A stretch of 64,000 nucleotides of DNA from Streptomyces sp. DHE7-1 (GTDB lineage Bacteria; Actinomycetota; Actinomycetes; Streptomycetales; Streptomycetaceae), in contig JACJDG010000003.1 in assembly GCA_016432725.1 (NCBI GenBank), positions 620,001-684,000 on the forward strand. The letters are read 5' to 3'. Both the position numbers and the translations under genes were made by a program. Of this stretch, positions 1 to 64,000 are shown piece after piece (positions within the stretch are counted from its first letter, which is position 1; every line of letters begins with the position of its first letter). The notes under the pieces were generated by a model. The model was not told where the DNA came from and searched no databases. It was given only the letters and a program-made list of their open reading frames with translations.

Positions 1-26
1 GGCTGGGAGTTGGTCCGTGCCTGACT

Positions 27-45
27 GATAGGAAAGTTTCCTATC
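27..45. promoter_or_regulatory. 19-bp perfect palindrome, candidate operator
   Basis: The sequence GATAGGAAA-G-TTTCCTATC is a perfect dyad with 9-bp arms around one central base. It lies about 80 bp beyond the stop of the leftward transporter gene, so it more likely controls a gene outside the left edge. An A-tract/T-tract dyad of this size is typical of a dimeric repressor site. The regulator family cannot be assigned from this window. Confidence 0.5.
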
Positions 46-123
46 GTGTGCGGCGGGGACCTGTAACCCGTCCGGCGCGAAGTTCGTAGGATCGAACAGT
101 CCGCTTCGCGGGCCCCCGGGGAC

Positions 124-1668
124 TCAGCCCCGCGGCGCCCCGGCCCGCTCCCGCGCGAAGGCGTACAGCTCCTTCGAGGTGGTGATCAGCTCCCGCCGCT
201 CCTCCTGCGAACCGACCATCGGCTGCGAGCCCTTGAGCGGCACCTGGGCGCTCTCCGGCAGGAACTTCACCGTCAGCAGGCCGATCGCGCCGGCCAGCAT
301 CAGGTAGTAGGCCGGCATCAGGTCGTCACCGGTGGCGCCGACCAGCGCGGCGGTGACCAGCGGTGTGGTGCCGCCGAACGCGGCGACGGCGATGTTGAAG
401 CCGATGCCCATGGCCGCGTAGCGGACGGCGGTCGGGAAGAGCGCGGGCAGGGTGGCCGCGCTGGGTGCGGCGAAGCAGGCCAGCAGGGTGGACAGCAGCA
501 GCACGCCGAGGATCGGCGGCCAGGTCCCCTCCGCCTTGATCAGCAGGAACGCGGGAACGGCCAGCACGATCATGGCGGCCGCGGCGACGGCGTACAGCGG
601 GCGCCGTCCGACGCGGTCGCTGAGCCGGCCGAGGAAGGTGATCAGCAGGACGATCCACACCATGCCGATCAGCACCAGGACGTCGGCGGAGCCGCTGGAG
701 CGGTGCAGCGTCTCGGTCTGATAGGTCGGCAGATAGCCGGTGACCATGTAGTTGGTGACGTTGTAGAGCAGCACCAGGCCCATGCAGACGAGCAGGGCGG
801 GCCAGTGGTTCTTGACGATGTCCTTGAACTCGCTGCCCGCGGACTCCTGCGCCAGGCTCTTCTCGTGGTCGTCCAGCTGCTGCTGGAAGGCCGGCGACTC
901 CTCCAGCTTGAGCCGCATGTAGAGGCCGATCACGCCGAGCGGCCCGGCGATCAGGAAGGGGACCCGCCAGCCCCAGGAGAGCATCTGGGCGTCGGTCAGC
1001 ATCAGGTTCAGCGCGGTCACCAGGGCGGAGCCGAGGGCGTAGCCGACGAAGGTGCCGAAGTCGAGCCAGCTCGAGAGGAATCCGCGCCTGCGGTCCGGCG
1101 AGTACTCGGCGACGAACGTGGTGGCGCCGCCGTACTCGCCGCCGGTGGAGAAGCCCTGCACCATACGGGCCAGCAGGAGCAGCACCGGAGCGGCGATGCC
1201 GATGGTGGCGTAGCCGGGAATGATTCCGATGGCGAAGGTTCCGGCCGCCATCATGATCATGGTGGTCGCGAGCACCTTCTGCCGGCCGACACGGTCACCG
1301 AGCGGCCCGAAGACCAGGCCGCCGAGGGGTCGCACGACGAAGGCGGCGGCGAAAGTCGCGAAGGAGGAGATCACCTGGGCCGCCGGGGAGGCGCCGGGGA
1401 AGAACACCTTGCCGATGGTGGCGGCGAGGTAGCTGTAGACGCCGAAGTCGAACCACTCCATGCAGTTGCCGAGCGCGGAGGCGCCGACCGCGCGCCTGAG
1501 CAGCGGCGGCTCGACGACCTGGACGTCGTCCTTGCGGAAGGCCCGGCGGTTGCGGCGCAGCCTGCGGGTCAGCTCCTCGCGGACCTGGCGCGGCATTTCC
1601 GCGACGGCCCTCGGAGTCCTCGGCCTCGCCCCGGCCCGGCGCTCGCCCTCAGGCGTCACCCCGCTCAT
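124..1668 (-). CDS. MHS-family MFS transporter (ProP/ShiA-like)
   Basis: A 514-residue cytoplasmic-membrane proton symporter of the metabolite:H+ symporter branch of the major facilitator superfamily. After a basic, Arg-rich cytoplasmic head of about 55 residues come roughly 12 hydrophobic segments. The MFS loop 2-3 signature GPLGDRVGRQ lies at residues 121-130, and the family motif GEYGGA follows further on; a second DRVGRRP loop lies in the C-terminal half. The ATG at 1668 is chosen because AGGGAGG sits just upstream; a longer open frame to 1779 lacks such a site. The substrate (betaine/proline, dicarboxylate or aromatic acid) cannot be told. It stands alone, divergent from the aldo/keto reductase. 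Confidence 0.9.
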   Translation of the reverse strand: MSGVTPEGERRAGARPRTPRAVAEMPRQVREELTRRLRRNRRAFRKDDVQVVEPPLLRRAVGASALGNCMEWFDFGVYSYLAATIGKVFFPGASPAAQVISSFATFAAAFVVRPLGGLVFGPLGDRVGRQKVLATTMIMMAAGTFAIGIIPGYATIGIAAPVLLLLARMVQGFSTGGEYGGATTFVAEYSPDRRRGFLSSWLDFGTFVGYALGSALVTALNLMLTDAQMLSWGWRVPFLIAGPLGVIGLYMRLKLEESPAFQQQLDDHEKSLAQESAGSEFKDIVKNHWPALLVCMGLVLLYNVTNYMVTGYLPTYQTETLHRSSGSADVLVLIGMVWIVLLITFLGRLSDRVGRRPLYAVAAAAMIVLAVPAFLLIKAEGTWPPILGVLLLSTLLACFAAPSAATLPALFPTAVRYAAMGIGFNIAVAAFGGTTPLVTAALVGATGDDLMPAYYLMLAGAIGLLTVKFLPESAQVPLKGSQPMVGSQEERRELITTSKELYAFARERAGAPRG

Positions 1669-1943
1669 GGGCGCCTCCCTTCCCACTGCCCGCCGGCCGG
1701 CCCCCGATCGGCCGGCACCTCTCACCGCGTGCCCACCCGTCTGCCCCGCTTCGCACCCGCCACACAGCAAAGTGATCACCCCGACGGCCCGACACCGGGT
1801 GCCACGCGCAGCCGCATTCAGAAGCCGGGCCGCTCAATGCCATGACAGGCGGTGGTTGGACTTACGAATCATGGAGGCGCAGGGTGGACGTGCCCCCTCG
1901 CACACCAAGGGCACCCCCTACGGCACCACCCGGAGACGACCCG

Positions 1944-2987
1944 ATGAACCACGTCGCGGACCCCGCTCGCTACGACGGCACCATGCGCTACCGGCGCACC
2001 GGCCGCTCGGGACTGGACCTCCCGCTCCTGTCCCTGGGCTACTGGCACAACTTCGGCGACGACCGCCCCTTCGAGACCCAGCGCGAGATCGCGCTGCGCG
2101 CCTTCGACCTCGGGATCACCCACCACGACCTGGCCAACAACTACGGCCCGCCGTACGGCGCCGCCGAGATCAACTTCGGCCGGCTGCTGCGCCGCGACCT
2201 CGCGCCGTACCGGGACGAGCTGGTGATCTCCACCAAGGCGGGCTGGGACATGTGGCCCGGCCCCTACGGGCAGGGCGGCGGCTCCCGCAAGTACGTGCTG
2301 GCCTCGCTGGACCAGTCGCTGAGCCGCATGGGCGTCGACTACGTGGACATCTTCTACTCGCACCGGCTGGACGCGACCACGCCGCTGGAGGAGACGATGG
2401 GCGCGCTGGACACCGCCGTCCGCCAGGGCAAGGCGCTGTACGTCGGCATCTCCTCCTACGACGCCGAGCGCACCCGGCAGGCCGCCGCCATCCTGCGCGA
2501 GCTGGGCACGCCGCTGCTGATCCACCAGCCGTCGTACAGCATGCTCAACCGCTGGATCGAGACCGACGGCCTGCTGGACACGGCCGAGGAGGAGGGCTTC
2601 GGCGTGATCGGGTTCACGGCGCTCGCCCAGGGGCTGCTCACCGGCCGCTACCTGGAGGGTGTGCCCCAGGACTCGCGGGCCGCCGCCGGCAAGTCCTTCG
2701 ATCCGGCCTGGCTGACCGAGGACATGCGGAGCCGGCTGCGGGCCCTGAACGACGTCGCCGCGCGCCGCGGGCAGAGCCTCGCGCAGCTCGCCCTGGCCTG
2801 GGCGCTGCGCGACGAGCGGGTCACCTCGCTGGTCATCGGCGCCTCGCGCACCGAACAGCTCGAACAGAACGTGGCCGCGCTGGAGAACCTCGAGTTCAGC
2901 GCCGAGGAACTGGCCGAGATCGACAAGCTGGCCACCGACGGCGGCGTGGACCTGTGGCGGGAGGCGCGCCAGGGAACCCTCGGGTGA
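1944..2987 (+). CDS. Aldo/keto reductase, YghZ-like
   Basis: A 347-residue cytoplasmic NADPH-dependent oxidoreductase with the (beta/alpha)8 aldo/keto reductase fold. The catalytic tetrad is visible as Asp62 and Tyr67 (HHDLANNYG), Lys98 (STKAG) and His140 (FYSHR). The Y-x-x-G-x-A-E segment after Tyr67 and the C-terminal cofactor region (VIGASRTEQLEQN) match the subfamily of E. coli YghZ, which reduces L-glyceraldehyde 3-phosphate and methylglyoxal. The real substrate here is inferred only. The ATG at 1944 follows GGAGA; the frame is open upstream to 1842 but that stretch is low-complexity and unlike the family. Intact and monocistronic, divergent from the transporter. Confidence 0.9.
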   Translation: MNHVADPARYDGTMRYRRTGRSGLDLPLLSLGYWHNFGDDRPFETQREIALRAFDLGITHHDLANNYGPPYGAAEINFGRLLRRDLAPYRDELVISTKAGWDMWPGPYGQGGGSRKYVLASLDQSLSRMGVDYVDIFYSHRLDATTPLEETMGALDTAVRQGKALYVGISSYDAERTRQAAAILRELGTPLLIHQPSYSMLNRWIETDGLLDTAEEEGFGVIGFTALAQGLLTGRYLEGVPQDSRAAAGKSFDPAWLTEDMRSRLRALNDVAARRGQSLAQLALAWALRDERVTSLVIGASRTEQLEQNVAALENLEFSAEELAEIDKLATDGGVDLWREARQGTLG

Positions 2988-3013
2988 TTCCTGGCACTGA
3001 GTGACACGGGGCA

Positions 3014-3041
3014 TAGACATAAGGGAAAAGTCGGACATAAT
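3014..3041 (+). promoter_or_regulatory. Candidate housekeeping-type promoter
   Basis: An AT-rich patch in an otherwise GC-rich gap carries TAGACA (3014-3019) and CATAAT (3036-3041) separated by 16 bp, a fair match to the streptomycete principal sigma factor consensus. It lies about 47 bp upstream of the small zinc-ribbon gene at 3088. Transcription start not shown. Confidence 0.45.
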
Positions 3042-3087
3042 AGAAGTCATCCGGACCGCGACCGCGACTCGAGGAGCCGCTCCCCGT

Positions 3088-3270
3088 ATGGCTTACGGAG
3101 CCCACCACAGCCCCTTCCCGCCGCCCCACCCCGACCTGGGCCTCGCCCGTCACTGCGAGCACTGCCTCGGCTGGGGAACCGTCGTCACCCGCGACGGTGA
3201 GCACGAACTGTGCCGCACCTGTCAGCCCGATCCGCACGACGGCGAGCGCGGCCCCGGGTCCGTCTCCTAG
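3088..3270 (+). CDS. Small zinc-ribbon-like protein
   Basis: A 60-residue protein with two CxxC pairs, Cys23/Cys26 (HCEHC) and Cys42/Cys45 (CRTC), separated by 15 residues, the arrangement of a small treble-clef or rubredoxin-like zinc ribbon. The rest is Pro/His-rich at the start and polar at the end, with no membrane segment. The ATG at 3088 has GAGGAG about 11 bp upstream and a good promoter candidate at 3014-3041. Short proteins of this kind are common in Streptomyces but I cannot name a function. A longer open frame from 3001 is less likely because it would include the promoter. Confidence 0.7.
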   Translation: MAYGAHHSPFPPPHPDLGLARHCEHCLGWGTVVTRDGEHELCRTCQPDPHDGERGPGSVS

Positions 3271-3383
3271 CCACCCCACCGCACCTGCTCGAACCGGGAC
3301 CCCGAACGGCCGTGCGCCGCGAAGGGTTAAGATCCCGGTAACGGTTTCCCCAAGAAACCTTCAAATCGAGCAGGGGGGCGGTC

Positions 3384-3869
3384 ATGGGCGCAGCACGCAC
3401 CAGCAGTACGCCGTTGCCGGGAATCGGTGTGCGGTACGACCTGACGACGCGGGAGCGGCGGCGCCTGTCGGTGGTGGCCCACCGCGACGGCGCGAGAACG
3501 CTCAGCGCGTACCAGGGCGACGATCCCGACGCCTGCGCCCTGTCCGCGCGCCTCACCGGCGGAGAGGCGCAGGCGCTGGCCGAGGCGCTCCAGCCGACGC
3601 ACCACAGCCCCAACCTGCTCTCCACCACGGAGCTGGGCCTGGTGGCCGAGCGGATCGAGCTGTCCGGGGTCTCCCACTGGAACGGCCGGCTGCTCGGCGA
3701 CACACGGATGCGCACCGAGACCGGGGTCTCCATCGTGGCCGTGCTGCGGCGCGCCGAGGCGATCCCCTCGCCCGGTCCCGGATTCCGGCTGGCCGGCGGG
3801 GACACACTCATCGTGATCGGCACCCGCGAGGGCGTCGACGCGGCCGCCGTCGTCCTCGGCCGGGAGTGA
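3384..3869 (+). CDS. TrkA-C (RCK-C) regulatory subunit, KhtT-like
   Basis: A 161-residue soluble protein. The C-terminal half (about residues 85-160) is a TrkA-C/RCK-C ligand-binding domain, seen in the run GVSIVAVLRR followed by FRLAGGDTLIVIGT. The first 80 residues lack an NAD-binding Rossmann signature. This size and layout match KhtT-type subunits, which gate a KhtU potassium/proton antiporter; c-di-AMP is a known ligand for some family members. The antiporter gene starts 5 bp after the stop, so the two are almost certainly cotranslated as one complex at the inner face of the membrane. Upstream, GGTTTC and GAAACC form a small inverted repeat (3343-3359). Confidence 0.8.
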   Translation: MGAARTSSTPLPGIGVRYDLTTRERRRLSVVAHRDGARTLSAYQGDDPDACALSARLTGGEAQALAEALQPTHHSPNLLSTTELGLVAERIELSGVSHWNGRLLGDTRMRTETGVSIVAVLRRAEAIPSPGPGFRLAGGDTLIVIGTREGVDAAAVVLGRE

Positions 3870-3874
3870 CGCGG

Positions 3875-5139
3875 ATGCATTCCTCCGCGGTCTTCCTCAT
3901 CGAATTCGGCGCGATCATCCTCGGCCTGGGGCTGCTGGGCCGGCTCGCCGCGCGCCTGAGCTTCTCCCCCATCCCCCTGTACCTGCTGGCCGGGCTGGCC
4001 TTCGGCGAGGGCGGGCTGCTGCCGCTCGGCGCCAGCGAGGAGTTCGTGGCGATCGGCGCCGAGATCGGCGTCGTCCTGCTGCTGCTGATGCTCGGCCTGG
4101 AGTACACCGCGAGCGACCTGGTCTCCAACCTCAGGACCCAGTACCCGGCCGGGATCGTCGACGCCACCCTCAACGCGCTGCCCGGTGCCGTCATGGCGCT
4201 GCTGCTCGGCTGGGGGCCGATCGCCGCCGTCGTCCTCGCCGGCATCACCTGGATCTCCTCCTCCGGTGTCATCGCCAAGGTCCTCGGCGACCTCGGCCGG
4301 ATAGGCAACCGGGAGACCCCGGTGATCCTCAGCATCCTGGTGCTGGAGGACCTGTCGATGGCGGTCTACCTGCCGGTCGTCACCGCGCTGCTGGCCGGGA
4401 CCGGTCTCGCGGCGGGCAGTGTCACGCTGGCCGTGGCCCTCGGCGTCGCCGGGCTGGTCCTGCTGCTGGCGGTGCGGTTCGGGCGGCACATCTCCCGCTT
4501 CGTCTCCAGCGACGATCCGGAGAAGCTGCTGCTCGTCGTGCTGGGACTGACCCTGCTGGTGGCCGGCGTGGCCCAGCAGCTCCAGGTCTCGGCGGCGGTC
4601 GGCGCGTTCCTGGTCGGCATCGCGCTCTCCGGCGAGGTCGCCGAGGGCGCGCACAACCTGCTCGCGCCGCTGCGGGACCTGTTCGCCGCGGTGTTCTTCG
4701 TCTTCTTCGGCCTGCACACCGACCCGGCGAGCATCCCGCCGGTCCTGCTCCCCGCCCTGGCCCTGGCGGTCGTCACGACGCTGACGAAGATCGCGACCGG
4801 CTACTGGGCGGCGCGCCGGGCGGGCGTCTCCGCGAAGGGCAGATGGCGGGCCGGCGGCACCCTGGTGGCCCGAGGCGAGTTCTCCATCGTCATCGCCGGT
4901 CTCGCGGTGACCGCGGGCATCGACTCCGACCTGGGCCCGCTGGCCACCGCCTACGTCCTCATCCTGGTCGTCCTCGGTCCCCTCACCGCCCGGTACACGG
5001 AACCCGTCGCCCGCCGGCTCGCCGGCCTGGGCGGCCGTCGTCCGGAACCGGCGGCCGGGCCCGCCGCGGACGACGACGCGTCACTCGCCGGGAGGCCGAG
5101 CCCGCGCTGCGGGACCCGGACACGGTCGGCCGTCCCTGA
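3875..5139 (+). CDS. Cation:proton antiporter, KefB/KhtU-like (frame break near the 3' end)
   Basis: An integral membrane K+(Na+)/H+ antiporter of the CPA2 family with about 12 hydrophobic helices, including the glycine-rich LAARLSFSPIPLYLLAG entry helix and the VGAFLVGIALSG and LVARGEFSIVI segments typical of KefB. It follows its KhtT-like regulator by 5 bp. The frame from the ATG at 3875 has no stop until 5563, far inside the opposite-strand gene. Losing one base near 5040-5090 moves it to the frame ending at 5139, giving about 421 residues, the usual family size. I take the end as 5139. No GSH-binding TrkA-N domain is fused. Confidence 0.8.
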
Positions 5140-5187
5140 CCCGGGCACCGGGAGGCAGGGGCCCGCACCCCTCAGCCGCCGCACCCC

Positions 5188-6411
5188 TCAGCCGCCGCGC
5201 CGCTCACCGCCCCGTGCGTGCAGGTACTCCAGGGCGTCCAGCACCACGGTGCGGCGGTACCAGGAGCGCCATGCCGCCAGGTCGGCGGCCACCTCGTCGA
5301 GGGCGGCCTCCTGGCCCCGGTCCAGCCAGACGCCCGGCTCCGCCCGGTGCACGCAGACCACTCCCTTGCAGTCCCCCGCGGCCGTCGTCATCGGGGTGCC
5401 GTGCACGGCACGGCTGCCCGCGGCGAGCGTGGCCCGGCCGACGGGGTGCCCGGCCAGCCCGGGATCGGCGGCCACGTCGGCCACGGTCACCGGCCCGCCG
5501 GCCGCCCGGGCCCGGGCGCACACCGCGGGCGGACCGCAGACCAGCGCGAGGCAGTCGCGGTAGGCGGCGTCCAGCGCGTGGTGGGCCTCCAGGACGAGGG
5601 CCTCCTCGCGGGTGTGGTCGGTCAGGTGGATCTCCGCCGCGTCCGCGTCCGTCAGGGTCACCGCCGCGTACACGGCCGCCTTGAGCACCTGCCGGCGGTC
5701 GCGCACGTCCACCCGGCCGGACGGCGCGAGGCCGAGGACGGGCGGCGGCAGGTGCCGGCGGCCGGGGAACCACTCCCCCGGCGTGTGCGGCGCCGGCGCG
5801 CTCACCACCGCCGCGGCCAGCACCCGCAGCGGCACGTTGTGATGCTGGGAGCCGTCCCGGAGCAGGGCGAACGCCTCCTCGGGGCCGGTCAGGCCGTAAC
5901 GGGCGAGCAGCATGCCCTGGGCCATGCCGATGAGCCCGCTGGTGCGCGCCTTCGCCCGCAGCCCGAACACCTCGCTGCGCACGTCCTCCGGCAGCGCCTC
6001 CGCCGCTCCGGGCCGCGGTCCGGCGGCCGCCGCGCGGCGTACGGCGGCCAGGGCCGCCTCCAGCGTGGGGCACAGCCGGACGCCCGGCAGTTCGGCGGCC
6101 GTGAGCACGCCGCGCACCTCGGGGCGGGCGCCGCTGACCAGGACCGGTCCGGTCCCGAGGTGCCGGGTGCGGGCGTCCAGGGCGTCCCGGACCTCGGCGC
6201 TCATCCGGCTGACGCCCGAGACGTCCAGAACGAGGCGCAGCCCGCGCCGGTCGGCGCGCGCCAGCCGCAGGTCGAGTTCACGGCCGAGCATGCCGGCGCC
6301 GTGCCTATCGAGGGCCCCCGACAGGCACAGAACCACGGCCCGGTCGGCCACCGGCAGCACGGCCGGACGGGCGCCCGCCGTCATGGCGCGCGACCCGCGG
6401 GATCCATCCAC
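5188..6411 (-). CDS. STAS-ANTAR-GAF regulator
   Basis: A 407-residue cytoplasmic signalling protein. Residues about 20-125 form a STAS domain like anti-sigma-factor antagonists (AVVLCLSGALD, then LVLDVSGVSRMS, with Ser/Met at the usual phospho-site region). Residues about 148-203 are an ANTAR RNA-binding module (IGMAQGMLLARYGLTGPEEA). The last 150 residues form a GAF-like sensor domain. ANTAR proteins bind paired hairpins in nascent RNA and antiterminate; the STAS part suggests control by an RsbW-type kinase such as the one encoded at 7007. The start is uncertain: GTG at 6411 or ATG at 6384, neither with a strong ribosome site. Confidence 0.8.
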   Translation of the reverse strand: MDGSRGSRAMTAGARPAVLPVADRAVVLCLSGALDRHGAGMLGRELDLRLARADRRGLRLVLDVSGVSRMSAEVRDALDARTRHLGTGPVLVSGARPEVRGVLTAAELPGVRLCPTLEAALAAVRRAAAAGPRPGAAEALPEDVRSEVFGLRAKARTSGLIGMAQGMLLARYGLTGPEEAFALLRDGSQHHNVPLRVLAAAVVSAPAPHTPGEWFPGRRHLPPPVLGLAPSGRVDVRDRRQVLKAAVYAAVTLTDADAAEIHLTDHTREEALVLEAHHALDAAYRDCLALVCGPPAVCARARAAGGPVTVADVAADPGLAGHPVGRATLAAGSRAVHGTPMTTAAGDCKGVVCVHRAEPGVWLDRGQEAALDEVAADLAAWRSWYRRTVVLDALEYLHARGGERRGG

Positions 6412-6656
6412 ACGTACATGCCACGATCCGGTCGGCGCGGACCCGTGTCCGCCGCCGGCCGACTCCTTTTCTCACCTTGTTCTCAGCCGTCTGGAAACGG
6501 CAACCGGAGACCGGACGGCCGGGGTGGCGACCGGCGTCGCGGCCCACGGCGGGACGAGTCGAACCTGGCGCGATGGGGGAGATCTGGTTTGGACCGGGTC
6601 AGAGCGGCAAACCGGATGTCGACCGCACACCGGAACGACGATGGGAGTGACCACCC

Positions 6657-6830
6657 ATGGCTGGCAACCAGAAGGCAAAGGCCAAGGCGGAGCAGGCCAA
6701 GGGCAAGGCCAAGGAGGCCGTGGGCCGCGCCGTCGGGAACGAGCGCATGGAGGCGGAGGGCCGCATGGAAGGCGCGCGCGGCGACGCCCGGCAGGCCAAG
6801 GAGAAGGGCAAGGACGCCTTCAAGCACTGA
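6657..6830 (+). CDS. CsbD-like stress protein
   Basis: A 57-residue, highly charged, Lys/Ala/Glu-rich protein with no hydrophobic core, made of the repeated A-K-A-K-A-E-Q-A-K-G pattern and ending in DAFKH. Length and composition match the CsbD family, small general-stress proteins first described in Bacillus as sigma-B targets and abundant in actinomycetes. Its biochemical role is unknown. GGGAGTGA lies 7-14 bp upstream of the ATG. It sits between a STAS regulator and an RsbW-like kinase gene, consistent with membership in the same stress regulon. Confidence 0.8.
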   Translation: MAGNQKAKAKAEQAKGKAKEAVGRAVGNERMEAEGRMEGARGDARQAKEKGKDAFKH

Positions 6831-6910
6831 CGAGCACCGAACCGGATCAGCACGCCGGGGCAGGCCGTGGAGATCGATCGACCCGATGTCCACGACCTGT
6901 CCCGGTTCGC

Positions 6911-6934
6911 GTGTATCGACCCTTCGGTGGGTAT
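6911..6934 (+). promoter_or_regulatory. Candidate sigma-B-type stress promoter
   Basis: GTGT at 6911-6914, a 14-bp spacer and GGGTAT at 6929-6934 fit the published SigB/SigH-group pattern of Streptomyces, GNNT-N14-16-GGGTAY. It lies about 73 bp upstream of the RsbW-like kinase start. Pattern match by eye only. Confidence 0.4.
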
Positions 6935-7006
6935 CCGCGACAAGGACGGCACGAGCCTCTCAGATCAGGAAGGGACCCCGACCCCGGAGGAAGAGGGCAA
7001 CGAGGT

Positions 7007-7455
7007 ATGGACATCCACCTGTCGACTCACACGGCCACACGGGCCCGCCCCGGGCCCCTGCGGGACAGCCGCACCTGGGACCTGGGCGCGCCCTGCATAG
7101 CCGAGGCGAGGGACGCGGTCGGCGCCCTCCTGGCACGGGCTCGTCCCGCACCGGGCCGGCGCGCGGTCCAGGATGCCCAGCTCGTCGTGAGCGAGCTCGT
7201 CACCAACGCCGTCAAGCACGCTCCCGGCCCGTGCGCGCTCCGGCTGGAGCTGACGCCGGGCGCCACCGCGCTGAGCATCACGGTCGTCGACACCTCCCCC
7301 GACCTGCCCCGGCAGCCCCCGCCCGACCCTGGCCGGGTGGGCGGGCACGGACTGCTCCTGGTGAACATGCTCAGCGGCGGACTGGAGGTCACCCCCTGCC
7401 GCGCGGCAAGCGCGTCACCGCCACCGTCGCCCTGCACAGCGGCGCCGCCGGGTGA
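7007..7455 (+). CDS. RsbW-like ATP-binding anti-sigma kinase (frame break near 7396)
   Basis: A small GHKL-fold serine kinase of about 149 residues. The N box is at residues 61-72 (VSELVTNAVKHA, Asn67 binding Mg-ATP) and the G box at 111-121 (VGGHGLLLVNM). Proteins of this type hold sigma factors or phosphorylate STAS antagonists. The frame from ATG 7007 runs to codon 130, then a C run at 7392-7396 appears to have lost one base; the next frame supplies the expected final strand (RGKRVTATVALHSG) and a stop at 7455. AACGAGG lies upstream of the ATG. The phosphatase gene ends convergently at 7474, so the three neighbours may form a partner-switching set. Confidence 0.8.
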
Positions 7456-7473
7456 CGCGCGGCGGCGCCCGGC

Positions 7474-9976
7474 TCAGGCCAGCCTGAGCCCCACGATGCA
7501 GGTGTCGTCGTCGGTGTCCGACCTGCTGTGCGTGAGCAGCCGGTCCAGGTGCTGGTCCAGACCGCAGGGCGCCGAGCGGGCCATGGACAGCAGGTGCGAC
7601 AGGGACTCCTGGACAGAGCGGTCCCGTCGCTCGATCAGACCGTCGGTGTACATCAGCAGGGTGTCCCCCGCCGCCAGCTGGACCTCCGTCTCCTCGTACA
7701 CGGCGTCCGGTACGGCGCCCAGCAGCAGCCCCTTGAGCGTGGGCATGGCGGTGGCCTCCCCGTCCCGCACCAGGACCGGCGGGAGATGACCCGCGCGGGC
7801 CCAGCGCAGGGTGCGCAGCTCACCGTCGTACAGACCGCACACCGCGGTGGCGGTGACCGCCCCGGTCAGATGGTGGGCGACGATGTTCAGCCAGGACAGC
7901 AGCTGCGCCGGCCCGGCTCCGGTCACGGCCAGTCCGCGCAGCGCGTTGCGCAGGACGACCATGCTGGTGGCGGCCTCTATGCCGTGCCCGGCGACGTCGC
8001 CCACGCACAGCAGTACCAGGCCCGAGGGCAGCACCACCGCGTCGTACCAGTCGCCGCCGACGAGCTGCTCCGTCTCGGCGGGCCGGTAGCGCACGGCCAC
8101 CTGCAGGTCGGGCACCTCCAGGGGGCCTGCGTCGGCGGCATGATGGCGTGCTGGAGCTGCAGGGCCAGCCGGTTGCGCTCGTCGGCCTGCTGCTCGGTGT
8201 GGGCGAGCTGGTCACGGGTCGCGGACAGCGCGACCTCCGTCCAGTGCTGGGCGGAGATGTCCTGGTAGGCGCCGCGGATCACGAGGAGCTGGCCGTCGGT
8301 GTCCAGGACGGGTTCGGCCACCACCCGCACGTGCCGGGTCACCCCCTCCGGCCGCTGCAGCCGGAAGGCCACGGAGGCCGGGCGCCGGTGGTGCACCAGG
8401 GTGCGCAGGAACCGGCCGATGCCGACGGCGTCGTCGGGGTGGGCGTGCGCGGCCAGGTCCTCCAGCCGGACCGGAGGGCTGGTGGGCGGCCGCCCGTACA
8501 GGTCGAAGAGCTGCCCGTTCCAGGTGATCTCGGCGGTCAGCAGGTTCTCCTCGAAGCCGCCGATGCGGCCGAGCCGCTGGGCGTGCTGGAGCAGGCTGGC
8601 CAGGCGGGCCGCCTCGTCCTCGATCCGCCAGATCAGCAGCACGGTGGAGCCGTGCCGGCTGATGCTGATGTCCGCGACCGCCGACAGCGGCACCTGGTCG
8701 ACCAGGGCGGTGAGCCGCATGCGGTGGGCGCGGAACGGCTCGCCGGTGGCGTAGACCCGCTCCACCCGCTGGAACAACTCGTTGGTCCCGGCGGCCATCG
8801 GGTAGGCCTCCAGCAGCAGGGCGCCGCCGACGACGGCCCGTGGCCGGCCCGCCGGGTCGAGGAAGTGGCTGTTGACGTGCTGGATGCGGAAGTCGACGAG
8901 CTGTCCGGTGTCGTCGAGGTGCGGCACCAGGACCAGGGCCGGGTCGTGCAGCCCGTCCGCCAGATCCATCAGCTCCACCACGTCGGGCAGCACCCGGTTC
9001 TCCTGGGCCCCGGGCAGCAGCGGGTGGGACTCCAGGGTGTGCGCGCACAGTTCGGCGAGCGCCTCGAGCTGGCGGACCACCTGGGGCGGTTTCGGGCCCT
9101 CGGGACCCGGCCAGGCGATCTCCAGGACGCCGTGGATGCGGCCGCCCACGCCGGCCGGTACGGCTGCCCGGGCTCCTTCCGCGAAGTCACGGCGGCCGAT
9201 GGTGGGCAGGCCGGACTCGGCCAGGGACGTCAGCCACTGGCCGTCCGGCTCGGTCAGGCCGCGCCGGGCCACGGTGGCCACGTCCGGCGGGACGTAGCGC
9301 CAGCGGTCCGCCTCGGCCTGCGCGAACCCCGCGCTGCCCGCGAGGGTCAGCGACCCGTCGGAGCCGGTGGCCCAGACCGCGACGGCCACCGCGCCGAGCG
9401 GCCGCAGGGCGTGCTGGAGCAGCGACTCGGCCACCGCCTGGGTGTCGTGGGCGGCGAGGACGCCGCTCTCGGCGCTGCGCAGCCGCACGGCGGCGGAGTC
9501 CTCGACCTGCTCGGCAGGGTCCGCGGTGGCGGCCAGGAAGGCCTTGGCGACCTCCGAGACCCGGTCCCGGGCGGCCTGGTTGATGACCTCGACCGCGAAC
9601 TCCAGCGGGGTCACCCGGGCCTGCTCGGTGAGTTCGGCGAGCTGCCGGGCGGCCTGGGCCGGTCCGCAGCCGAGGCGCTCGACCAGGATGCCCTTGGCCA
9701 GTTCCAGCAGTGCCCGGCCCTCGGCCTCGGCCTGCGCCGCCCGCACCTCTCCGCGCAGCCGCTCGACGGTCGCGGCCAGCCTGCCCACGGGCGAGGTGGC
9801 CGGTGTCCCGGACGGGCCCGCGGGGACGCTCTCCTCGTCCGGCCCGGAGGGTGCCGCGGCCTCCGCCGGGCCGGCCGGTGCCGGGGCCCGGGCGGGCCGG
9901 GGGCTGCGAGCGGGCCGGCACCGGCGGAACCCGGGTCCAGCCCGGCCGCCTCGGTCAGCGGTTCATGGTCGTTCAC
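7474..9976 (-). CDS. ANTAR-GAF-PAS-PP2C phosphatase, RsbU/SpoIIE type (two frame breaks)
   Basis: A multidomain cytoplasmic protein of about 834 residues. After a disordered Ala/Pro-rich head comes an ANTAR-like helical unit (ELAKGILVERLG, then VTPLEFAVEVIN), a GAF domain, a PAS domain with PAC-like end (GAYQDISAQHW), a linker helix (LQLQHAIMPP) and a SpoIIE-type PP2C phosphatase with VGGDWYDA, GDVAGHG and DDDTCIV metal motifs. It would dephosphorylate STAS proteins and so free a sigma factor. The GTG start at 9976 is joined to the main frame by one lost base in the G run 9899-9903, and a second is lost in 8121-8125, just before the phosphatase domain. Ends convergently with the RsbW-like gene. 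Confidence 0.8.
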
Positions 9977-10015
9977 CGGTTACCTGCCCTCGGGCGGTGG
10001 TCATGGCGTGCGTCC

Positions 10016-14262
<4,247 letters not shown>

Positions 14263-14722
14263 GCGCACCCTCGTTCCGCTCCCCAGGAGCCCTCGGGCAG
14301 AGGGCTCGGAACCACCACCGGGCACGCGGCCTGACCCGGCCCTTGGTGTGTGCATTTCCGCAGTTCACGGATTTGCCTGATGAGAAAAATACGTCGCAGG
14401 CTAACCCACTTTCACGATGCCTCACAAAGCAGCCGCCCGGCCGGAAGAAGTTCACGGCGCGATCCGCGATCCGGGGTGTACGGCGCGTTTTCCCGGGTAC
14501 CCATTGCGTTCGGCCCCTCCCGGAACATCGCCCGGTGCGCCTCCCGGAACGTCCCGCCCGGCGGCGCCGCCCCAGAGGTGGTGCGGCCGCCGCGGGGCCG
14601 TTTCGGGCGCGCGGAGCGAGGGCACCCGTGCCACGCTCGAGACAGGGCACCAGGACCCGGACCCAGGACGTCTGCGCGCCGCGGCCGCCGGCGGGGCGAG
14701 GGCCGAGCGAGGAGGGTGCGGC
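14263..14722. other. Intergenic region between kinase and formate dehydrogenase operon
   Basis: A 460-bp divergent gap. The kinase-proximal 150 bp hold AT-richer stretches (around 14350-14425, for example GATGAGAAAAATACG) that probably contain promoters. The remainder is GC-rich leader towards the Fe-S subunit gene. I see no convincing gene, no clear hairpin terminator and no strong operator dyad. Confidence 0.4.
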
Positions 14723-15658
14723 ATGACCCCGGACGACGACGGCACGAAGGGCGCCGGACCGGCACCCGGGCATCTGCTCCACGGCCCCAGCCGGACGTCG
14801 CGGGTGCCGCCGGCTATCCGGACGCCCCGCCCAGGATGGGCTTCTTCACCGACACCTCCGTGTGCATCGGCTGCAAGGCGTGCGAGGTGGCCTGCAAGGA
14901 GTGGAACGCCGTCCCGGAGGACGGGCTCGAACTGACCGGCATGTCGTACGACAACACGCAGGGCCTCGGCGCCGACACCTGGCGGCACGTGGCGTTCATC
15001 GAGCAGCGCAAACCCTTCGGCGGCCAGGAGCCCGGGGTCGTCCACGAGGACGTCGACGTGTTCGCCGCGGCGGCGGACCTCGGCACCGGCGCCGGCTCGC
15101 CGGGCCGGGGGCCACCGCTCCCCGCCCGGCGCCGCGCCCGCGGGTGCCCCGGCCGGGGAGATCTCCCCCGTCTCGCCCGACGGCCGCACCGAGCTGCGCT
15201 GGCTGATGGCCTCGGACGTGTGCAAGCACTGCACCCACGCGGCCTGCCTCGACGTGTGCCCCACGGGCGCGCTGTTCCGCACCGAGTTCGGCACGGTCGT
15301 CGTCCAGGAGGACATCTGCAACGGCTGCGGCTACTGCGTGCCCGCCTGCCCGTACGGCGTCATCGACCAGCGCCGGGACGACGGCCGGGTGTGGAAGTGC
15401 ACCCTGTGCTACGACCGGCTGGGCGTCGGGATGGAACCGGCCTGCGCCAAGGCCTGCCCGACCGAGTCGATCCAGTTCGGCCCGCTGGACGAACTGCGCG
15501 AGCGGGCCGCGTCCCGGGTGGCCCGGCTGCGGGAGGCCGGGGTGAGCGACGCCCGGCTGTACGGCGAGAGCCCGGACGACGGGGTCGGCGGGGACGGCGC
15601 GTTCTTCCTGCTGCTGGACGAACCGGAGGTGTACGGCCTGCCCCGGACCCGGTCGTGA
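14723..15658 (+). CDS. fdhB: Formate dehydrogenase iron-sulfur (beta) subunit (frame breaks)
   Basis: Electron-transfer subunit of about 312 residues carrying four [4Fe-4S] clusters between the catalytic and membrane subunits. Cys motifs seen in order: CIGCKACEVACKEWN, CKHCTHAACLDVCPTGA, CNGCGYCVPACPYG and CTLCYDRLG...CAKACP, the FdnH/HybA-type ferredoxin layout. It lacks the C-terminal membrane anchor of E. coli FdnH. ATG 14723 has AGGAGG 10-15 bp upstream. One base appears lost in 14785-14788, and two more between about 15105 and 15125, in a Pro/Ala/Gly-rich insertion. The stop overlaps the start of the next ORF by four bases (GTGA), so translation is coupled. Confidence 0.85.
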
Positions 15659-15756
15659 CCACCCGGGACCTGCCCGGCATGTGGCGGCACGCCGCGCTGG
15701 CCGCCGGCTCGCTCGCCGCGCTCGCCGTCACCAGCTTCGTGAGGAGGCCGCGATGA
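15655..15756 (+). CDS. 33-residue single-helix membrane protein
   Basis: A tiny ORF fully embedded in the operon: its GTG overlaps the TGA of the Fe-S subunit (GTGA, 15655-15658) and its own TGA overlaps the ATG of the NrfD-like gene (ATGA, 15753-15756). The product has a short polar head, one hydrophobic segment (AALAAGSLAALAVTSFV) and a basic RRPR tail, giving one membrane helix with the tail inside. Double overlap strongly suggests it is translated. I do not know the family; it could be an assembly or stabilising micro-subunit of the dehydrogenase. Alternatively it is only a read-through link between the two larger genes. Confidence 0.5.
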   Translation: MTTRDLPGMWRHAALAAGSLAALAVTSFVRRPR

Positions 15757-16772
15757 GCGGTTCGGACGTCACCCGGGACGGCCTGCGGGGCGGGCGGCCC
15801 GGCCGTGAGGCCCCGACGGGCGCGCGGGCCGGTCGCCGCCGGCGCCGGCGCGGCCGGGGCGAGCAGCCGATGGTCCCGGAGGCGGAGTTCTCGTCGTACT
15901 ACGGCAAACCGGTGCTGAACAAGCCGACGTGGAAGGCGCTCGACATCGCCGGCTACCTGTATCTCGGCGGTCTGGCCGGGGCGTCGTCGCTGCTCGCGGC
16001 CGGGGGTTCGCTCAGCGGGCGGCCGGGGCTGGCCCGGCCGGCGAAGCTCGGGGCCGCCGGGGCCATCTCGCTGTCCCTGGTCGCGCTCGTGCACGACCTG
16101 GGCCGCCCGGCCCGCTTCCTCCACATGCTCCGGGTGTTCAAGCCCACGTCGCCGATGAGCGTGGGCTCGTGGCTGCTGGTGGGCTATGCCCCGCTGGCGA
16201 TGGCGTCGGCGGCCGCCGACGTCGCGGGCCGCTACCGCCTCGCGGGCTCGGCCGCCACGGCGGGCGCCGCTGTCCTGGGCCCGGCGGTGGCGACCTACAC
16301 CGCGGTGCTCCTCTCGGACACGGCGGTGCCGTCCTGGCACGAGGGCTACCGGCAGCTCCCCTACGTCTTCGCGGGATCCGCGGCCTCCGCGGCCTCCGGT
16401 CTGGCGCTGGCCGCCGCCCCGGCCGGCCAGGCGGGCCCGGCACGCCGGATGGCGGCCCTCGGTGCCGCGCTGGAACTGGGCGCCTTCCGGCTGATGAAGG
16501 GACGTCTCGGACTGGCCGCCGAACCCTACGACACGGGCAGGCCGCACCGGCTGCTGCGCGCCGCCGAGGCGCTGACGGCGGGCGGCGCCGCTCTGGCGGT
16601 ACTGTCCGGGCGGGTGCGTGACCGGCGCCTGGCCCTGGCGGCCGGTGCCGCGCTGCTGTCCGGCTCGGCGGCCCTGCGCTTCGGGGTGTTCCAGGCCGGG
16701 GTGGACTCCGCCGAGGACCCGAAGTACACGGTCGTACCGCAGCGCGAGCGGCTGGCGGCGCGCGGCGGCTGA
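15753..16772 (+). CDS. NrfD/PsrC-like membrane subunit of formate dehydrogenase
   Basis: A 339-residue integral membrane protein. A basic head of about 50 residues (with an Arg-rich run) and the conserved YYGKPVLNKPTWK entry segment precede eight or so hydrophobic helices, with the family feature LVALVHDLGRPARF between helices 2 and 3. NrfD/PsrC subunits pass electrons from an Fe-S partner to menaquinone and replace the cytochrome b subunit of E. coli FDH-N. No heme-binding His pattern is evident. GAGGAGG sits 5 bp before the ATG, which overlaps the preceding small ORF. Intact. It is followed 144 bp later by the catalytic subunit. Confidence 0.85.
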   Translation: MSGSDVTRDGLRGGRPGREAPTGARAGRRRRRRGRGEQPMVPEAEFSSYYGKPVLNKPTWKALDIAGYLYLGGLAGASSLLAAGGSLSGRPGLARPAKLGAAGAISLSLVALVHDLGRPARFLHMLRVFKPTSPMSVGSWLLVGYAPLAMASAAADVAGRYRLAGSAATAGAAVLGPAVATYTAVLLSDTAVPSWHEGYRQLPYVFAGSAASAASGLALAAAPAGQAGPARRMAALGAALELGAFRLMKGRLGLAAEPYDTGRPHRLLRAAEALTAGGAALAVLSGRVRDRRLALAAGAALLSGSAALRFGVFQAGVDSAEDPKYTVVPQRERLAARGG

Positions 16773-16916
16773 ACCGGTTCCCCGGTGCGCGCGGCCCGGG
16801 GCGGCGACGCCTGTTTGGCCGTTCGGGCCGGGGGTACCCCGCCGCACACCGGGGCCGGGATGCCGCGGTCGCGCGGTGGCGTGAGAATCGAGGAGCGCCG
16901 ACGGGAGGAGCGAGTC

Positions 16917-19900
16917 GTGGGCGTACGCACCTGGATCGACTCCTGGCCGGTCTACCGCCAGCTCACGGGCACGGACCCGCTGGGCCGGGGGGCCGCCGCC
17001 AAGAGCGGGCGCAGCGCGCGGCTGGAGCCCCGGGTGGCCTCGGCGGACCGGGTGGTGAAGTCGGTCTGCCCGTACTGCGCGGTGGGCTGCGGGCAGAACG
17101 TGTACGTCCAGGACGGCGAGGTCACCCAGATCGAGGGCGACCCGGACTCCCCCATCTCGCGCGGCCGGCTGTGCCCCAAGGGCTCGGCCAGTCTGCAGCT
17201 CACCACGGGGAGCGCGCGCGAGCACCAGGTGCTGTACCGGCGGCCGCACGGCACCCGGTGGGAGCGGCTGGACCTGGACACGGCGATGGAGATGATCGCC
17301 GACCGGGTCGTCGAGGCGCGGCGGGCCGGCTGGCAGTGGGAGGCCGACGGCAAGCGCACCCGGCGCACCCTGGGCATCGCGAGTCTGGGCGGGGCGACGC
17401 TCGACAACGAAGAGAACTACCTGATCAAGAAGCTGTTCACCGCGCTGGGCGCGATCCAGATCGAGAACCAGGCGCGTGTTTGACACTCCTCCACCGTTCC
17501 CGGTCTGGGAACCTCGTTCGGACGCGGCGGCGCGACCACCTTCCAGCAGGACCTGCAGAACTCGGACTGCATCGTCATCCAGGGATCGAACATGGCCGAG
17601 TGCCATCCGGTCGGGTTCCAGTGGGTGATGGAGGCGAAGGCGCGCGGCGCGAAGGTCATCCATGTCGACCCGCGGTTCACCCGGACCAGCGCGCTGGCCG
17701 ACGTGCACGTGCCGCTGCGCGCGGGCTCGGACATCGCGTTCCTCGGCGGCATCATCAACCACGTCCTGCGGGAGGAGAAGTACTTCCGGGACTACGTGCT
17801 GGCGTACAGCAACGCCTCGGTGATCCTGCGGGAGGACTTCCGGGACACGGAGGACCTGGACGGCGTCTTCTCGGGCCTGGACACCGACAGCCGCTCCTAC
17901 GACAACAGCAGCTGGCAGTACGAGGGCACCGAGATGCAGGCGGCCTCGGGCGAACGTGATCTGGAGTACGACGAGCGCACCGGCGGTGAGCGCTCCGACG
18001 ACAGCTCGGTCACCGAGGCGGCGCGCGGTGAGGCGCACGGCTCCGGCGGCGCCGTGATCGGCGAGGGCGAGCCCGAACGGGACGAGACGCTGACCCATCC
18101 GCGCTGTGTCCTGCAGGTGCTCAGGCGGCACTACGCCCGCTACACGCCGGAGCTGGTCGAGGAGGTCTGCGGGGTGCCGCGGGACCTGTTCCGGCAGGTG
18201 TGCGAGCTGGTCACGGATAACTCCGGACGGGACCGGACCACGGCGTTCGCGTACGCGGTCGGCTGGACGCAGCACACGGTCGGCGTGCAGTACATCCGCG
18301 CGGCCGCCGTGCTGCAGACGCTGCTCGGCAACATCGGCCGCCCGGGCGGCGGCATCCTCGCCCTGCGCGGGCACGCCTCCATCCAGGGCTCCACGGACAT
18401 CCCGACCCTGTTCAACCTGCTGCCCGGCTACATCCCGATGCCGCACGCCCACCAGAACCAGGACCTCGAAGCCTTCGTGGAGGCCGAGGCGGCGCACAAG
18501 GGCTACTGGGGCAACATGCGGGCCTACCTGGTGAGTCTGCTCAAGGCGTACTGGGGCGACACCGCGACGCGGGAGAACGACTTCTGCTTCGACTACCTGC
18601 CGCGGCTGACCGGCTCCCACTCCACCTACGAGACGGCCATGGCGCAGCTCGAAGGCAGGTGCAAGGGCTACTTCCTGGTCGGGGAGAACCCGGCGGTCGG
18701 CAACGCCAACGCCAAGCTGATGCGCATGGGCATGGCCAACCTGGACTGGCTGGTGGTGCGGGACTTCTCGCTCATCGAGTCGGCGACCTGGTGGCAGGAC
18801 GGACCGGAGATCGAGACCGGGGAGCTGCGCACCGAGGACATCGCCACCGAGGTGTTCTTCCTGCCGGCCGCCGCGCACACCGAGAAGGAGGGCAGCTTCA
18901 CCAACACGCAGCGGCTGCTGCAGTGGCACCACCAGGCCGTGGAGCCGCCCGGCGAGGCGCGCAGCGACCTGTGGTTCACGTATCACCTCGGGCGGCTCAT
19001 CCGGCGGCGGCTGGCCGGGTCCGACGACGAGATGGACCGTCCGGTGCTCGACCTGACCTGGGACTACCCGACCAGGGGCGAGCTGGTCGAACCGGACGCG
19101 GAGGCCGTGCTGGCCGAGATCAACGGCCGTGGGGCCGGTGGCCGTCCGCTCTCGTCCTACGAACAGCTCGAGTCCGACGGGTCCACCGCCTGCGGCTGCT
19201 GGATCTACTGCGGGGTCTACGCCGACGGCGTCAACCAGGCCGCGCGCCGCAAGCCGGGCCGGGAGCAGGACTGGGTGGCGGCCGAGTGGGCGTGGGCCTG
19301 GCCGGCCAACCGGCGCATCCTGTACAACCGCGCCTCGGCGGATCCGGAGGGCAGGCCGTGGAGCGAGCGCAAGGCCCTGGTCTGGTGGGATCCGGACCGG
19401 GGGAGCACGGCGAGTGGTCCGGGCACGACGTGCCCGACTTCAAGAAGGACAAGGCACCCGGTCACGAGCCGCCCGAGGGCGCGACCGGCCCCGAGGCGCT
19501 GTCCGGCCGGGACCCGTTCATCATGCAGGCCGACGGCAAGGCGTGGCTGTACGTGCCGTCGGGGCTCACCGACGGCCCGCTGCCGACGCACTACGAACCG
19601 CAGGACTCCCCGTTCCCGAACCTGCTGTACGGGCAGCAGCGCAATCCGGTACGGCATTTGATGCCGACGCTCCCGGACAACCGCTACCAGCCGAGCGGCG
19701 CCGAGCCCGGCGCGGAGGTGTTCCCGTACGTCGCCACCACCTACCGGCTCACCGAGCACCACACCGCGGGCGGGATGTCCCGCTGGCAGCCGTACCTCGC
19801 CGAACTCCAGCCGGAGTTCTTCTGCGAGATCTCCCCGGAACTGGCCGCCGAGCGGGGCCTCGCGCACACCGGCTGGGCGACGATCGTCAGCGCGCGCGGG

Positions 19901-20197
19901 GTGATCGAGGCGCGGGTGCTGGTGACCGACCGGATGGCGCCGCTGCGGGTGCAGGGCCGGACCCTGCACCAGGTGGGTCTGCCCTACCACTGGGGCCCGA
20001 ACGGCTACAGCACCGGGGACGCGGCCAACGAACTGCTGCACCTGTCCCTGGACCCGAACACGCACATCCAGGAGGCCAAGGCGTTCGCCGTCGACATCCG
20101 TCCGGGTCGCCGTCCGCGGGGTCCGGCGTCGCTGGAGCTGGTGCGTTCCTACCGCGCCCGGGCGGGCATCGACGAGCACACCGGAACAGAACCGTAG
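16917..20197 (+). CDS. fdhA: Selenocysteine formate dehydrogenase catalytic (alpha) subunit
   Basis: A molybdenum/tungsten bis-MGD enzyme of about 1,093 residues that oxidises formate to CO2. GTG 16917 follows GGGAGGAG. An N-terminal [4Fe-4S] cluster is bound by Cys51, Cys54, Cys58 and Cys86 (CPYCAVGC...LCPKG). Codon 189 (17481-17483) is TGA in the context NQARV-TGA-HSSTVPGLGTSFGRG, exactly where FDH-N/FDH-O carry selenocysteine; the frame is unchanged beyond it. The frame continues through AECHPVGFQW, HVDPRFTRTS and the cofactor-binding C-terminal barrel. One base seems lost in the G run 19399-19403; the shifted frame ends at 20197. No twin-arginine signal is apparent at the N-terminus, so the active site may face the cytoplasm. 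Confidence 0.92.
17481..17512 (+). promoter_or_regulatory. UGA selenocysteine codon with bacterial SECIS hairpin
   Basis: TGA at 17481-17483 is followed by a perfect 6-bp stem, GTTCCC (17496-17501) with GGGAAC (17507-17512), closing the loop GGTCT (17502-17506). The E. coli fdhF SECIS loop contains the same GGUCU bases, the ones contacted by SelB, and there they lie 19-23 nt after the UGA. Here they also occupy exactly +19 to +23. This is the recoding signal read by the SelB encoded nearby. Confidence 0.88.
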
Positions 20198-20242
20198 CGC
20201 GGCTCGTCCCGGGCCGGTCGAGCGGCCCGGGACGAGGCCGCG
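20198..20242. terminator. Strong bidirectional hairpin terminator
   Basis: Arms CTCGTCCCGGGCC (20203-20215) and GGCCCGGGACGAG (20224-20236) pair perfectly over 13 bp, with a further CGCGG/CCGCG extension outside, separated by a one-base bulge. It directly follows the dehydrogenase stop and precedes the convergent selD stop, so it should serve both genes. Confidence 0.8.
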
Positions 20243-20249
20243 AGGCGGC

Positions 20250-21260
20250 TCACCGCAGCACGATCGAGTGGTCCCCGCGGGGCACCAGCTCCCCCACCAC
20301 CGCGGCTCCGGGCACCTCGCCGGCGACGAGCAGCCCGCCCGAGGTCTGCGCGTCCGCCAGCAGCAGCCGGGTGTCCGTGTCCGCGCCGCCGAAGTCGGTG
20401 CACGGCGCGACCCAGTCCAGGTTGCGCCGGGTGCCGCCGCTGACGTAGCCGTCCCGGACGGCCTCCCGGGCGCCGTCGAGGTACGGCACCGCCGCGGTGT
20501 CGACCACGGCGGTCACGCCCGAGGCCCGGGCCAGTTTGTGCAGATGGCCGAGGAGCCCGAAGCCGGTGACGTCGGTGGCGCAGGTGGCGCCCGCGGCCAG
20601 GGCGGCGGCGGACGCGTCCCGGTTCAGGGCCGTCATCGTGGCGATCGCCTGCCCGAACCGCTCCCCCGTGGCCTTGTGCCGGTTGTTCAGCACACCCAGG
20701 CCGAGCGGTTTGGTCAGCGACAGCGGCAGACCGGCGCGGCCTGCGTCGTTGCGCAGCAGCCGGGCGGGGTCGGCGAGTCCGGTGACGGCCATGCCGTACT
20801 TGGGTTCCGGGTCGTCCACGCTGTGCCCGCCGCCGATGTGGCAGCCCGCCTCGGTGGCGATGTCCTGGCCGCCGCGCAGCACCTCACGGGCCAGTTCGAA
20901 GGGCAGCCGGTCGCGGGGCCAGGCGAGCAGGTTGACGGCGAGGACGGGCCGGCCGCCCATGGCGTAGACGTCGGACAGCGCGTTGGCGGCGGCGATGCGT
21001 CCCCAGTCGTAGGGATCGTCGACGACCGGGGTGAAGAAGTCGGCGGTGCACACCATGGCCAAGTCCTGTCCGGGGAGCGCGACGACGGCGGCGTCGTCCC
21101 CGGTGGCGAGGCCGACCAGCAGCGGGCCGGCGCCCTCGGGCGGCGGCGCGCCGAGTCCGGCTACCACGTCCTCCAGCTCGCCGGGCGGGATCTTGCAGGC
21201 GCAGCCGCCGCCGTGGGCGAACTGCGTGAGGCGTACGGACGCTTGGCGGGTCGGTGTCAT
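20250..21260 (-). CDS. selD: Selenide, water dikinase (selenophosphate synthase)
   Basis: A 336-residue cytoplasmic enzyme that uses ATP to make selenophosphate, the selenium donor for SelA. Cys20 and Lys23 in GGGCACKIPP occupy the catalytic Cys/Lys pair of E. coli SelD, so this is the Cys form. Other family marks: LVGLATGDDAAV for Mg-ATP, TADFFTPVVDDPYDWGRIAA, GGHSVDDPEPKYG and TDVTGFGLLGHL. ATG 21260 has GGGAGA upstream. Its start lies only 35 bp from the divergent tRNA-Sec gene, and its stop meets the dehydrogenase terminator. Reading frame intact, full length. Needed for decoding the UGA at 17481. Confidence 0.95.
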   Translation of the reverse strand: MTPTRQASVRLTQFAHGGGCACKIPPGELEDVVAGLGAPPPEGAGPLLVGLATGDDAAVVALPGQDLAMVCTADFFTPVVDDPYDWGRIAAANALSDVYAMGGRPVLAVNLLAWPRDRLPFELAREVLRGGQDIATEAGCHIGGGHSVDDPEPKYGMAVTGLADPARLLRNDAGRAGLPLSLTKPLGLGVLNNRHKATGERFGQAIATMTALNRDASAAALAAGATCATDVTGFGLLGHLHKLARASGVTAVVDTAAVPYLDGAREAVRDGYVSGGTRRNLDWVAPCTDFGGADTDTRLLLADAQTSGGLLVAGEVPGAAVVGELVPRGDHSIVLR

Positions 21261-21295
21261 GTGTGTCTCCCGGGGCACTAGCCTGGTCGAACGGT

Positions 21296-21388
21296 GGAGG
21301 CGTGTGGGTGCCTGGTGGCCCTCCCGGTCTTCAAAACCGAGGTGCCCGAGGATCTCGGGCAGGCGGGTTCGATTCCCGTCCGCCTCCG
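21296..21388 (+). tRNA. selC: tRNA-Sec (UCA anticodon)
   Basis: A 92-93-nt tRNA. The acceptor strands GGAGGCG (from 21296) and CGCCTCC (21381-21387) pair over 7 bp. The anticodon loop CTTCAAA (21329-21335) gives anticodon TCA at 21331-21333, which reads UGA. The variable arm is unusually long, TGCCCGAG and CTCGGGCA pairing over 8 bp around loop GAT (21343-21361), and the T loop is TTCGATT. These are the hallmarks of bacterial tRNA-Sec. CCA is not encoded. The eighth acceptor pair of canonical tRNA-Sec looks mismatched here. Divergent from selD and convergent with selB. Confidence 0.95.
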
Positions 21389-23160
21389 CTCCCCGGCCCG
21401 GGCCGGCAGCGCCGTCGCTGGTCGTCGACGCGTTCCGTGTACCCCTGGGCGTCCAGATGCTCCAGCAGCGGTACGGCCACCCGGCGCGTGGTGTCCAGGG
21501 CGCGCCGGGCCTCGCTCAGCGTGAACGGCTGCGGCAGCCGGCGCAGTTCCGCGGCGGCCGCGGCGTCCGCCCCGGGCAGCAGCACGATGCCGTCGGCGAT
21601 CCGCAGCAGGGCGCCGGTGGCGACGGCGGCGGCCAACGGCGCGCCGGTCAGGCCCAGTCGGGTCAGCCGGCCGGCCTCGGGCGCGCGGAAGGGCGTCCGG
21701 GTCAGATCCCCGCGCACGGCGTCCACGGCCGCCCGGACGGGCGGGGCAGCGCGGGCCGGACGGCGTCGGCGTCGTACAACCGGCCCTGGTGCTCGCGGAG
21801 TCGGGGGCCGCCCGGACGAGGGCGTCCACCAGGGCGCGGTCGGGCAGACCCAGCAGACGGCGGGCCGCCTCGGCGGGGAGGCCGGGTTCCAGCGGGTGCG
21901 TGCCGGCGTACCGGCCGACCTCGGCGGCCAGCCGGTCCCCGAGGCCCGTCCAAACCGTCTCGTCGGCCAGCCAGTCCCCCGCGACGGGTTCGGACGGCGG
22001 CCGCACGCCCATGGCGAGCAGGTCGCGGCGCCGGACCAGACCCCGGCGGCGCAGTTCGGCGGCGCCGTCGGGGTGGCCTGTCGTCGCGGCGAGCTCGGCC
22101 GCGCGGGTACGGGCGGCGCCCCGCCGGGTCAGGCGCGGCGGGCGTACGTCGAGGACGGTGACGCCGCAGGGGGTGCGGCTGCCGCCGGGTTCGCGGAGCA
22201 CCGCCCGGTCTCCGATCCGCAGGGGCAGGGTCCGGTGCAGGGTGAGCCGGGCGGTGTCCTCGCCCAGCGGGCGGACGGTCGCCGGGACGGCGGCCGAGCC
22301 GATGTGCAGGGTGACCGAGCGGGGCAGGTCGCGGACGGGCTCGCCGGTGATCCGGACGTCGGCGGTGCCGGTCGTCAGCCAGCGGTCCGGGGTCAGCAGT
22401 GCCTGGCCGCGCCGCAGTCCGCCGGCCCCCGGCCCGTGCACGTTGACGGCGACCCGGGCCACCGCGCCGGCCTCCGTCCGGTCCTCGTGCAGGGTCTGCA
22501 GGCCGCGCACCCGCAGCACGTCCCCGGCCGCGGTGACCAGCCGGTCGCCGACGCGCAGGGTGCCCGCGCCGAGCGTGCCGGTGACCACGGTGCCGTGGCC
22601 GCGCACGGTGAAGGCCCGGTCCAGCCACAGGCGTATGTCGGCCTCAGTGTCGGGTGCGGGCAGCTCGGCCGTCAGTGCCGCCAGTTCGGCGCGCAGGGCG
22701 TCGAGTCCGGCGCCGGTGACCGCGCTGACGGCCACGGACCGCGCCGGGCCGAGGGAGGTGGCGGCGAGTCGCTCGGCGGCGTCCGCGCGCACCGGCTCGG
22801 GGTCGGCGAGGTCGCTGCGGGTCACCGCGAGGACGGCGTGCCGGACGCCGAGCGCGTCGAGGATCGCCAGGTGCTCCTGCGACTGGGGCTGCCAGCCCTG
22901 GTCGGCGGCGACGACGAACAGCACGGCGGGCACCGGGCCGGCACCGGCGAGCATGGTCGCGACGAAGCGCTCGTGTCCGGGCACGTCGACGAAGGCGAGG
23001 TACTCGCCGTCCGGTTCGAGCCGCGTCCACACGAAGCCGAGGTCGAGGGTCAGCCCCGGCGGCGCTCCTCCTCGTAGCGGTCCGGCTCCATACCGGTGAG
23101 CGCCCGCAGCAGGGTGGACTTTCCGTGGTCCACGTGGCCGGCGGTGGCGAGGACGTGCAC
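21331..23160 (-). CDS. selB: Selenocysteine-specific elongation factor SelB (three frame breaks)
   Basis: A GTPase of about 610 residues that delivers Sec-tRNA to UGA codons marked by SECIS. G1 motif GHVDHGKST at residues 9-17, G3 DVPGHERF, then an EF-Tu-like beta-barrel pair (TVVTGTLGAGTL, GQALLTPDRW) and winged-helix repeats at the C-terminus that grip the mRNA hairpin. GTG 23160 follows GGAGAGG, with the selA stop 5 bp earlier: a translationally coupled selA-selB pair. Single-base losses fit at 23054-23058, 21793-21797 and 21743-21746. The last 26 codons run antisense through the tRNA-Sec gene and stop opposite its anticodon, so the true end may be somewhat upstream. Confidence 0.88.
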
Positions 23161-23165
23161 GGCGC

Positions 23166-24505
23166 CTACCTCTCCGCGGCCGGGCGGGCCGCCCGTACGG
23201 CCCCGGCCAGCAGTTCGTCGTCCTCCGGCGGCACGGCCCGCAGGTCGAGCAGGCACCGCCCGGCCTCCAGCCGGCCCACCACGGGATCCGGCCGATGCGC
23301 AGGGCCGCGGCGTACGGCTCGGGCAGCGACAGCGCGGCGCTGGGCAGCGTGACCCCGGGCGCCCCTCCCCCGCCGACCGTGGCGGCTCCGGCGACGGCCC
23401 GGACGTCGATCCCGTCGGCCCCCAGGGCGGCGGCGAGCCGGTCGGCGCGGTCCTCGAGACCGGCCGGGTCGGCGGTGAGGGCGGTGGCGGTCGGAGTGGG
23501 CGGTCCGGTGAGCGTGGCCTCCAGGGCGGCCAGGGTGAGCTTGTCGACCCGCAGGGCGCGGGCCAGCGGGTGCCTGGCCAGGGCGCGCACGAGGTCGGTG
23601 CGGCCGAGCAGCAGCCCGCACTGGGGGCCGCCGAGCAGTTTGTCGCCGCTCGCGGTGACGAGGGCGGCCCCGGCGGCGAGGGCCGTGGCGGCGTCGGGCT
23701 CCCCGGGCAGTTCCGGGTGCGGGGCGAGCAGCCCGGAGCCGATGTCCACGACGACGGGCACCGGGAGCCCGGCGAGTTCGCTCACCTCCGCGCCACGGGT
23801 GAATCCGGTGATGCGGAAGTTGGAGGGGTGCACCTTGAGGACGAAGCCGGTCGCGGGTCCGACGGCGGCGGCGTAGTCGGCGGCGGTGGTGCGGTTGGTG
23901 GTGCCGACCTCGCGCAGCCGGGCGCCGGTGGAGACCAGCAGGTCCGGCAGGCGGAAGCCGTCCCCGATCTCCACCATCTCGCCCCGGCTGATGACGATCT
24001 CCCGGCCGGCCGCGAGGGCGGTGGCGGCCAGTACGAGCGCGGCGGCCCCGTTGTTGACGACGTGCGCGGCGCCGGCGGCGGGGACGCGGCCGGCGAGCGC
24101 CGCCATGGCCGAGCGGCCGCGCCGGGCCCGTACCCCGGTCGCCAGGTCGAGTTCCACGTCGGTCGGCCCGGCGGCCGCCGCCACCGCCTGCCGGGCGGCC
24201 GCCGACAGCGGTGCCCGGCCGAGGTTGGTGTGCAGCAGGACGCCGGTCGCGTTGATCACCGGCCGGAGCCCGCCGGCCGTGCCGGGGAGCAGGGCGACGG
24301 CGGTGTCCGGGACCTGCTCCGGGGTGATGCCGCCCTCCCGCGCCCGGCCCTGCGCCCGCCGGACCGCGCCCTTGACCACATCCGCTCCGAGCCGCCCCAC
24401 GGCCTCGGCCAGCCGCGGGTCGCGCAGCACCACGTCGGTCCGCGGAATCCGCCGCCGGGCGTCACCACCACCGGTCCGCCCGACCGCCGGGCCTGGCGCG
24501 GGCAC
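23166..24505 (-). CDS. selA: L-seryl-tRNA(Sec) selenium transferase (frame break near 23282)
   Basis: A PLP enzyme that turns Ser-tRNA(Sec) into Sec-tRNA(Sec). Family marks: RPVINATGVLLHTNLGRAPL, VVNNGAAALVL, SRGEMVEIGDGFR, EVGTTNRT, KVHPSNFRITGF, VDIGSGLL and SGDKLLGGPQCG with the cofactor Lys. One base is missing near 23282 in the PVVG segment; the next frame gives the expected VVGRLEAGRCLLDLR end and a TAG at 23166. The catalytic core is unmistakable, but the start is not: GTG 24505 in frame lacks a ribosome site, and a Pro/Ala/Gly-rich open frame continues upstream to about 25023 after one more lost base. Cotranscribed with selB. Confidence 0.88.
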
Positions 24506-25125
24506 GACGGTGTCCGGGGTGGTTGCCGGGGCGCCGGCCTCTGTCGGGGGGCCGGCCGGAGTGCCGGCGTGTTCCGGGGGCCGGCCGGGGTCCCGGCGTC
24601 CTTCCGAGGCTTCGCCGGATGACCGGCGTCCACCTGGGTGCGTGCCGGAGCACCCGCGTCCGGTCCGTCCGGGACTCCGGAGCCGCGTCCCGCCCGAGCA
24701 CTCGCACCGACCCCGTCCCCATGCCGCCACCGGCCCGCCCCGGTCGCCCCGACGCCGACACCGCCCCCTTCGCCCGAGGGACCGTCCGCAGCGCCGCGGG
24801 CGGGCGCCGCGGTCTCCGGCCGCATGGCCCCACGCCCCGCACGCGGCCGGACGGAACCGGCGTCGTTCACGGAACCGGCCGGGGCATCGGCGTCGGGTCC
24901 GCACGGGACTCCGGAGCCGCGTCCGGCGGCGAGACCGGGGCACGGGCCCGCCGGGGCCCCGGAGCCGGTCCCGGGGGTGTCCGGGGTCCGGCCGTCCCTG
25001 CCGGGTGCCATCCGCTCCTCCATGCCGCCCCCGTTCCTCCGGGCCCGCCGTGCCCCTGAGGGCATCGCTCATCGTCCTCCAGTGCCCTTGCCCGGCCGTT
25101 CGACACGCCGGGTGGACCGGCCGTG
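24506..25125 (-). other. Low-complexity region, possible N-terminal extension of SelA
   Basis: This 620-bp stretch lies between selA and the MASE1 gene. On the minus strand it is open from ATG 25023 (or 25011, preceded by GGAGGAG) in the frame one base away from selA. It would encode about 190 disordered Pro/Ala/Gly-rich residues. A duplicated unit is visible (GRGSGVPCGPDADAPA and GRGSGVPDGPDAGAPA); the DNA copies share GGGACTCCGGAGCCGCGTCC near 24670 and 24903. If a single base was lost near 24430-24505, this is a SelA head; otherwise it is non-coding repeat DNA. Confidence 0.4.
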
Positions 25126-26131
25126 TCACGGGCCGCTGTCGGGTTCCCGCGGCCGGTCCTCGGAGCGCGGGGCGGCCGGGGCGGGGGTGTCTCGCCCGCG
25201 GTGAGGTGGGCCAGGACCTCCACCAGTTCCTTGCAGGCCTTCTCGACGGAACGCCGGGTGTTGCGCTGCTCGGTGATCACGGCGGACAGCAGCAGCGCGG
25301 TCAGTGCCATGGTCCCGTTGAAAGCCTGGAGTTTCGCCATGATCTCGACCCGGTTCAGCCCGGCGAAGGCGCCGGCGGCGTCCGTGGCCGTGACGGTGGC
25401 CAGGACAGAGGTCAACAGGGCGCAGGCCATGCTGCCGGCGAGCCGGAAGCGCAGCGCGGCCCAGATGATCAGCGGATAGACGAGGAAGAGCAGGCTGATC
25501 GAGCTGTAGGCGGCCAGCGGCACGATGGCGCAGGCGACGACGGCCAGCGCGGTGGCCTCCTTCCAGCGCCTCAGCGGTGGTGGCCAGCGGGTGCGCCGCA
25601 GCAGCAGGAGGACCGGCGTGACGAGCAGGACGCCCATGGCGTCGCCGACCCACCAGGCCAGCCAGACGGACCCGAAGGCGTGCGGGGCCAGCTTGTCGGT
25701 GAGGACGAGGATGCCGACGCCGAAGGTCGCGCTGATGGTCATGGCCGCCAGCGCACCGAGGAACACCAGGGCGAGCCCGTCGCGCAGCCGGCTGATCGTG
25801 GGGCGGAAGCCGTACCGGCGCAGCAGCAGAACCGCGACCACCGGTGCCACCGTCTGTCCGAAGAGGATGCCGATCACGTCCGGGCCCGGGGTACCGATCG
25901 ACCAGGTGGCGAACAGCGCGCCCACCGTGATGGCCGGCCAGCATCCGAGGCCGAAGAACAGCAGGGCGGCCACGGCCACCCGGTGGGCGGCCAGATCGGG
26001 GTGACGACGGCACCCTCGACGGCCAGATGGAGCAGGAGTCCGAGGCGCGCCGACCCGTAGTAGCAGGCGGCGACCGCCAGAAGCTGGACGGCGTAGCCGC
26101 CCGGCCGGCGCGGATCCTGGAATGGCACCAC
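25126..26131 (-). CDS. MASE1-domain membrane sensor protein (two frame breaks)
   Basis: An integral membrane protein of about 335 residues with eight or so hydrophobic helices: YAVQLLAVAACYYGSARLG, then PIWPPTG, LFFGLGCWPAITVGALFATW, and WLAWWVGDAMGVLLVTPVLL. The P-x-W-P-P-T-G and WVGDAxGxLLxTP patterns mark the MASE1 sensory domain, usually fused to kinases or cyclases. Here only a short helix (AVITEQRNTRRSVEKACKEL) follows, so no output domain is present. Start is GTG 26131 or 26128. Single-base losses fit at about 25981 and 25187, giving a stop at 25126. It lies 59 bp after the PP2C gene stop and is probably cotranscribed with it, suggesting a sensor/phosphatase pair. Confidence 0.7.
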
Positions 26132-26190
26132 AGCAGCAATCTCACACCGGTGGCCCTCCCTGTGCGAGGCGAGAGGCGTCCGGTCCCGCT

Positions 26191-27066
26191 CTATGGCTGA
26201 ACGCCGGACCGCTGCCGCGACCCTCCGGCCACCGCGTCCCGCCAGTGCGCGCCGGGTCCGTCGAGGCCCACGACCAGTACGGCGGCGTCGTCCTCGTGCC
26301 CCACGCTCTCGGCGCCCTTGATCACCGCGGCGGCCAGCGCGTGCGCCTCGAGGCCGGCGACGGCGGCGATGCCGGCGAGCCGGACCACCTGGTCGAGACC
26401 GTCCTCGATGGGGAGCGACGGCCCCTCGACCACGCCGTCGGTGAGCAGTACGAACACCCCGCCGGTGGTGAGCCGGTGCCGGGCGACGGGGTAGGCCGCG
26501 CCCTGCTGGATGCCGAGCGGCGGGCCTCCCTCGTCGTCCGCGACGCCCGACTTGCCGTCCGCGGTGGCCCAGACGAAGGGTATGTGCCCGGCCCGCGCGC
26601 TCTCCATGACGCCCGTGGCGGGGTCGAGCCGCATGAAGGTGCAGGTGGCGAACAGCTCGATGCCCAGCGAGAGCAGCAGTTCGTTGGTTCGGGCGAGGAC
26701 TTCGCCCGGCTCGGTGCTGACGGAGGCGAGGGCCCGCAACGCGGTCCGCACCTGGCCCATGAACGCGGCGGCCTCGATGTTGTGCCCCTGCACATCGCCG
26801 ATGGAGATGCCGATGCGGCCGTCGGGCAGGGTGAAGGCGTCGTACCAGTCGCCGCCCACGTTGAGCCCGTGGCAGGCGGGGGTGTAGCGCACCGCCAGGT
26901 GCAGACCGGGCGCGGTGGGCAGGTCCGGGGGGAGCATGCCGCGCTGCAGGGCGATGGCCAGCTCCACCTGGGTGCGCTGCAGCTCCGCGCGCTCGCGTGC
27001 CTGGGCGGTGAGCATCCCGAGCCGGACCAGCAGCTCGTCGTCGTCCATGGAGCGCTTGCGGGGCAT
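26191..27066 (-). CDS. SpoIIE/RsbU-type PP2C phosphatase
   Basis: A 291-residue soluble serine phosphatase. A helical linker (VELAIALQRGMLPPDLP) leads into the PP2C domain with VGGDWYDAF, IGDVQGHNIEAAAFM, LLLTDGVVE-type and HEDDAAVLVVGL metal-binding motifs, all acidic residues present. Note GHN in place of the usual GHG. Such enzymes dephosphorylate STAS antagonists and activate sigma factors. No sensory domain is fused; the MASE1 membrane protein encoded directly downstream could supply sensing. ATG 27066 has only a weak GGATG upstream. Full length and intact. Confidence 0.9.
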   Translation of the reverse strand: MPRKRSMDDDELLVRLGMLTAQARERAELQRTQVELAIALQRGMLPPDLPTAPGLHLAVRYTPACHGLNVGGDWYDAFTLPDGRIGISIGDVQGHNIEAAAFMGQVRTALRALASVSTEPGEVLARTNELLLSLGIELFATCTFMRLDPATGVMESARAGHIPFVWATADGKSGVADDEGGPPLGIQQGAAYPVARHRLTTGGVFVLLTDGVVEGPSLPIEDGLDQVVRLAGIAAVAGLEAHALAAAVIKGAESVGHEDDAAVLVVGLDGPGAHWRDAVAGGSRQRSGVQP

Positions 27067-27166
27067 CGATCACATCCGACTGGGCGGCACCCTTCTAGAG
27101 CAAACGCCTAGATTTTACCCATTCGTCGCGATTACCCCCAGAGGAGGAACCACCCGATCCGCGCGG

Positions 27167-27487
27167 TCAGCGGACCTCCGAGTCGATGCCGGTGACGAAC
27201 GCGGGACCCAGCGGCGCCGTCCGCTCGTCGAGCCCGGCGCCCCGCAGAGCGGAGTCCGCGAGCCGGCGGGCCTCCTCCTCGGCGTGCGGGCCGGTGTCCG
27301 CCTCGACGGTCAGACGGAGGGTGAAGGTGTTGTCCTCGTTGACGTTCAGTACGTCCAGGTCCTCGGCACTGCCCATCCGCGTGGTGTGCGGATCGGCCGG
27401 CCGGAGCGCCCGGCTCAGCCGCGCGCGGGCCTCGTCCCCGACTCCCGTCGTGAAGGTACCGGGCACGGTGATGACGTAGGTCGTCAT
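27167..27487 (-). CDS. Conserved hypothetical protein
   Basis: A 106-residue soluble protein beginning MTTYVITVPGTF. It has alternating short strands and helices with no Cys pairs, signal peptide or membrane segment; the segments LDVLNVNEDNTFTLRLTVEA and AEEEARRLADSALRGAGL look like a small alpha/beta (ferredoxin-like) fold. I do not recognise a family. AAAGGA sits upstream of the ATG, giving a clear start. The frame is continuous with the hydrolase remnant upstream, which probably arose because that gene lost its own stop. Confidence 0.65.
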   Translation of the reverse strand: MTTYVITVPGTFTTGVGDEARARLSRALRPADPHTTRMGSAEDLDVLNVNEDNTFTLRLTVEADTGPHAEEEARRLADSALRGAGLDERTAPLGPAFVTGIDSEVR

Positions 27488-27910
27488 GACGATCCTTTCC
27501 TCGGGCCTTCCACGCATACCCCGTTTCACGGCGTTCGCACGGCGCCGCGGAACCAGCGCCGCTCCGGATCGGACCCACCCGTCCAGCGCGGTCATGAACC
27601 CCTCGAAGTCGTCCCGGCAGAGGGTGTGGCCCGCGCCCGGCACCCTGCGCACCTCGAAGCCCCGCCGTGCCGGCTCCTCGGCCGTGGCGGGCGGTACGAG
27701 GCTGTTCGCGCCGGCCGGCACCACGAGCGACGGCACCACGGGCCGCGCCGGGGTCCGGCTGACCGCGTAGGTGTCGGGGAGGGCGTGGACGGTCGCCGCG
27801 TCCCGGTCGGCGATGGTCGCCGGTTCCACGTCCACGTCGGCCTCCTCCCAGCGCGGGTTGAGGCCCCGGATCACGCCCGGCGCGGCCGGTACGGCAAGTA
27901 CGGCCGGCAC
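27488..27910 (-). pseudogene. Remnant of an alpha/beta-hydrolase
   Basis: Upstream of and in frame with the gene at 27487 lies the C-terminal third of an alpha/beta-hydrolase. Visible are VVPSLVVPAGANSLVPP (the strand before the acid residue), GFEVRRVPGAGHTLCRDD (with the catalytic His in GAGHT) and FEGFMTALDGWV (the last helix). There is no nucleophile elbow (G-x-S-x-G) and no N-terminal half; a tract of short AGTACGGCCGGCAC-like repeats (27890-27920) marks the breakpoint. The usual stop after the final helix is also missing. I read this as a decayed gene rather than a fused domain. Confidence 0.55.
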
Positions 27911-27922
27911 AGCCGGCACGGC

Positions 27923-29127
27923 TCACAGCGGGGAGTGCGCCACCACCGTCACGTAGGCGCCGTAGAGCAGGGACGCGACGGCCAGGGCGCCGCCGACCAG
28001 CAGGGCCTGGGCCGGCCGCACCCGCCAGGTGCGGGCGAGTGCGCGGGCCGGCGGGATCAGCAGCGGGAAGACCGGGAGCAGGAAGCGGGGCTTGGAGGAG
28101 AAGGACCCCGAGCCGCCCAGCACCAGCAGCACCAGGACTCCCGCGAACACCACCAGGGCCAGCGGGGCGCGGTCCAGGCAGAGCAGCCCGAACAGGACCA
28201 CACCGATCAGGACGAGGAGCAGCGCGGCGGGGTAGACGACACCGCCGCCGTACAGGAACAGCAGCCGGAGGAAGCGCACGGCCCCCGCGCCGAAGTCGAA
28301 GCGCGACTCCCAGGCGCTCTGGACCGTGAAGTAGCCCCGGAACAGGTCGCCGGTCCGGGCGCCCACCCAGAGCACATAGGCGAGCCAGCCCAGTGGGGCG
28401 AGCAGGGCACCGGCCCACAGGGCGGCCGGCACCCGGCCGCGCCGGCGCAGCAGTTCGCGCGCGGCGGCGACCCGAGGGCCGCGGCCACGGCGAACCCGGT
28501 CGGCCGGGACAGTCCGGCCAGCGCGGCGAGCGAGCCGGCCCACAGCCAGCGGCCCCTGAGCAGGCAGTACAGGGACCAGACCGCGAGCGCGGCGAACAGG
28601 GACTCGGTGTAGGCGATGGTCAGCTCGACGGAGTGCGGCAGGACGGCCCACAGGGCGACCAGGGCGGTGGCGGCGCCCCGGCCGTAGAGGTGGTGGCCGA
28701 TGAGGTAGAGCCCGTACGCGGCCACGCCGGCAGCGGCCCAGGCGACCAGCAGCCCAGCCTGCCCGGGAGTGCACGGCAGCACCGTGAGCACGGCCCGGAC
28801 GAGTCCCGGATACAGGGGGAAGAAGGCCCAGTCGGTCTGCACCGCGCCGGACGGGGTGATCCAGATGAGGTGCCCGTAGCCGTGGGTGGCGATGTGCAGG
28901 TACCAGCGGGAGTCCCAGGAGTGGGCGAGGCTGCGGGTCAGGGTGCGGCCGGCGAGGTGGTCGGCGGCGATCACCACGAGGATCCCGGCGAGCCGTACCG
29001 CCGCGAACAGCGCGAGCGCCGCCAGGGCGCCCTCCGGCATCCGGTGCCGGGCCACCAGGGGCCCCGAGCGGCGGAGGGGACCGGACGGGGCGGCCGGATC
29101 GGGCCTGGGTACGGAAGACGTGCTCAC
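27923..29127 (-). CDS. PIG-V-like mannosyltransferase (frame break near 28472)
   Basis: A polytopic membrane glycosyltransferase of about 402 residues using a polyprenyl-phosphate sugar donor. The marker HSWDSRWYLHIATHGYGH, with the acidic residue of the catalytic loop, follows helix 1, and FFPLYPG comes in the next loop, the pattern of PIG-V/GT-C mannosyltransferases. At least nine further hydrophobic segments follow, with the SKPRFLLPVFPLLIP loop near the end. Chosen start: GTG 29127 with AAGG upstream. One base appears lost in the C run at 28471-28473. It probably mannosylates a cell-envelope glycan or protein; the acceptor is unknown. Confidence 0.75.
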
Positions 29128-29294
29128 GCCCCCGACCTTGGCCAGAGCGGTACGGGCGTGCAATGCGCGACCCGCGTGTCCCTGCCTCTTCCACCCTGAT
29201 TCAGGAACGGTGGCCCCCCTGCCGGGGACCCCCGGAAAGATCGAAGTAGGGTGTGGTTACCATATGAGCGCTGCCTAGCTCGAAAGATAGATCT

Positions 29295-30750
29295 GTGACT
29301 GTCAACGACGACTCGTTCACCAACTGGATGCACCGCGAGGAAACCGCGGAGTCCATGATCCCGATCATCGGAAAGCTGCACCGCGAGCGGGACGTGACCG
29401 TCCTGCTGCACAGCCGCTCCCTGGTGAACAAGTCGGTGGTCAGCATCCTGAAGACGCACCGCTTCGCCCGGCAGATCGCCGGTGAGGAGCTGTCGGTCAC
29501 CGAGACCATGCCGTTCCTCCAGGCCCTGACCACCCTCGACCTCGGGCCCTCCCAGATCGACCTCGGCATGCTGGCCGCCACCTACAAGGCCGACGACCGC
29601 GGTCTGAGCGTGGCGGAGTTCACCGCGGAGGCCGTCGCCGGCGCCACCGGCGCCGACAAGATCGAGCGCCGCGAGGCGCGCGACGTCGTCCTGTACGGTT
29701 TCGGCCGCATCGGCCGCCTCGTCGCCCGGCTGCTGATCGAGAAGGCCGGCTCGGGCAACGGCCTGCGGCTGCGCGCCATCGTCGTCCGCGGCGGGGGCGG
29801 CCGTGCCGCCGAGGATCTCGTCAAGCGCGCCTCGCTGCTGCGCCGCGACTCCATCCACGGCCAGTTCCAGGGCACCATCACGGTGGACGAGGACAACAGC
29901 ACGATCGTCGCCAACGGCAACGCGATCAAGGTCATCTACGCCGACGACCCGTCGCACATCGACTACACCGAGTACGGCATCCGGGACGCCATCCTCATCG
30001 ACAACACGGGCAAGTGGCGCGACCGCGAGGGTCTGTCCGAGCACCTGCGCCCGGCATCGACAAGGTCGTGCTGACCGCGCCCGGCAAGGGCGACGTCCCG
30101 AACATCGTGCACGGCGTCAACCACGACACGATCAAGCCCGACGAGCGGATCCTGTCCTGCGCGTCCTGCACCACCAACGCGATCGTCCCGCCGCTGAAGG
30201 CGATGGACGACGAGTACGGCGTGCTGCGCGGTCACGTGGAGACCGTCCACTCGTTCACCAACGACCAGAACCTGCTGGACAACTACCACAAGGCCGACCG
30301 TCGCGGCCGCTCCGCGCCGCTCAACATGGTGATCACCGAGACCGGTGCCGCCTCGGCCGTGGCGAAGGCGCTGCCCGACCTCAAGGCGCCGATCACCGGC
30401 AGCTCGATCCGCGTCCCGGTGCCGGACGTCTCGATCGCGATCCTGAACCTCCAGCTGGCCCGTGAGACCACCCGCGAGGACGTCCACGACTACCTGCGGA
30501 ACGTGTCGCTGACCTCGCCGCTCAAGCGCCAGATCGACTTCACCACGGCGCCCGACGCGGTCTCCAGCGACTTCATCGGCTCGCGCCACGCCTCGATCGT
30601 GGACGCCGGCGCCCTCAAGGTGGAGGGGACAACGCGATCCTCTACCTCTGGTACGACAACGAGTTCGGCTACTCCTGCCAGGTCGTCCGGGTCGTCCAGC
30701 ACGTCTCGGGCGTCGAGTACCCGACCTACCCGGCGGCGACGGCGGTCTGA
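29295..30750 (+). CDS. gap: Glyceraldehyde-3-phosphate dehydrogenase, long form (two frame breaks)
   Basis: A glycolytic NAD(P)-dependent enzyme of about 485 residues. Residues about 130-290 give the Rossmann domain (VVLYGFGRIGRLVAR); the catalytic Cys is in SCASCTTNAI, the paired His in ETVHSFTNDQ, and WYDNEFGYS closes the fold. A helical head of about 128 residues with no counterpart in the ordinary 335-residue GAPDH precedes it (MIPIIGKLHRERDVTVLL, VNKSVVSILKTHRFARQI), typical of the long actinobacterial/proteobacterial paralog. GTG 29295. Bases seem lost near 30053 and 30628. Ends at a shared terminator. The long paralog's metabolic role (glycolysis versus gluconeogenesis) is not certain. 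Confidence 0.9.
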
Positions 30751-30772
30751 CGCCGCGGCGCCCAGCGCACAC

Positions 30773-30808
30773 GAAGGCCGCCGACCGGGCTCCCGGCCGG
30801 CGGCCTTC
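30773..30808. terminator. Bidirectional hairpin terminator
   Basis: GAAGGCCGCCG (30773-30783) pairs perfectly with CGGCGGCCTTC (30798-30808), with a further CCGG/CCGG inner pairing. It sits 22 bp after the GAPDH stop and 17 bp before the convergent collagenase stop. Confidence 0.8.
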
Positions 30809-30825
30809 GCGCACGGCGCTCGCGG

Positions 30826-32762
30826 TCAGGCCCGCCGCGGCCGTGCGCAGGCGCCCGCGGCGCACGCGGTGAGCCACTGGTCGAAGTCGGCGTCGTACCG
30901 GGTGCCGATGCCGTCGTGGTACACGGCGTATCCGCCGGCGTAGTCACCGGCGCGGAAGCGGGCGAGCACGCGCTGGACGTCGTCGGGATGGCGCTCGGCC
31001 ATGTAGCGCACGGCGAGGTAGCCCCACGGATAGGTGCGCGTCACGTCACTGTTGCCGTAGGTGCTCTCGAAGAGCGTGCTCAGGCGGTACGTGTGCTTCG
31101 CCGCCTCCTGGACCGCCTGGTCGTACGCCAGCCCCCGGTAGCCGTAGGAGACGTACTCGGCCAGACCCTCGATCCACCACACGTCCGGCACCGAGGTCTG
31201 CTCGGTGAAGTCGCCCCGCATGTCGTCGCGGGCGTCGAGGAAGTGCGTGTACTCGTGGTTCAGGTTCCAGACCCGGGCCGGGAAACCGTCGTCCACGTCC
31301 TTCTGGTACATGATCGAGGTGGGCCGGTTGGCCGGGTCGGACGGGTCTCCGTCCAGGGTGATGCCGCCGTTGTCGGTACTGACGCCGTAGATCGCGCCCG
31401 CGTAGGTCCGGTAGTCGGCGCGGCTCGCGAAGACGACGAGCTGGATGGACGAGACGTACTGGCCGGGTATCGGCCCTCGGCCCTGACGACGTGGCGGAAG
31501 TAGGCGCCCTGGTTCAGCACGCTCGCGCACACGGCGTCCAGCTCGTCCGCGGTGAGGGCCTGGGCGCGGACGGTGTGGTCCGCGTCGCAGCTGTGGGTGA
31601 CGGGCAGTGCGGCCTCGGTCAGTCTGCCGGGCAGGTCGCAGACCTCGTAGTAGGAGCAGCCGGCGCCGTCGTAGGAGGAGGCCTGGGTGGCGACGGCCAC
31701 CCAGAGTCCGGCCGTCGGACCGGTGATCCGCGACCGGTCCAGCAGGTCCCTGGCCAACGGCCGCACAGCGGCGCGCAGTTCCGGGTGCTCGACGTAACGG
31801 GCCAGGTTCATGCCGGCGTTGGTGTCCAGGAAGGACAGATCGGTGCCGAGCAGGTCCGTGTGGCGCAGCGCGAAGTCGTGCAGGGAAGCGGTGACGCGCG
31901 GGTCGGCGGCGACCGCCGTCACGTACCGGGGGTTCCAGTTGCCGCGCCACAGCGGTGTGTGGACGTCGTTGACGGCCCTGACCATGCTGTCGGTCGCGTC
32001 GTACGAGCGGTCGTAGGCGTCCAGCAGCCGCCGGTAGACGTACAGATAGCGGTCCTGCTGGTCGGCGCTGTCGGTGAGGATCACGGTCTCGCCGAGGATG
32101 TCGCCGTTGACCGCCGTGACGTCCCGCGCGTGGCGGCGCGCGAAGAAGGCGTCCAGGCCGCCGGTGGTGGCGGCGGTGAGGCGGGAGGTGTACGGGCCCA
32201 CGTCGCCGGGATGGTTGAACTGCACGTAGTAGCCGGCGCGCAGGAAGAGGACGAGTTGCAGCAGACCCGCGGAGTTGTCGCCCCGGTACCGCCCCGCCGC
32301 ACGTGCGAAGCCCTGGGCGACGCTGAGCATCTGCGGCTGGCGGAACACGTCGCGGGCGTCGGTGCCGGTGACGGAGAAGAGGGTGTTGACGCAGTCCGCG
32401 GTGGAGGACGTCACGAGCGCGACGAGCGCCGCCCCGCTACGGCTGCCGAAGTCGCCGGGCGCGCAGGAGGCGGCCTTCGCCGCGGCGGGCGACAGGGGGA
32501 CCGTGTCGTGGGTGAACGGCGTTTTCTGGGGCGGTAGTTGGGCCGGGCTGAGCGAGTGTGCCCGGCCGGGGGCGGGACGTTCGGTGGCGCCGGTGACCGG
32601 TCCGGCGGGCGGCGGCTCGGTGAGGTGTGCGGCGGGAGCGGCCGTCGGGCCGGCCCGGTGTCCGGGTAAGGCCTGGGTCGGGGCCGACAGCAGGCCGGCC
32701 ACGGTGGCGCAGACGGCGGCGGCGCCGGCCAGCCGTCCGGGCAGCGCGAAGCGATGGCGCAT
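30826..32762 (-). CDS. Secreted M9-family collagenase (frame break near 31466)
   Basis: A secreted zinc metalloprotease of about 646 residues. ATG 32762 follows GAGGAA and starts a signal peptide (MRHRFALPGRLAGAAAVCAT...LLSAP). Next come a Pro-rich linker, the M9 activator-like helical region (FRQPQMLSVAQGFARAAGRY) and the catalytic domain with HEYTHFLDAR (zinc His, general-base Glu), followed by a Glu-containing helix (WWIEGLAEYVSYG). It ends soon after the catalytic domain; no PKD or collagen-binding repeats are present, so it is a short family member. One base appears lost in the G run at 31465-31467. Substrate: collagen/gelatin or other secreted proteins. Confidence 0.85.
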
Positions 32763-32920
32763 CGGGGATTCCTCCACGAAGGGGGTGCGCCTCTGTGGGG
32801 TGCGAGGCGTGGGAGGAATGTCTCAGCGCACCGCTCCGGCAACAATGGCGTGTGACATAGCACATGGCACCGCCCGCTCATAACACCTCCGGTGCCGCGA
32901 AGAGACGGCGGGCCGTCTCG

Positions 32921-33874
32921 CTACGCCCCGGCGATGCTCCAGGTGCGCGCGGCCCACGCCCTCAAGTGCGGTGCCCCGGCGACCAGTTCGCGGTAGGCGC
33001 CGGTGGCCGACTGCATCAGCGCCTCCACGACGTCGTCGCCGGCCGTGTCGGGCCGCCAGGCCAGCACATAGCGGCACCAGAGCGGCGATCCGGCCAGGGG
33101 CTTGACCGCGACGTGCGGGATGGGGCGCAGGGTGGGCTGGACCAGGGACACGCCGAGCCCGTCGGCGATCATGCTCTGGAGCTGCGTCTGGTCGCCGAGG
33201 AACTCGTGCACGGTGACGGGCGTGAACCCGGCCGCGGCACAGGCGTCGTAGAACACCCCGGGCCAGCCGGCCCCGTCGTCCGGGGTGACGAACCACGGGT
33301 CCTCGGCCAGGTCGGCGAGCTGCACCTGGGCGCTCTGGCGCAGACGGTGGCGGGCGGGCAGCGCGACGAACGTCGGCTCGGTGACGATGCCGCGGTGGCG
33401 CACCGCGGGCGAGTGCGCCAGCTCCCGGCCCGGGTAGTCGGCGGCGATGGCCGCGTCCACCGCCCCCTCCTCCAGCAGTTCCACGATCCTCGATGAGGCG
33501 TAGACGCTGGTCACGGCGACGGACAGGTCCGGCAGCCGGGTGCGGACGCGGGACACGGTGCCCGAGAGCATGGGTGAGTTGGTCGCGGCCACGCGCAGGG
33601 TGCGGGCCGGGCGGCCGGCGGGCGGCCGGTGGCCGATCGCGTCGGCGCGGGCCAGGACGTCCCGCGCCTGGGCGACGACCTCGGCGCCGTACGGGGTGGG
33701 GCGCACCCCGCTCGCGCCGCGCTCGAAGAGCGGCTCGCCCAGATGGCGCTCGATGCGCCGGAGCTGGGTGCTGACGGCGGGCTGCGAGTAGCCGAGCTGC
33801 GTGGCGGCGCGGCCCACGCTGCCCGCGTCCGCGATCGCGCACAGCACCCGCAGGTGCCGTAGCTCCAGCTCCAT
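32921..33874 (-). CDS. LysR-family transcriptional regulator
   Basis: A 317-residue regulator. The winged helix-turn-helix occupies residues 1-60 (LCAIADAGSVGRAATQLGYSQPAVSTQLRRIERHLGEPLFER), followed by a type 2 periplasmic-binding-like effector domain from about residue 90 (RTLRVAATNSPML to the C-terminus). The ATG at 33874 has GGGGAG 7 bp upstream; the frame is open further but unlike the family. It is transcribed away from the TetR/esterase pair, so its target may be that unit or its own promoter. Effector unknown. Confidence 0.9.
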   Translation of the reverse strand: MELELRHLRVLCAIADAGSVGRAATQLGYSQPAVSTQLRRIERHLGEPLFERGASGVRPTPYGAEVVAQARDVLARADAIGHRPPAGRPARTLRVAATNSPMLSGTVSRVRTRLPDLSVAVTSVYASSRIVELLEEGAVDAAIAADYPGRELAHSPAVRHRGIVTEPTFVALPARHRLRQSAQVQLADLAEDPWFVTPDDGAGWPGVFYDACAAAGFTPVTVHEFLGDQTQLQSMIADGLGVSLVQPTLRPIPHVAVKPLAGSPLWCRYVLAWRPDTAGDDVVEALMQSATGAYRELVAGAPHLRAWAARTWSIAGA

Positions 33875-34035
33875 CGGCCCACTCCCCGTCCCAGCCGCAC
33901 CGTCGACAGTCGGCGCCGGTCCACGGCCGGCCCCGCTCGATTCTCCACCCCCCGCGAGAGCGCCGCCCACCGCCTCCTCGGACGCGGCCCGCTCGCCTAC
34001 TCGCCGGTCCGACCCGGCTACATCATTATCCTCTT

Positions 34036-34054
34036 TGCCTAAAGACATTAGGCA
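34036..34054. promoter_or_regulatory. Candidate TetR operator
   Basis: Perfect inverted repeat TGCCTAA (34036-34042), 5-bp spacer, TTAGGCA (34048-34054), in an AT-rich patch. It lies 35 bp upstream of the preferred ATG of the TetR gene, the usual place for an autoregulatory operator. It overlaps the alternative upstream ATG at 34054, an argument against that start. Confidence 0.6.
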
Positions 34055-34089
34055 TGCGCATAATGGATTCAGCCAAGAGGAGGAAGCTG

Positions 34090-34659
34090 ATGGTGCGCGC
34101 AGGTCTGACCACGGAGCGTCTGGTCCGGGCGGGGGCGGAGCTGGCCGACGAGGCCGGTTTCGACCAGGTGACGGTGTCGGCGCTGGCCCGGCGCTTCGAC
34201 GTGAAAGTGGCCAGCCTGTACTCGCACCTGAGGAACTCCCAGGACCTGAAGACACGCATCGCCCTGCTCGCGCTGGAGGAACTCGCCGACCGCGCCGCCG
34301 AGGCGCTGGCCGGGCGGGCCGGGAAGGACGCCCTGCGCGCCTTCGCGGACGCCTACCGCGACTACGCCCGGGAGCACCCGGGCCGCTACCAGGCGGCACG
34401 GTTCCGGCTCGACCCGGAGACGGCCGCCGCGAGTGCCGGCGGCCGGCACTCGCAGATGACCCGGGCGATCCTGCGCGGCTACGACCTGGCCGAACCGGAC
34501 CAGACCCACGCCGTCCGGCTGCTCGGCAGCGTGTTCCACGGCTACGTCGATCTGGAAGCGGCCGGCGGCTTCAGCCACAGCGCCCCCGACTCCCAGGAGT
34601 CGTGGACCCGCATCCTGGACGCCCTCGACGCGCTGCTGCGCGAGTGGCCGGCCCCCTGA
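34090..34659 (+). CDS. TetR-family regulator with WHG-type effector domain
   Basis: A 189-residue repressor. Helix-turn-helix within the first 50 residues (VRAGAELADEAGFDQVTVSALARRFDVKVASLYSHL), then a helical ligand domain with the YDLAEPDQTHAVRLLGSVFHGYVDLEA pattern of the C-terminal WHG domain. ATG 34090 is preferred because AGGAGGAAG lies just upstream and because a likely operator covers the upstream ATG 34054. The SGNH esterase follows 34 bp later, so they probably form one repressor-controlled unit. Ligand unknown. Confidence 0.85.
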   Translation: MVRAGLTTERLVRAGAELADEAGFDQVTVSALARRFDVKVASLYSHLRNSQDLKTRIALLALEELADRAAEALAGRAGKDALRAFADAYRDYAREHPGRYQAARFRLDPETAAASAGGRHSQMTRAILRGYDLAEPDQTHAVRLLGSVFHGYVDLEAAGGFSHSAPDSQESWTRILDALDALLREWPAP

Positions 34660-34693
34660 CCCCCTGAACTCCCCGGCAAGACAGGCGCTTACG

Positions 34694-35890
34694 ATGCCCT
34701 CCACCCCGTCCGACTGGATCACCACCCCGCTGACCGCCGGCCTCGTGCGCGGCGCCCTCGACCTGGAGCACACCGGGCACGGGCTGCTGCCGCACCGGCT
34801 GCCCGCCCGGGCCCGGGCCCAGTGCGCCGATCCGCAGCTGCGGATGGCGGAGTCCCAGCCCTCCGGCGTACGGCTGGCGCTGCGCACCCGCGCCACCGCC
34901 GTCGAACTCGACACCCTGCCCACCAAGCGCGTCTACACCGGCGCGCCACCGCGCCCGGACGGTGTGTACGACCTGCTGGTGGACGGGAGCCCGGCAGGCC
35001 GGGCCACCGCCGCCGGCGGGAACAGCCTGACGATCGACCTGGTCACCGGCACCGCCGAGCACCGGCCAGGCCCGGTCGCCACCGTGCGCTTCACCGGCCT
35101 TCCGGACCGGGACAAGGACGTCGAGATCTGGCTGCCGCACAACGAGACCACCGAACTGGTCGCGCTGCGCACCGACGCGCCCGTCGAACCGGTGCCCGAC
35201 CGGGGCCGCGCGGTGTGGCTGCATCACGGCAGCTCGATCAGCCACGGCTCCGACGCCGCGAGCCCCACCACCACCTGGCCGGCACTGGCCGCCTCGCTCG
35301 GCGGGGTGGAGCTGATCAACCTGGGCCTCGGCGGCAGCGCCCTGCTCGACCCCTTCACCGCACGCGCGCTGCGCGACACCCCCGCCGACCTGATCAGCGT
35401 CAAGCTCGGCATCAACCTGGTCAACACGGACCTGATGCGGCTGCGCGCCCTCGGCCCGGCCGTGCACGGTTTCCTCGACACCGTTCGTGAGGGGCACCCC
35501 GGCACACCGCTGCTCGTGGTCTCGCCGGTCCTGTGCCCCCTCCACGAGGACACGCCGGGCCCGAGCGCGCCCGACCTGTCCGCCCTGAGTTCCGGACGGC
35601 TCCGCTACCGGGCCGCCGGAGATCCGGCGGAGGTCGCGCAGGGCAAGCTCACCCTGCGCGTCATCCGGAAGGAGCTGGCCCGGATCGTGCGGGAACGGGC
35701 CGCCGAGGACCCGCGGCTGCACTACCTCGACGGCCGTGAACTGTACGGGGAGTCCGACTTCGGCGAACTGCCGCTGCCCGACGGGCTCCACCCGGACGCC
35801 GCCGCGCACCGCCGGATCGGCGAACGCTTCGCCTCGCTCGCCCTCGCCCCGGGCGGCCCGCTCGGCCGCCCGGCCGCCCGGACCGGCTGA
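34694..35890 (+). CDS. SGNH/GDSL-family esterase, two-domain
   Basis: A 398-residue hydrolase. Residues 1-165 form an N-terminal jelly-roll-like carbohydrate-esterase domain. The SGNH catalytic domain follows: block I HHGSSISHGS (nucleophile Ser181, with Ser replacing the usual Asp of GDS), block II INLGLGGSALLD (oxyanion Gly), block III KLGINLVN (Asn), and block V DGLHPDAAAH (Asp/His). No signal peptide, so it is likely cytoplasmic. The family deacylates sugars or small esters; the substrate is unknown but is probably related to the ligand of the TetR regulator encoded upstream. Confidence 0.85.
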   Translation: MPSTPSDWITTPLTAGLVRGALDLEHTGHGLLPHRLPARARAQCADPQLRMAESQPSGVRLALRTRATAVELDTLPTKRVYTGAPPRPDGVYDLLVDGSPAGRATAAGGNSLTIDLVTGTAEHRPGPVATVRFTGLPDRDKDVEIWLPHNETTELVALRTDAPVEPVPDRGRAVWLHHGSSISHGSDAASPTTTWPALAASLGGVELINLGLGGSALLDPFTARALRDTPADLISVKLGINLVNTDLMRLRALGPAVHGFLDTVREGHPGTPLLVVSPVLCPLHEDTPGPSAPDLSALSSGRLRYRAAGDPAEVAQGKLTLRVIRKELARIVRERAAEDPRLHYLDGRELYGESDFGELPLPDGLHPDAAAHRRIGERFASLALAPGGPLGRPAARTG

Positions 35891-35911
35891 GCGGCCCCGG
35901 CGGGCCGGTCC
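35880..35911. terminator. Hairpin between convergent esterase and sortase genes
   Basis: GGACCGGC (35880-35887) pairs with GCCGGTCC (35904-35911), with additional GC-rich pairing between. It overlaps the esterase stop and ends just before the sortase stop. Confidence 0.5.
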
Positions 35912-35912
35912 C

Positions 35913-36644
35913 TCACACCAGGTGGGCGAAGACGACCAGGTTGTCGGTGTAGTCCCGCACCGTGTGGTCGTAGTCGCCCGCGCAGGTGATGAGCCGGACC
36001 TCCGGGCGGTCGGCGTCGGCGTACACGCGGTCGCTGGGGAAGGCGTCCTTGGCGAACGTCTCCGTGTCGTCCACGACGAACTCCGCCTTCTGCCCGTCGG
36101 CCCGGTCCACGGTGAACCGGTCGCCGCGCCCGAGCTCGTAGAGGTTGGCGAAGACGGCCGCCGACGTCACCGTGTCCACGTGACCGGCGATGATCGCGGT
36201 GCCCTTCTCGCCGGGCGTGACGCCGTCGACGTACCAGCCGACGAGGTTGGTGTCGGCCGCCGGCGGTGGCTGGAGCTGCCCGGTGGAGGCGAGGGAGAGG
36301 GGGGTGAAGGGGGCGTCCACGGAGATCTTCGGGATCACCAGACGGGTCGGTGTGGCGCGGGGCAGCGACCGCTCCGCCTGATCGGTGCCGGACTGGTCCG
36401 TGGCGGGCTGGTCGGTGCCGGCCGGTGTACCGGCGCTCACCGTCGTGCCGCCGGGCGCCTGTGGGACGTCACCGTCACCGCGGTGGCCGCCGAAGACGCT
36501 GACGGCGATGAAGACGATCGCCACGCCCCACAGGGTCAGCCGCCCGCCGCGGCCGGCCTGCTGCGCGGCCCGGTCCTGCGCGGGGGTGGCCGGGGTCGAG
36601 GGATCAGTGGAGGAGGGGTCCGGGGAAGTGGGGTCTGCTGCCAT
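35913..36644 (-). CDS. Class F sortase
   Basis: A 243-residue membrane-anchored transpeptidase. Residues 36-52 are a single membrane helix (LTLWGVAIVFIAVSVFG) after a Pro/Ser/Thr-rich cytoplasmic head, then a polar linker and the sortase barrel. Catalytic residues: His155 (IIAGHVDT), Cys221 (RLITCAGD) and Arg230 (HTVRDY). Small size, N-terminal anchor and the LITC motif fit actinobacterial class F. ATG 36644 begins MAADPTSP. The next gene upstream encodes a secreted protein with a C-terminal anchor-like tail, its likely substrate, and the two are probably cotranscribed. Confidence 0.9.
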   Translation of the reverse strand: MAADPTSPDPSSTDPSTPATPAQDRAAQQAGRGGRLTLWGVAIVFIAVSVFGGHRGDGDVPQAPGGTTVSAGTPAGTDQPATDQSGTDQAERSLPRATPTRLVIPKISVDAPFTPLSLASTGQLQPPPAADTNLVGWYVDGVTPGEKGTAIIAGHVDTVTSAAVFANLYELGRGDRFTVDRADGQKAEFVVDDTETFAKDAFPSDRVYADADRPEVRLITCAGDYDHTVRDYTDNLVVFAHLV

Positions 36645-36754
36645 CGGACATCACCTCATTCGGGCACGGCAGCACAGGCGTCGGGCTCCTCCGGGCGCGG
36701 GCCGCCGGCGCGGGACGCCGGCGGCGAACGCGGCCCTGGGAGGAGGGGGGCCGG

Positions 36755-37437
36755 TCAGGACGCGGGCTCGCCGGCCTTCCTGCGGCGCATCGCGTACATG
36801 CCGGTGGCGCCTACGGCGAGCACGGCCAGACCGCCCGCGGTGACACCGGGAGAGGCGAGGGCGCCGCCGCCGGTGTGCATGCCGCCACGGGGCTTGTCGT
36901 GGTCGCCGCCACCCCAGTCGTCCTTGCCTCCGCCGCTGTCCTTGCCGCCCCAGTCGTCCTTTCCGCCGCCGTCCTCCTTGCCCCCGCCTTCCTTGCCACC
37001 GCCGCCTTCCTTGCCTCCGCCTTCCTTACCGCCGCCGCCTTCCTTGCCTCCGCCGTTGCCCTTGTCCCGGTAGGTCTCGGGTCGAACCGGCTGTCGTCGC
37101 CCGAGCCCCAGTCGTCACCACCGCGGACCGCGGCGAGCGCACCGCCGCCCGTGTGCATTCCGCCGCGCGGTCCGTCGTGGCTGCGGCCACCGTCGTCCTC
37201 GCTGCTGTAGTCGTTGTCGTAGTCCTTGCCGGAACCCTTGCCGGAGCCCTTTTCGTGGTCCCGGCCGGAACCCTTGTCGTAACCGCTGTCGGAGTCGCTG
37301 TCGTGCTCCTTGCTGTACGAGGAGTCGTCCCGGCCGCCGCCGTCCGCGGCCGGCGCGGCGAAAGCCGCACCGGGCGTGGCGAAGGCCAGGGCGGCGGAGG
37401 CGGCCGCCGTGGCGAGAAGAATGCGGGCAGAGCGCAT
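36755..37437 (-). CDS. Gly/Lys/Asp-rich secreted protein, probable sortase substrate (frame break near 37080)
   Basis: A cell-surface protein of about 227 residues. ATG 37437 follows AAGGA and starts a signal peptide (MRSARILLATAAASAALAFA, cleavage near AFA-AP). The mature part is extremely polar: Ser/Asp-rich, then a run of K-E-G-G-G and K-D-D-W-G-G repeats. The C-terminus has a hydrophobic helix (GVTAGGLAVLAVGATGMYA) and a basic MRRRKAGEPAS tail, the layout of a wall-sorting signal. No LPxTG is present; instead PRGGMHTGGGAL occurs twice, once mid-protein and once just before the helix. One base appears lost at 37078-37082. Confidence 0.7.
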
Positions 37438-37780
37438 ATCGGTGTCCTTCCGCCGTGGCCGGGCAGCGGATACGTCATCAGCTGAATGGACCCGGTCGCG
37501 ACATGAACCACCGTCAGCCAGCCCGTGGCGGCGCACCATCCGGGCGGCCCAGCCGGGTCATCGCGCCACCCGTCTGCCCCAGCGACACGCCGGAGCACCC
37601 CCCGTCCGGGGCACCGCTCGTCACCCGGGCGCGCGCCGGCCGGCCCGTGGCCCCGGATACGGGGTCCCCCTTCCGGGCCGGTCCGCCCGTGCTGCGGCGG
37701 CGCGCGTGCCGGGAACCCGACGGTGCATCACATGACGGCGGCGCACCCGTCCCCCGGCCCGCCGAGAAAGGGGCGGCTCC
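37438..37780. other. Divergent intergenic region
   Basis: A 343-bp gap between the leftward sortase-substrate gene and the rightward Vgb-like gene. The first 60 bp are less GC-rich (GATACGTCATCAGCTGAATGG) and are a likely promoter zone. GAAAGGGG at 37764-37771 is the ribosome site for the Vgb-like gene. I see no gene, long dyad or terminator. Confidence 0.4.
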
Positions 37781-38782
37781 ATGCGGCGTCTCACCCTGAC
37801 CGGGCGGCACCCGCTCCGCCGCTTCCTCGTCGCCTTTCTGGGCGCGCTGACCGGGGCCTCCGTGGCCGCGGCGCCGGCCCGGGCCGACGTGGGCGACATG
37901 ACGGTGCATCCGATCACCACCACGGCCGGCACGCTTCCCGCCGGCATCACCACCGGGCCCGACGGGGCACTGTGGTTCGCGGGATCGGGAGCGGGCCGCA
38001 TCGGGCGCGTCAGTGCCGAGGGCGACGTCACCGACTTCCCCGCCGGGGGCCCGGACAGCCTCCCCCTCGACATCACGGCCGGCCCCGACGGGGCGCTGTG
38101 GTTCACCGAGGCGAAGGCGAACCGGATCGGCCGGATCACCACCTCCGGGCGGCTCACGGAGTTCCGGGTGCCGACGCCGGACGCCTTTCCGGCCGGCATC
38201 GCGAGCGGGCCGGACGGCGCCCTGTGGTTCACCGAGCAGAACGGCGACAGGATCGGCCGGATCACCGTCTCCGGCCGCGTCACCGAGTACCCGGTGCCGA
38301 CCCCGGACGCCGCCGTCCGCTCCATCGCGGCGGGCGCCGACGGCGCGTTGTGGTTCACGGAGGCGGCCGGCGGCAGGGTCGGGCGGATCGGCGTCACCGG
38401 GCGGAGCACCGAGTTCCCGCTGCCCCGGGGCGGGGCCTTCCCGGACGCGATCGTCGCCGGGCCCGGCGGCATGTGGTTCACCATGTCCGGCCCGGACCCG
38501 GTCGGCCGGATCGACTCCTCCGGCCGTGTCACCGGGTTCCGGCCCCCCGATCCGGACAGCGTGCCGGCCGGTATCACCCGCGGTCCCGACGGCCGGGTGT
38601 GGTACGCCGACCAGGCCGGCCGGATCGGGCGGATCGGCGCGGGCGGTGTCATCACCTCCTTCCCGGTGCCGGGCGGCGCGGACGGGGTGCCGTACCGCGT
38701 CACGGCGGGGCCCGACGGCGGCGTGTGGTTCACCGAACTGCTCGGCAACGCCGTGGGACGGGTGCGGGCGATGCCGCGGTGA
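37781..38782 (+). CDS. Secreted Vgb-like beta-propeller protein
   Basis: A 333-residue exported protein. After an N-terminal signal (LRRFLVAFLGALTGASVAAAPARA) come seven repeats of about 41-42 residues with the pattern xGPDGALWFTExxxxRIGRIxxxGxxTEFPxP, each a propeller blade. This is the fold of virginiamycin B lyase (Vgb), a streptogramin-inactivating enzyme. Most secreted family members are not proven lyases, and I cannot confirm the Vgb active-site His residues here. Ribosome site GAAAGGGG. Monocistronic and intact. Confidence 0.8.
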   Translation: MRRLTLTGRHPLRRFLVAFLGALTGASVAAAPARADVGDMTVHPITTTAGTLPAGITTGPDGALWFAGSGAGRIGRVSAEGDVTDFPAGGPDSLPLDITAGPDGALWFTEAKANRIGRITTSGRLTEFRVPTPDAFPAGIASGPDGALWFTEQNGDRIGRITVSGRVTEYPVPTPDAAVRSIAAGADGALWFTEAAGGRVGRIGVTGRSTEFPLPRGGAFPDAIVAGPGGMWFTMSGPDPVGRIDSSGRVTGFRPPDPDSVPAGITRGPDGRVWYADQAGRIGRIGAGGVITSFPVPGGADGVPYRVTAGPDGGVWFTELLGNAVGRVRAMPR

Positions 38783-38918
38783 CCCCGCGACGCCGTGCGG
38801 CGCGTCCGCACGCGTTCCCGGACGCCTCTTGTTATGACCGGCGTCATAGAGCAGGCTGTCCGACGGCCCGGGGCCGGGCCGACGGCGGCCGGGCGGGGCG
38901 ACGTGCGGGGAGGAAGCG

Positions 38919-39794
38919 GTGCTGGACACGACGGCGCGGGAGATGTGGGAGCTGTTCGAACCGGTGCACGATCTGGTGTACTTCGCGCCCGAGGCACGAC
39001 AGGCGGCGGACGGCCTCGGGATGCGCGGGTACTGGATGGGGTACTTCGCGCTGCGCGCCGCCCCGTTGGGCCCGGTGGCCCCGTGCGTGGTGACGAGTTC
39101 CTTCAGCGTCTTCCACCCCGCCCGGGTCGCCCGCGCCCTCCCCGACGCCTGGAAGTACGCCGCTCCCGCAGACGTGCTGGCGGCCCGGGAGGAGGCCATG
39201 GACGCGGCGATGACCCGTCTGTTCGGCGCGGAGCGGACGCGGTCCGCCCGGTTCGCGGAGGCGGCCGACCTCGCGTGGGAGGCGGCAGCGGCGGCGGACA
39301 CCACGGGCCGGGTGCTGGCCGCCGCGAACCAGGCGCTGGAGCGGCCCGCACGGGCGACGGCGCGGCTGTGGCAGGCGGTGACGACGCTGCGGGAGCACCG
39401 GGGCGACGGCCATGTGGCGGTGCTGGTGAGCGTGGGGATCGGTCCGCTGGAGGCCATGGTGCTCAAGGCGGCCGCCGGCGAGTCGGACGGGCCGTTCCTG
39501 CGGGAGACCCGCAGGTGGGAGCCGGCGGACTGGACGGCGGCCGAGGACACCCTGCGCGAGCGCGGGTTCCTCGCCGCGGACGGTTCGCTGACCCGCGCGG
39601 GCGTCGCGGGCCGGGCGCGCGTCGAGCAGTGGACGGACCGGGCGGCCGAGCGTCCCTGGCGCGCGCTCGGCGCGGAGCGCACCGGCCGTCTGGCCGGGCT
39701 GCTGGAGCCGCTGGCCCGCGCCGTCGGGGAGTCGGGACTGCTGCCGGCCGGCAACCCGGTGGGGCTGCCCCTGCGGGAGCCCACGCGGCCGTGA
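38919..39794 (+). CDS. SCO6745-type helical protein
   Basis: A 291-residue all-helical soluble protein with the opening pattern MLDTTAREMWELFEPVHDLVYF and internal MGYFALRAAPLGPV and SSFSVFHPARVARALPDAW segments. These match a family known mainly from actinomycetes through Streptomyces coelicolor SCO6745, of undefined biochemical role; the central and C-terminal parts resemble a winged helix (WTAAEDTLRERGFLAADGSLT). GTG 38919 follows GGAGGAAG. No signal peptide or membrane segment. Intact. Next gene starts 95 bp later. Confidence 0.65.
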   Translation: MLDTTAREMWELFEPVHDLVYFAPEARQAADGLGMRGYWMGYFALRAAPLGPVAPCVVTSSFSVFHPARVARALPDAWKYAAPADVLAAREEAMDAAMTRLFGAERTRSARFAEAADLAWEAAAAADTTGRVLAAANQALERPARATARLWQAVTTLREHRGDGHVAVLVSVGIGPLEAMVLKAAAGESDGPFLRETRRWEPADWTAAEDTLRERGFLAADGSLTRAGVAGRARVEQWTDRAAERPWRALGAERTGRLAGLLEPLARAVGESGLLPAGNPVGLPLREPTRP

Positions 39795-39889
39795 CCGCCG
39801 CCGGAGCGCGCGAGTCCGGCTGAAAATGACCTGAGCAATGGCCGAAGCGTCCTCAGAAGGGGCTCGTTCCCGGGCCGTACGCTGAGGCC

Positions 39890-40755
39890 GTGGTCAACCG
39901 AGACGAGGAACCAGGGCGGGCGGCGTCCCGGCTCACCGGGCGCCGGGTCACGGCCGTGCGGGCGCCGTCCGGGTCGCCGGCCGAAGTGACGCTCGAGGGC
40001 GGCACGGTGGTGATGGTCAAGCGCGGTGACGCCCCGGGCGCGGTGCGCGCCGAGGTGACCGGGCTGCGCTGGCTGGGCGAGGCGGACGCGGTGCGGGTGC
40101 CGGCGGTGCTCGGCCACGACGAGTGGTGGATGGTCACCGAGCGGGTGCCGACCGGGCGGCCGGGCGACACGGCGGCGCTCCGCTTCGGCCGCGACCTCGC
40201 CGCCCTGCACGCCGCCGGGGCGCCCGCGTTCGGCGCGCCGCCGCCCGGCGGACCCGCGGAGGCGTACATCGGCGCCGCGCCCATGCGCAACACCCCGGCG
40301 GCCGACTGGCCCGAGTGGTACGCCGAACAGCGCGTGCTGCCGTACCTGCGGGCCGCGGCCGACGCCGGCGTCCTGCGGAGCGAGGAGACCGCCCTCATCG
40401 AGCGGGTGTGCGCGCGGCTGCCGGACCTCGCGGGACCGGCCGAGCCGCCCGCCCGGCTGCACGGCGACCTGTGGAACGGCAATGTGCTGTGGGGCGCGGA
40501 CGGGGAGGTGCGGCTCATCGATCCGGCCGCCCACGGCGGGCACCGCGAGACCGACCTGGCGATGCTCCGGCTCTTCGGCTGCCCGGGGCTGGACCGGGTG
40601 CTGGCCGGCTACACGGAGGCCGCTCCCCTGGCGGACGGCTGGCGCGGCCGGGTGGGTCTGCACCAGCTCTTCCCGCTGCTGGTGCACGTGGTGCTGTTCG
40701 GACGCGGATACGCCGACCGGGCCGTCGCCGCGGCGCACGGGCCCTGTCCGGATGA
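39890..40755 (+). CDS. Fructosamine kinase-like protein (frame break near 40730)
   Basis: A cytoplasmic kinase-fold protein of about 289 residues. LEGGTVVMVKRGD carries the ATP-binding Lys; LHGDLWNGNVLWGADG holds the catalytic loop (HGDLWxGN) and LIDPAAHGGHRETDLAM the Mg-binding Asp, all typical of the fructosamine kinase/ketosamine-3-kinase family that repairs glycated amines. GTG 39890. The original frame runs past the usual end to 40891 with an unnatural Arg/Ser-rich tail; losing one base near 40730 gives an ending at 40755, the family's normal length. I take 40755 as the end. Confidence 0.8.
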
Positions 40756-40913
40756 ATCCGCGCCGACCGCGCGCAGCCTCGCGGCCCCGGCCGGCGTCCT
40801 AGTACCTGACGCCTGCGAACGGCCTTGCTCCGGACCATGGTTACGGAGCGTAAGGAAACCAATCACCCGTTCGATTCGTATAAGGACGTGAAAGCCGAAT
40901 CAGGGAGAGACCA

Positions 40914-41105
40914 ATGCAACCGTTCACGCTCAACTACGCGCGCCCCGCAGTGCAGTTGGACGTCACCACTCCGTACGCGTACGACTCCGGACTGCAGTTG
41001 AACGTCCTCCCGGACGGGCGGATAGCCGCCACCGATCACGCCACGTTGAGAGCACTGGGGACGACGACCTCGACGGCCGGGTCCAAGACGCACTTCGACG
41101 ACTGA
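40914..41105 (+). CDS. tgmA: Graspetide (ATP-grasp-modified RiPP) precursor
   Basis: A 63-residue precursor peptide. The leader carries PFTLNYARPA (residues 3-12), the conserved family motif read by the ligase, followed by YAYDSGLQLNVLPDGRIA. The C-terminal core GTTTSTAGSKTHFDD (residues 49-63) offers hydroxyl donors Thr50-52, Ser53, Thr54, Ser57, Thr59 and Lys58, with acceptors Asp62 and Asp63, so ester or amide side-chain crosslinks would form a multicyclic peptide. GGGAGAG sits 6 bp before the ATG. The ATP-grasp ligase gene follows 17 bp later. No protease or transporter is visible alongside. Confidence 0.9.
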   Translation: MQPFTLNYARPAVQLDVTTPYAYDSGLQLNVLPDGRIAATDHATLRALGTTTSTAGSKTHFDD

Positions 41106-41122
41106 CCGCGGGCCCACGGAAG

Positions 41123-42106
41123 ATGACCGTGCTCATCCTGACCAGTGAAGAGGACGTGACGGCGGACATGGTGGTGCTCCGGCTGCGCCAGACCGGTGTG
41201 CCCGTGGTCCGGCTGGATCCCGCCGACCTCACCAACGGCGTCGCCCTGTCGGGCGAGTTCGTGCACGGCGCCTGTCGCGGGCATCTGTCCGTCGGCGGGC
41301 GCCTGGTGAGCATGAGCGGCCTGCGCTCCGTCTGGGTGCGCAGGCCGGGGGAAGCGGCCGCCCGCGCCGCCCAGCCGTCCGCCTGGCTGACCGAGGAGTC
41401 CGCCCAGGCGCTGTACGGCATGCTGCGCTCCACCGGCGCACGCTGGATGAACCATCCGGACGCGGCCCGCCGCGCCCGGCACAAGCCCTGGCAGTTGCGG
41501 CTCGCGCAGGACAGCGGTCTCGCCGTGCCGGCGACGCTGATCACGACCTTCCCGCAGGCGGCCCGGGAGTTCGCCGAACGCTTCCCGGACCTGGTGGTCA
41601 AGCCGGTCTCCGGCGCGCATCCGCAGGAGCCGCCGCGGTCCGTGCCCACCAGCCGGGTCGCGCCGGACGCGGACTTCTCAGCCGTCGCCTTCGGCCCGAC
41701 CCTGCTGCAGCGGCGGATACCCAAGCGGGCCGACATCCGGCTCACCGTCGTCGGCGACCGGCTGCTGGCCGCGCGCAAACCGGCCGACCCGGACGGCCAC
41801 CCCGACGACGTGGACGTGCGCTTCGCGCCGTCGGTCTCGCCCTGGCTCCCGGCGGAGGTGCCACCGCGCGTCGCGGAGGCAGTCCACCGCTACATGAACG
41901 ACGCCGGACTCGCCTATGGTGCCTTCGACTTCGCGGAGGACGCGGACGGGATCTGGTGGTTCCTCGAGTGCAACCAGTCGGGCCAGTTCGGTTTCGTGGA
42001 GATGGATACCGGCCAGCCGATCGCCGAGACCATCGCACGGTGGCTGGCGGCCGGCGGCGAGCCGGCGGTGCCGGACGCGGGCGGCGACCGGGACGAGGCG
42101 TCGTGA
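41123..42106 (+). CDS. tgmB: ATP-grasp graspetide ligase
   Basis: A 327-residue ATP-grasp enzyme that activates the Asp side chains of the precursor as acyl phosphates and joins them to Thr/Ser hydroxyls (or Lys). Visible: N-terminal domain MTVLILTSEEDVTADMVV, ATP-grasp Lys segments KPWQLRLAQDSG and LVVKPVSG, the LQRRIPKRADIRLTVVGD strand, and the Mg-binding end FLECNQSGQFGFVE (Glu and Asn). It is the classic partner of TgmA and lies 17 bp downstream of it. Intact and full length. The next gene starts 35 bp later on the same strand. Confidence 0.93.
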   Translation: MTVLILTSEEDVTADMVVLRLRQTGVPVVRLDPADLTNGVALSGEFVHGACRGHLSVGGRLVSMSGLRSVWVRRPGEAAARAAQPSAWLTEESAQALYGMLRSTGARWMNHPDAARRARHKPWQLRLAQDSGLAVPATLITTFPQAAREFAERFPDLVVKPVSGAHPQEPPRSVPTSRVAPDADFSAVAFGPTLLQRRIPKRADIRLTVVGDRLLAARKPADPDGHPDDVDVRFAPSVSPWLPAEVPPRVAEAVHRYMNDAGLAYGAFDFAEDADGIWWFLECNQSGQFGFVEMDTGQPIAETIARWLAAGGEPAVPDAGGDRDEAS

Positions 42107-42141
42107 CGCCGTCGGATCCGGTCCGGAGAAAGGGAGACGAC

Positions 42142-43031
42142 ATGCGCATCGGACTGCTGGGAACGGGCCCGTGGGCCCAGGCGGCCCACGCCCCCGCTCT
42201 CGCCGGGCACCCCGGCCTGGACTTCACCGGGGTGTGGGGCCGCAGCCCGGAGGCGGCCGCCGAGCTGGCGGCGCGGTACGGGGTGCGGGCGTACGACGAC
42301 GTGGACGCGCTGCTCGCCGACGTGGACGCGGTCGCGATGGCGTTGCCGCCGTCCGTGCAGGCGGAGCTGGCGGTGCGGGCCGCCCGGGCGGGCCGTCATC
42401 TGCTGCTGGACAAGCCGCTGGCGGCGGGGTGGCCGAGGGGCGGGCCGTCGTCGAGGCGGTGGACCGGGCCCAGGTGGCCTCCGTGGTGTTCTTCACCACC
42501 CGCTTCCAGAAGGAGCCGGAGGAGTGGATCGAGGAACAGGCCGCCACGGCGGGCTGGTTCACGGCGCGGGCGCAGTGGCTGGGGGCGGTGTTCACCGGTG
42601 ACAGCCCGTTCGCGCACTCCCCCTGGCGACGGGAGAAGGGCGCGCTGTGGGACGTGGGACCGCACGCGCTCTCCCTGCTGCTGCCGGTGCTCGGCGATGT
42701 CCGGCAGGTCGCGGCCGCGGTGCACGGCCCAGCCGACACCGTGCACCTGGTCCTCGACCACGCCACCGGCGCGTCCAGCACGGTCACCCTGAGCCTGACG
42801 GCACCGCCGGCCGCGGCCGGGGCCGACCTCGAGCTGCGCGGTGAGACCGGGACAGCGGTGCTGCCGAGGAGCTCCGAGGGCGCGGTCCCCGCTCTCGCCC
42901 GGGCCGCCGACGCCCTCCTGGCCGCGGCCCGGACCGGCCGCCGGCACCCCTGCGACGCCGGCTTCGGCCTGCGCGTCACCGAGATCCTCGCGACGGCCGA
43001 GGCCCGCCTGGCGGGCCGCACGACCGAGTAG
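42142..43031 (+). CDS. Gfo/Idh/MocA-family oxidoreductase (frame break near 42427)
   Basis: An NAD(P)-dependent dehydrogenase of about 297 residues. Rossmann start MRIGLLGTGPWAQAAHAPAL, then VWGRSPEAAAELAARYGV and the family EKP-like signature written here as LLLDKPLAAG. The C-terminal half gives the mixed sheet with GALWDVGPHALSLLLPVLGD (the catalytic Asp/His pair). A lost base in the G run 42426-42429 splits the frame. ATG 42142 follows AAAGGGAGA. Only 35 bp from tgmB on the same strand, so it may be cotranscribed; whether it acts on the peptide or a sugar is unknown. Confidence 0.85.
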
Positions 43032-43212
43032 TCCTGCCGGCGAACCCGCCCCCGTGACCGGCGGGCCGCCGTCCGTGGGGCGGGCGGGTTCGCCGGGGGT
43101 GGGTTCGTCGGGGGCGGGCGGCGGATCGACGAGGGGCGGGCCCCGACGGCCGCCCCGCCGGGCGGCGGCGCCGACGGAGGTGGGGGCCCCGGGGTCGGCG
43201 TAGCGTGGGAAT

Positions 43213-44318
43213 GTGACTGGGGTACGCGGCCGGGCGTCGCGTCGGAACGCGGAGGATCGTGGCTGGCTGCGGGGCGCGCCGCCGCCGCGGTGGGTGCGGG
43301 TGCTGCCGGTGCTGCTGCTCGTGGCGGTGACCGTGGCCACGCTCACCACCCCGACGGCGAGTGATCTCGGGTTCCTGCTGGGCGCGATCCCGCCGCTCGC
43401 GGTCCTGTCGTACGGCCCCTGGGGACGGCGGCGCTGGGCGGCGCGGTCGTCGTGGTGCTCCATGTGCCGGCCACGCATCTGAACCGCCCCGGCAACACCG
43501 ATCTGCTCACCATCGTGTTCGTCGCCGTGCTGAGCGTGTTCGTGTCCTACGTGCGCAGTCACCGGGACGCCCAGCTGGTCGTGGAGCGGGCGATCGGGGA
43601 GGCCGTGCAGCGAGCGGTGATGCCCCCGCTGCCGGAGCGGGTCGGGCAGATCGGCTGCGGCGGTTTCTACCGGGCGGCGCAGGACGGAACGCTGGTCGGC
43701 GGCGACTTTTTCGACGTACGGGACGGGCCCGGCGGTGTCCGGGCGGTGATGGGTGACGTGCGGGGTCACGGTCTGGCCGCCATGGCGACGGTGGTGTCCC
43801 TGCTGGGCGCGTTCCGCGAGGCCGCCCTCGACCAGCCGGACCTGGAGGCGGTCGCGGCCCGGATGGACCGAAGACTCGGCGTGGACGCGGCCGGCGACGG
43901 GCAGACGGAGCTGTTCGCCACCGCCGTGCTCCTGGAGTTCACCGGCGACGCCGGCGCGGTGCGGGTGGTGGCCTGCGGTCATCCGCCGCCCGTGCTGCTG
44001 CACGAGGGGCGGGCCCGGGAGACGATCGTGGCCCCGGGCCCGCCGCTGGGCATCGGGCTGGTCGGTCTGGACCCGCCGAAGGAGGTCACGCTCTCCCTCA
44101 CCCCGGGCGACCGGCTGCTGCTGGCCTCGGACGGGGTCTGGGAGGCGCGGGACGCCACCGGCGCCTTCTATCCGCTGCCCGAGCGGCTCCCGCACCTGGC
44201 CGCGGCCGCCCCCGCCGAGCTGCCCGGCGCGGTGTGGGAGGACCTGGCGCGGCTCAGCTACGAGGTCCGTGACGACGCCAGCATGCTGGTGCTCACACCC
44301 CTGCCGCCGGCCGCCTGA
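43213..44318 (+). CDS. Membrane-anchored PP2C phosphatase (frame break near 43423)
   Basis: A phosphatase of about 369 residues. An N-terminal region of about 110 residues has three hydrophobic segments (VLPVLLLVAVTVATL, FLLGAIPPLAVLS, LLTIVFVAVLSVFVSYV), then a linker helix and a SpoIIE-type PP2C domain with VGGDFFDVRD, GDVRGHGLAAMA, LLASDGVWEARD and RDDASMLVL. This architecture is common in Streptomyces RsbU-like proteins. GTG 43213. One base seems lost in 43421-43424, between helices 2 and 3. The direct target, a phosphorylated STAS protein, is not identified. Confidence 0.85.
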
Positions 44319-44376
44319 CCGGTGCCCCGGTCCACATCTGACCGGTACCCCGGTCCCCGCCCGCGCGGCGCACCGG

Positions 44377-44817
44377 TCAGCCCACGTCCCAGAGGAACCG
44401 GTGGGTGTGGATACCGAAGTACGGGAAGGACTGGATCTCGCGGACGCCCTCGACGGGCCGGACCACGTCGTTGACGAAGTCCAGCAGATCCCTGGGCCCC
44501 GGTGCCACCACCTCGACGAACAGGTCGAAGCCGCCGGCGGTGAGCACCGAGTAGACCACCTCGGGGCGGGCGGCGAGCGCGTCGGCCACGGTCCGCGGGT
44601 CGCCGTCGACGCCGATGCCGAGCAGGGCCATCGCCTGCCCGCCCATGGCCATCGGGTCGGTGACGCCGACGACCTGGACGGCCCGGGAGTCCAGCAGGCG
44701 CTGCAGGCGCTGCCTGGCCGCCGAGGCGGACAGGCCGACCCTGGGGCCGAGGTCGGCGTAGGCGATGCGGCCGTCGGTCTGCAGCTCGCGCAGGATGGCG
44801 CGGTCGATCTCGTCCAT
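44377..44817 (-). CDS. AsnC/Lrp-family regulator
   Basis: A 146-residue feast/famine regulator. Residues 1-50 form the HTH (IDRAILRELQTDGRIAYADLGPRVGLSASAARQRLQRL), residues 65-146 the RAM ligand/oligomerisation domain (AMALLGIGVDGDPRTVADAL, VVYSVLTAGGFDLFVEVV). It starts 19 bp after the aminotransferase stop on the same strand, so the two form one operon, and it probably senses an amino acid or the aminotransferase substrate. A 12-bp-arm dyad upstream of the aminotransferase is a likely binding site. Confidence 0.93.
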   Translation of the reverse strand: MDEIDRAILRELQTDGRIAYADLGPRVGLSASAARQRLQRLLDSRAVQVVGVTDPMAMGGQAMALLGIGVDGDPRTVADALAARPEVVYSVLTAGGFDLFVEVVAPGPRDLLDFVNDVVRPVEGVREIQSFPYFGIHTHRFLWDVG

Positions 44818-44836
44818 CGGGGCCGGCCGTCCTCTC

Positions 44837-46186
44837 TCACTCCGCCAGTTCGGCCAGGGCCGCGGCGAAGACCTCGGTGTGGGTGTCGACGTCCTGCTCG
44901 GTGGTGTCGGGGCACATGAGCGCCATGTTGTGGAACGGGGTCAGCAGGATGCCCCGGTTGGCGAGGTAGAGGTGCAGGAAGTCCTCCAGCTCCGGGTCGG
45001 CGGCGGCCGCGGACTCGGTGCCGGTGCGGGGTGCCGGGGAGGTGAAACGGTACTCGGTGCGGGCGCCGAGCCGGCTGACGGACCAGGGCAGCCGGTGGGT
45101 CTCGACACCGGCCCGGACACCCGCCTCGAAGCGTTCGGAGAGCCCCGCCATGCGGGAGAAGGCCTCGTCGGTGAGCACGTGCTCCAGGGTGGCGCGGGTC
45201 GCGGCCATCGACAGGGCGTTCCCGGCGAGGGTGCCGCCCACGCCGCCCATGTCCACCAGGTCCAGGTCGTCGCGGCCCAGCAGCCGCTCGGCCAGTTCGT
45301 CGGACAGGCCGTACGCGCCGGCCGGGATGCCGCCCCCGATCGCCTTGCCGATGGTCAGCAGGTCGGGGTCGAGGTCCCAGGCGGCCGTGCAGCCGCCGGG
45401 TCCGGCGGAGAAGGTGTGGGTCTCGTCGTTGATCAGCAGCACGCCGTAGCGCCGGGTCAGGTCGCGGACTCCGGCGAGGTAGCCGGGCTCGGGCAGCACG
45501 ATGCCGATGTTGGTGAGCGCGGGTTCCATGAGCACGGCGGCGACGTCGCCGTGGGCCAGTTCGCGTTCGAGTCCGGCGAGGTCGTTGAACTCGGCGACCC
45601 GGCTGGTCAGCGTGGTGTCGCACGGGGCGCCGACGTTGCCGGGGCGGTCCGCGCCCCGGCCGTCGGGACCGACGACGATCAGCGACTCGTCGACGCTGCC
45701 GTGGTAGCAGTAGCTGTTGAAAAGGATCTTCGGGCGGCCGGTGACGGCCCGGGCCAGGCGGATCGCCCAGCGGTTGGCGTCGGTCGCGGTCAGCGAGAAG
45801 CTCCAGCGGGCCAGGCCGAAGCGCCGGGTCAGCTCGGCGCCGACCCACTCGGCGTCCTCGGTGGGCAGCATCGCGGTGGCCCCGCCCAGGGTCCCGTACC
45901 GGTGCTGGACCGCCTCGGCCACGGGCGCCGGCGAGTGTCCGGCCATCGCGCCCGTGTCACCGAGGCAGAAGTCGATGTACTCGTGGCCGTCCACGTCGGT
46001 GATCCGGGCCCCGCGTGCCCCGGCGAGATAGCGGGGGAAGGCACCGGCGGTCTTGTTCATCCAGGTCATCGGCACCCGGCCGAAGAGATGGTCGGCCCGG
46101 GCGTAGGCCGCCCTGGAACGCGGGTTCCGGCGTTCGGCCTCGGCGCTCTCGCGGGCCAGGAGTGCGTGCAGACGCGTGCGGTCCAT
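44837..46186 (-). CDS. Class III (GSA-like) PLP aminotransferase
   Basis: A 449-residue fold-type I PLP enzyme. Marks: DVDGHEYIDFCLGDTGAMAGHS near residue 65, FNSYCYHGSVDE, MEPALTNIGIVLPEPGYL, LLINDETHTFSAGPGG with the cofactor Asp/Glu, and LLTIGKAIGGGIPAGAYG with the Schiff-base Lys. These resemble glutamate-1-semialdehyde 2,1-aminomutase and related aminotransferases, but the context (no heme genes, own AsnC regulator) points to a dedicated amino-acid aminotransferase. GAGGTACTCC precedes the ATG at 46186. Intact. Cotranscribed with the downstream AsnC regulator. Confidence 0.9.
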   Translation of the reverse strand: MDRTRLHALLARESAEAERRNPRSRAAYARADHLFGRVPMTWMNKTAGAFPRYLAGARGARITDVDGHEYIDFCLGDTGAMAGHSPAPVAEAVQHRYGTLGGATAMLPTEDAEWVGAELTRRFGLARWSFSLTATDANRWAIRLARAVTGRPKILFNSYCYHGSVDESLIVVGPDGRGADRPGNVGAPCDTTLTSRVAEFNDLAGLERELAHGDVAAVLMEPALTNIGIVLPEPGYLAGVRDLTRRYGVLLINDETHTFSAGPGGCTAAWDLDPDLLTIGKAIGGGIPAGAYGLSDELAERLLGRDDLDLVDMGGVGGTLAGNALSMAATRATLEHVLTDEAFSRMAGLSERFEAGVRAGVETHRLPWSVSRLGARTEYRFTSPAPRTGTESAAAADPELEDFLHLYLANRGILLTPFHNMALMCPDTTEQDVDTHTEVFAAALAELAE

Positions 46187-46265
46187 GGAGTACCTCGGGT
46201 GGTGCTGGACGACGGAACAGCGGGAGCCTACGGCGGGAACGACTTCCGATCAAGCCCTGACAATC

Positions 46266-46291
46266 GAATCGATCGTCGTGACGATCGATTC
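46266..46291. promoter_or_regulatory. 26-bp dyad, candidate AsnC/Lrp operator
   Basis: Perfect inverted repeat with 12-bp arms GAATCGATCGTC (46266-46277) and GACGATCGATTC (46280-46291) around a 2-bp centre. It lies 80 bp upstream of the aminotransferase start in an AT-richer gap, the natural place for autoregulation by the AsnC protein encoded in the same operon. The remaining bases of the 297-bp gap (46187-46483) show no gene. Confidence 0.6.
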
Positions 46292-46483
46292 CGTTGCCGC
46301 CCGTTCAGCGGACTGGCGCGTGTCAAGGGCGCGCCTCAAACGCCAGGCTGCGCCACCCCTTCCGCCAGATAGAAATATCTACCAGCATGCATATGCCGGG
46401 TTGGCGTGCGCCTGCACCGCTGTGCCCGGTCATGACCGTTTCCCGCGCCGCGGGCGGACGAGCGAGACGACCCGGAGCAGTGC

Positions 46484-46951
46484 ATGACGAACGCGATGTG
46501 GATGCGGGGCGTGGAGTGGCTCGCCGCGGCGGCGGCCGACCCGCGGGCCTGCAAATGGGAGTGGGATCACGGTGACGGCATCTCGGTCCTGGAGGCGGGC
46601 CGTTTCTGGGACGTGCTGAGCGTGCCCGACCGGCTCGGCCTGCTCACCCTGGACCTGCTGTGGCGGCCCGCCCTGCCCGTGCCCGGCCCGACCCTGGTGG
46701 ACACCACCGCGGGGCGGGTCGGGTTCTTCCTGCCGCCCGACCCCGCCGGCGGCTGGGTCGGCGCCGGCCTGCGGTACGCGACCAAGGGGTCCTGGGTCGC
46801 GGTGCCCCCGCCGTACCGGCCCGCCCGCTCGCTGGAGTGGCTGATCCCGCCGGACGGCACCGGCGCGCTCCACACGCCCGGCACCCTGGAGGCGGCGCTG
46901 CGGCAGGCCAACGGCATGCTGGCGGTCACGGCTCCCCTGTGCGGGCGATAG
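46484..46951 (+). CDS. Conserved hypothetical protein
   Basis: A 155-residue soluble protein beginning MTNAMWMRGVEWLAAAAADP. Trp-rich segments (KWEWDHGDGISVLEAGRFWD, GGWVGAGLRYATKGSWVAVP) and a closing LEWLIPPDGTGALHTPGTLE resemble a streptomycete family loosely similar to the N-terminal bifunctional primase/polymerase fold, but I see no catalytic acidic triad and do not assign that role. CGGAGCAG lies upstream of the ATG. Transcribed away from the aminotransferase operon. Function unknown. Confidence 0.7.
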   Translation: MTNAMWMRGVEWLAAAAADPRACKWEWDHGDGISVLEAGRFWDVLSVPDRLGLLTLDLLWRPALPVPGPTLVDTTAGRVGFFLPPDPAGGWVGAGLRYATKGSWVAVPPPYRPARSLEWLIPPDGTGALHTPGTLEAALRQANGMLAVTAPLCGR

Positions 46952-47119
46952 CGGGCCGCCCCGAAGGCCGCCGCTCCGCCACGAGTTGAGCGGCCGCGGC
47001 CTGCCGCGGCGCCACCGGCGGCCGACGGGCGGGGCCCGGGCGACGCCCCTATCCTGAGCAGGCAGGGCTCCGACGTCTCGCCCACCGCACGTCCGGCTCT
47101 CATGTCGTTGGAGTCGCCC

Positions 47120-48373
47120 ATGTCGCACTCGCTCGCACGCCTGCGCCGGGGGGCCGTGACCGCCGTCGTGGTGGGGACACTGACGGTACCGCTCGCGGGT
47201 GGACCCGCCGGGGCGGCGCCGGCCGCCGCACCCGCCGTGTCCGCCGCCGGGTCACCGAGCCCCTCCCCCTCCGGACCGGACGCCGTCCGCGCCCTCACCC
47301 CCGACGTGACCCGTCGGATCGACGCCGCCGTGCGGCAGGTGATGCGCACCGCGAACGTGCCCGGCGTGAGCGTCGGCGTCTGGACGCCGGACCGCGGCAG
47401 TCACGTCCGCTCGTTCGGCGTGGCCGACAGGAGCGACGGCCGGAGGATGACGCCGGACATGTACGTGCGGATCGGCAGCGAGACCAAGACGTTCACCGTG
47501 ACGGCGCTGCTGCAGCTGGTCGACGAGGGGAAGGCCGGCCTGGACGACCCGATCGGCAAGTACATCGGCGGGGTGCCGAACGGGGACCGGATCACCCTGC
47601 GCGAGCTGGCCGGGATGCGCAGTGGGCTGTTCAACTACTCCGAGGACGACGGCTTCTTCAAGGCCCTCACGTCCGACCCGCAACGCCCCTTCACTCCACG
47701 CCAGTTGCTCGGCTACGCCTTCAGGCACCCGGTGATGTTCCCGCCGGGACGGAAGTTCTACTACAGCAACACCAACCTCATCCTGCTCGGCCTGGTCGTC
47801 GAGAAGCAGAGCGGGCAGAACCTCGGGGACTACATCCGACGGCACATCCTCGTCCCGGCCGGGATGAAGGACACCTCGTTCCCGTCCGGCGCGGAGTTCC
47901 CCTCCCCGCACCCGCAGGGCTACACGGACCAGACGGCCGACGGCAAGGTGCAGGGCACGGCCGACTGGAACCCCTCGTGGGGATGGGCGGCCGGCGCCAT
48001 GATCTCCACCCTGGGCGACCTGCGGACCTGGGCGCCCACGGTGGCGACCGGCCGCTTCCCGGACGGCCGGCGGATGATCAGTCCGGCCGCCCAGCGGCAG
48101 CGGCTGATCACACCGCCCACGCCGATCCCGGGCGCCGGGTACGGGCTGGGGATCTTCGACGTCCAGGGGTGGATCGGCCACAACGGCTCGCTGCCGGGCT
48201 ACGAGACCCTGACCGTCTACCTGCCCGAGGCCCGGACGACCCTCGTGGTGGCCCTCAACACCGACATCGGCCACGACAACCAGGAACCGAGCACCCTGTT
48301 CGGTCAGGCGATCACGAGGATCATCTCGCCCGGCCACGTCTTCGACCTGCCGGCCCAACCCGCCGCGCGGTGA
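47120..48373 (+). CDS. Secreted serine hydrolase (beta-lactamase/DD-peptidase family)
   Basis: A 417-residue exported protein. A signal peptide (RRGAVTAVVVGTLTVPLAGGPAGA) and a Pro/Ser linker precede a class C beta-lactamase-like domain: nucleophile Ser120 and Lys123 in GSETK, Tyr in YYSNTN (the Y-x-N motif) and GHNGSLPG as the third box. This matches S12-family D-alanyl-D-alanine carboxypeptidases and esterases; true beta-lactam resistance is not implied. The ATG at 47120 (GGAG 8 bp upstream) is preferred over 47102. Ends convergently with the PucR gene. Confidence 0.88.
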   Translation: MSHSLARLRRGAVTAVVVGTLTVPLAGGPAGAAPAAAPAVSAAGSPSPSPSGPDAVRALTPDVTRRIDAAVRQVMRTANVPGVSVGVWTPDRGSHVRSFGVADRSDGRRMTPDMYVRIGSETKTFTVTALLQLVDEGKAGLDDPIGKYIGGVPNGDRITLRELAGMRSGLFNYSEDDGFFKALTSDPQRPFTPRQLLGYAFRHPVMFPPGRKFYYSNTNLILLGLVVEKQSGQNLGDYIRRHILVPAGMKDTSFPSGAEFPSPHPQGYTDQTADGKVQGTADWNPSWGWAAGAMISTLGDLRTWAPTVATGRFPDGRRMISPAAQRQRLITPPTPIPGAGYGLGIFDVQGWIGHNGSLPGYETLTVYLPEARTTLVVALNTDIGHDNQEPSTLFGQAITRIISPGHVFDLPAQPAAR

Positions 48374-48456
48374 GACCGTGCCGCGGAGCGGAGGGCGGGG
48401 CCCCGACCGGTCCCCCGTGCCGGTCGTGCCCCGCGGACCGCCGACGTTACGCGCGT

Positions 48457-48479
48457 GGCACGGCGACGGGTACCGTGCC
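48457..48479. terminator. Hairpin between convergent genes
   Basis: GGCACGG (48457-48463) pairs with CCGTGCC (48473-48479) around a 9-nt loop, in the 132-bp gap between the serine hydrolase and PucR-type gene. Modest stem; strand of action unclear. Confidence 0.4.
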
Positions 48480-48505
48480 CGTGCCCTTCCGCCGGCGCCG
48501 GCGAC

Positions 48506-50035
48506 TCACTCGTGCACAGCCGAGTCCGGTTGGCCCCGGTTCGCCCCGCCGAGACCGGGCACGGTGAGGGCACCGCAGGCCAGATGGGCGAGGACGACCT
48601 CGTAAAGATCGCTTCCCCCGGCCAGCAACTGGCGTTCCAGCACGGGTTCGGCGGCCCGCACGTGCTCGCGCACGGTCTGGGCGTGGACGCCCAGTTCCCG
48701 TGCCGCGCGTTCGGCGTTGGCGTCGGCGGCGAGCCAGGCGCGCAGGGTGCGGCGCAGATCGCGGCCGTCGCCGTCCAGGCGGCCGAGCAGTTCCCCGCCC
48801 CAGCCGCGCAGCGCGGGTGGGGCGAACAGGTCGCCGAGCCGGACGCCGGCCGACGGACCGGGTGCCGTGACGTCCGGGTCGTACGGGCCCCGCGCCGCCT
48901 CGGAGTTGAGCGCGAGCCGGACGGCGGCCCGGGTGGTGAGGCCGGAGAAGTCCGTGCCGATCAGCGTCTCGACGCGGTCCATGCGGGCGCGGACGGTGTT
49001 GCGGCTGACGCCGAGCACCTTGGCCGCGCTCACGGCGGTGAACTCCAGGCCGAGACGGGTGGTGGCGAGGAGCTCGGCGCGGGTGTGGTGGGCCAGGGTG
49101 TCGAGGGGGCGCAGCACTCCGGCGGACCAGGCGTGCAGCGCGACCGGGTCCATGAGGCTTTCGGGGTGGGTGCGTTCGGCGTACACGGCCGTCCGGTCCG
49201 GGCGGAAGCGGGCGACGGCGAGCGCGCTGACGGCCTGGCCGTAGGCGGTGGCGGTGCGGGCGAGCCGCTGGCGCAGACTGCCGCCGAGGAAGACGCCGGC
49301 CCGGCCGTCGAGCAGGGACCGCAGCCGCTGCCCCGCCGTGGGCTCGGGGCTGACGACGATGACATGGCCGTCCATCGCGGGGCAGCGCACCACGAGTGCC
49401 TGCCCGTCGGTGGCGCCCGCGCAGGCGTCGGCGAGCGCGTCCCGCTCGGCGGGGGCGCCCTCGACCACGTACACCCGGGCGGTGTCCCCCTCCAGCAGGC
49501 CCGGCCAGAGGCCGGCGGCGACCCTGCGGGCGGAGACGATGTCCTCCACCATCAGCAACTGCAGGATGGCGAGCCGCAGATCGGCCGTGGCCCGGCGCAG
49601 CCGGCGCCCCGCGTGCGTCAGCTCCCGGTCGCGCAGCAGGAGTTCGAGCACACCGGCGGCGCGGTTCACGAGCTCGGCGGCGCGCCGGTCGAAGGGTTCG
49701 CCGCGGACCACGGCCAGTACGGCGCCCGTACCCTGCTCACGGTGCCTCACCTCGACCATGCGGACGTGGCGCTCGCCGTCGTCCAGGGCGGCGGAGGAGA
49801 TCCGGCCGCCGCCGACGTCGGCGAGCACGGCGGCGTCGAGCGGCATCGGCTCCCCCGCGAGGAGGCGCCCGTGCGCGTCCTGGAGGCACACGGTCGCCCG
49901 CAGGGCCTGCCCCAGCCAGCCGGCCACCCGGTGCGGGTCACGGGCCGCGGGACGCAGATGGTCGAGCAACTGCCCGGCCCAGTCGACGGCGTACGGCTCC
50001 TCGGCGCCGGGGCCCTCGTCCGCTCGGCCGGCCAC
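48506..50035 (-). CDS. PucR/CdaR-type transcriptional activator
   Basis: A 509-residue regulator. A GAF-like sensor fills the N-terminal 150 residues, a long middle region resembles the GGDEF-like domain of PucR/CdaR proteins, and there are two C-terminal HTH segments: VSAAKVLGVSRNTVRARMDRVE (around residue 345) and a final ERAARELGVHAQTVREHVRA. The second is the PucR C-terminal HTH. GTG 50035 follows GAGGAGGGG, a clear start; the open frame to 50458 is upstream leader. Targets unknown; the neighbouring serine hydrolase is convergent, not in its operon. Confidence 0.85.
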   Translation of the reverse strand: MAGRADEGPGAEEPYAVDWAGQLLDHLRPAARDPHRVAGWLGQALRATVCLQDAHGRLLAGEPMPLDAAVLADVGGGRISSAALDDGERHVRMVEVRHREQGTGAVLAVVRGEPFDRRAAELVNRAAGVLELLLRDRELTHAGRRLRRATADLRLAILQLLMVEDIVSARRVAAGLWPGLLEGDTARVYVVEGAPAERDALADACAGATDGQALVVRCPAMDGHVIVVSPEPTAGQRLRSLLDGRAGVFLGGSLRQRLARTATAYGQAVSALAVARFRPDRTAVYAERTHPESLMDPVALHAWSAGVLRPLDTLAHHTRAELLATTRLGLEFTAVSAAKVLGVSRNTVRARMDRVETLIGTDFSGLTTRAAVRLALNSEAARGPYDPDVTAPGPSAGVRLGDLFAPPALRGWGGELLGRLDGDGRDLRRTLRAWLAADANAERAARELGVHAQTVREHVRAAEPVLERQLLAGGSDLYEVVLAHLACGALTVPGLGGANRGQPDSAVHE

Positions 50036-50484
50036 GTCGTGCCCCTCCTCGTTCTCGCGCTGACCTCGGGTTTCGGACGTGGACGTTACCCGATTCACCG
50101 ATTCGCGCCGTCGGCGGCGCCCGTGGACATGGCTCCGCCGGCGGTCCGGGGGGGATGGACCGCCGGCGGAGGCGCCGCAGCCCGGTGGCGGGGGAGGCCC
50201 CGGGCGGCTCTTCCATCGGTTGCCCCCTGTCCCACGTCCTACACCACACGAATTCCGGCGACTTCCGGTGCGGGCCCGTCGACCGCCGGCGGGGGGTCCG
50301 GGCTCCGGTGTCCGCGCCCGGTGAGCGGCGCGTTCCGGCCGCCGTGCGAGCAGCGGTCTCCCCTGTGCCCGGCGGCGTCCCGCGGCGGGTCGAGCCGTTG
50401 CCCGAGGGGCCTGGGCCGCGTCCGCCGGGGAGGCGCGGCCGGGCCGCGACCGCGGCACGCCGCGAAGGGCATTAAGCTCGGTGA
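50036..50484. other. Divergent intergenic region
   Basis: A 449-bp gap between the leftward PucR gene and the rightward YciO-like gene. It is mostly GC-rich with no plausible gene. Slightly AT-rich spots near 50085-50105 (ACCCGATTCACCGATTCG) and 50225-50265 could hold the two promoters. No long dyads or repeats seen. Confidence 0.35.
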
Positions 50485-51105
50485 ATGGCGAAGTACTTCG
50501 ACGTGCACCCCGAGAACCCGCAGCCGCGCAGCATGGGCCAGATCGTCGACGCGGTGCGTTCGGGGGCGCTCATCGCATACCCGACCGACTCCTGCTACGC
50601 GCTGGGCTGCCAGATCGGCAGCCGCGACGGGATGGACCGGATCCGTTCGATCCGCCGTCTGGACGACCGGCACCACTTCACGCTCATGTGCCGGGACTTC
50701 GCGCAGCTCGGCCAGTTCGTGCACGTCGACAACGACGTGTTCCGGGCCATCAAGGCGTCGACCCCCGGCAGCTACACCTTCATCCTCCCGGCCACCCGCG
50801 AGGTGCCGCGCAAGCTGCTGCACCCCAAGAAGAAGACGGTGGGCGTGCGGATCCCCGACCATGTGGTCACCCAGACCCTGCTGGCCGAGCTGGGCGAGCC
50901 GCTGCTGTCCAGCACCCTGCTGCTGCCGGACGAGGAGGAGCCGATGACGCAGGGCTGGGAGATCAAGGACCGGCTCGACCACGTGGTGGACGCCGTGGTC
51001 GACTCCGGGGAGTGCGGCACCGAGCCGACCACGGTGGTCGACTTCTCCGGCGGGGAGGCCGAGATCGTCCGGCGGGGCGCGGGGGACACGTCACGCTTCG
51101 AGTGA
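50485..51105 (+). CDS. YciO/YrdC/Sua5-family protein
   Basis: A 206-residue dsRNA-binding-fold protein. The family pocket is visible as AYPTDSCYALGCQIG (ATP/threonine site), RLDDRHHFTLMCRDFAQ, and ATREVPRKLL...TVGVRIPDH with STLLLPDEE. Its full-length Sua5 C-terminal domain is absent, and the first motif (YPTDSCYALG) matches YciO better than YrdC, so tRNA threonylcarbamoyladenosine synthesis is possible but weaker than in true TsaC. A canonical tsaC copy may lie elsewhere. ATG 50485 has AAGCTCGG upstream. Confidence 0.85.
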   Translation: MAKYFDVHPENPQPRSMGQIVDAVRSGALIAYPTDSCYALGCQIGSRDGMDRIRSIRRLDDRHHFTLMCRDFAQLGQFVHVDNDVFRAIKASTPGSYTFILPATREVPRKLLHPKKKTVGVRIPDHVVTQTLLAELGEPLLSSTLLLPDEEEPMTQGWEIKDRLDHVVDAVVDSGECGTEPTTVVDFSGGEAEIVRRGAGDTSRFE

Positions 51106-51216
51106 CGGGCAGGCCGCCCCGGCCGGGTGGATCCTGCGTGGCAGCATGAGGCGTGCACGCGAGGCCGGCGGACACCTGTGTCACGGTCGGCCGATCCACC
51201 CGGGAGGCTCCTCACC

Positions 51217-51972
51217 ATGACCGACGTACAGGGAACCGGCGTCGACGTTCCGACCGCGGACGGCGTCGCCGACGCCTACCTCGCCCATCCCGCCGATGGG
51301 CGGCCGCGGCCGGGGGTCCTCCTCTACCAGGACGCATACGGGCTGCGCCCGCAGCTGCGCTCGATGGCGGACCGGCTCGCGGCCGCCGGCTACACCGTGC
51401 TGGTGCCCAACGTCTTCTACCGGCACGGCCGTACCCCGATCGGGGAGGTCCCGGAGTTCATCGACACCTCGGCCGACCCGACCATCTGGGAGCGGATCGG
51501 CCCGGTCATGGCCTCCCTCACCCCGGACCAGACCCGGCGGGACGCGGACGCCTACCTGGACTGGCTGGCCAGGAGTCCCCTGGTCGCCGACGGCCCGGTG
51601 GCGCTGACGGGCTACTGCATGGGCGCCCGGCTGGCCCTGCGGACGGCGGCCACCCACGCGGACCGCGTCGCGGCAGCGGCCGGTTTCCACGGCGGCCGGC
51701 TCGCCACCGACGCCCCCGACAGCCCGCACCTGGGCGCCGGTCGGATCACCGCCGAGCTGTACTTCGGCCACGCCGACCAGGACCGGTCCATGCCCGAGGA
51801 GCAGATCCGGCGCCTGACGGACGCACTCACCGCCGCCGGCGTACGGCACACCTCCGAGGTCTATCCGGGTGCCGGGCACGGGTACACGCAGGCGGACACC
51901 ACCGCCTACGACCGGGAGGCCGACGAACGGCACTGGGCCGCCCTGCTCGCCCTGCTCGAACGCGCCTTCTGA
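51217..51972 (+). CDS. Dienelactone hydrolase-family protein
   Basis: A 251-residue cytoplasmic alpha/beta-hydrolase. The nucleophile is Cys134 in GYCMGARLA, the acid is in FGHADQDRSMP (Asp187 or Asp189) and the base is His221 in GAGHGYT, the Cys-Asp-His triad of dienelactone hydrolases. The family opens dienelactones in chlorocatechol breakdown, but many actinobacterial members have unknown substrates. No catabolic neighbours exist here. GGGAGG lies 8-13 bp before the ATG at 51217. Intact. Confidence 0.9.
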   Translation: MTDVQGTGVDVPTADGVADAYLAHPADGRPRPGVLLYQDAYGLRPQLRSMADRLAAAGYTVLVPNVFYRHGRTPIGEVPEFIDTSADPTIWERIGPVMASLTPDQTRRDADAYLDWLARSPLVADGPVALTGYCMGARLALRTAATHADRVAAAAGFHGGRLATDAPDSPHLGAGRITAELYFGHADQDRSMPEEQIRRLTDALTAAGVRHTSEVYPGAGHGYTQADTTAYDREADERHWAALLALLERAF

Positions 51973-52027
51973 GGTCCGCCACGGCGTCCGCCCGGGCGCG
52001 GACGCCACCCGGATCCTGTCCAACTCA

Positions 52028-52055
52028 TTGACATGCACGTGATCGGCCGTAACGC
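52028..52055 (+). promoter_or_regulatory. Promoter of the GH64 glucanase gene
   Basis: TTGACA at 52028-52033 and TAACGC at 52050-52055 are separated by 16 bp. The first is a perfect principal-sigma -35 box; the second is a weak -10. The operator-like palindrome begins at the last base of the -10, so repression by roadblock or occlusion would be natural. Confidence 0.5.
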
Positions 52056-52070
52056 TGAGAGCGCTCTCAG
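52055..52070. promoter_or_regulatory. LacI-type operator palindrome
   Basis: CTGAGAGCGCTCTCAG is a perfect 16-bp palindrome. LacI-family sugar repressors of Streptomyces, such as CebR and BglR, bind sites of the form TGGGAGCGCTCCCA or close variants centred on GCGC. It overlaps the end of the promoter of a beta-1,3-glucanase gene, so sugar-responsive repression is a strong inference. Confidence 0.7.
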
Positions 52071-52123
52071 AACAGGTACGGACCAATATCACGTACCACC
52101 CCGACCCCACACGGAGGTGGAGA

Positions 52124-53323
52124 GTGCTCCCCAGTCGTACGCGTCCCGTGCTGCCCCTGGCGGCCGCGGCGGCCCTGGTGGGCGGTGTGCTCGCGCTGGG
52201 CACGCCGGACCTCGCCGGCGCCGCCGTCGCGGACACCATCCCCCTGAAGATCACCAACAACTCGGGCCGCTCCGAGCCCGTGTACGTATACGACCTCGGC
52301 ACCCAGCTGTCCTCCGGACGGCAGGGCTGGGCCGACGAGAGCGGCGCCTTCCACGCCTGGCCCGCGGGCGGCAACCCGCCGACCCCGGCGCCGGACGCGG
52401 CGATCGCCGGCCCGGCCCCCGGACAGTCGAAGACGATCCGGATACCCAAGTTCTCCGGCCGGATCTACTTCTCATACGGCCAGAAGCTCGACTTCCGGCT
52501 GACCACCGGCGGCCTGGTGCAGCCGGCCGTGCAGAACCCCTCCGACCCGAACAGGAACATCCTGTTCAACTGGTCGGAGTACACGCTGAACGACTCGGGT
52601 CTGTGGCTCAACAGCACCCAGGTGGACATGTTCTCGGCACCGTACGCGGTCGGAGTACAGCGCGCGGACGGCGGTGTGAGCACCACCGGCCATCTGAGGT
52701 CCGGTGGCTACAACGCCGTGTTCAACACCCTGCGCGGCCAGTCGGGCGGCTGGTCCGGCCTGGTCCAGACGCGTTCCGACGGCACCGTGCTGCGCGCGCT
52801 CTCCCCGCTGTACGGGGTGGAGACCGGGGCTCTGCCGGCGAACGTCATGGACGACTACGTCAACCGGGTGTGGCAGAAGTACGCGACGTCGACGCTGACC
52901 GTCACGCCCTTCACCGACCAGCCGAACACCAAGTACTTCGGCCGGGTGTCGGGGAACGTCATGAACTTCACCAACTCCTCCGGAGCGGTGGTCACCAGCT
53001 TCCAGAAGCCGGACGCCGCCAGCATCTTCGGCTGCCACAAGCTGCTGGACGCGCCCAACGACCAGGTGCGCGGTCCCATCTCCCGTACGCTGTGCGCCGG
53101 TTTCAACCGCTCCACGCTGCTGAGCAACCCCAACCAGCCCGACACCTCGGCGGCGAACTTCTACCAGGACGGCGTGACCAACCACTACGCGCGTGCCGTC
53201 CACTCCCAGATGGCCGACGGCAAGGCGTACGCCTTCGCCTTCGACGACGTCGGCAACCAGGAGTCGCTGGTGCACGACGGCGCCCCGCAGCAGGCGTATC
53301 TGACGCTGGATCCGCTGAGCTGA
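52124..53323 (+). CDS. Secreted GH64 beta-1,3-glucanase
   Basis: A 399-residue exported glycoside hydrolase. A signal peptide (MLPSRTRPVLPLAAAAALVG) ends near LAGA; the mature protein starts with a thaumatin-like strand pattern (IPLKITNNSGRSEPVYVYDLG) and continues into the GH64 domain (GGYNAVFNTLRGQSGGWSGL, CAGFNRSTLLSNPNQPD, NHYARAVHSQMADGKAYAFA). GH64 enzymes release laminaripentaose from beta-1,3-glucan such as fungal wall glucan. No carbohydrate-binding module is fused. GTG 52124 follows GGAGGTGGA. Probably controlled by the LacI-type site at 52055-52070. Confidence 0.92.
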   Translation: MLPSRTRPVLPLAAAAALVGGVLALGTPDLAGAAVADTIPLKITNNSGRSEPVYVYDLGTQLSSGRQGWADESGAFHAWPAGGNPPTPAPDAAIAGPAPGQSKTIRIPKFSGRIYFSYGQKLDFRLTTGGLVQPAVQNPSDPNRNILFNWSEYTLNDSGLWLNSTQVDMFSAPYAVGVQRADGGVSTTGHLRSGGYNAVFNTLRGQSGGWSGLVQTRSDGTVLRALSPLYGVETGALPANVMDDYVNRVWQKYATSTLTVTPFTDQPNTKYFGRVSGNVMNFTNSSGAVVTSFQKPDAASIFGCHKLLDAPNDQVRGPISRTLCAGFNRSTLLSNPNQPDTSAANFYQDGVTNHYARAVHSQMADGKAYAFAFDDVGNQESLVHDGAPQQAYLTLDPLS

Positions 53324-53333
53324 GACGTGGGAC

Positions 53334-53370
53334 GGTCCCGCACCCCGGAGGAGCTCGGGGGTGCGGGACC
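53334..53370. terminator. Bidirectional hairpin terminator
   Basis: GGTCCCGCACCCC (53334-53346) pairs perfectly with GGGGTGCGGGACC (53358-53370) around an 11-nt loop. It lies between the convergent glucanase and M4 protease genes and should end both transcripts. Confidence 0.85.
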
Positions 53371-53384
53371 GCTTCGTGCTGTGA

Positions 53385-55775
53385 TCAGCCGGTCGTCAGG
53401 GCGGTGTCGTCCACGACGAAGCTGGTCTGCAGGGAGGAGTCCTCCACGCCGTTGAACTTCACCGTGACCGTCTGACCCGCCAGCGAGGACAGGTCGAAGG
53501 ACTTCTGGCTGTACCCGGAGGCCGCGTTGGCGTTCGAGTAGGTGGCCAGGGTCTTCGAACCGGCGGTCACCGTCAGCTTGTCGTACGCGGTGGTGCCGCT
53601 CTCCGCGGTGTCGATGTGCAGGTAGAAGGTCAGGGTCGCCTTGCAGCCCGCGGGGATCGTCACCGACTGGGACACGGTGTCGGTGTGCGAGCTGCCGTAG
53701 CCGTCGAGCCAGGCCTTGTACGATCCGCCGTGCGCGGCCTCACCGGTGTCGTTGGTGATGGCACCGCTCGTCGCCGTCCAGCCGGTGCTGCCCGACTCGA
53801 AGCCCGGGTTGGCCAGGCGCTGGGACGCGGAGCAGCCGCCGCCGGTGGTGCTGACCGTCCAGCCGAAGGTCGCGGTGCCGGTCGCGCCGGTGGAGTCCTT
53901 CACCGTCACCGTGGTGCTGGAGGAGCCGGCGGTGGTGGGCGTACCGGAGATCAGACCGGTCGAGCCGTTGATCGACAGGCCGGCCGGCAGACCGGTGGCG
54001 CTGTAGGTCAGGGCACCGCTGTTGGTGCTGCTCGCCTGGATCTGCAGGCTGACCGCCGTGCCGACGGTGGCGCTCTGGCTGCCCGGGTTGGTCACCGTCA
54101 CGCCGCTGCTCGGCGGGTTGATGTGGCTTCCGACGTTGATACCGGCGAAGGCGTTGCCCACCCCGGCGTACTCGGCGGAGTTGGTGCCGTACAGCGAGGC
54201 GGCCGCGTTCAGGGCGGCGGTGCGGGCACCGGCGTAGTTGGTGCTCGACGTCATGTAGGTCGTCAGCGCCTTGTACCAGATCTGCAGCGCCTTGGCGCGG
54301 CCGATGCCGGTGACGGCGACGCCGTCCGAGGTCGGGCTGTTGTAGGTGACCCCGTTGATGACCTTGCTGCCGCTGCCCTCGGACAGCAGGTAGAACATGT
54401 GGTTCGCGGGACCCGAGGAGTAGTGGACGTCCAGGTTGCCCACGCCGGAGTACCAGCTGTCGGCGGAGCCGCCGTCCTTGCTGGGCTTGTCCATGTAGCG
54501 CAGCGGGGTGCCGTCGCCGTTGATGTTGATCTTCTCGCCGATGAGGTAGTCGCCGACATCGGTGGAGTTGTTGGCGTAGAACTCCACACCCGTACCGAAG
54601 ATGTCGGAGGTGGCCTCGTTCAGGCCGCCGGACTCACCGCTGTAGTCGAGGCCCGCGGTGTTGGAGGTGACACCGTGGCTCATCTCGTGGCCGGCCACGT
54701 CCAGCGAGGTCAGCGCGTGCGTGTTGGACGTGCCGTCGCCGTAGGTCATGCAGAAGCAGCTGTCGTCCCAGAACGCGTTGACGTAGGCGCTGCTGTAGTG
54801 GACCCGGCTGTAGGCGGCGACACCGTCGTTGCGGATGCCGCTGCGGCCGAAGGTGTTCTTGTAGAAGTCCCAGGTCTCCTGGGCGCCGTAGGCGGCGTCG
54901 GCGCCGGCGGTCTGGGTGTTGGAGCCCGAACCGGTGCCCCAGACGTCGTCCGAGTCCGTCATCAGCGTGCCGGTGCCGGAGGTACCCCCGTTGAGGGAGT
55001 ACGTCTTGTGGCCGCCGCGCGTGGTGTCGTAGAGCTGGTACGTCGAGCCGGACAGCGTGGTGCTGAGGCTGACCGAGCCGCTGTACTGGGTGTTGCCCGT
55101 ACCGGTCTGGATGGCCTGGTAGCGGTGCAGCTCCTTGCCGGTGGTGGCGTCGGTGACGACGTGCAGCGCGCTGGGCGTGCCGTCGTCCTGGAGGCCGCCG
55201 ATCACGGTCTCCCAGGCGAGCTTCGGGGTACCGTCGCCGGCCCAGATCACCTTGCGGGCGCTGTCGGTGGTGGCCTTCTTGGCGTCGAGCGCCTCGGCCG
55301 CTTTCAGGGCCTTGGTCTCGGCGGCACCCTTGGTGAAGGTCGCGGTGGTGGAGGCGACCTTCATGGTGTGCTTGTTGTTGAAGGTCGTGCTCACCGTGCC
55401 CTTGGCCACGGAGGCCGGCGGGGTGTGCACCACGACGTCGCCGCCGAGGACGGGGAGCCCGGCGTAGGTGCGCTCGTAACGGGTGTGCAGGGTACCGTCG
55501 TTGTCCTTGACGACATCCTTGACGACCAGCTTCTCCTTGGCGCCGAGACCGAGGGAGCGGGCGGTCGCCGCGGTCTTCTGCTGGGCGCTCTTGAGCAGCT
55601 TGGCGTGCTGGGCCGGGGAGAGCTTGGCCTCCAGGCCGCCGGTGCGCAGGTGGCCGGCGTGGGGAGCCGAGGGCTTGGCGGCGGCGGGCACCGACTGGAT
55701 GCCGACGGCGAGGAAGGCCGCGGTGGAGACCAGTGCGGCTCCGGCCAAGGCCCGTCTGTGGGGAAGACGACTCAC
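53385..55775 (-). CDS. Secreted M4 (thermolysin-family) metalloprotease
   Basis: A 796-residue preproenzyme. GTG 55775, with AGGAGGAA upstream, starts a signal peptide (PHRRALAGAALVSTAAFLAVG). Then come FTP/PepSY propeptide domains, the M4 domain with GHEMSHGVT (zinc His pair and Glu) and GGLNEATSDIFG (third zinc ligand Glu), and the C-terminal M4 half. Next are an Ig-like putative-binding domain (GSQSATVGTAVSLQIQ) and a C-terminal beta-sandwich (NPGFESGSTGWTATSG), both usual in Streptomyces extracellular proteases and probably substrate- or surface-binding. An upstream 9-bp hairpin lies in its leader. Intact. Confidence 0.93.
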   Translation of the reverse strand: MSRLPHRRALAGAALVSTAAFLAVGIQSVPAAAKPSAPHAGHLRTGGLEAKLSPAQHAKLLKSAQQKTAATARSLGLGAKEKLVVKDVVKDNDGTLHTRYERTYAGLPVLGGDVVVHTPPASVAKGTVSTTFNNKHTMKVASTTATFTKGAAETKALKAAEALDAKKATTDSARKVIWAGDGTPKLAWETVIGGLQDDGTPSALHVVTDATTGKELHRYQAIQTGTGNTQYSGSVSLSTTLSGSTYQLYDTTRGGHKTYSLNGGTSGTGTLMTDSDDVWGTGSGSNTQTAGADAAYGAQETWDFYKNTFGRSGIRNDGVAAYSRVHYSSAYVNAFWDDSCFCMTYGDGTSNTHALTSLDVAGHEMSHGVTSNTAGLDYSGESGGLNEATSDIFGTGVEFYANNSTDVGDYLIGEKININGDGTPLRYMDKPSKDGGSADSWYSGVGNLDVHYSSGPANHMFYLLSEGSGSKVINGVTYNSPTSDGVAVTGIGRAKALQIWYKALTTYMTSSTNYAGARTAALNAAASLYGTNSAEYAGVGNAFAGINVGSHINPPSSGVTVTNPGSQSATVGTAVSLQIQASSTNSGALTYSATGLPAGLSINGSTGLISGTPTTAGSSSTTVTVKDSTGATGTATFGWTVSTTGGGCSASQRLANPGFESGSTGWTATSGAITNDTGEAAHGGSYKAWLDGYGSSHTDTVSQSVTIPAGCKATLTFYLHIDTAESGTTAYDKLTVTAGSKTLATYSNANAASGYSQKSFDLSSLAGQTVTVKFNGVEDSSLQTSFVVDDTALTTG

Positions 55776-56154
55776 TCGATTTCCTCCTGCTGCGGCCGCC
55801 GGGTGACGGCCGGTGAAGACCCGGACAGACGGGTGTGCTGTCCGGGACGAGCTGAACGGCGTGGGGAGCAAGGTGCTTGCACGCGAAACCGACTGCGTGC
55901 TGGGGGAGAATGGCAGCCTTGACTCGCGCATGTCAGCAGCGCCAGAGGCAATTCGAGGGTTTTCCCTACCCTGCCGCGGCGACGGCCGAGGGACCCCGGA
56001 CGCCCGCGCCACGCCGGCCGGCGCAGCGGGCGGCCCCGGGCGTGGAGAAACACGGCATCAGCGGCGTCGAACCGCGAAGTTGCCTTATTTTACCAGCACT
56101 TGACACCGGGTCCCACCCTGCGGTCGTCCACGACGGCGTTGTTACCGTGCTCGC
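55776..56154. other. Divergent region between M4 protease and phosphoesterase genes
   Basis: A 379-bp gap. At 55820-55846, CCCGGACAG and CTGTCCGGG form a perfect 9-bp stem with a 9-nt loop, 45 bp before the protease start, so it would fold in the protease mRNA leader. AT-richer spots near 55935-55975 and 56080-56145 probably contain the two promoters. No gene seen. Confidence 0.45.
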
Positions 56155-57657
56155 GTGTCTGAATCCTCACGCGATACCGCCCGGGGCGCCGGCTGGGGCC
56201 CCTCCGAACCCGGCCTCTACCAGCGGCTGATGCCCGTTCACGTGGAAAAGCTGTCCTGGCTGGATCCGAGGCTCCTGTGGGCCGCCCGCAACGGGGTGCT
56301 CGCGTCATGGTTCGGCGACCCGACCGGCCGTACCCGCAGCCGCCTGGTGGCCGGGCAGGAGGCGGCCGGGGCGCCGGCGGACAAGGTGGTGCGCCGGGAG
56401 GTGCCGGACCGCTTCTCCTTCATGGTCGTCGGGGACACCGGCGAGGGCGGCGCCTCCCAGTACGCCACCGTGCCGGGCCTCCTCGAGGCGGGCCGGGACA
56501 CGGAGTTCGCGGTGATCGCGAGCGACGTCATCTACCCCGTCGGCAGCGCGGACGACTACGGCACCAAGTTCTTCCGGCCGTACCAGGACTATCCGGCGCC
56601 GGTCTTCGCGGTACCGGGCAACCACGACTGGTACGAGGACCTCGGCGCGTTCATGCGGGTCTTCTGCGCCGACGCTCCCCCGCCCGCCCCCGAACCGCGG
56701 CCCCGCCCGCTCACCCGCGCCTGGTGGCGCTCCCTGCTCTGGCACCGGGCGCGCCCCTCGGACGGCCGGCATCTAGCCGAGGCACGGGCGCTGCGCTCGG
56801 CGCCGGAGCAGCGGGCCGTGCAGCCGGGCCCGTACTGGGCGATCGACGCCGGACCGGTGCGGATCGTCGGCATCGACACCGGGCTGCTCGGCACGATCGA
56901 CGCCGAGCAGGGCGCGTGGCTGCGGGAGGTGTCCCGGGGACCGAAGCCCAAGATCCTCATCACCGGCTCCCCGCTGTACGTGGACGGCGAGCACCACCCC
57001 TGCGCCGTCGAGGGCGGCGGCACGGTCGACGACGTCGTGCGCGACCCGGAGCACCACTACGTGGCCGCGATCGGCGGCGACATCCACAACTACCAGCGCT
57101 ATCCGGTCGACGTGGACGGCCGCACCGTGCAGTACGTGGTCTCGGGCGGCGGTGGCGCGTTCATGCACGCCACGCACACCATCCCCCGGGTGTCCGTCGC
57201 GAACGTCACGGAGCGGGAGTTCCGCTGCTACCCGCTGCGCGGCGACTCACTGGCCTTCTACAGCCAGGTGTACGCGCGGCGCCTGCGGCTGCGCCGCTTC
57301 TTCACCCTCTCCGAGGACGAGGCGACCGCGGTCGTGGCCGAGCGTCTCGGTATCGAGCCCGCCCGGGCGCCCGGTCCGGAGGTCCGGGTCACCCGGCGGG
57401 CGCGGCTCGTCGCCGGCCTGCTGGGCGCGGGCCGCCGCCCCGACCGGGCCTCCCGGTTCCGGCTGCCCGTCCGCAAGCTCTACACCCAGCTCTTCTCGCC
57501 GGGTTCGGTCACCTACAGCCCGCCGTTCTTCAAGTCCTTCCTGCGCCTGGACGTCACACCGGAGGCGGTGCGGCTGCGCTGCTTCGCCGCGACCGGCAAC
57601 CGCGCCCAGGAACTGGATCCGCCGGTCGAGGACGAGGTCACGATCCCGCTGATATGA
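56155..57657 (+). CDS. Metallophosphoesterase (calcineurin-like)
   Basis: A 500-residue, probably soluble, phosphoesterase. Metal motifs: FMVVGDTGEGG (D-x-x-E variant), ASDVIYPVGSADDY, VPGNHDWYED (GNHD), and GGDIHNYQRYPV (GDxHxY-like), which together bind two metal ions. An inserted segment (ADAPPPAPEPRPRPLTRAWW) and a C-terminal beta domain of about 130 residues follow. No signal peptide. GTG 56155. The family cleaves phosphomonoesters or cyclic nucleotides; the substrate is unknown. Intact. Confidence 0.85.
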   Translation: MSESSRDTARGAGWGPSEPGLYQRLMPVHVEKLSWLDPRLLWAARNGVLASWFGDPTGRTRSRLVAGQEAAGAPADKVVRREVPDRFSFMVVGDTGEGGASQYATVPGLLEAGRDTEFAVIASDVIYPVGSADDYGTKFFRPYQDYPAPVFAVPGNHDWYEDLGAFMRVFCADAPPPAPEPRPRPLTRAWWRSLLWHRARPSDGRHLAEARALRSAPEQRAVQPGPYWAIDAGPVRIVGIDTGLLGTIDAEQGAWLREVSRGPKPKILITGSPLYVDGEHHPCAVEGGGTVDDVVRDPEHHYVAAIGGDIHNYQRYPVDVDGRTVQYVVSGGGGAFMHATHTIPRVSVANVTEREFRCYPLRGDSLAFYSQVYARRLRLRRFFTLSEDEATAVVAERLGIEPARAPGPEVRVTRRARLVAGLLGAGRRPDRASRFRLPVRKLYTQLFSPGSVTYSPPFFKSFLRLDVTPEAVRLRCFAATGNRAQELDPPVEDEVTIPLI

Positions 57658-57660
57658 AAC

Positions 57661-57701
57661 GCCGGGGGCGGGGCCGCCGGGCCGGGGGCCCGCCCCCCGG
57701 C
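57661..57701. terminator. GC hairpin terminator
   Basis: GCCGGGGGCGGG (57661-57672) pairs with CCCGCCCCCCGGC (57689-57701) except for one extra C in the second run. It follows the phosphoesterase stop and directly abuts the convergent dioxygenase stop. The one-base mismatch in a G run fits the base-loss pattern seen elsewhere. Confidence 0.6.
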
Positions 57702-58684
57702 TCACCAGCGGCCCGCCTCCGTGCCGGTGACCGGCGTGGACGGCCTGCCGTCCACGCCCACCGGGACGTCGCCCGCGAGCATCACCCGGTGCATGGTCCG
57801 GGGGAATCCGAGGTGGGCGTTGTCGCTCGGGGCCAGGTGGATGGTGGCCCGGTTGTCCCAGAAGGCGACACTCCCGGGCTCCCAGCGGAAGCGGACCGTG
57901 TACTCGGGGCGTACCGCCTGGTCGAGCAGCATCTCCAGCAGGGCCGCGCTCTCGGGGCGGGAGACCTCGGTGATCTGCTCCAGGTAGTAGCCGTTGACGT
58001 ACAGCACGCGCTCGCCCGTCTCCGGGTGCACGCGCACCAGGGGGTGCACGGAGGCGACCTGACGGTCCAGCAGGTGACGGAGGTAGGCGTCGTCACCGGG
58101 CCGCGGCTGGTAGCCGACGCCGAGCCGGTGCTCGGCGCGCAGCCCGTCCACGAAGGCGCGGACCGGCGCCGAGAGCCCGGCGTAGGCGGCGGCCAGATTG
58201 GCCCAGGTGGTGTCGCCGCCGTACGGCGGCACGGTCTCGGCGCGCAGGACGGTGGCGGCCGGCGGGTCGACGCGGGCGCCGTGGTCGCAGTGCCAGCCGC
58301 GCAGCAGGGTGTGCCGGCGCCGGCGCAGCCACTCCTCCTGCTCCATGCCGAAACGGCCGCCCAGCTCCAGCCGGTCGGCGGTGGTCTCCACCTCGGGGTG
58401 GTCCTCCGGTGAGGCGCTGCCCCGCCGGCCGAGGACGACCGGCTCGCCGAACCGGCGGGCGAAGGCGACGTGCCCGGCGTGGTCCAGTTCCTGCCCCGGA
58501 AGAACACCACCTTCCAGCGCAGCACCGCCTCCCTGATCAGGGCGACCACCGAGTCGTCCAGCGGGCCCGCGAGATCGACGCCGGTGATCTCGGCGCCGAT
58601 GTGCCCGGCGACCGGGTGCACCTCCACGCCCCCGGTCCGTTCCGCCTGCCCGGTGTGCTCCGCCGTGGTCCTGTGCGTCGTCAT
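57702..58684 (-). CDS. TauD/TfdA-family 2-oxoglutarate dioxygenase (frame break near 58495)
   Basis: An Fe(II)/2-oxoglutarate-dependent oxygenase of about 328 residues. N-terminal marker GHIGAEITGVDLAGPL; iron site His and Asp in WHCDHGARVDPP with the distal His in the final region; 2-oxoglutarate Arg at FPRTMHR; VRFRWEPGSVAFWDNRATIHLA is the family's signature sheet and third ligand. Members oxidise taurine, alkylsulfates, 2,4-D or amino acids. A lost base in the C run 58494-58497 splits the N-terminal and main frames. ATG 58684. No sulfonate transporter nearby, so the substrate is open. Confidence 0.85.
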
Positions 58685-58807
58685 GCGCGCTCCGTTGGTC
58701 GTCCGAACCGGCTCCACGACCGATCGTGGCACCGGGGCCCCGTGCGCCGCGAACTTCCCGCGTCCGCGCCCCCGCTTCCGTGAGCACGGCCGCCCCGCCC
58801 TCCGCCG

Positions 58808-59682
58808 CTACGGCTCCTCGGCGGGTTCCCGGGCGGCGGCGGTGCGGGGCGCGGCGAGGCTGCCGAGGATGTCGAGGAGTTCGGCGCTGCGGCTGCCTGG
58901 CCCGGCGTGGAAGACCACCAGGGTGAGTCCGCCGGTGCCGTCCGCCGTCAGCTTCTCCGAGTACAGCTCGAGGTCACCGACCTGCGGGTGGCTCAGTCTG
59001 CTGAGCCGGCCGCGCCGGGGCCGCACCTCGTGCCGGGCCCAGAGCGTCCGGAAGCGGTCGCTGCGCAGCGAGAGGTCGCCGACGAGGTCGCGCAGCCGCG
59101 CGTCGTCTGCCTCGGGCCCGGCGTACGCGCGCAGCGCGGCCACGCCCTCCTCGGTGAGGTCGTCCCAGTCCCGGCGCAGCGCGCGCTCGGCGGGGTCGAG
59201 GAAGACGGCCCGCAGCAGGTTGACACCGGGCCGGTAGTTCGGGTGAGGGCCGTGGCCAGGGCGTTGGCGGCGAGGCAGTCGGTGTAGCGGTTCTGGATGT
59301 AGGCGGGGTTGCGCGGCCAGCCGTCGATGAGGCGCAGCAGGCCCTCCGGCACCTGCTCCCCGTGGCGTGCCGGCCCGGTGCGTGCCCCCGGCCGGGTCTC
59401 GCGGGGCCGGTCCTGGGCGAGGCCGAGGAGGTAGGAGGTGGCGTCGGCGTCCAGCCGGAGCACCCGGGCGACGGCCTGGAGGACCTGCGCCGAGGGGTTG
59501 CGGTCGCGGCCCTGCTCCAGGCGGAGGTAGTAGTCGGAGCTGATGCCGGAGAGCATCGCGACCTCCTCGCGGCGCAGCCCCGGCACCCGGCGCAGTCCCG
59601 AGCCGGGCAGTCCCACGTCCTCCGGCCGGACCCGGCCCCGGCGGGCGCGCAGGAACTCGCCGAGCGCGTTCGTACCGTCCAT
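58808..59682 (-). CDS. MmyB-type XRE-family regulator (frame break near 59242)
   Basis: A regulator of about 292 residues. Residues 5-75 form an XRE helix-turn-helix (LGEFLRARRGRVRPEDVG, RREEVAMLSGISSDYYLRLEQGR). The rest is the MmyB-like ligand-binding domain (ALTPHPNYRPGVNLLRAVFLDP, SRLSHPQVGDLELYSEKL), a PAS-like fold reported to bind fatty acids in this family. ATG 59682. One base seems lost at 59241-59243. It is divergent from an aldo/keto reductase gene 145 bp away, the usual regulator-target arrangement in Streptomyces. Confidence 0.9.
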
Positions 59683-59827
59683 GGCACCACCGTACGGCGG
59701 CGTGCGCGACGGTGACTGGTCCTGCCGCTCCCAGGAACACGGGGACACTGCCGTGCGGGACGCACCGGGCGCAGGGTGGACAGGAGCCGCCGGCCGGCGG
59801 CTCGGCGAACGGCACGAGAGGCACGAC

Positions 59828-60690
59828 ATGACCGCACAGCTCGGCGGCACCGTCACCCCCGCGGACGGTCTGACCCTCACCCGCATGGGCTACGGCGCCA
59901 TGCAGCTCGCCGGACCGCACGTGTTCGGACCGCCGAAGGACCGGGCCCGGGCCGTCGCGGTGCTGCGCGCCGCGGTGGACGCGGGCATCACGCACATCGA
60001 CACGGCCGACTTCTACGGACCCGTCGTCGTCAACGAGATCATCCGCGAGGCGCTGCACCCCTACCCGACGATCTGCGCATCGTCACCAAGGTCGGCGCGC
60101 GGCGCGGCGCGGACGGCGGCTGGATCATGTCCCGGCATCCGGCGGACCTCGAGGCACAGGTGTACGACAACCTGCGGCACCTGGGTCTGGAGACGCTGGA
60201 CGTGGTCAATCTGCGGCTCGGGGACGTGGACGCCCCGAACGAGGAACCGGTGGCCGAGATGTTCGGCGCCCTGGCCGAACTGCGGCAGCGGGGCCTGATC
60301 CGGCACCTCGGGCTGAGCGCCGTGTCCCTGGCGCAGCTGGAGGAGGCCCGGGGCATCGCGCCCGTGGTCACCGTGCAGAACCTGTACAACCTGGCGATCC
60401 GGCGGGACGACGCACTGGTGGAGCGCACGGCGGCGGAGAACATCGCCTTCGTGCCGTACTTCCCGCTCGGCGGGTTCACCCCGCTGCAGTCCGACACGCT
60501 GTCCGAGGTGGCCGCGCGGCTCGGTGCCTCGCCGCAGCAGGTGGCCCTCGCCTGGCTGCTCCGCCGCTCGCCGAACATCGCGCTCATTCCCGGCACCTCC
60601 TCCCCGGACCATCTGCGCGAGAACGTCGCCGCCGCCGCGCTGGTCCTGCCCGAGGACGCGGTGGCCGAGCTGGACGGCGTGGCGGGCTGA
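59828..60690 (+). CDS. Aldo/keto reductase (frame break near 60065)
   Basis: An NADPH oxidoreductase of about 287 residues. Asp and Tyr of the tetrad are in HIDTADFYGP, the Lys in RIVTKVGARRG, and the His position in VVNLRLGDVD is replaced by Arg/Leu, so activity may be altered. The C-terminal cofactor segment IALIPGTSSPDHLRENV is normal. ATG 59828. A lost C at 60064-60066 separates the two frames. Divergently paired with the MmyB regulator, which probably controls it. The branch resembles YajO/AKR11-like enzymes. Confidence 0.85.
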
Positions 60691-60748
60691 CCCGGTCCGT
60701 ACCGGGGTACCCGGGGCTGGTGGGGCGGACGGACGGAGGGAGCCGCAC

Positions 60749-61354
60749 GTGACGACGGAGGACCGGCTGCGGACCTACCGCGGCAGGCGCGACTTCGGGC
60801 GGACCCGCGAGCCGTCCGGCGGGGCGGCGGCCGCTGACGAGCGGCCGCGGTTCGTGGTGCAGATCCACGACGCCCGCCGCATGCACTTCGACTTCCGGCT
60901 CCAGGTGGGGACGTGCTGAAGTCCTGGTCCGTCCCCAGGGGGCCGTCGACGGACCCCGGGGACAAGCGGCTGGCCGTGCCGACGGAGGACCATCCGCTGG
61001 AGTACGAGGACTTCGAGGGCGTGATCCCGAAGGGCGAGTACGGCGGGGGCACGGTGATCGTGTGGGAGCACGGGACGTACGAGCCGCTGAGCCACGACCG
61101 CCGGGGGCGTCCGGTGGACTTCGCCGAGTCGCTGGAGCACGGACACGCCACGTTCCGGCTGCACGGGGCCAAGCTGCGCGGCGAGTGGGCCCTGACCCGG
61201 TTCCGCGGGGCCCGGACGAGGAGGAGTCCTGGCTGCTGGTGCGCAAGGGTCCGCGCGGCCGGCGGGGCACGGCACCCCGGATCCGCGCCGGGCCCGCTCG
61301 GTGCGCACCGGGCGCACCCTGGCCCAGGTCGCCGCCGACGCCGTCGAGGGGTGA
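60749..61354 (+). CDS. LigD-type 3'-phosphoesterase (three frame breaks)
   Basis: A stand-alone DNA-end-processing domain of about 202 residues, equivalent to the N-terminal module of bacterial ligase D used in non-homologous end joining. Signature: FVVQIHDARRMHFDFRLQVG (metal His and Asp), VLKSWSVPRGPS, DHPLEYEDFEGVIPKGEYG and GEWALTRFRG. It would remove 3' ribonucleotides or phosphates. GTG 60749 follows GGAGGGAG. Single-base losses fit at 60907-60910, 61207-61210 and 61275-61278, each moving the frame the same way; the final frame stops at 61354. No ligase or polymerase domain is present. Confidence 0.85.
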
Positions 61355-61571
61355 CCGCCCTGGCCCGGCACGGCTGGGGCCGCCGGCCGGGGACACCGCG
61401 TGCGGACGACCGGGCGCCGTGCGCGCGGCGACCGGTGCCGTGGCCGGAACGCCAGATGCCGCGCCCGGACCACCGGACGCCGTAACCGGATCACCTGGTT
61501 CTGCCCCCAACACCGGCCTCGCGCCTCTATGTTCGCGGCGGTAACCCGCTCGCGACCCTGGAGGCTCCCGC

Positions 61572-62006
61572 ATGCGCACCGCACTCCGCACCGCCCTCGT
61601 CGGCGTGGTGACCGCCGCCGCGTTCCTCACCTGCGGCACCGCGGGGGCCACTCCGCCGGGCTCCGGGGTGACGGCCCGGACCATCGCGCAGCGGACGGTC
61701 GGCGGCACCGACTACACCCTGCGCGAGATCACCATCCCGCCCGGCCAGGGCACCGGCTGGCACTATCACGACGGTCCGCTGTACGGCGTGGTGAAGCAGG
61801 GCACCCTCAGCCACTTCGACTCCGGCTGCGCCTCGGACGGCGTGTACCGCGCGGGCGCGGTGATACAGGAGCCGTCCGGTCCGGACCGTGTGCACATCGG
61901 CCGCAACCTCGGCACCACCCCGGTCGTCCTGGAGGTGCTCTACGTGCTGCCGCACGGCGCCCCGTTCTCCGAGGACGCGCCGAATCCGGGGTGCTCCTTC
62001 GAGTGA
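61572..62006 (+). CDS. Secreted cupin-domain protein
   Basis: A 144-residue exported protein. A signal peptide (MRTALRTALVGVVTAAAFLT) precedes a compact cupin barrel: REITIPPGQGTGWHYHDGPL contains the metal-binding WHYHDG motif and VHIGRNLGTTPVVLEVLYV the second conserved strand. Two Cys in the mature part (SGCASD and the C-terminal PGCSFE) could form a disulfide. Substrate or ligand unknown. GGAGG lies upstream of the ATG. Intact; its stop directly abuts the convergent stop of the last gene. Confidence 0.85.
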   Translation: MRTALRTALVGVVTAAAFLTCGTAGATPPGSGVTARTIAQRTVGGTDYTLREITIPPGQGTGWHYHDGPLYGVVKQGTLSHFDSGCASDGVYRAGAVIQEPSGPDRVHIGRNLGTTPVVLEVLYVLPHGAPFSEDAPNPGCSFE

Positions 62007-64000
62007 TCAGGTGCCGGGCAGCGGCTGCTGGGCCCAGATGGTCTTGCCGCTTGTCGTCTGCCGGCTGCCCCAGCGCTGGGTGAGCTGGGCGACCAGCAGC
62101 AGTCCGCGGCCGCCCTCGTCGTAGGCGTGCGCCCGGCGCAGGTGCGGCGAGGTGGAACTGCCGTCGGACACCTCGCAGATGAGCGCGCCGTCGCGGATCA
62201 GGCGGAGCTGGACGGGCGGTTCGCCGTAGCGGATGGCGTTGGTGACCAGTTCGCTGACGACGAGTTCGGTGACGAACGCGATCTCCTCCAGGCCCCAGTC
62301 GGTGAGCCGCTCGGTGGCCGCCTGCCGGAAGGCGGCCACCGCGGCCGGGTCGGACGGAACGTCCCAGGTGGCCACCCGGTCGGCGCCCAGGGCACGGGTC
62401 CGGACCAGGAGCAGGGCGATGTCGTCGGTGGGGTGCTCGGGCATGACGGCCTTGAGGACGTCGTCGCTGAGGGCCTCGAGGGAGGTGGCCGGTGTGCCGA
62501 GGGCGTGGCGCAGCTCCTCGGTGACACGGTCGACGTCCCGGTCGCGGTCCTCCACCAGGCCGTCGGTGTAGAGGGCGACGACCGATCCCTCGGGCAGTTC
62601 GAGTTCCGCCGCCTCGAAGGGCAGCCCGCCGACGCCGAGGGGCGGCCCGGCGCTCATGGGCACGAACTCGGCGGTGCCGCCGGGCAGGACGACGGCCGGG
62701 GCCGGGTGGCCGGCCGCGGCCAGGCTGAGCCGGCGGGAGACGGGGTCGTAGACGGCGTAGAGGCAGGTGGCGCCCAGTTCGGCGACCTCCTCGCCGGTGT
62801 CGCCGGCGGACAGGTGGCTGACCAGGTCGTCCAGGTGGGTGAGCAGCTCGTCCGGGGGCAGGTCGACGTCGGCGAGGGTCCGTACCGCCGTGCGCAGCCT
62901 GCCCATGGTCGCCGAGGACTGGATGCCGTGGCCGACGACGTCCCCCACGACCAGACCGACCCGGCTGCCGGAGAGCGGGATGACGTCGAACCAGTCACCG
63001 CCGATGCCGGCCAGCGAGCCGCACGGCAGATACCGGTGGGCAACCTCGACGGCGGCCTGCCCCGGCAGCCCGCTCGGCAGCAGACTGTGCTGGAGGGCGT
63101 GCGCGGTGTCGCGCTCGCGGGCGAACCGGCGGGCGTTGTCGACACAGACGGCGGCGCGGCTGGCGAGTTCCTCGGCGAAGACGGCGTCGTCGGGGCCGTA
63201 CGCGTCCGAGTGGTACTTGCGCACGCACACCGCGGCACCGAGGGTGATGCCCCGGGCGCGCAGCGGCACGGCGATCATCGAGTGGACGCCCTCACGGTAG
63301 GGCCGGCCCTCCGGGGAGCGCGCGTTGCGGTCCGCGAGCCACTGGTCGAACGCCGGCTCGCCGGCCTGGGCCAGTACCGCCCGGCCCTCGCGCAGGGCGA
63401 CGGCCGGCGGGGTGGACGGCCGGTACTCCTCCGACTCCCCCGGGTCCAGCGCGGCGCCCCGGTTGCCCGCCACGACGGAGCGGTGGGCGACGCGCCGCAG
63501 CTCGGTGCCGCTCTCGGGGGCCGCCGGCGGCTCGTGCGCGCCGAGGACCCAGTCCAGCAGGTCGACGGTGGCGAAGTCGGCGTACTGCGGGACCAGGAGT
63601 TCGATCAGCTCCTCGGCCGTGCGCGCCACGTCCAGGGTGGTGCCGATGCGGGAGGCGGCTTCGTTCAGCAGGGCGAGGCGGCGCCTGGCCCAGAACTCCT
63701 CGCTGCTGTCGAAGGCGGCCAGGGCCACCGCGGTGGGCTCCCCGGAGCGGTCGCACAGGGGCCACATCTCGATGCTCCAGGCGTGCGCCCTGCGCAGCGC
63801 GGGGGCTCCGGTGAAGCTCTCGTAGCGGACGGGCCGGCCGGTCTCGGCCACCTCGCGCAGATGGCGCACCAACCCCCGGGTGTGCTCGCTCTCCTCCACG
63901 GTGTCGGTGTAGAAGCGGCCGGCCAGCGTCTCCTCCGGCACGCCCATCAGCCGGCAGGCGACGCCGTTGACATGCAGGTAGCGCTGTTCGAGGTCGAGGA
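62007..64000 (-). CDS. PAS-GAF-PP2C-ATPase regulator (N-terminus beyond the window)
   Basis: The C-terminal 664 residues of a large cytoplasmic regulator; the frame runs past the right edge (LDLEQRYLHVNGVACRLMG at the edge looks like a PAS domain). After the PAS comes a GAF domain (AASRIGTTLDVARTAEEL, SMIAVPLRARGITLGAAVCV), then a PP2C phosphatase (IGGDWFDVIPL, GDVVGHGIQSSATMG, LYTDGLVEDRDRD, TDDIALLLVRT). It ends in an RsbW-like ATPase (TELVVSELVTNAIRYG, GGRGLLLVAQL). Phosphatase and kinase of the same pathway are thus in one chain, a known Streptomyces design. Internal frame intact. Confidence 0.9.
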   Translation of the reverse strand, partial: LDLEQRYLHVNGVACRLMGVPEETLAGRFYTDTVEESEHTRGLVRHLREVAETGRPVRYESFTGAPALRRAHAWSIEMWPLCDRSGEPTAVALAAFDSSEEFWARRRLALLNEAASRIGTTLDVARTAEELIELLVPQYADFATVDLLDWVLGAHEPPAAPESGTELRRVAHRSVVAGNRGAALDPGESEEYRPSTPPAVALREGRAVLAQAGEPAFDQWLADRNARSPEGRPYREGVHSMIAVPLRARGITLGAAVCVRKYHSDAYGPDDAVFAEELASRAAVCVDNARRFARERDTAHALQHSLLPSGLPGQAAVEVAHRYLPCGSLAGIGGDWFDVIPLSGSRVGLVVGDVVGHGIQSSATMGRLRTAVRTLADVDLPPDELLTHLDDLVSHLSAGDTGEEVAELGATCLYAVYDPVSRRLSLAAAGHPAPAVVLPGGTAEFVPMSAGPPLGVGGLPFEAAELELPEGSVVALYTDGLVEDRDRDVDRVTEELRHALGTPATSLEALSDDVLKAVMPEHPTDDIALLLVRTRALGADRVATWDVPSDPAAVAAFRQAATERLTDWGLEEIAFVTELVVSELVTNAIRYGEPPVQLRLIRDGALICEVSDGSSTSPHLRRAHAYDEGGRGLLLVAQLTQRWGSRQTTSGKTIWAQQPLPGT

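Follow-up and report, generated by a model that had tools for sequence, protein, structure and literature searches.

A predicted selenocysteine formate dehydrogenase gene in Streptomyces sp. DHE7-1, its SECIS hairpin, and a second frame break that is very likely an assembly error

Introduction

In the window, by which we mean the whole 64,000-nucleotide stretch of Streptomyces sp. DHE7-1 DNA analysed here, a long gene on the forward strand is crossed by an in-frame TGA at codon 189. The locus raises the question of whether this UGA stops translation or is read as selenocysteine (Sec), and of whether the gene around it is intact. A sequence-only reading had proposed a functional selenoprotein with an Escherichia coli-like SECIS element, and we have followed up that proposal.

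The gene and its family

Judged by its profile match, the gene at 16917-20197 (+), fdhA, is a molybdopterin formate dehydrogenase (FDH) gene of an actinobacterial FDH-N-like family. Genes of this kind are known, and an NCBIfam model, NF041513 (formate_DH_Act), already covers them; relatives have the gene intact. Residues 6-832 alone score 1584.5 bits against NF041513, above the curated cut-off of 1400. The closest solved relative of the product is E. coli FDH-N (1kqf), and identity to FdnG is 37% over the first part of the protein.

The assignment to the FDH-N/FDH-O type therefore holds for the sequence, but not for two other features of that type. The alpha subunit of FDH-N/FDH-O carries a twin-arginine export signal, and FdnG contains SRRQFFK; on inspection, the fdhA product has no RR in its first 40 residues and no twin-arginine motif, and the same is true of its relative in locus L064. 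Enzymes of the E. coli type also have a cytochrome b gamma subunit, whereas the neighbouring membrane gene here, fdhC (15750-16772, +, start approximate, within ORF 15681-16772), encodes an NrfD-type subunit (PF03916). The iron-sulphur subunit gene, fdhB (14462-15757, +, ends approximate), has several frame changes in the assembly; its counterpart in L064, where the genes are intact, matches Fer4_11 above the cut-off and scores 187.6 bits for TIGR01582 against a cut-off of 334.7.

Selenocysteine genes alongside fdhA

A complete set of Sec decoding genes adjoins fdhA, which supports the proposal of a Sec formate dehydrogenase with a bacterial SECIS, as far as gene content can indicate it. The set consists of selD, for selenophosphate synthetase (20250-21278, -; TIGR00476, 380.7 bits; no frame change found), selC, for a tRNA-Sec with anticodon TCA (21296-21389, +; RF01852, 77.3 bits, Rfam match 21296-21387; also called by ARAGORN), selB, for the Sec elongation factor (21331-23154, -, start approximate), and selA, for Sec synthase (23172-24500, -, ends approximate; TIGR00474, 381.8 bits, and PF03841). 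Both selB and selA are frame-broken in the assembly, with three net -1 changes and one, respectively. The SelB model TIGR00475 stays below its cut-off in this genome, probably because selB is broken in the assembly; even in the intact relative L064 it passes narrowly (253.7 against 242.25). An ORF of 1283 aa (21278-25129) spans selA and selB, and we rejected a selA-selB fusion, since the two are separate ORFs in L064 and the shared frame in the window coincides with the frame changes.

The 3' end of selB is antisense to the tRNA-Sec gene, with an overlap of 58-59 bases in Streptomyces and the selB stop within the tRNA gene. In Shewanella and Ferrimonas, according to the available part of one report (PMC8124441), tRNA-Sec genes overlap selB in reverse, so the SelB C-terminal end is read from the tRNA-Sec complement there as in the window; unlike the overlap described in that part, the one in Streptomyces is only partial. 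In a search of 61 genomes, tRNA-Sec matches of at least 52 bits were found in all 11 genomes with a TGA-bearing FDH gene and in none of the seven with a cysteine (Cys) FDH gene. Weak matches of 47.2-48.8 bits occur in four of those seven, where the Rfam gathering score is 47, and are taken for putative other long-armed tRNAs.

A second frame break in a deletion-prone assembly

The sequence-only reading had described a frame that is the same on both sides of the UGA. This is borne out as far as residue 832, but the 3281 bases of 16917-20197 are not divisible by three, and from about 19403 the NF041513 match continues in a different frame (ORF 18659-20197, 435.3 bits). In the assembly, then, fdhA is interrupted by the Sec UGA plus one net -1 frame change relative to its relatives, which lies at 19399-19403 (+) in a run of one base. 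The frame is intact at this position in 203 of 205 sequences, the exceptions being the window itself and L296, a partial gene at the end of its contig.

Such losses are common in this genome. Single-base losses in twenty stretches across its chromosome number 79, with 6 gains; 20 control stretches from four relatives have 10 losses and 6 gains. This amounts to an eight-fold excess over the control genomes, although two of the 20 stretches of this genome show no loss. Its rpoB has three net -1 changes and its tuf one, while the genes taken for rpoC, fusA and rpsG are intact, and the errors are thus uneven. Given the eight-fold excess and the three changes in rpoB, the breaks near 19399-19403 and in fdhB, selA and selB are, on this sequence comparison, very likely assembly errors and not decay. 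A frame census over all conserved L064 ORFs, which gave 9 frame changes in the window against 0 to 3 in ten relatives, has been superseded, as it counted shadow ORFs in G+C-rich DNA as genes.

Were the frame changes real, the strain would have lost its Sec system, and fdhA, selA, selB and fdhB would be decaying pseudogenes. Net frame changes relative to the nearest relative in five genes of the region (fdhB, fdhA, selB, selA and MASE1) agree with such decay, but the excess of losses is spread over the chromosome and also affects the unrelated MASE1, tuf and the essential rpoB, whereas the UGA, the hairpin, the tRNA-Sec gene and selD are untouched. The same one-base losses in rpoB and tuf led us to reject decay, which we regard as very improbable. 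Still less credible is a programmed frameshift or transcript slippage giving two forms of the enzyme. The position of the break in a run of one base would suit it, but the sequences that read through make the site private to the window, the break is absent from every other sequence compared, which led us to reject this candidate, and rpoB has similar breaks.

The in-frame TGA at codon 189

The TGA lies at 17481-17483 (+; codon 189 counted from the GTG at 16917) and is followed by a histidine codon, CAC. It aligns with Sec codon 196 of E. coli FdnG, and codon 190 with FdnG's histidine, so that the TGA is indeed where FDH-N/FDH-O proteins carry Sec; a Sec-His pair at the active site is common to E. 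coli FDH-N and FDH-H and the predicted product of the window. Among the 80 nearest loci fetched, 79 reach the site, and every one of these has both the TGA and the hairpin. A sense codon without a hairpin in close relatives, named beforehand as an observation that would count against a selenoprotein, was not seen among them.

Seven of 17 loci in a kinship set and 22 of 106 in a class survey, two samples with one locus in common, have a cysteine codon (TGC or TGT) at the site. All of these belong to one separate, more distant clade, and Sec and Cys form a single split on the tree. These Cys loci are what could be said for UGA 189 being an ordinary stop or a miscalled cysteine codon, a reading to which we attach a negligible probability in view of the TGA in all 79 nearest loci, which come from independent genomes, and of the hairpin and Sec genes that accompany it. 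Sequence context, and analogy with E. coli, make it likely that selenocysteine is inserted at the UGA at 17481.

One fdhA-family gene, L266, has TAG at the Sec site with the same hairpin loop, and is the only such gene found. The available part of an earlier report (PMC5330540), which refers to Mukai 2016, describes formate dehydrogenases of Geodermatophilaceae in which the Sec codon is UAG and not UGA as in the window, and L266 is taken to be of the kind described there.

It had also been expected that an automatic annotator would split the gene or call it a pseudogene. This expectation was not upheld for two relatives on plasmids: in Arthrobacter sp. YA7-1 pYA7-1a and Tsukamurella plasmid 17, a related NF041513 enzyme with TGA at codon 189 is annotated as a single CDS across the UGA (RefSeq-style annotation, taken as PGAP's), and the family model itself exists. 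Both plasmids share with the window the Fe-S and NrfD subunits, selD, selA and selB, but differ in gene order, with fdhA first and selA and selB on the fdhA strand.

The SECIS hairpin

The upper stem-loop of the SECIS lies at 17496-17512 (+), where a 6-bp stem, GTTCCC/GGGAAC, encloses the loop GGTCT at 17502-17506. As the sequence-only reading had stated, the loop starts at +19 after the UGA, both here and in E. coli fdhF. By shuffling, 0.03 matches to this stem and loop would be expected in the 64-kb window at up to two mismatches, and this is the single match there. In an alignment of 80 genes, an A or T third base in more than 90% of rows is found at only four of 785 testable columns, codons 188, 194, 196 and 198, and since all of these fall within codons 188-198 the hairpin is beyond chance. 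Excess synonymous identity reaches 0.447 over codons 188-201, compared with a mean of 0.117 (sd 0.052, maximum 0.267) elsewhere. No two columns of the site share more mutual information than +15 and +27 (0.87; the runner-up pair has 0.44), which as a pair take the states TA, CG, TG, GT and GC, with at least 19 changes on the tree. A consensus fold of -10.35 was obtained over 120 Sec sites, with one extra pair and the loop reduced to 3 nt; none was obtained over 28 Cys sites. The hairpin is real: its synonymous sites are conserved, its paired bases covary, and the separate Cys clade lacks it.

In a fold of the 50 bases 17481-17530, the check proposed with the original reading, the hairpin did not come out as the best structure (z +0.86), but in one of 36 bases (+1 to +36) it did, at -9.0 kcal/mol. 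The lowest probability of the three inner pairs is 0.67 here, with medians of 1.0 for Sec sites and 0.0 for Cys sites. The bSECIS model, as given in the available part of its description (PMC13188914), has an apical loop of 3-9 nt with G within its first two positions, an upper stem of 4-16 bp, a UGA-to-loop distance of 16-37 nt and an MFE of at most -7.5. The hairpin falls within these limits, with a 5-nt loop, G in the first two positions, a 6-bp stem, a spacing of 18 nt and -9.0 kcal/mol over +1 to +36.

The apical loop is GGTCT, AGTCT or AGTTT among relatives, and AGTCT in E. coli fdnG. The E. coli fdhF SECIS has a bulged U in its stem, which is bound by SelB. Nothing in the uninterrupted 6-bp stem of the window corresponds to this bulge, and the U at the same place (+14) has a standard partner in a continuous stem at 116 of the 120 distinct sites. 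The description of the element as E. coli-like is thus apt for loop and spacing but not for the bulge.

Proposed mechanism and comparison with a known system

SelA and SelD would make Sec on the tRNA encoded at 21296, and SelB would carry the Sec-tRNA to the ribosome while holding the hairpin loop. If decoding follows that of E. coli, UGA 189 would then give Sec as a metal ligand, and the enzyme, with its Fe-S and NrfD-type membrane subunits, would probably use formate to reduce the quinone pool. Taken together, a Sec-decoded UGA at 17481 served by the hairpin at 17496-17512 in an FDH-N-like formate dehydrogenase, with assembly-error breaks in fdhA, fdhB, selA and selB, appears to be the best joint explanation of the locus, and we hold it with high confidence.

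The core reading of our locus is upheld, but it has a precedent: in 2015 Streptomyces incarnatus NRRL8089 was reported (PMC4498112) to have a Sec formate dehydrogenase, a SECIS and selABCD. The 2015 paper gives no hairpin sequence and makes no comparison across relatives, and the copy of fdhA in the window, unlike that of S. incarnatus, is frame-broken in the assembly. Our analysis clears the record for this gene: the UGA would be a functional signal, and an error of the assembly very likely accounts for the second break. Correct annotation across the UGA already exists for at least two relatives.

The base before the Sec codon

Codon 188, immediately 5' of the UGA, is GTT (17478-17480, +). 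In all 174 Sec rows of the class, which represent 120 distinct sites, and in 26 of 28 rows from other classes of the phylum, A or U stands directly 5' of the Sec codon, although the median G+C content of third positions in these genes is 96%. Cys rows have G or C at this base (29/29), and E. coli has C. T stands before the Sec codon in 145 of the 174 class rows, whereas among 176 TGA stops that end long G+C-rich ORFs of control stretches it is found before only 3. Because Sec and Cys are separated by one split only, independent gains of Cys could not serve as a test of an A/U rule; its support comes instead from at least 22 switches between T and A among 113 Sec rows, never to G or C. We found no structural partner for this base, which shares no more than 0.21 of mutual information with any other column of the site. 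Two genomes, G038 and G056, have tRNA-Sec and selD, and no TGA-bearing FdhF-type gene was found in them.

Older work on UGA context in E. coli exists in subscription journals. A base requirement before a bacterial Sec UGA is not mentioned in the available parts of PMC4513850, PMC8659212, PMC12013277, PMC13188914 and PMC5311926; most subscription journals lay outside our search, and it is quite possible that such a requirement is already in print.

Part of the recoding signal in Actinomycetota may lie upstream of the UGA. We lean towards the view that in actinobacterial formate dehydrogenases the third base of the P-site codon must be A or U (AUU, GUU, AUA) and forms a two-sided signal with the downstream hairpin, unlike the hairpin alone in E. 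coli. If the base before the UGA affects Sec insertion versus stopping, it would offer a simple handle on recoding efficiency, and also a filter that may separate Sec UGA codons from stop UGA codons in G+C-rich genomes.

Formate dehydrogenase gene and its neighbours

The genome holding the window comprises 8.14 Mb in three contigs. Translated from the GTG at 16917, with the TGA at 17481 read as selenocysteine (Sec), the gene fdhA (16917-20197, +) encodes a formate dehydrogenase (FDH) in which this TGA is codon 189. The product scores 1584.5 bits against NF041513, the actinobacterial formate dehydrogenase family (cut-off 1400), and, of the solved structures, E. coli FDH-N matches it best. It shows 37% identity to E. 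coli FdnG, and the window TGA aligns opposite the Sec of FdnG, bearing out the sequence-only reading that placed codon 189 at the catalytic Sec position. On the tree, Streptomyces sp. 1-11 has the FDH gene nearest to fdhA (93% over 808 columns).

The window fdhA is a real and conserved kind of selenoprotein gene, and Sec FDHs of this kind are already known in Streptomyces. A Sec FDH with a SECIS and selABCD was reported from Streptomyces incarnatus in 2015 (PMC4498112), and in the records for two plasmids, pYA7-1a of Arthrobacter and plasmid 17 of Tsukamurella, the homologue stands as one CDS spanning a TGA at codon 189; fdhA thus belongs to a known kind, and the expectation that automatic annotation would split such a gene does not hold for these two records. 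FDH genes of this kind are very probably functional in its relatives.

Upstream of fdhA lie the genes for two further subunits, an Fe-S protein and a membrane protein of the NrfD type. FdnG has a twin-arginine start to which the window FDH has no counterpart, so the enzyme probably lies on the cytoplasmic side. The tract also contains selD (20250-21278), tRNA-Sec (21296-21389), selB (about 21331-23154, -) and selA (about 23172-24500, -). The 3' end of selB overlaps tRNA-Sec (+) by 58-59 bases at 21331-21389, and the stop codon of selB falls within the tRNA gene; of 17 loci tested, 15 share this overlap with the window, L139 is ambiguous and L143 has none. In Shewanella, the reverse overlap of the two genes is full rather than partial (PMC8124441). 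An apparent selA-selB fusion (1283-aa ORF, 21278-25129, -) was rejected; it comes with frame changes, and L064, the intact locus of the nearest relative, has two separate ORFs. Upstream of selA is a MASE1 sensor-domain gene (24867-26145, -) that is frame-broken in the assembly.

Frame breaks and the assembly

The sequence-only reading had the same frame on both sides of the TGA. The NF041513 match does hold one frame through the TGA, but it leaves that frame at residue 832 and resumes in the frame of ORF 18659-20197; the whole interval 16917-20197 is 3281 bases long. At this point 203 of 205 compared sequences (including the window, E. coli fdnG and some duplicates) run straight through; only the window and L296, an incomplete gene at the end of its contig, do not. 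A comparison with L064 over seven genes, 10,791 bases in all, gave 12 net frame changes in the window: ten were exactly -1, one was -2 and one, near the fdhB start, was +22. They fall in fdhB, fdhA, selB, selA and the unrelated MASE1 gene. Fourteen other Streptomyces loci, two of them compared across 9,783 bases, show 0 to 4 net changes each against L064 (26 in total), all either no more than 45 bases from a gene end or among the opening 180 bases of fdhB.

Coding frame was also followed with a hidden Markov model in 20 stretches of 20 kb distributed along the main contig (343,365 coding bases) and in 20 control stretches, with 343,521 coding bases, from four relatives, giving 79 bases lost and 6 gained versus 10 and 6. 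Losses were unevenly spread, from 0 to 11 per stretch, and the window alone gave 13 lost and 1 gained; the model overlooks many breaks detected by alignment, registering a single break in fdhA but not those of selB and selA. With genome G020 as reference, rpoB of the window's genome has three net -1 changes and tuf has one; in another compared genome, G005, rpoB is free of changes and the tuf ORF has a single -2 right at its start. The rpoC gene is intact, as are the ORFs that we take from their sequence to be fusA and rpsG. Since rpoB is indispensable to every cell, its frame changes indicate that the assembly has lost bases. The assembly is deletion-prone: many genes, rpoB and tuf among them, have lost single bases, and the second break in fdhA is most simply one of these losses. 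This bears on any other reading of the window that depends on a broken or fused frame, and each should be weighed against it.

Selenocysteine and cysteine enzymes in relatives

Near relatives with a sense codon and no hairpin would speak against Sec. As to the codon, all 79 loci covering the site have TGA among the best 80 of 441 loci kept in the named-genome scan. The enzyme scored above the cut-off in 18 of 61 kinship-chosen genomes, with TGA in 11 and a cysteine codon in 7; a tRNA-Sec match scoring 52 bits or more was present in 11/11 of the former and 0/7 of the latter. Hits of 47.2-48.8 bits in four of the seven, marginally above Rfam's 47, were tentatively taken for other tRNAs. In a survey of the class Actinomycetes, 107 of 394 sampled genomes had the enzyme above the cut-off, and 106 survey loci (105 new ones plus L024, with gene pieces, for instance in G124 and G200, and members of the first set omitted) carried TGA 83 times, TGC 21, TGT once and TAG once. 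In the tree, built from 113 Sec and 28 Cys rows (141 in total), one supported branch separates Sec from Cys.

The TAG gene (L266, genome G440) is an NF041513-family FDH that keeps the same loop in its hairpin and has A in front of the TAG. It fits the UAG-Sec known in Geodermatophilaceae (PMC5330540), though ARAGORN found no tRNA-Sec in the 20 kb examined. In genome G024, two short pieces with an internal stop (L056, 9480-10011) are likely an FDH remnant, and the best tRNA-Sec match there is only 44.1 bits. Genomes G038 and G056 have tRNA-Sec and selD; no FDH of the NF041513 family and no TGA-bearing FdhF-type gene was found in either.

The SECIS hairpin

A sequence search placed the SECIS hairpin, GTTCCC-GGTCT-GGGAAC, at 17496-17512 (+). 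The loop begins at +19 from the UGA, its position in E. coli fdhF too and in agreement with the spacing first proposed, and reads GGTCT where that of E. coli fdnG is AGTCT. A loop of 5 beginning with G, a stem of 6, a spacing of 18 bases and a fold energy of -9.0 kcal/mol over +1 to +36 place the hairpin within the published bSECIS model (PMC13188914); the 50-base piece 17481-17530, suggested for folding, prefers another structure.

Conservation, as read from aligned sequences, is stronger evidence for the hairpin than folding. Across 80 aligned genes, an A/T third base occurs in more than 90% of rows only at codons 188, 194, 196 and 198 (785 testable codon columns), and the synonymous identity excess of the 14 codons 188-201 is 0.447, versus a mean of 0.117 elsewhere (sd 0.052, maximum 0.267). 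Among 120 distinct Sec sites, no other column pair has mutual information as high as +15/+27 (0.87; next 0.44). This pair occurs as TA, CG, TG, GT or GC with a GG mismatch in two, and the tree requires at least 19 changes of it. The outermost pair changed on both sides, GC to AT, in one Sec site; +14/+28 is a TT mismatch in four, and +16/+26, +17/+25 and +18/+24 are invariant. The consensus fold of 28 distinct Cys sites contained no hairpin.

The base preceding the selenocysteine codon

For the class, 174 Sec rows representing 120 distinct sites were read; the window and the nearest named loci, nearly all Streptomyces, account for 80 of the rows. The base directly 5' of the Sec codon is T in 145 rows, A in 29 (28 TGA and the one TAG) and never G or C, whereas all 29 Cys rows (28 distinct) have G or C. 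The preceding codon is ATT in 75 rows, GTT in 70 and ATA in 29. Elsewhere in these genes, whose median third-position G+C is 96%, GTT makes up 1.0% of Val codons, and ATT and ATA 2.0% and 0.6% of Ile codons; GTA, at 1.9% of Val codons, never precedes the Sec codon. Terminal TGA stops of long G+C-rich ORFs, mechanically picked from the control stretches (n=176), are preceded by C in 104, G in 47, A in 22 and T in 3. Thirty loci from a phylum search were read, including L324, which belongs to the window's class and was already counted, and L313, a Cys gene with C before the codon. Of the 28 Sec loci from other classes, 23 have A, 3 have T, L327 has G and L328 has C; several of these genes have a third-position G+C of only 41-65%, so that the bias is less telling there. 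In E. coli, the base at this position is C in both fdhF and fdnG.

On the tree the base has changed between T and A at least 22 times and never to G or C. Because the contrast between Sec and Cys genes is one event, the A/U rule rests on the constancy of the base. No covarying partner was found among the columns of the site, which speaks against base pairing. The literature searched, with most subscription journals outside its reach, contained no statement of a base rule before Sec UGA. The A or U before the Sec codon is an unexpected feature, known from FDH genes only, and our guess is that it may affect release-factor competition or the P-site tRNA.
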